DNA of 35,538 nt from a virus (IMGVR_UViG_3300012022_000003:1-35538); one strand, 5' to 3'; positions 1 through 35,538 are shown, counted from the first letter of the stretch. Numbers and translations: made by a program. Notes: generated from the letters alone by a model not told the origin.

Positions 1-1
1 C

Positions 2-487
2 AAGTCGCGGTTCTCGGTTGAATACTCGTTCATAGAATTCGCTGCGCCTGGCCGGCTGGCAACGGTCAATCCTGAGCTGCTACGCCGCGAACAGGAAAAA
101 ATGCGTGTCACTGTTCAAAACGCAGTAGACGAGGGGCTTAAACTCCTGCGGGCCCAAATGGCCGAGCTGGTAGATCATATGATCGAGCGGCTCAGCCCTG
201 GGGCTGATGGCAAGCGCAAGGTCTTCCGCGATACCCTGACAGAGAATATCGACGAATTCCTACGGCTGTTCAATGGCAACAACCTGGCCGGCGATGCAGA
301 GCTGCAAGCGTTTGTCGATCGGGCCCGTGATCTGATGAAGGGCATTGATTCTGATGTCCTGCGGAAACAAGATACAGTGCGCGATAAAGTCCTATCGGGC
401 TTTCAAGATATCAAGGCCGGCGTCGATCAGCTCCTGGTCGAAGCGCCATCACGAGTCTTCCGCGCTGATCCCTGGGGTGACCTATGA
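2..487 (+). CDS. DUF3150-like phage protein, C-terminal part (5' truncated)
   Basis: The frame is open from the window edge to a TGA at 485-487, so the real start lies upstream; the first internal ATG is at 101. About 161 residues are visible, mostly helical and charged. The stretch FNGNNLAGDAELQAFVDRAR followed by G-x(5)-LR and a late LD/LLVE helix resembles, from memory, the C-terminal part of DUF3150-family phage proteins, which often lie beside AAA ATPase and VWA genes. No catalytic motif is visible. The next gene starts inside its last codon (ATGA overlap), suggesting an operon that begins before the window. The family assignment is recall, not a search, and the role is unknown. Confidence 0.5.
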   Translation, partial: KSRFSVEYSFIEFAAPGRLATVNPELLRREQEKMRVTVQNAVDEGLKLLRAQMAELVDHMIERLSPGADGKRKVFRDTLTENIDEFLRLFNGNNLAGDAELQAFVDRARDLMKGIDSDVLRKQDTVRDKVLSGFQDIKAGVDQLLVEAPSRVFRADPWGDL

Positions 488-834
488 AACAGGAATTTAT
501 AGATTGCGGCGGGTTGTTCGCGGTTTGGCCGACAACCGAGCAAATCCCGGATGAAATCGTCCGGGAGCTGGGCGAGGGTGAAACAAAAATCGTGGCGGCG
601 CTCGTCCTCGATAGCCCAAAGAATCAAATCCAAGCAGCTCGCGAGGTGGTCCGCTATGCTGGGGTGAAGGGCGTAAGCCTGGAACAAGCCTGGGCTGCTT
701 TCGCTGTCATTGCTATGGGACTCGATATCAACCGCCATATAGCTAACGTGGCCGAAGTCGGGCCGGCTCATATGCTCGCATATCTGCACGTCGTCCTCGA
801 TCACGCCCGGAGGTTGAAGCCATGTGGGAACTAA
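484..834 (+). CDS. hypothetical protein, 116 aa
   Basis: I do not recognise this protein. It starts with an ATG coupled to the stop of the previous gene and preceded by a GGGGTGA stretch. The sequence is a mixed alpha/beta-looking soluble protein with alanine-rich helices in the middle (EAWAAFAVIAMGL-type) and a His/Arg-rich C-terminus (VVLDHARRLK). There is no signal peptide or obvious transmembrane helix. It sits between a DUF3150-like gene and two mini-genes, and the following gene begins inside its 3' end. The tight coupling supports it being real; its function is unknown. Confidence 0.6.
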   Translation: MKQEFIDCGGLFAVWPTTEQIPDEIVRELGEGETKIVAALVLDSPKNQIQAAREVVRYAGVKGVSLEQAWAAFAVIAMGLDINRHIANVAEVGPAHMLAYLHVVLDHARRLKPCGN

Positions 835-980
835 CCCAAGCTGACCGCGAGTTGATCTTGCTCCTGATTGACTTCGCAATCGAGGAATCAGACCTGTGGG
901 CCGGCTGGGGCGAGTCCTCGCCTGATCGCCTGCTAGAACTACGGGACAAGCTCAAGTCGGAGGGCTCAGATTATGCGTGA
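822..980 (+). CDS. small hypothetical protein, 52 aa
   Basis: A short ORF beginning ATG TGG GAA overlaps the end of the previous gene by 13 bases. The product starts MWELTQADRELILLLIDFAI and is an acidic amphipathic helical protein with a WAGWGESSP turn in the middle. An AGG lies upstream of the ATG with plausible spacing. Its stop at 978-980 overlaps the start of the next mini-gene at 973. The chained overlaps are what support it; no family is recognised. Confidence 0.5.
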   Translation: MWELTQADRELILLLIDFAIEESDLWAGWGESSPDRLLELRDKLKSEGSDYA

Positions 981-1077
981 ATTAATCCATGATGTCGGGC
1001 TGCTCCTGATGGCCCTGCCTTTGATCCTGCTCGCGCTGATCTGGTTCTGGTTGTGGATTACTGACGAGCTGAAGTAA
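973..1077 (+). CDS. tiny single-pass membrane protein, 34 aa
   Basis: A short ORF starts inside the end of the 52-aa gene. Its product begins MRELIHDVGLLLMALP and is dominated by one very hydrophobic helix (about residues 9-29, leucine/isoleucine/tryptophan rich), ending in a charged DELK tail. This is a single transmembrane segment with a short cytoplasmic or periplasmic tail. Such mini-proteins are common in early phage operons; holin-like or host-takeover roles are possible, but nothing specific shows it. It is the last gene before the replication initiator. Confidence 0.5.
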   Translation: MRELIHDVGLLLMALPLILLALIWFWLWITDELK

Positions 1078-1115
1078 AAATCTGATTTTGACCTAGACAA
1101 CGGGCGCGGTGCGGG

Positions 1116-2234
1116 GTGATAAAACACCCTACAATCCGCGCCTGCTTGTTTGTGGAGGGTCTTTGTACGTTGCCGGGTGATAGCTCAAGGTCTGACGGCT
1201 GGGTCAAGCTCCATCGCCAAATAAACAACTGCGCTGCACTCGAAGGCCCAGCTTGCAAAAAGTGGGCTTGGGCTGACCTGATCCTGTTAGCCGCTCATGA
1301 GCCTGGGTCGGTCGTCGCCTATCGCGGGGATTATCCTCCCCTGCAAGTAAACCTCCTCCGGGGTGAGTTCTGCTTGGGTCGTCGCCAGCTCGCTCGTAGG
1401 TGGCAGTGGGACAAATACCAAGTCCAACGGTTCATTACCACGCTAATACACGAGGGCATGTTAGCTCGTCGCCAGGTTGCCGGCGTGCCAGTATGCTCAC
1501 AAGCGGATTTGTTTGACAGCCTACTGACAGGCAATAACGGGTCGGAAATTGCTCCCTACCTCTGCTCCCCCCCTCTTTTTGTCTATTCCATTGTGAAATA
1601 TGATATTTACCAGGGTAAACAACTTGACTCCGCTCCCTACCTTCGCTCCCACTATACAAGAAGTATCACTACCAATAGTTCTATTATAAGCACCAAAAGA
1701 ACTAAGAACAACTTGGAGTTATCTACTAGCGAAGCTATAAGTAATCGGGCCCGCGAGGTTGCTATAACTCCGCTCCCAGGTGATCGAGGTGCTCAAGGTC
1801 TGCCTGGTGCTCAAGTCCTCCGCGAGCTCGGCGAACTTTGGAATTCTCTACCCGGCCTAATACATCATGGCCGGCCAGCTCTACGTGCCTTTGACCGCAA
1901 ACTTTCCAAGGCCGTCCTCACCTTCGGGCCCGATCTCCTCCGCCTCGCGTTCGAGCGATATAGCAGGTGGCGGGTCAACGCCCAAGGCCGCTATCGTGCC
2001 GCCTACAATTGGACTCTGGGCGAGTTTGTGAGCCGGTCGGAGGGCTCGCATGTGGCTCGGCTATCGAGCGAGAGCTGGGAAGCCGGCTGCTTACCGTTTG
2101 GCAACGAGACCCAGGAGCAAGCTAACGTGAGATCGGCTCAAGCTCGGGCTGCTTCTGCTTCGAGTGGATCAGCCGGCCAGGGTGACAAGCTCGGCCAGGG
2201 CGAGATGCCTGCCTGGTTGCGCTGGGGGTCGTGA
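1116..2234 (+). CDS. DnaD/O-like phage replication initiator (helix-turn-helix)
   Basis: The 372-aa product has an N-terminal winged-helix-type module: after residue 27 it reads GWVKLHRQI, then a W-(A/x)-DL-(I/L)-LLAAHEPGS segment, a GEFCLGRRQLARRWQ helix and a recognition-like helix with RFITTLIHEGML. This is the pattern of phage replisome organisers and replication protein O/DnaD-like initiators. The C-terminal part (LRLAFERYSRWR, YNWTLGEFVSR) looks like the second DnaD-like or helicase-interaction region. The middle is low-complexity and Ser/Thr rich. The start is uncertain: the longest frame uses GTG at 1116, but a GGAGGG at 1154-1159 points to TTG at 1170, which would drop 18 residues that lie outside the domain. 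Expected role: origin binding and helicase recruitment. Confidence 0.65.
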   Translation: MIKHPTIRACLFVEGLCTLPGDSSRSDGWVKLHRQINNCAALEGPACKKWAWADLILLAAHEPGSVVAYRGDYPPLQVNLLRGEFCLGRRQLARRWQWDKYQVQRFITTLIHEGMLARRQVAGVPVCSQADLFDSLLTGNNGSEIAPYLCSPPLFVYSIVKYDIYQGKQLDSAPYLRSHYTRSITTNSSIISTKRTKNNLELSTSEAISNRAREVAITPLPGDRGAQGLPGAQVLRELGELWNSLPGLIHHGRPALRAFDRKLSKAVLTFGPDLLRLAFERYSRWRVNAQGRYRAAYNWTLGEFVSRSEGSHVARLSSESWEAGCLPFGNETQEQANVRSAQARAASASSGSAGQGDKLGQGEMPAWLRWGS

Positions 2235-2488
2235 GCTGGTCGAGGTCGTGGAGCTGGGCTTTCAAGGTCAAGGCCGGCGTTGATCGAGCTGACCTGTGCT
2301 CGCGCTGGGCTGCTTCTGTGCGCTGGCTAGTTCGCTTGGGAGATCGGCGCTTGGCGCTCAAGTTGGACGCGATGCCGGCAGGCGCGATGCCCGGAGATCA
2401 GCCCGGGGCGCGGGGTGCCGGGGTTCGGGCGCAGTTCCATCGGGCGGCGGTCGCGGGGGCTACTCGGCAGCGCAAACCATGCGCTAGT

Positions 2489-2519
2489 TTCCGCAGAAGG
2501 GACTCTCTGGAATTTTTTT
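2489..2519 (+). terminator. putative intrinsic terminator
   Basis: The left arm TTCCGCAGA (2489-2497) pairs with TCTCTGGAA (2504-2512), with one G-U pair and one C-C mismatch, across a six-base loop, and is followed directly by seven T (2513-2519). The stem is imperfect, so strength is uncertain. Its place after the replication gene and immediately before a promoter fits termination of the first operon. Confidence 0.45.
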
Positions 2520-2520
2520 C

Positions 2521-2548
2521 TTGACATTTCCACGAACGGGCCTAAAGT
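2521..2548 (+). promoter_or_regulatory. sigma70-like promoter for the RHH gene unit
   Basis: A perfect TTGACA (2521-2526) is followed after 16 bases by TAAAGT (2543-2548), a four-of-six match to TATAAT. Transcription would start about 30 bases before the AGGAG and ATG of the first RHH gene at 2588. Because three RHH proteins are encoded directly downstream, autoregulation at this site is likely, but I see no convincing operator repeats. Confidence 0.55.
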
Positions 2549-2587
2549 CAGTGAGACATAAAAACAGCAATTCATATAGGAGCATAA

Positions 2588-2770
2588 ATGGCAGAGGAAC
2601 CGGATGTGCCGCCTACTCGGGAGAGGCTGACGATAGAGCTGGAGCCTGGGCAGCGGCGGGATTTGAAGTTACTGGCAGCGGCGGAGGGGCTAACTATGCG
2701 GCAACTGGCACGGGAGGCGATAGCGAGGCTTTTGACTGAGCGGAAGAAGGAACGGAGGCGGAAATTATGA
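2588..2770 (+). CDS. ribbon-helix-helix DNA-binding protein, 60 aa
   Basis: The ATG follows AGGAG by six bases. After an acidic/proline leader, residues 13-52 carry the Arc/CopG-type pattern: a short beta strand with alternating residues (RLTIEL), then helix A (RRDLKLLAAAEGL), the turn, and helix B (MRQLAREAIARLLTE). It ends in a very basic KKERRRK tail that could contact DNA backbone. Size and layout match small phage RHH repressors, which act as dimers inserting a beta ribbon in the major groove. It is the first gene behind the 2521 promoter and its stop overlaps the ATG of a second RHH gene. The target is unknown; self-regulation is an inference. Confidence 0.75.
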   Translation: MAEEPDVPPTRERLTIELEPGQRRDLKLLAAAEGLTMRQLAREAIARLLTERKKERRRKL

Positions 2771-2931
2771 GTGGGGAGAATCGGAAGAAGAAGAAGGCGA
2801 CGATGATAGCGACGTTTCGGGTACCAGTGGAGGTATTGGAGAAGTTGCGGGCTGAGACGGCGGAGACTAAAGAGAGTTTGAAATTGATCGTTAGGAAGGC
2901 GCTGGAGGGGTATATCAATGAATCGAAGTGA
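2767..2931 (+). CDS. second ribbon-helix-helix protein, 54 aa
   Basis: The ATG overlaps the previous TGA (ATGA) and follows GGAGG by about eight bases. After a lysine-rich start (NRKKKKATM) the product shows a beta strand IATFRVP, then helix A VEVLEKLRAETA, a turn at ETKES and helix B LKLIVRKALEGYI. This is a compact RHH fold of the CopG/MetJ type with nothing added. It differs strongly in sequence from the RHH genes on either side, so it is not a fresh duplication. Coupled translation with both neighbours suggests the three regulators are made together. Confidence 0.7.
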   Translation: MSGENRKKKKATMIATFRVPVEVLEKLRAETAETKESLKLIVRKALEGYINESK

Positions 2932-3451
2932 AGGAAAAGAAGACCTGGCTAATTTCTCAGTAACAGTGGATCGGGATATACATGATTTAGCAGTCAAGGC
3001 GGCGGAGGAGCGAGGGGTATCGTATCGGCATTTAGCGTTGAATGCACTGGAGAAGTATTACGGCTTACCGGAGAGCGAGTTTAAGGGGATCAGGGCGTAT
3101 AAGGCTAATAACAAGAAGACTCAGGTAATCAAGCAGCCTGACCATCGGGTAGCAGGGAAGATATCGGCATTGAACAAGCAGGTAGCTGAGCTTGAGAATA
3201 AACTTGAGTATCAGCGAAGTGAGAAGACTAGGTACGAGAAGATGGTAAAGGATTTGACTACGGAGATCGAGAAGCAAGACCGGACGTTAGCGTCCCAGGC
3301 GAAGGATATTCAGTATTGGAGTAGTCAGAGCAGGAGCTGCGAGGCGGAAATTAATAACATGAAGTGCCAGAAGTTTCATCTTCAGGGAAGTATTGAAGCA
3401 CTGAACATGATGATTAATAAATTGCTGAATTCCAGAGGGTCTGAGCATTGA
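2918..3451 (+). CDS. RHH protein fused to a long coiled coil, 177 aa
   Basis: The start overlaps the preceding gene by 14 bases, with GGAGGGG seven bases upstream of the ATG. Residues 12-50 look like a third RHH module: strand NFSVTVD, helix A RDIHDLAVKAAEERG, helix B YRHLALNALEKYYG. From about residue 75 to 170 there is a long charged heptad-like region (ISALNKQVAELENKLEYQ and following) that should form a coiled coil. RHH proteins normally carry short oligomerisation tails, so a coiled coil of nearly 100 residues is unusual and may form higher-order DNA-bridging or partition-like assemblies. ParG/segregation and transcriptional roles are both possible; function is not shown. Confidence 0.6.
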   Translation: MNRSEGKEDLANFSVTVDRDIHDLAVKAAEERGVSYRHLALNALEKYYGLPESEFKGIRAYKANNKKTQVIKQPDHRVAGKISALNKQVAELENKLEYQRSEKTRYEKMVKDLTTEIEKQDRTLASQAKDIQYWSSQSRSCEAEINNMKCQKFHLQGSIEALNMMINKLLNSRGSEH

Positions 3452-3738
3452 ATACCGGGAACAGTGATGATGCTGATTTAAGTCGTGATGAAGCACGAGC
3501 GGAGATGATAGCTGAGTTAATCATATTAATCACCGAGCGTGACAATATCCGGGCGCTGGGGCATGAATTAGCTGCCAAGAAAGAGCGTCTGGATGAATTA
3601 ATACTCTCTGATTCGACACTTGAGCTGGCTCATCTTGTTAATTATGTGAAATCAATGGCGGCTTTGAGTGATTACAGGGTGCAATACGATGTTTATACCG
3701 ATCGGGTGCAGCGTCTGATGGAGAAATTAAAGCCATGA
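3448..3738 (+). CDS. small coiled-coil protein, 96 aa
   Basis: The frame starts with TTG at 3448, overlapping the previous TGA, and a GAGGG lies upstream. The product is acidic and almost entirely helical, with a leucine-rich segment (MIAELIILITERDNIRALGH), a second helix AAKKERLDELIL and a final YTDRVQRLMEKL helix. No enzyme motif is seen. Its position directly behind the RHH-coiled-coil gene suggests a partner of that protein or of the replication proteins. The rare TTG start makes the exact N-terminus uncertain. Confidence 0.6.
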   Translation: MNTGNSDDADLSRDEARAEMIAELIILITERDNIRALGHELAAKKERLDELILSDSTLELAHLVNYVKSMAALSDYRVQYDVYTDRVQRLMEKLKP

Positions 3739-4457
3739 CTCTAATTCTGGACCAGTGGATTCGGGCTGTAGCGGCTCGGCTGGGCAAGAAATTATCCGAT
3801 GCCCAGGTCGAGATGTACGTGGAGGAAATGGAGCCCTGGGGGCTTTCGAGCGACGAATTAACCAGGCTTGAGCGCGTTGTGAGACGCCGATCGGAAGGGC
3901 AATGGCCGAATCTGGCGCAGCTTTCGGATTATGCCAAGCGGGTAACGAAGCGGCCTGAGACTGAACCGGTATTTCGCTTCAAGACCGACGAGAAAGGCCG
4001 GCGCTGGGCCAGGCCATCCCGCTATCGCAAAAACGTATTGCCGGACGACGAAACGCTCGTGCAGTGGGCAAAAGACCAGGCGAGCCCGGAAGAAGCCGAA
4101 AGAGCCTGGAATGCCGGTTTTTTCAGCTTCGCAGGGCATATGCCCGACAAGAAAGCCGAAATAGCGCGGTCTTTCCCCGAGGAAACCCGCGAGAATCCCG
4201 AAAAACCGGGCGTCCTGGCGCGAGTGCAGGTCGTCGTTGACCTCACGCCTGAAAAAAAATACTTGACTGCCGGAAATGGCTTGGTCAAGAATGCGCCCCA
4301 TGAGCCCCGTGAGCCCATTTCAGACTACGACGATTCAATCCCCGCCTACGCCCCGGATGCCGATGATTTCAGCTTCGGAGACGACGATTCCGATGCTTCC
4401 GACGACGACTCACACGACAATGCCGCCCCCGCAAAGTCTCCCTTTGACGATCTCTAG
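3735..4457 (+). CDS. helicase-loader-like early protein with acidic C-terminal tail
   Basis: The 240-aa product has an N-terminal helical domain (residues 1-70) with the pattern W-x(3)-L, a short LSDAQVEMYVEEM helix, an R-rich helix and GQWPNLAQLSDYA. This recalls the small helical domain of phage helicase loaders/inhibitors of the G39P type, in which a 'fP-xx-ei' motif ends the domain. The middle contains several Trp and Arg residues. The last 35 residues are strongly acidic (DDFSFGDDDSDASDDDS) and end KSPFDDL, which resembles the acidic tip of single-strand binding proteins that recruits replication partners. It overlaps the upstream gene by four bases. The loader role is a guess from size, domain style and position. 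Confidence 0.4.
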   Translation: MTLILDQWIRAVAARLGKKLSDAQVEMYVEEMEPWGLSSDELTRLERVVRRRSEGQWPNLAQLSDYAKRVTKRPETEPVFRFKTDEKGRRWARPSRYRKNVLPDDETLVQWAKDQASPEEAERAWNAGFFSFAGHMPDKKAEIARSFPEETRENPEKPGVLARVQVVVDLTPEKKYLTAGNGLVKNAPHEPREPISDYDDSIPAYAPDADDFSFGDDDSDASDDDSHDNAAPAKSPFDDL

Positions 4458-4617
4458 CAGCAATTTCGTGTGCGAGCCCTGCCATGCGAAATTTCTCACC
4501 CAGGATCGTAAAAACGAGCATGATCGTGAGGTGCATCGCAAATCACGAGGCAGGGCTTTCGGACGACGGCGCTTCAAAGAATTTGGTTTTGGAACAGGTG
4601 ACAAATTGGAGATTTAG
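4444..4617 (+). CDS. small C2H2 zinc-finger protein
   Basis: A frame shifted +1 relative to the preceding gene encodes CEPC-x12-H-x4-H with a conserved-type phenylalanine (CHAKF), a classical C2H2 zinc finger, followed by a basic RKSRGRAFGRRRFK stretch. The frame is open back to 4276, but the part before 4444 only mirrors the acidic tail of the neighbouring gene and is Thr/Pro/Met rich. The start is therefore unresolved: TTG at 4444 gives a tidy 57-residue protein, but no ribosome-binding site is clear. Ribosomal frameshifting from the upstream gene is an alternative but no slippery site is evident. A DNA/RNA-binding role is likely. It is the last gene before the terminator. Confidence 0.55.
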   Translation: MTISSSNFVCEPCHAKFLTQDRKNEHDREVHRKSRGRAFGRRRFKEFGFGTGDKLEI

Positions 4618-4658
4618 AACGAACGTAGAGCAAACTAAAACAAGCAATAATTCGATCT

Positions 4659-4698
4659 AGCCGCAAGGGATATATAAAAACTCTGCGGCTTTTTTTTT
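4659..4698 (+). terminator. intrinsic terminator closing the early regulatory unit
   Basis: AGCCGCA (4659-4665) pairs perfectly with TGCGGCT (4684-4690) across an 18-base AT-rich loop, and the right arm runs into nine T (4690-4698). This is a good rho-independent terminator. It lies 41 bases after the zinc-finger ORF and just upstream of the packaging genes, so the RHH unit would be transcribed separately from the virion module. Confidence 0.8.
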
Positions 4699-4722
4699 GC
4701 TTATGCAGGCTAATATATCAAG

Positions 4723-5355
4723 ATGAATCCTGATGCCTTTGATTTGTTGTTAGTCAATCAAAAACCGGATCGCAGTCGCATTGATAAAGACCTGGTATTA
4801 AACCCGGAAGTCGCAAGACTATTCACACTCGGATATTCAGCCAGGTATATAGCAAGTGTTTTAGGAATTCCGATCACGACGCTTAATAACTACCGATATT
4901 CAGCTCCAATGAAAGTTCTGATGGAGCGTGAAGTCAGAAGAATATTAAGACATCTGCCGAGCCGTGATCTGAAAAGAGTACCTTATGACAAGTTAATCAC
5001 TTCGGCTGGAATAGTAATCAGCAAACTAAACGAGATCGAAAATGCCCAGGTCGATGAGAAACAGATCGCTAGTACGGAGCTTATCCAGAATATCTCCATT
5101 GCGATTTTCGGAGCGTCAAGCATTGCTGGAAGCGCAAGCCCTGGTGGACAAGATCGAGTCGTTAACAGCGGAGAAGCGGCAGGAATACTTAGAGAGCTTG
5201 AGCCCGCAGCAGCAGATATATTTCAAGCGGACGTTCTGGGGAGTGAAGCGGGAAGCGTGCGTGAACAGTCTGGAATTCTTCGCCAAGTACGTGAGGACGA
5301 GGGACGAACACCAGTCGGGGAAACTCTCGATCCGGGCGTTTCCGACAAGAGTTGA
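4723..5355 (+). CDS. putative terminase small subunit
   Basis: The product (up to 210 aa) has a helix-turn-helix at about residues 32-60 (ARLFTLGYSARYIASVLGIP then TTLNNYR), as in DNA-recognition domains of small terminase subunits, followed by helices that could oligomerise. It lies directly upstream of the large-subunit ATPase gene, the normal place for this role. There is no clear Shine-Dalgarno before the ATG. The last part (from about residue 107) is read in a different frame across the start of the next gene, and its Gly/Ser/Glu composition looks like a shadow; how much of this tail is made is uncertain. It would bind phage DNA and present it to the large subunit. Confidence 0.6.
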   Translation: MNPDAFDLLLVNQKPDRSRIDKDLVLNPEVARLFTLGYSARYIASVLGIPITTLNNYRYSAPMKVLMEREVRRILRHLPSRDLKRVPYDKLITSAGIVISKLNEIENAQVDEKQIASTELIQNISIAIFGASSIAGSASPGGQDRVVNSGEAAGILRELEPAAADIFQADVLGSEAGSVREQSGILRQVREDEGRTPVGETLDPGVSDKS

Positions 5356-5869
5356 GAAGCCTTATGTCTGGGCCTATCTGGATATGCTCCAAGAAGAAAA
5401 TCTGGTCGCAGTCGAGAAATCGCGCCAGCTCATGTTCACCTGGGCGACTTGTTTATATTTATATTGGCGGGCGAAGTACGTCGAGAATAGATTAATATTT
5501 ATCCAATCCAAGAAAGAAGAAGACGCGGCCAATCTTGTCTTCAACAAAGAGCCGTTCGGTGCGCGGATAGCTTTCATGGAGTATTCGCTGCCCGATGAAT
5601 TAAAGACTATCGACTGGAACCGTAATGCGTCCTACGGTCAGCTTGTATTCCCTGATACTTATTCTAAGATTTGGGGCGTCCCGGAAGGCGGAGATATCAT
5701 ACGCAGCTACGTCGCCAGTATTGTGTTCTCCGACGAGTTCGCTTTCCAGCCTGAAGCGGAAAGTGCTTATAAGGCACTTCGTCCGACGATTTCGGGCGGC
5801 GGGCAATTTATTGCGGTTTCGACGGCTCGTGCTGGTGCGTTCATGCGAAGACTCATAAGCCAGATATGA
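5042..5869 (+). CDS. terL: terminase large subunit, N-terminal ATPase part (split gene)
   Basis: The 275-aa product contains the packaging-motor ATPase core. A deviant Walker A lies at residues 122-134 (VAVEKSRQLMFTW, with the lysine before SRQ as in many phage terminases). Walker B lies at 225-232 (ASIVFSDE, catalytic Asp231/Glu232), and motif III at 256-262 (FIAVSTA). The protein then stops after MRRLISQI, exactly where a full-length subunit would continue into the nuclease domain, which is instead encoded at 6400-7398. ATG at 5042 gives the longest form; TTG at 5123, eleven bases after GGAG, is a credible alternative that still includes the whole domain. It overlaps the small-subunit frame. 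It may be a working separate motor subunit or an inactivated gene. Confidence 0.85.
   Translation: MPRSMRNRSLVRSLSRISPLRFSERQALLEAQALVDKIESLTAEKRQEYLESLSPQQQIYFKRTFWGVKREACVNSLEFFAKYVRTRDEHQSGKLSIRAFPTRVEKPYVWAYLDMLQEENLVAVEKSRQLMFTWATCLYLYWRAKYVENRLIFIQSKKEEDAANLVFNKEPFGARIAFMEYSLPDELKTIDWNRNASYGQLVFPDTYSKIWGVPEGGDIIRSYVASIVFSDEFAFQPEAESAYKALRPTISGGGQFIAVSTARAGAFMRRLISQI
5849..5869 (+). repeat. direct repeat copy 1 at the terminase break
   Basis: The 15 bases AGACTCATAAGCCAG (5849-5863), followed after one differing base by TATGA, recur at 6143-6163. This copy encodes the last residues of the truncated ATPase ORF and its stop. It marks the left edge of the inserted 92-aa gene. Confidence 0.85.
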
Positions 5870-5873
5870 CAGC

Positions 5874-6152
5874 ATGAGAAAGTCTACCCGCATCGGAAAA
5901 CAATGGCAGCGTTACCGTGAATTGATGGGAATAGATCCCGACAGCAAAGCTGCCAAACTTGATTTCTATTATGGCGCAGTTGTCGGTTTCACGACCTTTC
6001 ACCGGGTCATGGCTAACAAGAAATTAACCGTTGAGAAAAAAGCCTCAGTCCTGAATTCAATCCGCGCTGAGCTGGGAAGGCATCGTGATTGGGTGCAAAC
6101 ACTGATTAATTTGAAAGCGGAAAAAAATGAAAGGCGTTACGGAGACTCATAA
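5874..6152 (+). CDS. hypothetical basic protein inserted in the terminase locus, 92 aa
   Basis: I do not recognise this protein. It begins MRKSTRIGKQWQRYRELMG, is basic and mostly helical, with a central FYYGAVVGFTTFHRVM segment and a C-terminal charged region ending RRYGDS. There is no clear ribosome-binding site before its ATG. Its stop codon lies inside the second copy of the direct repeat, and its start is five bases after the first copy, so repeat plus gene form one unit of 294 bases. It is not a homing endonuclease by any motif I can see. It separates the two halves of the large terminase together with the following zinc-ribbon gene. Confidence 0.65.
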   Translation: MRKSTRIGKQWQRYRELMGIDPDSKAAKLDFYYGAVVGFTTFHRVMANKKLTVEKKASVLNSIRAELGRHRDWVQTLINLKAEKNERRYGDS

Positions 6153-6163
6153 GCCAGCTATGA
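6143..6163 (+). repeat. direct repeat copy 2
   Basis: AGACTCATAAGCCAG (6143-6157) plus TATGA (6159-6163) matches 20 of 21 bases of 5849-5869, offset by 294 bases. Here it holds the stop codon of the 92-aa gene and the ATG of the zinc-ribbon protein (6160). Confidence 0.85.
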
Positions 6164-6399
6164 ATTGCTTAAAGTGCGGCGAAGAACTGGACGACTTTTC
6201 ATCTACCACGGGTGGCGTGATCCCGAAAGCAGGCGATGTTTCGATCTGTCTTTACTGCTCTAATATTGCCATCTATACAGGCAATCTCATGGACATCAGA
6301 CCGGCAACATCGGAAGAATTGGCGGAGATATCAAACGATCCGAAGACTCTAAAGGCGATCGCAATTACCATGATGTTCCGGGCGATGGATCGAGGATGA
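6160..6399 (+). CDS. small zinc-ribbon protein, 79 aa
   Basis: The product starts MNCLKCGEELDD and has a second pair CLYC at about residues 33-36, giving CxxC-x(n)-CxxC, a rubredoxin-type zinc ribbon. A helical tail follows (SEELAEISNDPKTLKAIAITM). Small phage proteins of this plan are familiar, but their function is unknown. ATG at 6160 is chosen because it puts the MNC-x2-C motif at the N-terminus; a longer form from ATG at 6127, behind GGAAAA, adds eleven residues. Its TGA is directly followed by the ATG of the terminase nuclease part in the same frame. Confidence 0.7.
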   Translation: MNCLKCGEELDDFSSTTGGVIPKAGDVSICLYCSNIAIYTGNLMDIRPATSEELAEISNDPKTLKAIAITMMFRAMDRG

Positions 6400-7398
6400 A
6401 TGGAGGGCCAGTTGAAGGGAGTCACGTTTTACCGATCGAAGTCCGGGTTCGCCTGTATGCGGGCGCACTATTCAGCCGATCCCGACAAAGACCCCGCGAC
6501 TCCAGAAGGCGCGAAGTGGCTGGAGCTTGAATTAAAAGGTGTGCCTGGCGGCCTGTCTTCAAGCTCCTGGCGGCAGGAAATGGAAATCGACTGGGACGCT
6601 GCCGGTGGTGATCTGGTCTTCCCTGACTTCGAGCCCTATAGAAACAAGATCATCGTTTCTGACTTTGAACCTCCCGAGACATGGATGCTGTTCGGCAGTT
6701 ACGACTACGGCCAGCGCAATGCTTCGTGTTTTCTCGTGCATGGCCTGGACTACGACCAGAATGTCTGGACCATCTGGGAGTTTTATTCAAACGCTTTCGG
6801 ATATCTTACCCAGGCCCGCATCATGAAAGCCTGCCCTTACTGGAAACGGCTTCAATGCGTAATCGCAGACCCGCAGATATTCGCCAAAGACCAGCAGCAG
6901 ACCAGCTCGATCGGCGGCGATCAGAACGAACTAAAAAGCATTGCCGATCTGTATTCGCAGATTCCCGAAGACCGCGATGATCCTCTCAGCGGCCCGATAT
7001 ATTTCATTCCCGGGAAGCATGGCGGCGATTTGACGACCGCTGAATGGATCAAAGGAAATCTCTGGCATGACCTGGCCGAAGGCAGTCCGCGCTGGAGAAT
7101 ATTCAATACCTGCCCATTTTTAATTTGGGAAATCGGCAAGCTGCGCTACGCCGAATGGACGGCGCTGGCACAGGAGACAAAGAATCTGCGCGAAGAAGTA
7201 ATCTCGAAAGACAATCATGCCTGGGATAGTTTCAAGTATTTCCTGCTTCAGTTCATGATCGGGCCGCAGGCTCCCAAGAAAGAGAAGTACGATGATCTCA
7301 AAGAGATTGGCGACCTGGCCTCTTACAGAGAATGGAAACTTGTGGATAAACTCCACGCAGCTCGGGAAGCAACGTTTACTGATATCTGGGGGGAGTAA
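6400..7398 (+). CDS. terL: terminase large subunit, C-terminal nuclease part (split gene)
   Basis: The 332-aa product opens with the segment that follows the ATPase core in large terminases (GFACMRAHYSADP, then WRQEMEIDW at about residues 57-65), then an RNase H-fold nuclease. Candidate metal ligands are Asp102 (YDYG), Glu127 (WEFY), Asp157 (VIADPQ) and Asp271/Asp276 in KDNHAWDSFKY, the usual DDHxxDAxRY-type motif. All look intact, so DNA-cleaving activity is plausible. The start is ATG at 6400, directly after the previous TGA with GAGG four bases before it; TTG at 6412 behind GGAGGG is an alternative. Cuts concatemeric DNA during headful or site-specific packaging. Together with 5042-5869 it makes a nearly complete large terminase in two polypeptides. 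Confidence 0.85.
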   Translation: MEGQLKGVTFYRSKSGFACMRAHYSADPDKDPATPEGAKWLELELKGVPGGLSSSSWRQEMEIDWDAAGGDLVFPDFEPYRNKIIVSDFEPPETWMLFGSYDYGQRNASCFLVHGLDYDQNVWTIWEFYSNAFGYLTQARIMKACPYWKRLQCVIADPQIFAKDQQQTSSIGGDQNELKSIADLYSQIPEDRDDPLSGPIYFIPGKHGGDLTTAEWIKGNLWHDLAEGSPRWRIFNTCPFLIWEIGKLRYAEWTALAQETKNLREEVISKDNHAWDSFKYFLLQFMIGPQAPKKEKYDDLKEIGDLASYREWKLVDKLHAAREATFTDIWGE

Positions 7399-7625
7399 TG
7401 AGCGAAGACCGGCGTTGGAAAGACGAAAATCCCGAATACTGGGCAGAGAAAGCCGAAGAATTAATGGTGACCATTGCGGCGACAATTCTTAATGCGGTTG
7501 CCGGTCTGCCGGTTCCACTAGCCACCAAGCGGGCCTATGAAATCTTCGACGAGATAAGCGAAGAATCCTGGGCGCGATGTGAGCGCCGGAGCGGAAGATA
7601 CAGCGAGAAATCTAGCGGTGAGTAA
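7398..7625 (+). CDS. hypothetical protein, 75 aa
   Basis: The ATG shares its first base with the end of the nuclease gene's stop, and GGGGGGAG lies very close upstream. The product is charged at both ends with a hydrophobic helix in the middle (ELMVTIAATILNAVAGLPVP). One helix could be membrane-associated or buried in an oligomer. Its TAA overlaps the ATG of the methyltransferase gene. I do not recognise a family. Confidence 0.55.
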   Translation: MSEDRRWKDENPEYWAEKAEELMVTIAATILNAVAGLPVPLATKRAYEIFDEISEESWARCERRSGRYSEKSSGE

Positions 7626-8182
7626 TGCATGAGTCTGTTTTGGCCTTTATACAGGAGCATATCGAATCAGAAGAAGTCGCCGGCAAGCGTGTACTCGAAA
7701 TTGGGAGTAGAAATATCAACGGCAGCGTCCGTCCGATCATTTCAGCAATGAATCCCCTGAGCTACGAAGGCATCGACAGGAAGGCTGGATTCGGCGTCGA
7801 TATCATCGAAGATTGGGGCGGCGATGGCTGGGTGAGCAGGATCGTCAAGTATTCCGAAAAATATGATCTGGTGATTTCCACTGAAATGCTGGAACACGCC
7901 GAGGACTGGCGGTCGGCGTTGTATTGCATGAAATACGCGCTGAAGCCAGCTACCGGCATTCTGATTCTGACCACCCGGAGCCCTGGATTCAACTTGCATG
8001 ACCTGCCGGATTACTGGAGGTTTACTCTGGAGAATTTCCGTGCGATGTTCGAGGACATGGACATCGTAACGCTCCAGATGGACCCGCAAGTACCTGGAGT
8101 ATTTATCAAGGCTCGGGCCAATGAACGCACGGGTAAAGATCCGGTGAGCCTGGAAAAAATCACTGTAGCAAGTGCCATGTAG
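7625..8182 (+). CDS. SAM-dependent methyltransferase (class I, Methyltransf_11-like)
   Basis: The 185-aa product has the Rossmann methyltransferase pattern: motif I VLEIGSRN at residues 23-30, an acidic residue ending strand 2 (YEGID, 47-51), a DLVISTEMLEH motif IV/post-II region at 81-91, and a late strand LILTTRSPG at 113-121. This is the layout of small-molecule or sugar/peptide methyltransferases more than of DNA methylases, since no DPPY/NPPF or PCQ motif is present. Neighbouring glycosyltransferases make sugar or surface modification attractive. It starts with TAATG coupling to the 75-aa gene. Confidence 0.75.
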   Translation: MHESVLAFIQEHIESEEVAGKRVLEIGSRNINGSVRPIISAMNPLSYEGIDRKAGFGVDIIEDWGGDGWVSRIVKYSEKYDLVISTEMLEHAEDWRSALYCMKYALKPATGILILTTRSPGFNLHDLPDYWRFTLENFRAMFEDMDIVTLQMDPQVPGVFIKARANERTGKDPVSLEKITVASAM

Positions 8183-8200
8183 AGGTAGACGGAGACAAGG

Positions 8201-8554
8201 ATGGACCGAGCGAGTATCTACCATGAAGCCGAGCCGGAGTTTACGGAGCTGGTCAAGAAATGGGGAATGCATGACTTCGTGCAGCTCCCGCCTGTCATTG
8301 TCGCGCATTATATGTTTCATGCTCTGGAGAACCTGGCCGCGATAGTCGAATTCATCCACGCATGGGCGGAGGCTAGTAGTGTTCAATTTAACGTTAGTAA
8401 CCAAGAGCGAGAAACTCCTGTGGCGGCACCAGGTCGAGATGCTCCAGGACCGCTGCGAGCAGTTGGAAGAAACGATCAGGCGTCTGGAGAAAAGAAACGA
8501 CGCGCTAGTGACCGCCCTGGTGGCGAAACAGGCGAAGGTGATTCTATCGCCTGA
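8201..8554 (+). CDS. hypothetical protein, 117 aa (3' part overlaps next gene)
   Basis: A GGAGACAAGG precedes the ATG. The first 60 residues look like a genuine small helical protein (FTELVKKWGMHDFVQL, then YMFHALENLAAIVEFIHAW). From about residue 60 the frame runs across the start of the next gene and becomes Arg/Gly/Pro-rich with little structure. The tail may therefore be a shadow, although no earlier stop exists in this frame. No family is recognised. Confidence 0.55.
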   Translation: MDRASIYHEAEPEFTELVKKWGMHDFVQLPPVIVAHYMFHALENLAAIVEFIHAWAEASSVQFNVSNQERETPVAAPGRDAPGPLRAVGRNDQASGEKKRRASDRPGGETGEGDSIA

Positions 8555-8687
8555 GCCAACTGCCGCCGAAGTCGATAAAGAAATCGTTGATTTTGAGAAT
8601 CTCGTTGAGCGAACATTCGGAATCTTTGAAGAGGACGAAGCTGAAATGAAGCGCCAGGCTGAATTAATAGAGGCCATTCAACGTTGA
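8379..8687 (+). CDS. coiled-coil protein, 102 aa
   Basis: The start is GTG at 8379, eight bases after GGAGG. The product has a long helix with heptads (VEMLQDRCEQLEETIRRLEK) and a second acidic helix at the end (FGIFEEDEAEMKRQAELIEA). It resembles small coiled-coil proteins found near head genes, but no family is named. It overlaps the preceding frame by 176 bases, and the next gene starts with TTG inside its stop. Confidence 0.65.
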   Translation: MFNLTLVTKSEKLLWRHQVEMLQDRCEQLEETIRRLEKRNDALVTALVAKQAKVILSPEPTAAEVDKEIVDFENLVERTFGIFEEDEAEMKRQAELIEAIQR

Positions 8688-9634
8688 ACGAATCATCCCC
8701 CCAGAAATCCATCTTCGTCGCTCTGCCAACTTTAGGTACATATAACTTCGGCCTGCTGAACAAACTCTCCTGGTTCGGGATGCAGACTGATTATCTCGTC
8801 TGCCTGGGTCAATGCGTAGGGACGTTGTTTCACGATACCGCCAGGAATAACCTGGCCGCGCAATTTCTGGAATCGGGCGCGGATTATTTGCTATTCATCG
8901 ACTCCGACGTTGATCCGGCAGCGAATATCCTGGACCTTGCCAAGCACGACAAAGACATCATTGCAGCCAATGTCTTCGCCTGGATGGCAGGCAAGAGTAA
9001 GAACGGCGACAGTACGGTTGAGCTATTCAGTTCGATCTGGGAGCAAGCTCCATGCGAAGAATGTAAGGCCGTCGAGCAGTTCCAGAAAGACGGTTCCAAC
9101 AAAGATCGGCGCGAGTACCGGATTGATCCGAGAGCGCCGGAGATTCTGGAACGCTACGACCCGTTCACTCATACCTGGAAACTGTTCTATGATCGGGAGG
9201 CCAGGCAATACATGAGCGGCAAATGCCGTTGCCAGGGGACAGGCCGTGATCCATTCGTCTACAATCCCAGTTCAAAAATTACGCAGAAAGAAAGCCCGAT
9301 CGAAGTCGATGCTGTCGGATGTGCAGCGACGATGATTGCGCGGCGGGTAATCGAAAAGATGCCGCCGCCCTGGTTTCAGTTCATCTATCGGCACATGCGC
9401 GATGTCATGACGACCGAAGATTTGTATTTCTGCTACAAGGCCAAGCAGCTCGGCTTTACGATCTGGGCCGATCAATACATGCCGGCGCGGCACTTCAAAG
9501 AGATCGACTTACTCCAGATGAACTCCTGGGGCGGGCGCTTGATCGACTCGACAGCCAAGATGCTCGAAGCAAAGAAAGCAGAAAAGCCGAGAATAATTAC
9601 CCCCGAGATGGCGGGGCAACTGCATTTCAGGTGA
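8684..9634 (+). CDS. GT-A fold glycosyltransferase with Cys insert
   Basis: The 316-aa product begins, after TTG at 8684 behind GAGG, with a strand IFVALPTLG and reaches FIDSDVD (residues 71-77), a metal/nucleotide-sugar DxD motif. It then has VGCAATMIARRV (211-222) and TTEDLYFCYKAKQLG (243-257), the acceptor-side acidic motif of family-2-like transferases. Between them is an insert with Cys124, Cys127, Cys181 and Cys183, possibly a zinc knuckle. It should transfer a sugar from a nucleotide donor; acceptors could be a virion protein, DNA or host glycan. There is no signal peptide, so it would act in the cytoplasm. It lies directly upstream of the portal gene. Confidence 0.75.
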   Translation: MNESSPQKSIFVALPTLGTYNFGLLNKLSWFGMQTDYLVCLGQCVGTLFHDTARNNLAAQFLESGADYLLFIDSDVDPAANILDLAKHDKDIIAANVFAWMAGKSKNGDSTVELFSSIWEQAPCEECKAVEQFQKDGSNKDRREYRIDPRAPEILERYDPFTHTWKLFYDREARQYMSGKCRCQGTGRDPFVYNPSSKITQKESPIEVDAVGCAATMIARRVIEKMPPPWFQFIYRHMRDVMTTEDLYFCYKAKQLGFTIWADQYMPARHFKEIDLLQMNSWGGRLIDSTAKMLEAKKAEKPRIITPEMAGQLHFR

Positions 9635-9641
9635 TCCCAAA

Positions 9642-11819
9642 ATGGCGACAACGATAGACGATGCCAGGGTAGATCCGAACAAGATCAATGAGCTGTACGC
9701 AAGATTATCCAGCCGGGTGCTGACCGATCGCTATATCTATGAACGCGACTGGTTCAGGAATATTTTATTTTACCTGGGCATCCAGTGGATCAACTACGTT
9801 CCGGGTGCGCGGCGCTGGTATCCCAAGACCATGAAAAAGTGGATACCCCGACCTGTGACCAACAAGTTTGCCACCCACGCCAACACCATGATCCAGGTGA
9901 TTACGGCCAAGCCGCCCCTGGCAACAGCCAGGCCCACGACCGATAACCCCGACGATATTGGAGCTGCGGAAGTAGCGACGATTGCGCTGCCGGTACTCTA
10001 TGAAGAAATGGACAGCGACACCGCACGGCGCATACTCGCCTCATGGGTTGTCCTGACTGGTAACGGCGTACTTCATGCCTGCTACGACCCGGATCTCAAA
10101 TATGGCTCGGTCACGATCCCGAATCTGCAATGCCCGAACTGCGGCAAGACCATGCCCCCGGATCAGACCCAGAATGGTGCATGTCCTGAGTGCCAGGCGC
10201 AGATGGTTGAAGCTCCAGGTCAGGATCAGTCCGGTCAGGTCATGGGACAGAAAATGCCCAAGGGCCAACTCCGCATGGAAGTCCTGAGTCCGTTTGAGAT
10301 TTATTGTGACCTGGAATCTCGATCGTTTGAAGAACTCGAAGAACTCATGGTCAGGCGGCGCTACAACGTCGATGTCATTAACGCACGCTGGCCTGGCAAC
10401 AATATTGAGCCCGATGGTGGTCATGGTGAAAACGGCTCGTCTGGGTTGAATCTGCTTCGCTCTGTGGCCTATTCCGCAGGCATCGGTGTCTATGGTTTCG
10501 GTGGGCAGACCGGAGTAGAGAACCAGTCAGCGACCGTAGATTTTGTCTGGAAGAAACCTTGCGAGGCTTACCCCGATGGGCTGGTGGCGGTCTACTGCAA
10601 TAACAAGATCCTCAACCCGGCGTCGCTTCAAATGCCCTATCGAGATCAGAAAGGGAATCCACTCTGGACCTTCCGGCACGTACCGTTCGATGTTGTGCCA
10701 GGAAGACTCTGGGCGCGTACTCCGCTCGATGATGTTGCGCCGAAGCAAGAGCAGCGTAACAAGCTCGAAAGCCTGATTCAGCTCATAGTCACGCGGACAG
10801 CGAACCCTGTCTGGCTCAGACCGAAGAATTCGGGCGTGACAGTGATTACAGGCGAACCAGGCCAGGATATCGAATACAACTCGATCGCCGGCGTCGGAAA
10901 GCCGGAGCGAATTCCGGGCGAGAATATTCCCACGAGTATTATCGCCTGGCTCGAAAAGATCGACTCCGACATGGAAGAACTGGCCGGGACGTTTGAAGTC
11001 CTCAAAGGCAATACGCCTCCTGGAGTGACCGCTGGGACTGCGCTGCGACTTCTTCTGGAACGCGCTGTCACGCGCTTTACGCCGCTACTGCAAGCCTACG
11101 AGAAAGCCTGGGGCGATGCGACCAAAGACGCGCTATGTATTTTTCAGCAGTTCGGGACCGAGCAACGCATGGCGCAGATACAGGGCCCCGGAAAGGTCTG
11201 GGAGACTAAAGCATTCTCAAATTCTGATCTGATTGGTTCGGTCGATATCATCGTCGAAGTCGGCAGCTCGATCCCGAAGACCAGTGTAGGTACGCAGGCA
11301 TTGATCCAGGATCTTGCCGGCCTGGGTGTCATAATGCCGCAGGAGCCTGAGACTCAGTACAAGATCCTGGAAGAATTCGGCATGACCAAGCTGCTCGGCT
11401 CGATCGACGATAATATCCGCCAGGCCGAGCGTGAGAACTGGAACTTTCAGGTCATGCAGATGCCGTTTGAAGTTAATCAGATCATCGACAATCACGCCGT
11501 ACATATACTTCGCCACAAGCAACTCGCGTTATCGAGTGATTACGCAAGTTGGCCTCCCGAGATGCGGGCCGCCCTCGATGCTCATATCGTTGAACACCAA
11601 ATGGCAATGGAAGGGGCACTGAATGCCAATGCTGCGATGGGAATGCCTGGGCCAGCAGCTCCGGCAGGTCCGAATGGTGAAGCGCCTGGAGTAACCCCAA
11701 GCGGTGAACCTGCTGGTGGTATTCCAAGGGGGGAAACATCAGGGAATCCGGCTTCAGGCGCTGCACCGCCCAGTTCTCAAAATGACACCAGTGAACCTCA
11801 ACCAGCAGGAGAGTATTGA
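9642..11819 (+). CDS. portal protein
   Basis: The 725-aa product has the length and features of podovirus-type portals. It has an N-terminal helical region (YIYERDWFRNILFYLGIQWI), a conserved-looking PVTNKFATHANTM segment, and the long helix region TAGTALRLLLERAVTRFTPL that precedes the crown. A zinc-ribbon insert is visible at residues 164-184 (CPNC-x13-CPEC). The C-terminal 60 residues are Pro/Gly-rich and probably disordered. Twelve copies would form the ring through which DNA enters and leaves, contacting terminase during packaging and adaptors later. It lies between terminase and scaffold genes as expected. AGGTGAT precedes the ATG. Confidence 0.85.
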   Translation: MATTIDDARVDPNKINELYARLSSRVLTDRYIYERDWFRNILFYLGIQWINYVPGARRWYPKTMKKWIPRPVTNKFATHANTMIQVITAKPPLATARPTTDNPDDIGAAEVATIALPVLYEEMDSDTARRILASWVVLTGNGVLHACYDPDLKYGSVTIPNLQCPNCGKTMPPDQTQNGACPECQAQMVEAPGQDQSGQVMGQKMPKGQLRMEVLSPFEIYCDLESRSFEELEELMVRRRYNVDVINARWPGNNIEPDGGHGENGSSGLNLLRSVAYSAGIGVYGFGGQTGVENQSATVDFVWKKPCEAYPDGLVAVYCNNKILNPASLQMPYRDQKGNPLWTFRHVPFDVVPGRLWARTPLDDVAPKQEQRNKLESLIQLIVTRTANPVWLRPKNSGVTVITGEPGQDIEYNSIAGVGKPERIPGENIPTSIIAWLEKIDSDMEELAGTFEVLKGNTPPGVTAGTALRLLLERAVTRFTPLLQAYEKAWGDATKDALCIFQQFGTEQRMAQIQGPGKVWETKAFSNSDLIGSVDIIVEVGSSIPKTSVGTQALIQDLAGLGVIMPQEPETQYKILEEFGMTKLLGSIDDNIRQAERENWNFQVMQMPFEVNQIIDNHAVHILRHKQLALSSDYASWPPEMRAALDAHIVEHQMAMEGALNANAAMGMPGPAAPAGPNGEAPGVTPSGEPAGGIPRGETSGNPASGAAPPSSQNDTSEPQPAGEY

Positions 11820-11820
11820 G

Positions 11821-12009
11821 ATGCCGATATCAAAGTATTTCAAAGGCCACGGCGAAGAAGTCATGGCGAATATGAAAAAGCAGTACGGCGAGGAAAAAGG
11901 CGAGAGAGTCTTCTACGCAACAGCGAACAAGCGCAAGGGCAACAAGCCGCACTCGAAGATGCGTCACGCAATGGGGCAGGTCATGCACTCGAAAGGCGGA
12001 CGAAAATGA
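11821..12009 (+). CDS. small basic phage protein, 62 aa
   Basis: ATG at 11821 follows AGGAGAG at good spacing; the frame is open further upstream to 11704, but that part overlaps the portal. The product begins MPISKYFKGHGEEVMANMKK and continues with YGEEKGERVFYATANKRK, a pattern I remember from many short phage proteins of unknown function near portal or terminase genes. It is Lys/His-rich at the end, consistent with nucleic-acid contact. It overlaps the next gene by ATGA. Confidence 0.7.
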   Translation: MPISKYFKGHGEEVMANMKKQYGEEKGERVFYATANKRKGNKPHSKMRHAMGQVMHSKGGRK

Positions 12010-12296
12010 CCGGATTGCAGGTCGAAGATCACGTCAGGATCAATCATCCAGGCTGGGCTGGCGACGGCGAGATTGGGCGAATCGAATACTTTGGTCAGCT
12101 ATCGAGCGGCGCTTATGTTCGCATTCCAGATAGAAAATGCTACCGGCACGAACTGCAATTCCTGACGAAAGTAGATCAGCCTGATTGCCAACTCGGCTGC
12201 TGTCAGGGCCCAATACACTGGAGTGAGCAAATCCCGGTGGAGATCACACAAGATGGATGTGGGTCAGTATTACGAAACCCGATTCTCGACTTATAA
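12006..12296 (+). CDS. hypothetical protein, 96 aa, SH3-like N-terminus
   Basis: The start couples to the previous stop. The first half (VEDHVRINHPGWAGDGEIGR then AYVRIPDRKCYRHELQFL) reads as a small beta barrel of the KOW/SH3 kind. The second half is Cys-rich (CQLGCCQG) and may bind metal. No family is recognised. Its 3' end overlaps the next small gene by 44 bases. Confidence 0.55.
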   Translation: MTGLQVEDHVRINHPGWAGDGEIGRIEYFGQLSSGAYVRIPDRKCYRHELQFLTKVDQPDCQLGCCQGPIHWSEQIPVEITQDGCGSVLRNPILDL

Positions 12297-12414
12297 GAAA
12301 ACCCGAAGTCAGAAGAAGGCTCCCAAGATCAAGATGCAAAAAGCCAATGACCTGAAAGAGAGCCTAAGAGCGGTAATGCGCGGACGAGGAGGCTCCCGTG
12401 CCGGCAAGAGATAA
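12253..12414 (+). CDS. small basic protein, 53 aa
   Basis: ATG at 12253 is preceded by GGAG at ten bases; a GTG at 12223 in the same frame is the alternative. The product (MDVGQYYETRFSTYKKTRSQ, then many Lys/Arg) is strongly basic with an ARG/GLY-type end (RGRGGSRAGKR), consistent with binding nucleic acid. It overlaps both neighbours. Function is unknown, and the overlap means its reality rests mainly on composition. Confidence 0.4.
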   Translation: MDVGQYYETRFSTYKKTRSQKKAPKIKMQKANDLKESLRAVMRGRGGSRAGKR

Positions 12415-12604
12415 CATGCTCGATCTTGAGCTGATTAAGAAATCGCAGCGTGAGGATGCAGTTATTTTTTGTATTTGTGGCACCCAGATGGTTGCTTTCG
12501 CTGAGCAGCGTTATGATGGCTGGAAATGCCCCAATTGTGGGCGTAAAAGAACTGTCATATCCGACCATCGCAAAGAGCCTACCCGCTGGCCCGAGGAGGT
12601 ATGA
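12398..12604 (+). CDS. zinc-ribbon protein, 68 aa
   Basis: GTG at 12398 follows AGGAGG by five bases; ATG at 12416 is an internal alternative. The product has CIC at about residues 25-27 and CPNC at about 44-47 within GWKCPNCGRKRTV, a short zinc ribbon with a basic end. Such proteins often bind nucleic acid or bridge protein partners. Its TGA overlaps the start of the glycosyltransferase gene, whose own GGAGG lies within its last codons. Confidence 0.6.
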   Translation: MPARDNMLDLELIKKSQREDAVIFCICGTQMVAFAEQRYDGWKCPNCGRKRTVISDHRKEPTRWPEEV

Positions 12605-13323
12605 ATTACGGCATCCTGATTCTCAACAAATACCCCGAATTGGCGAATCTCTGTATTGACTCGATCAAAGCCCACGAAAGCACTCCTGACGTTCCAATCG
12701 TTGTAGTCTGCGATAATCATTCAGGCGAAGACATAACCCACGATGTTTTCAAGATCGGCGTCTACGGGCCGTTCGTATTCTCGCGTTCGGTGAATCTTGG
12801 GTTTAATTTCCTGCAAGAAAAAGACTGCTTCCTGATGAACGATGACGTGGCGATCGTTGAGCCCAATTCGATTCGTCAGTGTGCGGCGATTGCGTGTGCT
12901 GGGCCCAATATCGGGATACTGGCCCCGATGGTCGATGGCGGTGTGGGGAACCCCTATCAGGATGCGAACCGGATTAATCAACTCTGGCCGGAGGACAAGT
13001 ATCACCTGGATCTGCCAGGCCGGACTTCAATGTCATTGGCAGTCTGTTTCGTGGCCGTGTATCTAAAAAGAAAAATGATTCGGGAAGTCGGCCCGATGGA
13101 TGAAGATTTCACCGGCTACGGCTTCGATGACAATGATTACTGTATTCGAGCCCGGAGAAAAAACTGGCGGACGACTATTACCCGGTTAGTCTGCGTCCGA
13201 CACGGCACAGGCGGCGCAGAATACAAGCAAGGTGAGAACTGGAACGTAACTTATCAGAGCGAAAACCGACCTTCAAACATAGATATCTTCCGCAAAAAAT
13301 ACGGCGCAGTTCCTGTTTCATAG
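12601..13323 (+). CDS. family 2 glycosyltransferase (GT-A), 240 aa
   Basis: The product opens with a Rossmann-like strand (GILILNKYP), has a VVVCDNHSG strand-turn, an NLGF segment, the DxD-type motif MNDDV at residues 79-83 and GPMDEDFTGYGFDDNDYCIR (154-173), the catalytic acidic region of GT2 enzymes. It is more like rhamnosyl- or galactosyl-type GT2 than the 8684 gene and lacks its Cys insert. There is no signal peptide. GAGGAGG ends one base before the ATG, unusually close. A role in glycosylating virion or host surface molecules is inferred from the neighbouring methyltransferase and glycosyltransferase. Confidence 0.8.
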   Translation: MNYGILILNKYPELANLCIDSIKAHESTPDVPIVVVCDNHSGEDITHDVFKIGVYGPFVFSRSVNLGFNFLQEKDCFLMNDDVAIVEPNSIRQCAAIACAGPNIGILAPMVDGGVGNPYQDANRINQLWPEDKYHLDLPGRTSMSLAVCFVAVYLKRKMIREVGPMDEDFTGYGFDDNDYCIRARRKNWRTTITRLVCVRHGTGGAEYKQGENWNVTYQSENRPSNIDIFRKKYGAVPVS

Positions 13324-13333
13324 AAAAATACGC

Positions 13334-13362
13334 TTGACTCCGCGTAACCGCTACAGTTAGAC
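13334..13362 (+). promoter_or_regulatory. possible promoter before scaffold and capsid genes
   Basis: TTGACT (13334-13339) is followed after 17 bases by TTAGAC (13357-13362), a poor -10 match. It lies in one of the few intergenic gaps (13324-13403) and directly before the genes that need the highest expression, which is the main reason to list it. The -35 core and the preceding A-rich stretch resemble the promoter at 2521. Confidence 0.3.
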
Positions 13363-13403
13363 CTAATAGCGATCTGAACCACAATATTTTGTAGGGGTAG
13401 TGA

Positions 13404-14198
13404 ATGGCACAAGACGATACCACCCCGGATTCGTCTACCGGGGAAGAAGAAGAAGTAACCGACGACCGACCCGAGCAACCGGGCTCACAACCCGATACCA
13501 CTGATGGCGAAGGCGGCGACGGGGAAGAAAAAGAACCGACGATTCCGTACAGCCGGTTCAAACAAGTCAATGATGTCGCCCAGTGGTATAGGCGCAATAT
13601 AGGATCGACTGAGAAAGTCCAGCAGTTCAATCAATGGCTGGCATCCCAGGAGCAGCAGACCAAACAGCAAGATCCTGAAGCGCAATACTCCAAAACACAA
13701 CTTGAGCAAGTCCGCGCAGTAATGCGCCAGGCCGATGCTGGATACCGCGAACTCATGGAGGAACGAGAGCGGACCAAGGCGGAGCAGGCGCAAGCGGAAG
13801 AAATGCTCTTGGACGACACACATGACGAAATCATGAAGCTGGCAAAGGCAAATGGCCTGCCCGTAAAGGACGACGAAGTAATGAAAGCCATCGGGCAGTC
13901 TGTAATGCTGACGATCAAGAACGATCACAAGCTGCTGCGCCAGTGGCTGAATGGCGATCTCTCGACCGTGGGTGCTGCTTTCGAGAAGTTACAGAAAGCT
14001 ATAGGCGGATCACGCAAGGGAGCGGGCCAGATGGGGAATGTGGCGAGGATCAAGCGTCAAGTAGTCGGTTTGCCCACGGCCCCTTCGGGCGGGGCGGGGA
14101 CCGTCACATCGGTTCCAGCAAAAGCCAAAGACGAAAAGGGCATCACCAAATCCACGCACGATCGGGCCTGGGCTATGCTCCAACAACAGTCCGAGTAA
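13404..14198 (+). CDS. capsid scaffolding protein
   Basis: The 264-aa product has a long acidic, disordered N-terminus (GEEEEVTDDRPEQPG), a central charged helical region (YRELMEERERTKAEQAQAEE) and a basic C-terminal part with KKxxR-type helices, as in scaffolding proteins of podoviruses. It lies between portal and major capsid genes, the standard place. GGGG-TAG upstream gives a moderate ribosome-binding site. It would guide coat assembly and leave before packaging. There is no protease signature here, so a protease-scaffold fusion is unlikely. Confidence 0.7.
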   Translation: MAQDDTTPDSSTGEEEEVTDDRPEQPGSQPDTTDGEGGDGEEKEPTIPYSRFKQVNDVAQWYRRNIGSTEKVQQFNQWLASQEQQTKQQDPEAQYSKTQLEQVRAVMRQADAGYRELMEERERTKAEQAQAEEMLLDDTHDEIMKLAKANGLPVKDDEVMKAIGQSVMLTIKNDHKLLRQWLNGDLSTVGAAFEKLQKAIGGSRKGAGQMGNVARIKRQVVGLPTAPSGGAGTVTSVPAKAKDEKGITKSTHDRAWAMLQQQSE

Positions 14199-14213
14199 AC
14201 AGAGGTATCGTCA

Positions 14214-15518
14214 ATGCCACAGAATCTTGCAAACTTCGATGCGGTCCTGAAAGACGTATACGGGCCTCAGATCGAAGAACAGCTTTCCCTGGTCAACAAG
14301 CTCCAGGACCAGATTGAAGAAAACGACTCTGCCGACTGGACAGGCCGGCAGGTGACGTATCCCATCCACGTAAGCCGCAACGAAGGTGTCGGGGCATCAG
14401 CAGAAGGTGCTCGGCTCCCCGTTGCAGGCGCTCAAGGCTATGCGACCGTAAAGATCCCCGAGAAATTCAACTACGGGCGTATCGAGCTTACGGCACAGGT
14501 AATCAAATCCAGCTTGAGCAATAAAGGCGCTTTCGCCCGCGCAATGGATTCGGAACTGAAAGGCATGGTGCGCGACCTGGCAAACGACCGGGAACGCCAG
14601 ATGTTCGGTTCGGGTACCGGCGTCCTGGGTCTGATTAACGGCACCCAGAGCGTTTCGGCAACAACCAACGTGAACGTCGATTCGCCTTTCGGCATGGGAA
14701 TCACAGCCAACGGTGCGAGATTTCTTAATCCGGGCATGACGATTGCCGTTATTGCTCCGGCCTCCAACACTGTCGAAGGCACGTTTACAGTCGCTGCTGG
14801 CGGCATTTCAATCACTGGCGGAGTCGTGACTATCACAGGCACCAAGGCCACGACTTTCTCAGATAATGGCCGCATGGTGCGCTACAACCCGGATGTTCCC
14901 GATGGCACGACCAATAACTTTGGCAACGAAGTCATGGGGCTTCTGGGGCTGTTCGACGATGGCACTTACGTCAATATCCTGCACAACGTCAACCGGACAA
15001 CTTATCCGGTGTTCAAATCCGCTGTAATCAACGTCAACGGCACGATCACTTCAGATATCATCCAGAGATTGATCGACGCAACTGACGAGCTGGGCGGTGG
15101 AGACTTTGCCCGCAATGGAGTTTTCTTCTGCCATCACAGCGTTCGCCGGGAGTATCTGAAGCTCCTGGATTCGCCACGGCGCTACACCGGCGCGGATCTG
15201 AGACATCCAGACGCATCTCCGACCGATCTGAGTTTGCGGAAGGGCGGCGAAATCACCTATGCAACCCGGCCCTGGATCACGGCCAAGCATTGCCCTTACG
15301 GGACACTGTTCGGCTTCTTGAAAGGTTCGGTTACGCGGTATATCCACGTTCGAGGAGAGTGGGCCGACGAAGACGGAGCCATTCTCAGGAACGTTTCCAA
15401 CTACGACAAGTGGGAGGCGTTCTACCGCATCTTCGACAACCTGGCTACGGATCGTCCCAATGACGGCTTCCGGGCCGATAACATAACCGCCACTGTAGAC
15501 GTTCGGCACGTCTTTTAA
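14214..15518 (+). CDS. major capsid protein (HK97-fold type)
   Basis: The 434-aa product begins with an N-terminal helix (LKDVYGPQIEEQLSLVNKLQ), then YPIHVSRNEGVGASAEGARL, and a glycine-rich beta middle (TGVLGLINGTQSVSATT) compatible with an inserted surface domain. The C-terminal half contains FFCHHSVRREYLKLLDSPRR and YDKWEAFYRIFDNLATDRPN, in the style of phage coat proteins. Position after the scaffold gene and AGAGGT at good spacing before the ATG support a highly expressed structural gene. I place it in the HK97 fold from pattern and context only. Confidence 0.8.
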   Translation: MPQNLANFDAVLKDVYGPQIEEQLSLVNKLQDQIEENDSADWTGRQVTYPIHVSRNEGVGASAEGARLPVAGAQGYATVKIPEKFNYGRIELTAQVIKSSLSNKGAFARAMDSELKGMVRDLANDRERQMFGSGTGVLGLINGTQSVSATTNVNVDSPFGMGITANGARFLNPGMTIAVIAPASNTVEGTFTVAAGGISITGGVVTITGTKATTFSDNGRMVRYNPDVPDGTTNNFGNEVMGLLGLFDDGTYVNILHNVNRTTYPVFKSAVINVNGTITSDIIQRLIDATDELGGGDFARNGVFFCHHSVRREYLKLLDSPRRYTGADLRHPDASPTDLSLRKGGEITYATRPWITAKHCPYGTLFGFLKGSVTRYIHVRGEWADEDGAILRNVSNYDKWEAFYRIFDNLATDRPNDGFRADNITATVDVRHVF

Positions 15519-15549
15519 CGGGACAGGCCCGACTGATAAGGATTTTTCC

Positions 15550-15903
15550 GTGAGAATCGTCAATGTGTCTAAGACTCCGTTCCAGCCGGTATTCGATTCC
15601 AATAACTATCCGATTATTCCGCCTGGAGCTGTCGTTGATATGCCCGATGATGTTGCGCGATTCATCATCGGGAAATCAGCCAGAGTTGACGATCTGGGGG
15701 AAGTTATCGGCTTCGATATTGAACCGCTCGACACTGTGTTGGGGAATGCTGACATGCGGGCTGGAGTGGCCCTCTACCAGTGTCCTCTGACGTTGACCCG
15801 TGAATGTGGAGCGGACAATTTCGTCAGCTTGGAAGAACTGACTGCCCACATGGAAACCCATAGAATCCCGAAAGCCGGCAAACCTGGCCTGAAGGGTATC
15901 TAG
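15550..15903 (+). CDS. small head-associated protein with C2H2-like finger
   Basis: GTG at 15550 follows AAGGA by eight bases. The first 70 residues form a beta-rich domain (IVNVSKTPFQPVFDSNNYPI, then IPPGAVVDMPDDVARFI), in the manner of small head decoration or completion proteins. The last 45 residues carry C-x6-C-x12-H-x3-H (CPLTLTREC ... HMETH), a variant C2H2 finger with a longer Cys spacing. It lies directly after the capsid gene. A decoration role is inferred from position. Confidence 0.6.
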   Translation: MRIVNVSKTPFQPVFDSNNYPIIPPGAVVDMPDDVARFIIGKSARVDDLGEVIGFDIEPLDTVLGNADMRAGVALYQCPLTLTRECGADNFVSLEELTAHMETHRIPKAGKPGLKGI

Positions 15904-15924
15904 CGGCCTCCCATCCTTTCGGTC

Positions 15925-15950
15925 GGGCCTGCTTATTACTATGCAGGCCC
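15925..15950 (+). promoter_or_regulatory. hairpin covering a start codon
   Basis: GGGCCTGC (15925-15932) pairs perfectly with GCAGGCCC (15943-15950) across a ten-base AT-rich loop. The ATG of the next gene (15941-15943) straddles loop and stem. There is no T-run, so it is not an intrinsic terminator. It could hide or present the start codon and so set translation of the 141-aa protein, which otherwise lacks a visible ribosome-binding site. Confidence 0.5.
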
Positions 15951-16366
15951 CTGACTGGTTTCTTAAAGAACTGAAAACTTTCGATCCGCTTCTGCGGGTG
16001 CGCTGGTCTGCCAGAATGGAGTTATGGCACATCGAGCGTCGCGTCATGCGCGGGCTCCATCCGGGCACGATCAAAACCGATGAATGGCACGACGACTATA
16101 TTCGAGCCCGTGATGGCTACGTGCACGTCTGTTCAGTGCCTCCAGGTAAATTGACGCCGCACGTCTTTGAACGTCTGAGGGCTGCGGATCTCTGGAGTCA
16201 TGGTGGCTGGAAGCGGGTAGCGGATCAGTTGGATGAATTCGATCGCGCAAAGGAAGAAAAGAAATGGGAAGTGTTTTCCCGAGACATTACCGATCTGTCT
16301 AAATCCGTATATGAGTTACTGAAGATCCGCGACGGCAGAACTGTCTTCAATGCAGGCTGGGTGTAA
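15941..16366 (+). CDS. phage head protein of unknown function, 141 aa
   Basis: The product is Trp/Arg-rich in its first half (LRVRWSARMELWHIERRV, then HVCSVPPGKLTPHVFERLRA) and helical in its second (ADQLDEFDRAKEEKKWEVFS). The ending DGRTVFNAGWV is tidy. I recall proteins of this style between capsid and adaptor genes but cannot name a family. No Shine-Dalgarno is visible, and its start sits in the hairpin at 15925-15950. Its stop overlaps the next start (TAATG). Confidence 0.6.
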   Translation: MQAPDWFLKELKTFDPLLRVRWSARMELWHIERRVMRGLHPGTIKTDEWHDDYIRARDGYVHVCSVPPGKLTPHVFERLRAADLWSHGGWKRVADQLDEFDRAKEEKKWEVFSRDITDLSKSVYELLKIRDGRTVFNAGWV

Positions 16367-16986
16367 TGACGACCAGCGCCGAGCTTGTGACCCGAGTTAG
16401 ATCCAACATCTACGAAACTGCTGGGGCCACTGGCGAGTTATCCAGGACTGACGAGGAGATTGGTCAATGGCTGGCCGATAGCTGTTATGACTATATCTCA
16501 AAGCTGCCGTCCGATGCCTTTCCCGAGCTGTTGGTCGAAACACCAGTATTGAGCTTCCCCTGGGCGCTCCCGGACGATTTCGAGAAGCTGGTCGAAGTTG
16601 TAGTGATCCATACTGTGTCGTCTACGAGCGTAACCGAACCGGCCTATGTGCTCAAATCCGATGAGTCTTATCTGCGGTTGCGCCATACGGACGGTTTAGG
16701 TGCGTGGGCACAGATCCGGGAGATAGGGGGCACGGTATCTATCGACGCCGGACCCAGCGCAACGGGTGGATTCGTCAAATACGTGAAAGTGCCTGTAAAT
16801 CTGAAGCCTCCCAGCGCCCAACTGAGTCTTGATATAGAACACGAAGAACCAATCGTCAATCGGGCGACAGCTCTGGCCTTGACGAAGGTGAACGACGAGG
16901 ATTCTCAGTTCTACATGAAATTGTATGATGATCGAATAACTGCCGAACAAAAGAAATACTTACCAGAAGGAGGTTTAGTCCGCTGA
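16366..16986 (+). CDS. head-tail adaptor / head-completion protein
   Basis: The 206-aa product starts ELVTRVRSNIYE and has an LADSCYDYISKLPSDAFPEL helix, a beta-rich middle (WALPDDFEKLVEVVVIH) and a late helix PIVNRATALALTKVNDEDSQ. Length, the helical start and the ending with YLPEGGLVR match adaptor proteins that bind below the portal (tail-tubular-A or gp4-like). Position after capsid supports this. AGGAGG at its very end serves the following HNH gene. Confidence 0.65.
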   Translation: MTTSAELVTRVRSNIYETAGATGELSRTDEEIGQWLADSCYDYISKLPSDAFPELLVETPVLSFPWALPDDFEKLVEVVVIHTVSSTSVTEPAYVLKSDESYLRLRHTDGLGAWAQIREIGGTVSIDAGPSATGGFVKYVKVPVNLKPPSAQLSLDIEHEEPIVNRATALALTKVNDEDSQFYMKLYDDRITAEQKKYLPEGGLVR

Positions 16987-17429
16987 TGCCAATGCCTAAA
17001 GGTTTCAAGCACTCACCGAAAACCCGCCTCAAGATGAGCCTGGCGAGGCTGGGCCGCAAGCATTCCGACGAAACCAAAGAAAAGATGCGGACCACTCAAT
17101 TAGGCGAACGTGGTCACAACTGGTTGGGCGACGACGTGACTTACATCGGCCTTCACACCTGGACGACACGACACTTCGGTCGGCCTAAGCTGTGTGAGCA
17201 TTGTGGTACCACGACGGCAAAGAAATTTCACTGGGCCAACATCAGTCGCGCCTACCGACGTGATCGAAGCGATTGGCTGCGCCTGTGTGCATCCTGTCAT
17301 CAGAAATTCGACAACATGGGACGGCGCAACTTCATATCCAGTCTGGATGGCGAGCTGCGGCCCTGCATAGCATCGCGGGCTGCGTTCATTACCGGGAGGG
17401 TGTCATGCCACAAGTGGGCCTCGGCCTAA
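16986..17429 (+). CDS. HNH homing-type endonuclease with NUMOD3 motif (copy 1)
   Basis: The 147-aa product has an N-terminal KHSPKTRLKMSLARLG and KHSDETKEKM pair (residues 8-34), a NUMOD3 DNA-binding motif, then Cys70/Cys73, a HWANIS segment (His82), and Cys101/Cys104-His105 in LCASCHQKFD, the zinc and HNH core. The plan is that of free-standing phage endonucleases that spread themselves by cutting neighbouring DNA. It sits between two adaptor genes, and its last 35 residues run into and overlap the next gene by 25 bases and are unlike the paralogue at 18086, so the original end may have been altered on insertion. Confidence 0.8.
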   Translation: MPMPKGFKHSPKTRLKMSLARLGRKHSDETKEKMRTTQLGERGHNWLGDDVTYIGLHTWTTRHFGRPKLCEHCGTTTAKKFHWANISRAYRRDRSDWLRLCASCHQKFDNMGRRNFISSLDGELRPCIASRAAFITGRVSCHKWASA

Positions 17430-18082
17430 TCCTGTTTCAAGCACGGTCACTGTTGCGCGATATGTCAGTGCGGATCTGGACTGAACCGGCACTGATCCAA
17501 TCGGCCAATGAAGGCAAGAACGAGCTGGCGAAGCTCCTGCGTCATACCCGCGAAGATTATTTCATGATGACTGCAACAGGCACGATTTCAGCTCCAGCGG
17601 CAGGGACAGCAGCCGAGATTACGCTGCCTACTGACTTCGCGGAATTCAAAGACATTGAAGCAACGACACCCGGATTCGCCAACCTGGTCTGGAGCCCGCT
17701 CGACCGGACTGATCCGATCTTCCGTGATCGTGTAGTTAGCCCTCCGATACTGACCGATGGTATGGCGGTCTATTACGACATTGTTGCGAGAGCGACCATG
17801 CAGCTCGCCGGCATCACAAGCGCCCTGGCCTACAGGCTCTACTATATCCAGCTTGTGCCTGATATGGTGCTGCATACCGACACGCCCAGCGCGATCCCGC
17901 AGGAGCATTGGAACTTTATCGTCAACTGGGTTGTGACCGATGCGCTCCGCGCTGTTAATGATCCGCGCTATGGGGCCTTCTTCGACAAGCTCAAGATGCA
18001 GTCGGAGCTGGTAGTCAATGCCGCGCAGCAGCGCCGGGTAGCGGCCGATCCGAAGTTTGCCCGAGCATTCGACGAGGACTAG
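17405..18082 (+). CDS. second head-tail connector protein, 225 aa
   Basis: ATG at 17405 follows GGGAGGG by about six bases; an upstream ATG at 17273 in frame only overlaps the HNH gene. The product begins MPQVGLGLILFQARSLLRDM and contains SANEGKNELAKLLRHTREDY, a beta-rich middle with ALAYRLYYIQLVPDM, and a C-terminal helix (FIVNWVVTDALRAVNDPRY then KMQSELVVNAAQQRR). Position and style match an additional adaptor or neck protein below the first one. It is separated from that partner only by an HNH gene. Confidence 0.65.
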   Translation: MPQVGLGLILFQARSLLRDMSVRIWTEPALIQSANEGKNELAKLLRHTREDYFMMTATGTISAPAAGTAAEITLPTDFAEFKDIEATTPGFANLVWSPLDRTDPIFRDRVVSPPILTDGMAVYYDIVARATMQLAGITSALAYRLYYIQLVPDMVLHTDTPSAIPQEHWNFIVNWVVTDALRAVNDPRYGAFFDKLKMQSELVVNAAQQRRVAADPKFARAFDED

Positions 18083-18085
18083 AGA

Positions 18086-18463
18086 ATGAAAGAATTCTCG
18101 ATGGAACACCGGAAGAACTTGAGTCTGGCGGCAACAGGCAGACGCCACACGGCTGAAACGATCGAAAAATTATCGGGGCCGAATAATGTCACCTGGAAGG
18201 GCGATGATGTTAGCTACAGCGCCTTGCATACCTGGCTTCGTAATCAGCTCGGCACGCCCAGGCTGTGTGGGCATTGCGGGAGCACCGAAGCAAAAGCCTA
18301 CGACTGGGCGAGTATTTCCAAAGAGTACAGACGCGATCTGACCGACTGGATTCGACTCTGCCGTAAGTGCCACATCAAATACGACGGCACTATCGAACGC
18401 CGCGTGAACAATCAACCGCGTGGCGACGATCACTGGAAACGACGGAGAAAGGTTTGTGCCTAA
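18086..18463 (+). CDS. HNH homing-type endonuclease with NUMOD3-like start (copy 2)
   Basis: The 125-aa product is a clear paralogue of the 16986 gene. It has SMEHRKNLSLAATGRRHTAE, then GDDVSYSALHTW, Cys61/Cys64, YDWASISKEYRRD (with Asp in the position of His82 of copy 1) and Cys92/Cys95-His96 in LCRKCHIKYD. GAGG lies eight bases before the ATG. About half of the residues in the core agree with copy 1, so the two are diverged rather than freshly duplicated. It precedes the nozzle-like gene with a TAATG overlap. Confidence 0.8.
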   Translation: MKEFSMEHRKNLSLAATGRRHTAETIEKLSGPNNVTWKGDDVSYSALHTWLRNQLGTPRLCGHCGSTEAKAYDWASISKEYRRDLTDWIRLCRKCHIKYDGTIERRVNNQPRGDDHWKRRRKVCA

Positions 18464-20358
18464 TGCCGCGCCCCACGCTTCAGTACACCCTGGACGCATG
18501 GACGGGCTTAGATGCGTTCTCTCCCCCGGATTTAATGGACCCGCATCATTTGGCGGATTGTCAAAATGTAGATTTTGATGAGGCTGGAACCATAGAGAAA
18601 CGGCGCGGGGCGTCGAGAGTTGCATTAAGTCTATCGGGTAGAGTGCATCTAATATACGATCTACAGGGTCAACAAGGCTTCATCGGCGGAGCTACAGACA
18701 GACTCCGAACGCTCATCGTGGCCGGTGCAACGCTCTACGTCGTAAAAGATTTCAATAGATTCAACACGATCGAAGCGACGTTTGCGGTTCCAGACGCGAA
18801 GCATTACGCCTGCACGACCAATAACGGCGTCTGCTTTGTGTCGAACGAAACGGGCGGTGTCCCGAAATTATTAACGCCGGTTGCCGGCACCTGGCGCTAT
18901 GTCGATGCGAGCCTGCTGGCTCCTACGGTAGCGCCTACGGGTTCTATTGGCGGAGTCGGCGGCCTGACCGGAGAGTACAGGTATCGCTACACCTACGAAG
19001 ACTACTGGGGCAATGAATCGAATCCGTCTGATCCTTCTGCGCCTGTTATGCTCGGTGAGGAGGGCGGTGAAGGCAAGTATGCCAACGTCACTGTTACAGC
19101 GTCGCCGGATGTCACGGTGCAGTTCATTAACCTGTACGTGCTTCCGCCTGGTCAGTCGATTTATCAATACGTTTCCACGCATCCGAACACAACGGCGACT
19201 ATCACCCACTGGGAATCAGATGCCCAGGTCTTAGGTGGGGCCGCACTGGAGTACGATCACGAAAGCTGCCCGCCTGCGAAGTACGTCACGATCTACAACG
19301 ACATGCTCTGTGTTGCTGGCGATTCGGGCCTGCCCGATATGGTCTACGTCAGCAATAACCAGTACCACCGGCAGTTCGCTACAGCGACAGACTTCGCCCG
19401 AGCTGTATCGGGTGACGGGCAACCCATCAGGGGTTTCGCTTCCAGCTTCCAGGCGCTCATAGTGGGCAAGAGCGACAGTCTGTTCATAGGTGAAGGTGAA
19501 GACAACCAGACCTTCCAGCTCCGGCCTCACGATCAATCCTACGGCGTTCTTGGAATGCCCAGCATGACGTTCATCCACCGGACGCTGGCTTATTTCTCGG
19601 ACGACGGGATCTACGTCGATGACACGATCAATCCGACTGAATTATCGGTTTTGATCCGAAACAAGATGCGCCAGCTTAATCCGGCCAACCTGGCGGCAGA
19701 TCCTCCGAGACAGGTCGCAGCGAATTACAAGTATTACAAGCAGACGTTCTGGTCAGTGCGCCGAGCTGCGGGAGCTGGGGCTAACGATACGATGCTGGTC
19801 TGGAATTACGAACGCAAAGCCTGGACGCTCTGGACCGGCAACGCTGCTGAAGCTCTTGGAGCCGTTCAGGATTTCTCGGATTACGAAATGATGTATGGCG
19901 GAGACAACGCCGGCAACGTATTTCTGTACAACCCTCCCAACGGTGGTTCTCCTAATTCTGACAGCATTACTGGGAGTCCTGTCGCTATCAGTGCGTTTGC
20001 GGAAACACCCTGGCTCCACCTTCCAAGACTCAAAGGACTCGATGACTGGGAAAGAACGCGGACGATCGGAAGATTCGTGATTCTGTATGTGTCGGGTGAA
20101 TCGGATTCGGGCAGTATCACCATGACGACGAATTACTTTGTCGATTTCGACGATACGATCCGAGCAACTTTTTCGACTACTCATACGACCTACGCCTGGC
20201 CGAAGGTCAAACCTGATCCGAAGAAGATCGGACCATTCGGGGGCCCTAACCAGCCGTTTACCTGGGTGAAGTTTAGATTCAGTAACAATATCATTCATCA
20301 GCATTTCAAAATTCATAAGCTCGTGTTTGGATTCAAAACAAAGCCGGCGATCGACTGA
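18463..20358 (+). CDS. tail nozzle/hub-like protein (gp10/gp12-type), 631 aa
   Basis: ATG at 18463 overlaps the stop of the HNH gene; the frame is open from 18367 but that part mirrors the HNH gene. The product starts with DAWTGLDAFSPPDLMDP and has NVDFDEAGTIEKRRGASRV, the 'N-x(n)-G-x-hxxRxG' opening of podovirus nozzle or DNA-stabilisation proteins. Many short beta blades follow (repeated YRYTYEDYWGNES-, VYVSNNQYHRQF- and IGEGEDNQTFQLRP-like elements), consistent with a beta propeller. It should sit below the adaptors and plug or extend the tail tube. No enzymatic domain is seen. Confidence 0.7.
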   Translation: MPRPTLQYTLDAWTGLDAFSPPDLMDPHHLADCQNVDFDEAGTIEKRRGASRVALSLSGRVHLIYDLQGQQGFIGGATDRLRTLIVAGATLYVVKDFNRFNTIEATFAVPDAKHYACTTNNGVCFVSNETGGVPKLLTPVAGTWRYVDASLLAPTVAPTGSIGGVGGLTGEYRYRYTYEDYWGNESNPSDPSAPVMLGEEGGEGKYANVTVTASPDVTVQFINLYVLPPGQSIYQYVSTHPNTTATITHWESDAQVLGGAALEYDHESCPPAKYVTIYNDMLCVAGDSGLPDMVYVSNNQYHRQFATATDFARAVSGDGQPIRGFASSFQALIVGKSDSLFIGEGEDNQTFQLRPHDQSYGVLGMPSMTFIHRTLAYFSDDGIYVDDTINPTELSVLIRNKMRQLNPANLAADPPRQVAANYKYYKQTFWSVRRAAGAGANDTMLVWNYERKAWTLWTGNAAEALGAVQDFSDYEMMYGGDNAGNVFLYNPPNGGSPNSDSITGSPVAISAFAETPWLHLPRLKGLDDWERTRTIGRFVILYVSGESDSGSITMTTNYFVDFDDTIRATFSTTHTTYAWPKVKPDPKKIGPFGGPNQPFTWVKFRFSNNIIHQHFKIHKLVFGFKTKPAID

Positions 20359-20359
20359 T

Positions 20360-23300
20360 ATGGGAAGTACGCAAGACAAGAATTCTCTAAGACGCCTCAG
20401 AATGCCCCGGACTTATCGGGACATGGGGCAGGCATTCGTTGGCAATCGTATGTCCGACGACTTGCGAATGCTCAGGGATGCCATTAACACCGACAGGGCA
20501 ATACTGAATCTGCCAGCACCTACCGGCTTGCGGGCCACTTCTCTGCCAGCAGCGGTTTTACTGGAATGGAATCCGCTGGCTCCGAGTTACTTGAAGTCCA
20601 TCGACGGGGCCCGCATCTGGCGAGCCCCGAGAGCTTTGTTGGACGATACCAACTGGTACAGCAATCCCAATAAAGTCATCATCTGTAATGCCATCCGATC
20701 TACGACCTACACGGATTCGGTAGGGAATACCGGGGATGAATTTATTTACTGGGTTCAGTGGATCAATCTGGATGGCAAAGAAAGCGGTGCCAGCGCCGGT
20801 ACTATTGGATTCGCCCTCTGGGATAGCGCCGCTCCAGGGCTCATTGAAAATCTTCATGTCCTGGGAGCGAATGGGGAGTTTTCAGGATCTTGGAGCGATC
20901 CACTCACTAACATCCTTACCCTGGATAATTTCGCTCAGCAGTATTCGACGACTTCGGGTTTCACGACCGCAGGCGGGAATACCTGTACGACCTGGCTCTT
21001 GGGCCGGATCTACAGTCATCGGGGAAAGGAACAGGGAAAGACTTACTGGTTCCGCTATGCAGCTCACAACCTATCGGGTGATACCGAAGCGAATGCAGAC
21101 CCTCGCCTGGTGGCGATACTCCCTAACGGTTGGGGCCCGTGGACCCATGCGCCGGAAAATCCCGTGTCCTCCGGCTGGGACACTGGCCCCGACACCGGCC
21201 CCCCGACTGAGATTACCGTCGCGGCTTCAGCAAACGGTCTTACGATTCTCTTTGGCGCACAGGCGATGGATAATGCCTTCACCGTCGAAGAAGGGCATAT
21301 TCGCATAAAGCGTGTCGAAGATCCTGGCGCAACTGTTACTAATCTCACGACACCAGACGCCGATATACCAAATATCCCGGCGACAACTTACGGATGCCGC
21401 CTGACCTGGGCCGCGCCCCGACCGGGCAGGTACTTCTTCTCATGGCGGCTCCGTAACTCTGCTTTTGGCTGGTCTGACTGGACCGGCGATCCGACGCTGC
21501 TCAATGTTCCCAATTCCGTCCAGACGACAAACGAGATCGACACCGGCCCGCCCCAGGATTGGACCGTCGAGACACGACCAGGCACAGATCAGAACAGCGT
21601 CTTTGTCTATACCTCACGACCGAAGATCAATGGCGCAAATCTGCTCTGGGTAGGCTATCAACTCAAAGATACAAGTCAGGGAGCATGGCGGGCCATAGAC
21701 GAAAACGCAGGCGCGGCAGTCACGTACTACGACGGCTCAGCGATTAACCATAAGCTCAACGACGACGGCACAAGGCTCGTCCGGGAATCAGGGGTAGGGT
21801 TTGGTACAGCCAAAGTAGACGACATGCTGTTGATCGACGTTCGCGGCGGACAGTTCCATAGAAATTACTGCCAGTGGGGATTGATTCAGGGCTTCGAGAC
21901 AGGCGATCCAGCGACTTCGAGCTATATCATCCTGGCCGGAGGATACCGTCCTCAAGTCAATTCCGGGCTCCGCGTCAAAGTCGTTAAACCGCCCTGGACT
22001 TGGGATACAGAAGGTTATCTCGGGGCACTCGTCGGAAATGGCGGCGCGGGCGAATTCGTAGCTGGCAAGTCAGATCAGCAATTCGTCTCCGCGCCGATAC
22101 CGATTGACGGCGATTTTAACTCAATCGACTCCCGCGTGTGGTTCGAGAATCATTATTCGAGATCCGACGCTTCGAGCCCGGCGAATCCGCCGACAGTGAG
22201 TGCAAACCACGTCAAAGTCATAAAACTCAAAGACGACGTGATTCCTGGCGCGGTCGTGAATCTTAGCGTCACGGGAGCCAATGGCGAATTCGTCGCCAAG
22301 TGGGAAGATCCGCTGACAGGCAGCGCAACGATCGACGATACGGCGATTCAATACGCGACTGATCCTGGGTTCAGTGTCGGCGGCGGGACTTCTAAAAATT
22401 GGGGCTATGTCAATTCGCTCAAGGGCCGCGATCCTGGGAAGAGTTATTACTGGCGAGTCGCGGTTCACAACCAGAGCGACAAAGACAGTCATGCTTCGAC
22501 TGCGGCGCAACTTGGTGCAAAAGGCTGGGGGCCTTGGACAGCGTTTGGAGCACCGACTGTTGTTAATTCTGGCGGTGATAGCGCGGTACCTACCGACACG
22601 GTGCTACCGGGATCTCTGAACGCTCTTGGCATGTCTGGCGGGAACGGAGTATTCAAAGCCTGGTGGCAACCGCCGACGACAGGCAACCTGACGATCGACA
22701 CTTACGGCGAGCAATATGCCCTCGATGCGGCTTTCGCGCAGCCGGTCGAGACAATCCAGCTTGGCGATGTGCTTTACGCCCAGGGCACAGCCCCGGACAA
22801 GACTTACTACTTCCGCTTCGCCGCTCATAATCAATCCGGTCTGCAATCTGATAGCTCAACGTATAACTCATTAGGTCCGACTGGCTGGGGGCCGTGGACT
22901 CTTGTTCCGCAGAATCCGGTATCAAGCGGTCTAGTTCCACTCGATCCGACTCAGGTATCAGAGAATCTTGTCTATAACGGCGGTTTCGAGATTGTTGTCG
23001 GCGGATTACCCGATGGCTGGAGTGTTTATGAAGTTTCCACTCTTGGGTCTTGGAGCAGTCATAGCATTCACAAAGAAGGCAATTTAGGCGTTGCTCTTGT
23101 GACCGATACCGTTCAGGGATTCAGCATTATGTCGAAGTCGTTCGCCGTCCGGCCCGGCGAGAGGCTGTATGCAAACGTTTGGGCGCAATCGTCCGGGAGC
23201 GGGTCCCTGGGCTTTTACTTCAGGATGATCTTTCACTCAAATGATCCTGATTTTGGCGAGCCTGGCAAGCCTGGAAGAGAGGATTTTATTGATCTTGTTA

Positions 23301-25621
23301 GTTCCGGAACGATTCCTTATAACGAAAATTTCACTCGCTACGAAGGGCGATTCACTGTAAAGCCCGGCATGTACTGGTGCCGGGTTGCGCTCTACAACTG
23401 GAGCGGGCCGAATAGCAGTCTTGCCTCGAATTATCATTTTGATGATGTGATGGTCGCTCGCATCATCTCGGGCGGCGAGATCGACGACAACACGATCCCG
23501 CCAAGCAGAATAACCGGAGAAGGACGTTCAGCGTTTGTTGAAACTTTTGAGGAAGGAGTCGCTTGGGGAGGTATTTGGAATACACCCGGTGGTGCTGGAT
23601 CTGTGTCGATTGTTTCCGGTGTAGGTGTGGATGGCAGCAAAGTTGCACGAGGCGTTGGTCAGACAGGTCTTTCTCCTGTAGGCATCTATATTCCTTATGA
23701 TCCCAGTAAACTCTATCGCATGACAGTCCGTGAGATCGCTCGTGCGTGGGCTTCTGCGGCGGTGTCAGTATTCTATGCAGGTCTTTATTGTTACGATGTA
23801 AACAAGGCATCTGTTGGCATCGTCTATGTTGCTGCGAGTAACTATGCCGGTTTCGGTCAGCCAGGCATTGGTCCGGGTTCAGCCATATTACATACTGGCT
23901 TCTTTAAGGGCATCGGAGCATCTGTTCAGCCAGCACCAGATCCGACAGCTCCATCTGGATTACCGACAGGCACAGCTTATATTGCTCCAATAGTTTTGTT
24001 TCATTGGAATGCCGCTGCAACATCGGCAGACATCACCGATTGCGACGATATCCGCATAGACATCCTCGAAGAAACCCAATACACATCTCCTGCTCCAAAT
24101 GGCACGTTTTCCGCCACAGGCATTCATCCGTTTCCTGGAAACAACGACCCTATCTCTTGGGCTGTTTCGGTCTATTTCACTTACACGCAAGGATTGGTGA
24201 AAGCCGATCAGATTGCACTCACTATCGGAGATGGTAACGCCGGTTGGGTCGAGCGTTTTTCGCTGCCTCCCACAGCCGTGGTCACAGGATTCATTGACAT
24301 TCATCGCCTCAATAAAGACCGGCAACATACGATCAGTATTGTAGCGGAGAGTTTCGGTGCAGCCGGTATCGTTGCTGGAACAGGAGCGGCCACGTTCTCC
24401 ATAACTTTTACGCCGAGCACGGTGTCCGGCTCGCGCTCCGGTTCTCATCTTGGCTCACTCGACTGGGCGGGCGGAAACGTCTGGTTCGATAGTTACCAGT
24501 ACCGGAACAACATCGCACCATCAAATGCTGTACCCGACACGATTGTTCTGAATCCTTATCACGCCGGTTCCGGGGCTTCGATGATGTACATCTCCGGGCT
24601 GTCTTACAATCAGGGGCCGTACATCGCCACGCATCTTGCTGTCATTCTCAAGAGCCCTGCCGGAACGCCCGATCTGTACAGCGATATGGTTGTGGCGCGA
24701 ATCGCCTTCCCGCTTCCGGCAACTTTCCGGGTGCCGATTCCCTTGATGGATAACGAGACTTATACCGTCGCAGTCGCGGCAGTTGCGATGGTCAAAAACG
24801 GCGCGGTCGCGCATGGGACGTTTGTTCAGAGAAGCACAGTTTCCGGTCTGGTCTGGATTCAATGCGGCAAGACACCGACGAATGGATCGCCGCAGCAAGT
24901 CAAGCTCGGGAATCCCGATGCGCCGAATGACAAAATCACATTCTACCGCCCGGCCTTTTTTGAATACCCGTATGCGTCAGGTTTTTTGTGCAGACAGGGC
25001 GGCACTTACTATGGCGGCATCTCGATGGGGCCGAGCACAGCCGATTTTTACAATGGACCGGGATATGGCATCTCGATTACTCAGGAGACGCTTCCGAATA
25101 TCATTTACGGCAATCATCCAGGGCCAACTGCGGGCGATCAGAATGCTCATTTTTTCCCCGATGGCAATTTTTCGGCTTATGCAATGGTCGGCGGGGGCAA
25201 GTTGGTTTCTTATGGGACGGGGGCTTACTGGATGGGCTCAAGTGGCGTATCCCGCAACTTCGCTTCCGCTGGTCCACATTGCGGCAGGTGCGGGTATGAC
25301 TTCTGGACGATGGCTGCGGTAAGCAAGCGATTCAACGCGGCGCTTCATATCTGCGGCTGGTGCGGAGCGGTTTACAAGAGCGGCCCTAAAAGCATTCTTC
25401 GTTTTCTCACCAAGAAAGAAAGATCGGAAATCATTCGGGCCAGTAACCCATTTCCCAAATTCCTATTGGGGATATTTGGCGAGAACGAGAAAGAGGAACC
25501 AGGTGCTAAGAATCGTAAACCCCGACATTCACGGCTTCGTGGGCGGAATGCTCGACGCCGAAGGAAACCCGTACAAGATCGTGTGCGACGTATTAGAAGT
25601 CGCTCACTTCGCAATAGATAG
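20360..25621 (+). CDS. giant tail fibre / receptor-binding protein, 1753 aa
   Basis: ATG at 20360 lies two bases after the previous TGA; an in-frame ATG at 20327 overlaps it. An N-terminal helical anchor (to about residue 50) is followed by fibronectin-III-like domains. Three related modules at about 162-272, 631-740 and 751-856 share G-(A/G)NG-(E/V)F, a Y(Y/W)(W/F)R-x-A-x-HNQS strand and GWGPWT. Around 869-1040 a NLVYNGGFE...GW opening suggests a carbohydrate-binding module of the CBM4/9 type. The rest is beta-rich. A zinc ribbon closes it (Cys1641, 1644, 1665, 1668). The last 40 residues are extremely basic and overlap the next gene by 119 bases. It likely binds host surface glycan. Confidence 0.75.
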   Translation: MGSTQDKNSLRRLRMPRTYRDMGQAFVGNRMSDDLRMLRDAINTDRAILNLPAPTGLRATSLPAAVLLEWNPLAPSYLKSIDGARIWRAPRALLDDTNWYSNPNKVIICNAIRSTTYTDSVGNTGDEFIYWVQWINLDGKESGASAGTIGFALWDSAAPGLIENLHVLGANGEFSGSWSDPLTNILTLDNFAQQYSTTSGFTTAGGNTCTTWLLGRIYSHRGKEQGKTYWFRYAAHNLSGDTEANADPRLVAILPNGWGPWTHAPENPVSSGWDTGPDTGPPTEITVAASANGLTILFGAQAMDNAFTVEEGHIRIKRVEDPGATVTNLTTPDADIPNIPATTYGCRLTWAAPRPGRYFFSWRLRNSAFGWSDWTGDPTLLNVPNSVQTTNEIDTGPPQDWTVETRPGTDQNSVFVYTSRPKINGANLLWVGYQLKDTSQGAWRAIDENAGAAVTYYDGSAINHKLNDDGTRLVRESGVGFGTAKVDDMLLIDVRGGQFHRNYCQWGLIQGFETGDPATSSYIILAGGYRPQVNSGLRVKVVKPPWTWDTEGYLGALVGNGGAGEFVAGKSDQQFVSAPIPIDGDFNSIDSRVWFENHYSRSDASSPANPPTVSANHVKVIKLKDDVIPGAVVNLSVTGANGEFVAKWEDPLTGSATIDDTAIQYATDPGFSVGGGTSKNWGYVNSLKGRDPGKSYYWRVAVHNQSDKDSHASTAAQLGAKGWGPWTAFGAPTVVNSGGDSAVPTDTVLPGSLNALGMSGGNGVFKAWWQPPTTGNLTIDTYGEQYALDAAFAQPVETIQLGDVLYAQGTAPDKTYYFRFAAHNQSGLQSDSSTYNSLGPTGWGPWTLVPQNPVSSGLVPLDPTQVSENLVYNGGFEIVVGGLPDGWSVYEVSTLGSWSSHSIHKEGNLGVALVTDTVQGFSIMSKSFAVRPGERLYANVWAQSSGSGSLGFYFRMIFHSNDPDFGEPGKPGREDFIDLVSSGTIPYNENFTRYEGRFTVKPGMYWCRVALYNWSGPNSSLASNYHFDDVMVARIISGGEIDDNTIPPSRITGEGRSAFVETFEEGVAWGGIWNTPGGAGSVSIVSGVGVDGSKVARGVGQTGLSPVGIYIPYDPSKLYRMTVREIARAWASAAVSVFYAGLYCYDVNKASVGIVYVAASNYAGFGQPGIGPGSAILHTGFFKGIGASVQPAPDPTAPSGLPTGTAYIAPIVLFHWNAAATSADITDCDDIRIDILEETQYTSPAPNGTFSATGIHPFPGNNDPISWAVSVYFTYTQGLVKADQIALTIGDGNAGWVERFSLPPTAVVTGFIDIHRLNKDRQHTISIVAESFGAAGIVAGTGAATFSITFTPSTVSGSRSGSHLGSLDWAGGNVWFDSYQYRNNIAPSNAVPDTIVLNPYHAGSGASMMYISGLSYNQGPYIATHLAVILKSPAGTPDLYSDMVVARIAFPLPATFRVPIPLMDNETYTVAVAAVAMVKNGAVAHGTFVQRSTVSGLVWIQCGKTPTNGSPQQVKLGNPDAPNDKITFYRPAFFEYPYASGFLCRQGGTYYGGISMGPSTADFYNGPGYGISITQETLPNIIYGNHPGPTAGDQNAHFFPDGNFSAYAMVGGGKLVSYGTGAYWMGSSGVSRNFASAGPHCGRCGYDFWTMAAVSKRFNAALHICGWCGAVYKSGPKSILRFLTKKERSEIIRASNPFPKFLLGIFGENEKEEPGAKNRKPRHSRLRGRNARRRRKPVQDRVRRIRSRSLRNR

Positions 25622-25985
25622 TGAATCGCAGCCAATGGAGCGGGTGACAGTGACCTATCGGCGCTGCGATTCGACGCGGGACTTTGAATCGGCAGGTCCA
25701 TTCACGCAGCATGTCATTACAGGCTTGGAACTGGCCGATCTGCTGGAAGCCAACGTGGGTACGGCGGCGCTTTCGATTGAGACGATAGAAGCGTCTACGT
25801 TATCTACCGGCATTCCGTCTGCGGGTATCCGCCCCGAAGACCTGGCCGCTGATCCGAGTCTTCCGATCTGGCGGGGCGAAATCATGGTGCAGCATTTGCG
25901 TGATATGGTGAAGAAACTACAGGAGCAGCAAATGACTCCGATGCCAGGACCGTTTCCGAAGATGCCGATGCCAGGACAAGCCTAA
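25503..25985 (+). CDS. hypothetical virion-associated protein, 160 aa
   Basis: GTG at 25503 sits five bases after GAGGAA; an in-frame TTG at 25476 is the alternative. The product begins LRIVNPDIHGFVGGMLDAEG, has a beta-rich N-terminal half with VTVTYRRCD, and ends in a helix plus a Met/Pro-rich tail (PMPGPFPKMPMPGQ). I do not recognise it. Its 5' end lies inside the fibre gene, suggesting coupled production; a fibre chaperone or attachment factor would fit but is not shown. Confidence 0.6.
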   Translation: MLRIVNPDIHGFVGGMLDAEGNPYKIVCDVLEVAHFAIDSESQPMERVTVTYRRCDSTRDFESAGPFTQHVITGLELADLLEANVGTAALSIETIEASTLSTGIPSAGIRPEDLAADPSLPIWRGEIMVQHLRDMVKKLQEQQMTPMPGPFPKMPMPGQA

Positions 25986-25990
25986 ATGAA

Positions 25991-26128
25991 ATGCGCGATG
26001 AGTTACCGAGAGGCCCGATTCCGAATGGCTGCATGGGGTCATGCGCCGCATGGTTCTGTTTACTGGTAATTCTTTCTCTGGCAGTGGCTATGATTGAGGT
26101 GATCTTTGATCTTCACATTTTCGATTGA
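25991..26128 (+). CDS. small single-pass membrane protein, 45 aa
   Basis: This short ORF (MRDELPRGPIPNGC at the start) has one strong hydrophobic helix (about residues 18-39, WFCLLVILSLAVAMIEVIF) after a short Pro/Arg leader, and ends DLHIFD. It fills most of the 150-base gap between two larger genes, but the ribosome-binding site is weak. A different frame from 25986 encodes only 27 residues. A holin, spanin or injection-related role is possible; only the topology is visible. Confidence 0.45.
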   Translation: MRDELPRGPIPNGCMGSCAAWFCLLVILSLAVAMIEVIFDLHIFD

Positions 26129-26139
26129 AAGGAGAACAC

Positions 26140-26709
26140 ATGAAGCCTATCGACCAAGAGCTAATTAATGCGATTCCCGACGCAGTAGATAAATCCAGGG
26201 CAGGCTGTCAGGAAGCTGCTGACACGGCACTCGCAGTCCTGTTCACGATCGGAGAACAGTTCAAACAATTTCTGACTTTCCCGCTTATCATGAGCAATGG
26301 TGTAGAAGTCTGGCCCATGCCTCCGCCATACACGCTGCCAATGACGAACAACATGAACGCGGTCGAATGCAACCTGAATGAATTTCTGCGCCACGCGAAG
26401 ATCAATGCCAATGCCTTCAACGAAGAAGTGAATCTCAACAACGTGCCTGGTGCTCGCAGTATTGCCGACATAACGCCGAAAGACTCGGGGATGATCTGGC
26501 ATCTGGCGAACGATTTGTGCCGGCTGGGAGCCCTCCAGGGAGGTGAAACGATTTATCACCCGCTCGATCTGTCGGAGAACACTGAATACTTGTATAACTG
26601 CGCGACCACGCCGGGAGAGTCACCGGCACCGCCAGAACCAGAACCTGTGGAGGCAAAGGCTGCGACGACTAAAAAAAAATCAACCGGAAACAAAGTCGAA
26701 GACCTGTAG
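26140..26709 (+). CDS. hypothetical protein, 189 aa
   Basis: ATG at 26140 follows AAAGGAG at five bases. The product is helical in the first part (QELINAIPDAVDKSRAGCQE), has a FTFPLIMSNG/PMPPPYTLPMTNN middle, and ends in a disordered Pro/Glu/Lys tail (ESPAPPEPEPVEAKAATTKK). I do not recognise it. The tail type and position before the ejection proteins suggest a virion component, but this is inference. Confidence 0.6.
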   Translation: MKPIDQELINAIPDAVDKSRAGCQEAADTALAVLFTIGEQFKQFLTFPLIMSNGVEVWPMPPPYTLPMTNNMNAVECNLNEFLRHAKINANAFNEEVNLNNVPGARSIADITPKDSGMIWHLANDLCRLGALQGGETIYHPLDLSENTEYLYNCATTPGESPAPPEPEPVEAKAATTKKKSTGNKVEDL

Positions 26710-26733
26710 CCAAACATAAGAAGGAGCGTTTGT

Positions 26734-27603
26734 ATGGGCCAAAGAAAGTCATCGTATCTAAAACTCGCAGGCGCAGCACAAGAAACCCGAGGCAACATCG
26801 GAAAGTATCGAGGTGAAATTGGCGACTGGCGCACAAGTGAGCTTCAGCCTCACAGGGCCAAGATTGAAGCGCAGCGCACAGCTCCCCGCCCCGATATCGA
26901 ACTGGCTCGCCGGGAATACTCGAACATCATCAACAACCCCGCTGCTCGTGGATACGACGCCGCAACCCTGAATAGGATGCGCGGTGTTCAATCTGACGTT
27001 TCCGCTGGGCAGCGGGGTTCATATCTGAAAGACATGCGCCGTCAGGTCCAGGCGCAGGGGCTCGGCAATACCGGAGCGGCCCTACGCAATCTGAATCAAT
27101 ACACAGAAGGCAGCGAAGCTCGGACCAGAGGAGCGTTTCGTGACATCGACATCGCCAATGCTCAGCAAGGCCGGGGCGAATACCTGGAAGCAGTCAAATC
27201 TATGCCTGGGTTGCAATCAATGGAAGACGCCTACAACCAGAATATGTTCCAGCTTCAGAACCAGGTACTCGGTCAGGAAGCGAATGCATACCAGCTCCAG
27301 GGTGCGACTTTCCCGATGGAGACACAGACGTTCGGTCCCGAATTGGAAGCGACTCAGGGAGCTTACCGGCCTGGGTTCTGGGGCCAGATGGGTAGTGCGC
27401 TGGCTCAGGGAGTCGGGCAGGGCGTGGCCGGCTTGATCTCAGGCGGCGTCAGTGGTGGCGGTTATGCGCTGGGTCAGCGGGCAGGTAGGGGCGGCGGCAA
27501 CATCTCGGGCGTCGCTAGTGGAGTGACGCTTCCGAATCGACCTGCTACTTCCTATCCGTCAATCAGTGGCGGTTGGTATAACCCTGTCCTTTACGGCAGA
27601 TAA
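26734..27603 (+). CDS. probable internal virion (ejection) protein, 289 aa, glycine-zipper end
   Basis: AAGGAG precedes the ATG at good spacing. The product is helical and Gln/Arg-rich over residues 1-210 (YLKDMRRQVQAQGLGNTGAA is typical) and then has a glycine-rich amphipathic segment (GQMGSALAQGVGQGVAGLIS) that could insert in a membrane. This resembles the smallest of the three ejection proteins of podoviruses (gp14-like), which help DNA cross the cell envelope. The first of four consecutive large genes of this kind. Homology is not established. Confidence 0.6.
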   Translation: MGQRKSSYLKLAGAAQETRGNIGKYRGEIGDWRTSELQPHRAKIEAQRTAPRPDIELARREYSNIINNPAARGYDAATLNRMRGVQSDVSAGQRGSYLKDMRRQVQAQGLGNTGAALRNLNQYTEGSEARTRGAFRDIDIANAQQGRGEYLEAVKSMPGLQSMEDAYNQNMFQLQNQVLGQEANAYQLQGATFPMETQTFGPELEATQGAYRPGFWGQMGSALAQGVGQGVAGLISGGVSGGGYALGQRAGRGGGNISGVASGVTLPNRPATSYPSISGGWYNPVLYGR

Positions 27604-27607
27604 ATAA

Positions 27608-29296
27608 ATGCCTCGACGCGACGACGAAGAAGAAAACGACGAAGAAAAAGACGAGTCCGATGATTACGGCGAAGGATATCCCTACGCTGCCGAAGGCGAA
27701 CTCGATCTGGACATTGAACCCAATCCTTTTGCTCTTGAAACCGGATGGCAGGGAGCTGAACCGGCCCAAGTAACTCCCCAGCGAGAACCTGGGCCGGGTG
27801 TCGAACCTCATGCGCCTGAACCGCTAGGGGAATTCAAAGCTCGTCCCGACGTTGCCGTAACTCCCCCGCCTTCACCAAAGGCACTTCAGACCGAGATAGA
27901 GCCAGGTAGCATTGATTACAAGATGGCTGGTATATCTCCGACTCCGATGCGCTCGGCAATGGACTACGCCGCGCAGATCCAGCCTCCGCCATTCCGTCCA
28001 TATCCTGAACGTCCGCCGATTGAGCCTGGTTTCCGTGGTGCGCTGAAAGACTTTGCTCGGGGCATGATCCCTGGGTACATCCAAGGCAAAGAAGCCGCAT
28101 TCAAAGAGCGGGTGGCGGAGGACGCAGCTCGGCGCAAATACGAGATGGATGTCTACAAGCAGCAGGTAGGCATCATGAAGCCGATGCTGCAAAAAGACTA
28201 CGCGACTCAAGCCTGGATTCAGGAAGTCGAAATGCGTCTGGCTTATTTCAACCTAAGATATCCGTGGATGTCACAACGCGAGAAAGCAGCTCGATCGACC
28301 AAGACGCACTACACTCCACCAACGCCGCCACGCCCAGGCCAACCCAAAGAAGCTCATTTTCTGCCTGGGGTATTGCCGAAGGAGCTTGATCCTGCTGGTC
28401 AAAACAAGCTCGCTGTGATGTGGAGCCCACAGGCCGGTGATGGCACTGGCGGCTGGGTGCTGCCTGGCGGTCAGGAAGTGCCGAACCAGATCATGAATCA
28501 GGCCGTAGAATGGGGTACGCAGGCTCAACAGGGTCCGCACTACATCGAGAATGCCGTACCGTCCGGTGCCCCAGAGGGAGCGCCTCCAGGTGTCATGGTA
28601 GTGCCAAGGCCCGGCGCTGCGGCAGTCCAAGTCCCGAACGTCCGCAAGATTCCGCCGCCGCAAGATCCGCTAAGACAGTTTCTCGCTCAAGAGGCCGCAA
28701 ATCGGGCAAAAGAAGCCGCAGAGCGGTCACAGCAGCGATTGACGCTGGCGCAGCAGCAAGCATTGGCCGGCCAACAGGAGAAATTTGACAAAAATAGAGT
28801 CGTCGAGCGATTCGTAGATTTGATGCCATTGATGGAAGTGTTGAAGCGCGACATGGGCAACCCGGCAAATCATGAACGGCTTATGTATGTTTTTGCTCGT
28901 ATCAACGATCCGAGAACCGGCGTCCGGGAAACCGAACGCGAGGAGATCGTGAAGTTCCAGGACACGATCATTAAGAAGATCGGCCAGCAGGCATATAACG
29001 CCTTCATCGCTCCTGGTGGTCGGCTGACGCCAAGGGCTGTCGAGCAGCTCAAAGCCGCCATTGCCGATTACCGCATGGAGCAGCGTCAGCAGTACCACAG
29101 TCTAAGGCGGCAGACGTTCAACCAAATCGAGCAGACCTTCGGGCTCGCGCCTGACGAAATTTTCCTGAAAGACTACGCGGAGCCGTTTGAGACAACAGGT
29201 ACAGATCCCAGAGATCCCAGTGTTGAGCGTGTGTGGGATGGCGAAAAGTGGCTCTATCGGAATCCTAGCAACAAACGTTGGGAACCAGTGAGGTAA
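27608..29296 (+). CDS. probable internal virion (ejection) protein, 562 aa
   Basis: The N-terminus is very acidic (RRDDEEENDEEKDESDDYGE), then Pro-rich segments, then a long helical region (LAQEAANRAKEAAERSQQRL and LTLAQQQALAGQQEKFDKNR, about residues 355-410) followed by another helical domain. It ends ERVWDGEKWLYRNPSNKRWE, the kind of short motif seen at the ends of phage internal proteins. No catalytic site is visible. It lies between two other proteins of similar style and would be packaged inside the capsid and ejected with DNA. There is only a weak ribosome-binding site. Confidence 0.55.
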   Translation: MPRRDDEEENDEEKDESDDYGEGYPYAAEGELDLDIEPNPFALETGWQGAEPAQVTPQREPGPGVEPHAPEPLGEFKARPDVAVTPPPSPKALQTEIEPGSIDYKMAGISPTPMRSAMDYAAQIQPPPFRPYPERPPIEPGFRGALKDFARGMIPGYIQGKEAAFKERVAEDAARRKYEMDVYKQQVGIMKPMLQKDYATQAWIQEVEMRLAYFNLRYPWMSQREKAARSTKTHYTPPTPPRPGQPKEAHFLPGVLPKELDPAGQNKLAVMWSPQAGDGTGGWVLPGGQEVPNQIMNQAVEWGTQAQQGPHYIENAVPSGAPEGAPPGVMVVPRPGAAAVQVPNVRKIPPPQDPLRQFLAQEAANRAKEAAERSQQRLTLAQQQALAGQQEKFDKNRVVERFVDLMPLMEVLKRDMGNPANHERLMYVFARINDPRTGVRETEREEIVKFQDTIIKKIGQQAYNAFIAPGGRLTPRAVEQLKAAIADYRMEQRQQYHSLRRQTFNQIEQTFGLAPDEIFLKDYAEPFETTGTDPRDPSVERVWDGEKWLYRNPSNKRWEPVR

Positions 29297-29299
29297 CTC

Positions 29300-31249
29300 A
29301 TGCCACAGAAGCCGAAAGGCGTAGCTCCGTCGCCCGATCAGGGCATGACGGACGAAGAACTTGCCGAATTCATGCAGGGTAAGACTCCCGAGGAGCTGAC
29401 CCCACCAACTGAATCCTGGTCCGATGAAGAACTACTGAAAAAATTTCCGGCACTCGCAGAGGGGCTAGGCCCGAGAGTCGAGCCCAAGCAGTATGAAGAA
29501 ACCGGAGCCCGAGGCGCTGCCATAGGAGCGTTCAAGCAGGGCGCTCTGGATTTACTGACATTGGGCCAAGGTGTCCGCCAGGCCATACCATCTCCATTTC
29601 GTGAAGCTATATCACCGGACCCGGCGCAGAACATTGCCAGAGCGACTTATCGCGGCTACACGCCAGGGGGCGAATACAGGCTATTCGACAGGAACGGGCG
29701 TTTTCAGAGAGCAATGGATTGGCCCCCGAGAGGGCCGGCAGAAGAATTGGGTGCAGAAGGGATGAAAGTTGGCGAGGCGCTGATTGGCCCACGCGGCGCA
29801 CTGAATCGTATAGGCGTACCGATGTTCGGGCCAGTGAAGCCAGGCGCAATCACCCAACTAGCCAAGGCCGGAGCCAGGGCCGGTATTCCTCCGATTGCGA
29901 CCAGATCGGCTTCTGAGGGCGCATGGCAAGGATTGGTTTCTGCGATCCAGGGCGACGAACCAGGTGAAGCCGCCAAGTGGGGAGCCGGAGTATCAGCCTT
30001 GACCGATGCCACGATGGGCAGGCTCAGTCGGTTCGCACCGGTCCTGGAAGAAAAAGCCATACGAACCTATGGGCGCATGTTCGATCCCAAGACCAAACGT
30101 GAAACAGCTCGGGCTCGCCAGGCTGCTGAATGGATGTACGAGAAAGGCGGCGGAGCCATTACCAGAGGCTCACTCGCACGCAAAGCTCAGAGCAATATCG
30201 AGAGGCTGGCGCGAGAGAAAGTAGGGATTGAGGGCTCCTGGGGACGGATGGGGCCGGGTGAGAAGTGGCTGAACCTGGATGATATTAACAATCAGATCGA
30301 GGACTTCCGCCGCAAGCGGCTCACTACTACGGTTCCTGGAACGAATGTTAGAGACTGGAAGAATCCTAATTTCGGGCCGCATGTCAGCGATGTTTTAGAC
30401 AAGATCAAGGACGGCCTGAATAACCTGTCTGTACAGGGTCCGCAGGGCGGCAGAGTAATCAATTATGTCAACGCGGAAGATATCAAGCGTGACATGCAGT
30501 TGTTCTTGGACAAGTTTGGATACTTTGCCGAAAAAGGCGGGAAGGATATTCAGACTGCCGCTCAGCAACTCGCGCAAGAGATGGGCTACAGGGCACTCAT
30601 GCGGGCGTTTTCTCGGGAGACTCCTGATGTCGCTGAAGTCAACGCCGCTATGGCGCATTGGCTGACGGTGAGGAATTCGATCCTGGGCATCAGCGAGAAG
30701 ACTTTCGGCAGACCGAACAGGATGCTGGGCGGAGTAATCATGCCTGGCAGTCAAGGCAATATGGTCCAGCGTATTACGAAGTCAGGTCAGTACGGCTTTC
30801 TGGTCGGCTCGGTCAATTCGCTGCTCAATACCCCAGCCTGGCTGACCATGACAGCAAAGATGAAGGGCGAGTTGGCGGATCTGCTTTCTAAGGGCAGCGT
30901 AGAAGGGCTCCGGGCTTTCATGTCAACCGTTGCAGCTCAGACGCAATCTGATCCGCGCTTTCCCGAAGGCCCGACTGTTTCTGAATCTCGACTTCCACCA
31001 CCGGGCAAGCATATCTGGACGCCTGGTGGATACGTGCCGGCTCCAACAGATCAAATCACGACAGGAACTGCTGAAGAAGAAATGCTCAAGTCCGCACCGA
31101 AGACCGGCAATGTCTTCGCCACTCCTGGAGGTGGCACGTATCTGCGCGATCCCACTGCTCCCTTGGGCTGGCGTGAGAGCGAGAAAGTCATCAAAGACGG
31201 AAAAGTATATCTACGTGGTCCCAATGGTGAGCTGGTGGAGGCCCGCTGA
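29300..31249 (+). CDS. probable internal virion (ejection) protein, 649 aa
   Basis: GAGG lies six bases before the ATG. The product has a disordered acidic N-terminus with repeated D-E-E-L motifs (TDEELAEFMQGK and SDEELLKKFPAL), an FKQGALDLLTLGQG helix, Gly-rich hydrophobic stretches (ALIGPRGALNRIGVPMFGPV) and a long helical domain (RTYGRMFDPKTKRETARARQ to about residue 520). The C-terminal end repeats 'NVFATPGGGTYLRDP' and 'KVYLRGPNGELVE' type beta hairpins. This is typical of large podovirus ejection proteins. It couples to the next gene by ATGA-like overlap at 31249. Confidence 0.55.
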   Translation: MPQKPKGVAPSPDQGMTDEELAEFMQGKTPEELTPPTESWSDEELLKKFPALAEGLGPRVEPKQYEETGARGAAIGAFKQGALDLLTLGQGVRQAIPSPFREAISPDPAQNIARATYRGYTPGGEYRLFDRNGRFQRAMDWPPRGPAEELGAEGMKVGEALIGPRGALNRIGVPMFGPVKPGAITQLAKAGARAGIPPIATRSASEGAWQGLVSAIQGDEPGEAAKWGAGVSALTDATMGRLSRFAPVLEEKAIRTYGRMFDPKTKRETARARQAAEWMYEKGGGAITRGSLARKAQSNIERLAREKVGIEGSWGRMGPGEKWLNLDDINNQIEDFRRKRLTTTVPGTNVRDWKNPNFGPHVSDVLDKIKDGLNNLSVQGPQGGRVINYVNAEDIKRDMQLFLDKFGYFAEKGGKDIQTAAQQLAQEMGYRALMRAFSRETPDVAEVNAAMAHWLTVRNSILGISEKTFGRPNRMLGGVIMPGSQGNMVQRITKSGQYGFLVGSVNSLLNTPAWLTMTAKMKGELADLLSKGSVEGLRAFMSTVAAQTQSDPRFPEGPTVSESRLPPPGKHIWTPGGYVPAPTDQITTGTAEEEMLKSAPKTGNVFATPGGGTYLRDPTAPLGWRESEKVIKDGKVYLRGPNGELVEAR

Positions 31250-34200
31250 TGGGTCAGGTCCGCAAGACGATTGACGGAAGCCGCGAGATTGAATTCCCGG
31301 ATACGATGAGCGAAGCCGATATTGATGCCGAAATGGCTAAGCTCAATGCCCAGATTCCCGTCAAGGCCGGAGGCAGCAGCTTTCTCGGTAATGTGCTGCA
31401 ACAGCAGAAAGGCTACTGGGGAAATCTATTACAGGGCCTCAAGGAGAACAGGGGCTTCCCCGCGACCGAGATTGCCAAGCAGCTCGTCACGCCGGAGGAC
31501 AAAGCCTACCCCTATGTAATGGGCCCGGCGCGGGTGATCGAGAAGTACGCTACGCCTCAGAACATTGCTATGGCTCCGGGGATAGCTGCGCTTGCCGCTA
31601 CTCCTGCGGCTCCACTTGTGTTCCCACTTCTGGCGGCTCCGCCTATCATTGAGTCAATCAACCGAATTCCCGAAATCAGCCAGATCCAAGATCCGGTAGA
31701 ACGCAGAACGCAACAGGTCGAAGCAGCCGCAGACATTGGGGCCCAGACGGTTCCTTGGGCAGCGTCGCGTTTCATGACGCGGCCAGCAGCTCCACCCCGG
31801 CCAGTGAGAAGTATGCCAGTGCCACCAGTTGCATTGCCTCCAGGTCCGCCTGGATTGCCTCCAGCTCCAGCTCCAGCTCCGGCTCCGGTTGTCCCAGGCC
31901 CTGCTCAGTTACCACTCAAACCGGTTCCGCGTCCTCCAGTAAGCCCGACTCAGCCCCCACCGCCGCTCGGCCCGTTTCCCGTCGAGGAACCATTAGGGGC
32001 CAGGATTCCGCCAAGAGATTTACCGCCCGATCAGCGGCGTATCGTTCCCGTTGCCGCGCCGCCAGAAGGATTGCCACCACTGACGCCACCCGGTGAGCCT
32101 CCCCCGCCTGGGAGCCCAGAAGACGCTATCAGGCAGCGCCTAATAGATCAGGGCATTGATGTCCCGCCCGATGTACCGATCACGGTAGGCATCGGGGGCG
32201 GCACCCGAAGACGGATTAAAGACACAGGCCCGCTTACCCTGGACATGATTAACGAAGCTCGCATAGCCCAGGGACTCCCACCGCTGTCCGAAACCGACGC
32301 TACTGCGCCGATACAGCGCCAGTTCAGGGGTGATTTACCAGAAGAAGAAATCTCGCCCCCAACTCCGGCTGCTCCGCTTCCTACGCCATTCCGCCCTGGC
32401 ATGGGACCAAGCCCTCAGCAGGCTCCTATGGTACCCATGTCCAGAATGCTGCCCCCTGCTCCTCCTCCACCCCCCGCGCCGCCATTTCAGCGCATGACCG
32501 GACCTGGACCCTCTGGAGCGATTCCCCCGCCTGAGCAACAGGTTTATCCTCGGTTGCCTCCGCCGTTTCAACGCATGACTGGTCCTGGACCGCAACAGCC
32601 TATTCCGCCACCAGAGCGGCAGGTCTATCCATCACCACCGCCGCCTGCTCCTCCTCCGCCAGCGGCAATACCGACCCGACCTCAAGTCATAGAAACAGGC
32701 AAAAGGAAACGTAGATTCGATCCCTACCGGAGCTTTGAAGACGCGATTGCGGCGGCTGGTGGAATTGATGCTAAAGAGGCTGCGGCTTACAAAGGCGAAT
32801 TAGAGGGTTTGTCCCGAGGGCAGCGGATGAAGCTGATCCGCAAAAAAGGCGGCTGGGGCCTGGATACGATTTATGTCTCGCTCGAAGAATCAGGCTATCC
32901 AGTAAGCCAGGTTGCCGATCAGCTCAACATGAATACTTCCGACGTAGTGATCCAAGCTCTGACTGATGCAAACTTCCGCAAGAGGCATTTACCGGGCCGG
33001 CTGGATCGCCAAGCGGCAGCAATGGAGATGTACGAGGCCGGTCAAATACCGGGCGAAGAAAAAGCGGTACTGGAGATGGAGTTAGATCGACTACGCCAGG
33101 AGAATGAAGAACTGAAGCGCAGAGGCGGAGAACGCGAGCCGGGCGAAGAAGAAGACATCAGCTTTGACTTCGGTGAGGAGCCTCCGACTGGCGGGGGAGG
33201 CTCAGTCGGCGGGATGCAGGTTGGGCCAGTACAGAAGGCATTAGGACTGGGCGAAAAGGCCCCTGCCGAACCAGAGAAAGGGAGGCTTGCGCTACCGCCA
33301 CAAAAGAAAATCCCGGCAGCTTCAGTGAAGCCGGTGAAGCAGAAAGACCTGTTCGCCGCGCCAGCCAGGCCAGAACTGCCAGCGCCACTTGGCCCACCAG
33401 CGGCACCACCTGCCCCAGCGCCAACACCAAAGGCGGACACAAGACGCGAACAACTCCACAAAAAGATCAAAGGACTGGACGCTCAGATTGCATTCACGAA
33501 TCGGCGGCTTGAGCAGGTTCGGGCGGGCAAACAGACCGATTGGGCAAAAGACCGGATAACAAAACTCGAAGCGGATAACGTCAAGATTTTTGACGAGCTT
33601 GAGAAGGCAGCGACGGAGCTGGAGGAGCTGAGAATAAAAGGCGAAACGCCGCCGCCGATGATGGATCTGTTCGCCGGCAAAGAGAAGACGCCTGCGCCTC
33701 AGCCGATACCGGAGGAAATCCCGCCGTGGGAACCGCCCGTTCGTCCGCCCAAAGCCAAACAAGTTGGCCTATACGAAAAGCCCGAAGCTCTACGCCAGGA
33801 AAAGGCCGCTGCGACGCAGGAGGCAATCCAGGTATACCAGAAGGACGGCGATGTACACCGCGCCAGGCTGGCATTGGAAAAGTTGGAATGGAGCGACACC
33901 GATATCGACGAATTGCTTGCCCAGGCCGATAAGGTCCGGCGTCTATCATTCGTAAAGCCGCAGCCGCACAAAGCACCCCCACCGCCAACACCCCCCGGCC
34001 AGGCTCCCCCAGGACCGCCCCCCTGGAAGGACTACGGAGGCCCAGGACCGTTTGAACCTGGTCCGCCCTTGTCCAAGGTCAAAAGACCGCCACCGACTCC
34101 GCCTGAGCCTCCCGGCAAACCGATCGACATGGCGCTGAATAAGCGCATCGCAAAAATCGACGATGAGATTTACGCACTTGGCGAGGAAATGGAGGGCAAG

Positions 34201-35337
34201 CCCAATCCACGTTCGTATCTGAACAGAATCGGGAAGCTGAAGGACGAGCGTTTGAAGCTGGTACGAATACGGGAAGGTAAACCACCCGAGCCCCCGGGGT
34301 TTAACGAACCACCTGAACCGAAGCCTGAGCCTGAGCCTAAGTCGTTTCTGGACCCCTTGACGAAGCTGGCCGCTGACATCGAGCAGCTCGGTGCCTCACA
34401 GAAAGCGACATCGAAAGAAGCCTACCAGCAGCAGATTCTCAAAGCCGGAGGCAAAGGCAAAATGTCTCCGCGTGAGCTGCTGGGCCTGGACAAGCCGAAG
34501 AAACAGAAAGAGGCCGGCCCGCTGTTCAAAGAAGAACCGCCGCCAGGTCTGTTCGGTCCCGAGCCAACTGGCGGAGCCAAACCCAAGCGAGCCGATCAAC
34601 TTGCTGTTGGTGATCGCATCTTTACGACAGAGTACGGCTACCAGACAGTCGAGAAGGTTTACCCCAAAGATCCGCGCTATCCGAATGCCGTCCGGGTTGA
34701 TCTGTCGAGAGAGCTGAATAAGCAGTTTGATGCCGACAAAGTGCTTAATGTCGAATCCAAGAGTCTCGGAGCTGCCGACATTGGCGAGCGCAAGCCGCAC
34801 CAGAAAGAATTGCCCTTTTTCGAGAAGAAACCCGACCTGAGCGAATTCCACAAACGCCAGCGGGAGATCATCCAGAAACGCTCAATGGACGAGCTGGTAA
34901 AGATCAACGAATCGCTACATAAGACTGGCGAGATCAGCGCAGAAGACACCGAGCGGGCGGCTGAATTATCCCGGCGCTGGCGCATGGCTACGGGGAAGAA
35001 TCCCGACAGTACCGAAGTCCTGAAGGAATTCAGTCAGGCGCTACGCGGTCGCCTTAGCCATTGGCTCGATGAACCGGATCTTCTTCGGGACATACTCCAG
35101 GGTAGAAACGTCGGATTTGAACGCCGAGCAGAGCAGCATCCATTTGAGCCACCTGAGAAACGTAAAGGTGAAAGACGAGAATCGCGGCGTATCACCGTTC
35201 CTCCATTCAAGCTAATCACGGAAAGAATTGAAGGCAAGAAGCCATCAGCTCCAGGCCAGGTCAAACCATTCAAGAAGAAGCCTCCAGAAGAAGAAGGCCC
35301 AGGACCAGGAAGTCTTGGCGCGGCTGGAGCGTTATGA
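31249..35337 (+). CDS. giant proline-rich polyvalent-like ejection protein, 1362 aa
   Basis: GGAGG stands seven bases before the ATG. The start matches the short motif common at the beginnings of phage internal proteins (REIEFPDTMSEADIDAEMAK, residues 12-31). A hydrophobic patch follows (107-134), then a Pro-rich region (178-490) with a two-copy 27-residue repeat. A module at about 495-545 (GGIDAKEA ... KGGWGLDTIYVSLEESGY) resembles domains of large polyvalent proteins. Later come coiled coils (731-790), more Pro-rich linkers, a small beta domain (ADQLAVGDRIFTTEYGYQTV, about 1115-1165) and a helical end. It would be ejected with the DNA. No nuclease, polymerase or lytic-transglycosylase motif is seen. 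Confidence 0.6.
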   Translation: MGQVRKTIDGSREIEFPDTMSEADIDAEMAKLNAQIPVKAGGSSFLGNVLQQQKGYWGNLLQGLKENRGFPATEIAKQLVTPEDKAYPYVMGPARVIEKYATPQNIAMAPGIAALAATPAAPLVFPLLAAPPIIESINRIPEISQIQDPVERRTQQVEAAADIGAQTVPWAASRFMTRPAAPPRPVRSMPVPPVALPPGPPGLPPAPAPAPAPVVPGPAQLPLKPVPRPPVSPTQPPPPLGPFPVEEPLGARIPPRDLPPDQRRIVPVAAPPEGLPPLTPPGEPPPPGSPEDAIRQRLIDQGIDVPPDVPITVGIGGGTRRRIKDTGPLTLDMINEARIAQGLPPLSETDATAPIQRQFRGDLPEEEISPPTPAAPLPTPFRPGMGPSPQQAPMVPMSRMLPPAPPPPPAPPFQRMTGPGPSGAIPPPEQQVYPRLPPPFQRMTGPGPQQPIPPPERQVYPSPPPPAPPPPAAIPTRPQVIETGKRKRRFDPYRSFEDAIAAAGGIDAKEAAAYKGELEGLSRGQRMKLIRKKGGWGLDTIYVSLEESGYPVSQVADQLNMNTSDVVIQALTDANFRKRHLPGRLDRQAAAMEMYEAGQIPGEEKAVLEMELDRLRQENEELKRRGGEREPGEEEDISFDFGEEPPTGGGGSVGGMQVGPVQKALGLGEKAPAEPEKGRLALPPQKKIPAASVKPVKQKDLFAAPARPELPAPLGPPAAPPAPAPTPKADTRREQLHKKIKGLDAQIAFTNRRLEQVRAGKQTDWAKDRITKLEADNVKIFDELEKAATELEELRIKGETPPPMMDLFAGKEKTPAPQPIPEEIPPWEPPVRPPKAKQVGLYEKPEALRQEKAAATQEAIQVYQKDGDVHRARLALEKLEWSDTDIDELLAQADKVRRLSFVKPQPHKAPPPPTPPGQAPPGPPPWKDYGGPGPFEPGPPLSKVKRPPPTPPEPPGKPIDMALNKRIAKIDDEIYALGEEMEGKPNPRSYLNRIGKLKDERLKLVRIREGKPPEPPGFNEPPEPKPEPEPKSFLDPLTKLAADIEQLGASQKATSKEAYQQQILKAGGKGKMSPRELLGLDKPKKQKEAGPLFKEEPPPGLFGPEPTGGAKPKRADQLAVGDRIFTTEYGYQTVEKVYPKDPRYPNAVRVDLSRELNKQFDADKVLNVESKSLGAADIGERKPHQKELPFFEKKPDLSEFHKRQREIIQKRSMDELVKINESLHKTGEISAEDTERAAELSRRWRMATGKNPDSTEVLKEFSQALRGRLSHWLDEPDLLRDILQGRNVGFERRAEQHPFEPPEKRKGERRESRRITVPPFKLITERIEGKKPSAPGQVKPFKKKPPEEEGPGPGSLGAAGAL
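32479..32640 (+). repeat. two tandem 27-codon repeats in the proline-rich region
   Basis: Two consecutive 81-base units encode PPFQRMTGPGP-(4 residues)-PPPE-(Q/R)-QVYP-type sequences. The DNA copies differ mostly at third positions, so the duplication is old and the protein motif has been kept. Confidence 0.8.
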
Positions 35338-35538
35338 ACTCGACGTGTTTGCTGAAGAAGATCAGATCGCCAAGCAGCAGGAGAGTGTTGATGATGTGAC
35401 GGCTGCTGCGGTGTCGAGTGCTATGGCGGCCGGTGCTGTTTCAAGTGGCAGTTCTACAATTGCTTCAGGTAATGCGCTCTCGCAAGCTGCCAAACGCGCC
35501 GGCCGGAAGAGACTTGTAGCCCAGACCTCATTATTCGA
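35315..35538 (+). CDS. next virion gene, partial (runs off the window)
   Basis: A frame different from the preceding gene is open to the window edge. TTG at 35315 behind AGGAA is the most plausible start, overlapping the previous gene by 23 bases. The visible part reads ARLERYELDVFAEEDQIAKQ, then Ala/Ser-rich helices (SAMAAGAVSSGSSTIASGNA) and a basic AKRAGRKRL. This helical composition continues the ejection-protein run. No family can be assigned from the fragment. Confidence 0.5.
   Translation, partial: MARLERYELDVFAEEDQIAKQQESVDDVTAAAVSSAMAAGAVSSGSSTIASGNALSQAAKRAGRKRLVAQTSLF

Follow-up and report, generated by a model that had tools for sequence, protein, structure and literature searches.

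The large terminase of the phage represented by contig IMGVR_UViG_3300012022_000003 (positions 1-35538; this whole stretch of 35,538 nucleotides is referred to below as the window) is encoded in two parts, and comparison with related loci indicates that it is very probably made as two polypeptides which associate into one working motor protomer. Two ORFs, at 5042-5869 and 6400-7398, are present with two small genes between them, as an earlier reading of the sequence alone (the sequence-only reading) had described. The first (N half) has the Walker A, Walker B and motif III elements by which the ASCE P-loop ATPase of a large terminase subunit (TerL) is recognised, and the second (C half) has the RNaseH-like nuclease with acidic metal-binding residues; the location of both activities on one polypeptide, which also defines a TerL, is not found in the window, where two ORFs encode them. 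The genes and repeats around the terminase are the following.

4723-5355, plus strand: probable terminase small subunit (TerS) gene with an HTH-like N-terminal part, upstream of TerL; weak Sigma70_r4/HTH matches
5042-5869, plus strand: terminase N half, the ATPase core, with Walker A KSRQ, Walker B FSDE and motif III STA
5846-5869, plus strand: direct repeat copy 1, which forms the 3' end of the N-half gene (RRLISQI and stop)
5874-6152, plus strand: small gene X1, 92 aa, between the repeat copies
6140-6163, plus strand: direct repeat copy 2, reading RRLISQL and stop in the N-half frame
6160-6399, plus strand: small gene X2, 79 aa, with two CxxC pairs, zinc-ribbon-like; phrog_24566, E 1.7e-6
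6400-7398, plus strand: terminase C half, with the lid region (about residues 1-85) and the RNaseH-like nuclease

The N-half ORF (275 aa) and the C-half ORF (332 aa) lie in different reading frames, separated by a gap of 530 nt that holds stops and complete genes. The ORF listed for X2 begins at 6127 and has an alternative ATG at 6160, which is probably the start (ATGAATTGC), and the ATG of the C half follows immediately after the X2 stop (GAGGATGAATGGAG). The terminase genes lie in the neighbourhood of the probable TerS gene upstream and of the portal gene, as expected for a TerL; the portal (9642-11819) and major capsid (14214-15518) genes are intact neighbours, and no second terminase was matched in the window. 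The TerS candidate is homologous to positions 881-1420 of a related locus, L001, where it occupies the same relative place. The probable TerS ORF extends, in another frame, into the ATPase-core gene; the shared stretch measures about 300 nt in the window and about 200 nt in L001 (881-1420 and 1203-2021), and the TerS tail is thus encoded within the ATPase gene. Glycosyltransferase-like genes and one methyltransferase-like gene are found among the packaging and head genes, at 8684-9634, 12601-13323 and 7625-8182.

Regarding domain identity, the N half matched phrog_2, annotated as terminase large subunit (E 2.4e-11), in a search against PHROG profiles, and the C half matched phrog_5653 (E 5e-6) among the terminase PHROGs, with further profile matches to the nuclease of the phage D6E and SPP1 terminases. 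The profile alignment of the N half to T4 gp17 covers residues 140-287 and stops at residues 285-287, which are taken here to be motif III, so that the N protein would be without the lid subdomain. The N half itself stops about 13 aa past motif III, and about 85 residues precede the nuclease core in the C protein, which are assigned as the lid. The position just past motif III given for the split by the sequence-only reading therefore stands, with the refinement that the classical ATPase domain itself is cut and the putative lid goes with the nuclease half.

All of the motifs named in that reading were located and are nearly invariant across relatives: in the N half KSRQ (K126-Q129), FSDE (D231, E232) and STA (up to A262), and in the C half YDYG (D102), WEF (E127), ADP (D157) and NHAWD (D276). 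The Walker A motif is deviant, without the usual GK[T/S] and with an invariant K-S-R in its place. Across 95 loci conservation is 100% for the Walker A K-S-R and the Walker B D-E and 99-100% for the four acidic residues of the nuclease (D102, E127, D157, D276); both halves thus keep their catalytic residues, as had been claimed, and a loss of these residues in relatives, which would have spoken against a working enzyme, was not seen.

Structure models agree with these assignments. The C half of the window, modelled with AF2 as a single chain, reached a pLDDT of 88.5, and the best PDB matches of this model in Foldseek were all terminases, with terminase nucleases at E 1e-8. A relative in which the halves are fused (L092), and which aligns with separate N and C halves, is predicted to fold as a whole terminase (AF2 pLDDT 93.2, pTM 0.81); its model can be matched to D6E TerL and to T4 gp17 along about 500 columns, and to the T4 ATPase domain along 294 columns at 3.8 A, and its pLDDT falls to about 73 at residues 211-220, the loop where the other loci are cut.

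Profiles from four loci yielded 80 IMG/VR loci each, 18 loci came from bacterial genome assemblies, and the census was redone with profiles rebuilt from 95 loci and with duplicates removed. Among 131 deduplicated loci with both halves, 103 are split (92 in the order N-C, 11 in the order C-N) and 28 are fused; the queries bias this sample, and the proportion of split loci should not be taken as a frequency. The deduplicated viral contigs account for 78 N-C split, 11 C-N split and 26 fused loci. On genome contigs 14 of 16 loci are split, all in the order N-C, and two are fused; several of these lie on contigs of 42-229 kb assigned to Betaproteobacteria, Chloroflexi, Bacillota, Verrucomicrobia (where the locus is fused) and Armatimonadetes, while the taxon labels of short genome contigs may include binning errors. 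The N and C halves co-occur in nearly all loci, and no second terminase of the split family was found in 14 long contigs.

The split is not unique to the window phage, which is uncultured, but is shared with dozens of uncultured relatives. Its closest relatives (45-54% identity) are likewise split, with other genes in the gap, and L001 (49-54% identical) is cut at the same site with three different small genes between the halves. The nearest cultured phages inspected in INPHARED have a single continuous TerL coding sequence in which the same cut is absent, apart from PVA7, the annotation of which is too fragmentary to judge. The comparison that had been proposed, for an uninterrupted gene in related phages, thus gives split genes in the nearest relatives and continuous ones in more distant relatives. 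In L027, L057 and L122 the halves lie in one frame with a single TAG between them, and these may be fused genes with a recoded stop. L020 is split and retains the fused-type linker, and its split may be a recent frameshift or a sequencing error.

That the gene is dead or the contig chimeric, and the arrangement functionless, is scarcely credible. In favour of an artefact, the window is a linear record and possibly a fragment, but the same arrangement is found in more than 100 deduplicated loci from many independent assemblies, the catalytic residues are all kept, dN/dS is low, and the portal and major capsid genes nearby are intact. In moderately diverged pairs dN/dS is about 0.03-0.13 for most usable pairs, in both halves and both gene orders, and 0.19-0.31 for L034/L061; the pairs L089/L090 and L024/L033 are too similar, and their dN/dS too noisy for use. 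Both halves are thus under purifying selection, and the number of loci and the low dN/dS bear out the view that this is not a dead gene.

The boundary between the halves recurs at a fixed place across deep lineages. The N protein of split loci terminates, for the most part, 19-28 residues (usually 21-22) past the Gly-Gly preceding motif III, and an ATG, GTG or TTG of the C half is located 20-24 residues ahead of HYxAD in 50 of 68 loci. Many split loci have Met-Lys-Gly or Met-Gln-Gly at this start site, where fused loci often have Pro-Lys-Gly or Pro-Arg-Gly, and the corresponding stretch in fused relatives is 47-75 residues long. The N-C gap ranges from about -18 to 2371 nt and is in many loci negative or a few bases long; where genes abut, start and stop codons can overlap by 4 nt or 1 nt, as is usual in translational coupling. 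Shine-Dalgarno-like motifs precede 29% of C starts vs 12% in shuffles, a modest signal.

In eleven deduplicated loci the order is reversed: the C half comes first, 1.3-2.1 kb ahead of the N half, and two conserved genes of about 200 residues each lie between them. These loci form a single clade with 100/100 support, and long contigs, such as that of L012 (39.5 kb), carry the N half in one copy. Since the C half precedes the N half, no cis-splicing, readthrough, frameshifting or bypassing can join the halves in this permuted clade, and a single polypeptide is unnecessary there.

This gene order bears directly on the possibility that the gap is a self-splicing group I or group II intron with ORFs, the exons of which are rejoined in the RNA. 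Group I introns splitting terminase genes are well documented, in Jug phages (PMC12363816) and ICP1 (PMC10448857), and among the 55 gap ORFs scanned a small number match HNH, LAGLIDADG or GIY-YIG endonucleases. An intron is nevertheless highly improbable here: Rfam searches gave no match at E<=1 in the window or L001, and in 28 further loci no intron and only one tRNA at the gathering score, which upholds the earlier statement that no intron core lies between the halves; the gaps differ in content between relatives and hold ordinary genes in tandem, a large number have a negative length or span only a few bases, the C halves have their own start codon at a fixed place, and the permuted clade cannot be cis-spliced.

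Joining of the halves by readthrough, frameshifting, bypassing or split inteins is just as improbable. Some relatives have short out-of-frame overlaps or a single TAG between the halves, but the 530-nt gap of the window contains complete genes and stop codons, numerous stops also lie in other in-frame gaps, and joining in cis is precluded by gene order in the permuted clade. Regarding split inteins, the N part of an intein is about 100 aa and the C part about 35 aa long. At about 13 residues beyond motif III, the N tails are by length too short for intein parts, as are the C heads of about 20 residues, although fractured phage genes with split inteins provide a precedent (Dassa et al. 2009, cited in PMC6892783).

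For the history of the split, a concatenated tree of 73 rows was used, from which three long-branched rows were excluded. The split and fused states require three changes on this tree: the main fused group is one clade, which includes one split row (L020), and the fused row L092 is nested among the split rows of the wider group to which the window belongs. The simplest reading would combine a single old split with a change of gene order, a re-fusion (L092) and an independent split (L020), so that the split would mostly go back to a single ancient event. The direction from fused to split is inferred not from the root of the tree but from the fact that fused terminases are the rule elsewhere.

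Regarding the genes in the gap, a 24-nt direct repeat brackets X1 in the window, with 22 of 24 positions identical between 5846-5869 and 6140-6163; its 14-nt core is present twice in the window vs 0.18 expected. The second copy keeps the frame end of the N half, and its stop overlaps the X2 ATG as ATGA, which suggests that the N half formerly abutted X2 and that X1 was inserted later. X1 has no Pfam match and no counterpart among the gap genes of the sampled relatives. A further 17-nt repeat (16/17) is shared by the N-half gene (5687-5703) and X2 (6321-6337) and could be chance or a second duplicated fragment. In L089 and L090, the halves of which are about 98% identical, an insertion of about 230 nt with a 74-codon ORF distinguishes the two loci.

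No gap gene conserved across clades was found, only clade-specific ones. Zinc-ribbon proteins were considered as a common gap partner and rejected, as at least two CxxC were present in 6 of 101 gap ORFs (background 1.7%) with no shared family. Gaps of 1-2.4 kb, or gaps with an HNH-like ORF (L120), are present in the clade of L036, L040, L042, L045 and L074 and in L120. Insertion of a homing endonuclease was rejected as a general cause, given matches on only few of the gap ORFs scanned; such an enzyme could have caused the first interruption of the gene, as a possible origin and not a maintained state.

Compared with the canonical large terminases (T4 gp17, 3cpe/3ezk/2o0h; D6E TerL, 5oe8), the window family shares motifs, domain order and fold, as judged from profile and structure comparison, whereas the canonical TerL is a single polypeptide, the window family is cut between the ATPase core and the lid, and its Walker A K-S-R-Q lacks GK[T/S]. 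A terminase with ATPase and nuclease in two adjacent genes is known already from Arthrobacter cluster AY phages (PMC11920828), for example genes 2 and 3 of BillyTP (PP978841), which are likewise separate and consecutive. The cut site is apparently different there: in BillyTP the ATPase gene, at 359 aa, exceeds the N half in length and the nuclease gene, at 198 aa, falls short of the C half, and by eye the cut apparently falls at the ATPase/nuclease hinge, after the lid, whereas that of the window lies between motif III and the lid. The BillyTP genes overlap with nothing between them, whereas two small genes separate the halves in the window, and hhalign of the window-family profiles against BillyTP, as single-sequence targets, detected no relation.

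The terL genes of Jug phages and ICP1 (PMC12363816, PMC10448857) resemble the window family in having the frame interrupted by other genes, but their parts are rejoined by RNA splicing, whereas the window family has no detected intron and its order is reversible. Other single-chain phage enzymes encoded as two cooperating polypeptides are the Aeh1 NrdA, which is fully functional as two polypeptides, and the phage 25 DNA polymerase 43A/43B (PMC2988022); these are different enzymes, split by recent homing-endonuclease insertion in single phages, whereas the window split is deep and family-wide. In the literature searched, mostly that outside subscription journals and bioRxiv, a conserved core/lid terminase split, many interrupted forms or a permuted order were undescribed. 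The earlier claim that the arrangement is not known as described thus holds for the core/lid cut and has to be qualified for a two-gene terminase as such, which had been mentioned for the AY phages.

The functional two-subunit motor first suggested from the window is supported by the recurring boundary, the conservation, the purifying selection and the permuted order, from which assembly into one motor is inferred. In the proposed mechanism, both halves, the P-loop ATPase core (N) and the lid subdomain with the nuclease (C), would be translated from the same late operon, each with its own start codon, and would associate non-covalently in trans, restoring one terminase protomer at the portal. 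The break site would be an exposed loop past motif III, between core and lid, which may have become an intergenic landing site where unrelated small genes and occasional homing endonucleases were gained and lost. In terminase motors, the core and lid are described as rotating relative to each other, and the Walker A arginine as toggling to a lid glutamate after hydrolysis (PMC7617512), a proposed signal during the power stroke. In the window the arginine, R128, belongs to the N protein and the W-x-x-E-x-E conserved in the lid region (E60, E62) to the C protein; as the cut falls between core and lid, the Walker A arginine and the lid glutamate are on separate chains, and the toggle may operate across a protein interface.

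Alternatively, the two polypeptides could work largely apart, the N protein as the motor ATPase and the C protein as a lid-bearing cutter recruited at initiation and termination only. The C gene of the permuted clade, 1.3-2.1 kb upstream with its own start, would permit separate regulation, but the lid, which the C half bears, is expected to be necessary for the ATPase cycle, and the co-occurrence of the halves in nearly all loci together with their similar dN/dS suggests an obligate pair. This alternative is therefore considered unlikely, and association of the two chains into one protomer is the preferred reading.

Packaging models assume covalent ties between core, lid and nuclease, through which the hydrolysis of ATP is coupled both to DNA movement and to the change from packaging to cutting; a fixed natural cut between core and lid implies that the covalent link can be dispensed with there. 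Searches and trees based on the terminase will overlook such phages or break them up, which matters for annotation. These terminases also offer ready-made two-part motors, of which core and nuclease could be mixed, titrated and timed in vitro. It is tentatively suggested, as a possibility somewhat short of even, that they represent a widespread and ancient motor lineage in which each protomer is an obligate heterodimer and core-lid movement takes place across a protein-protein interface. If this reading is true, the cutting half could in principle exchange or join late, which would alter the regulation of the power stroke and of the transition between packaging and cutting.
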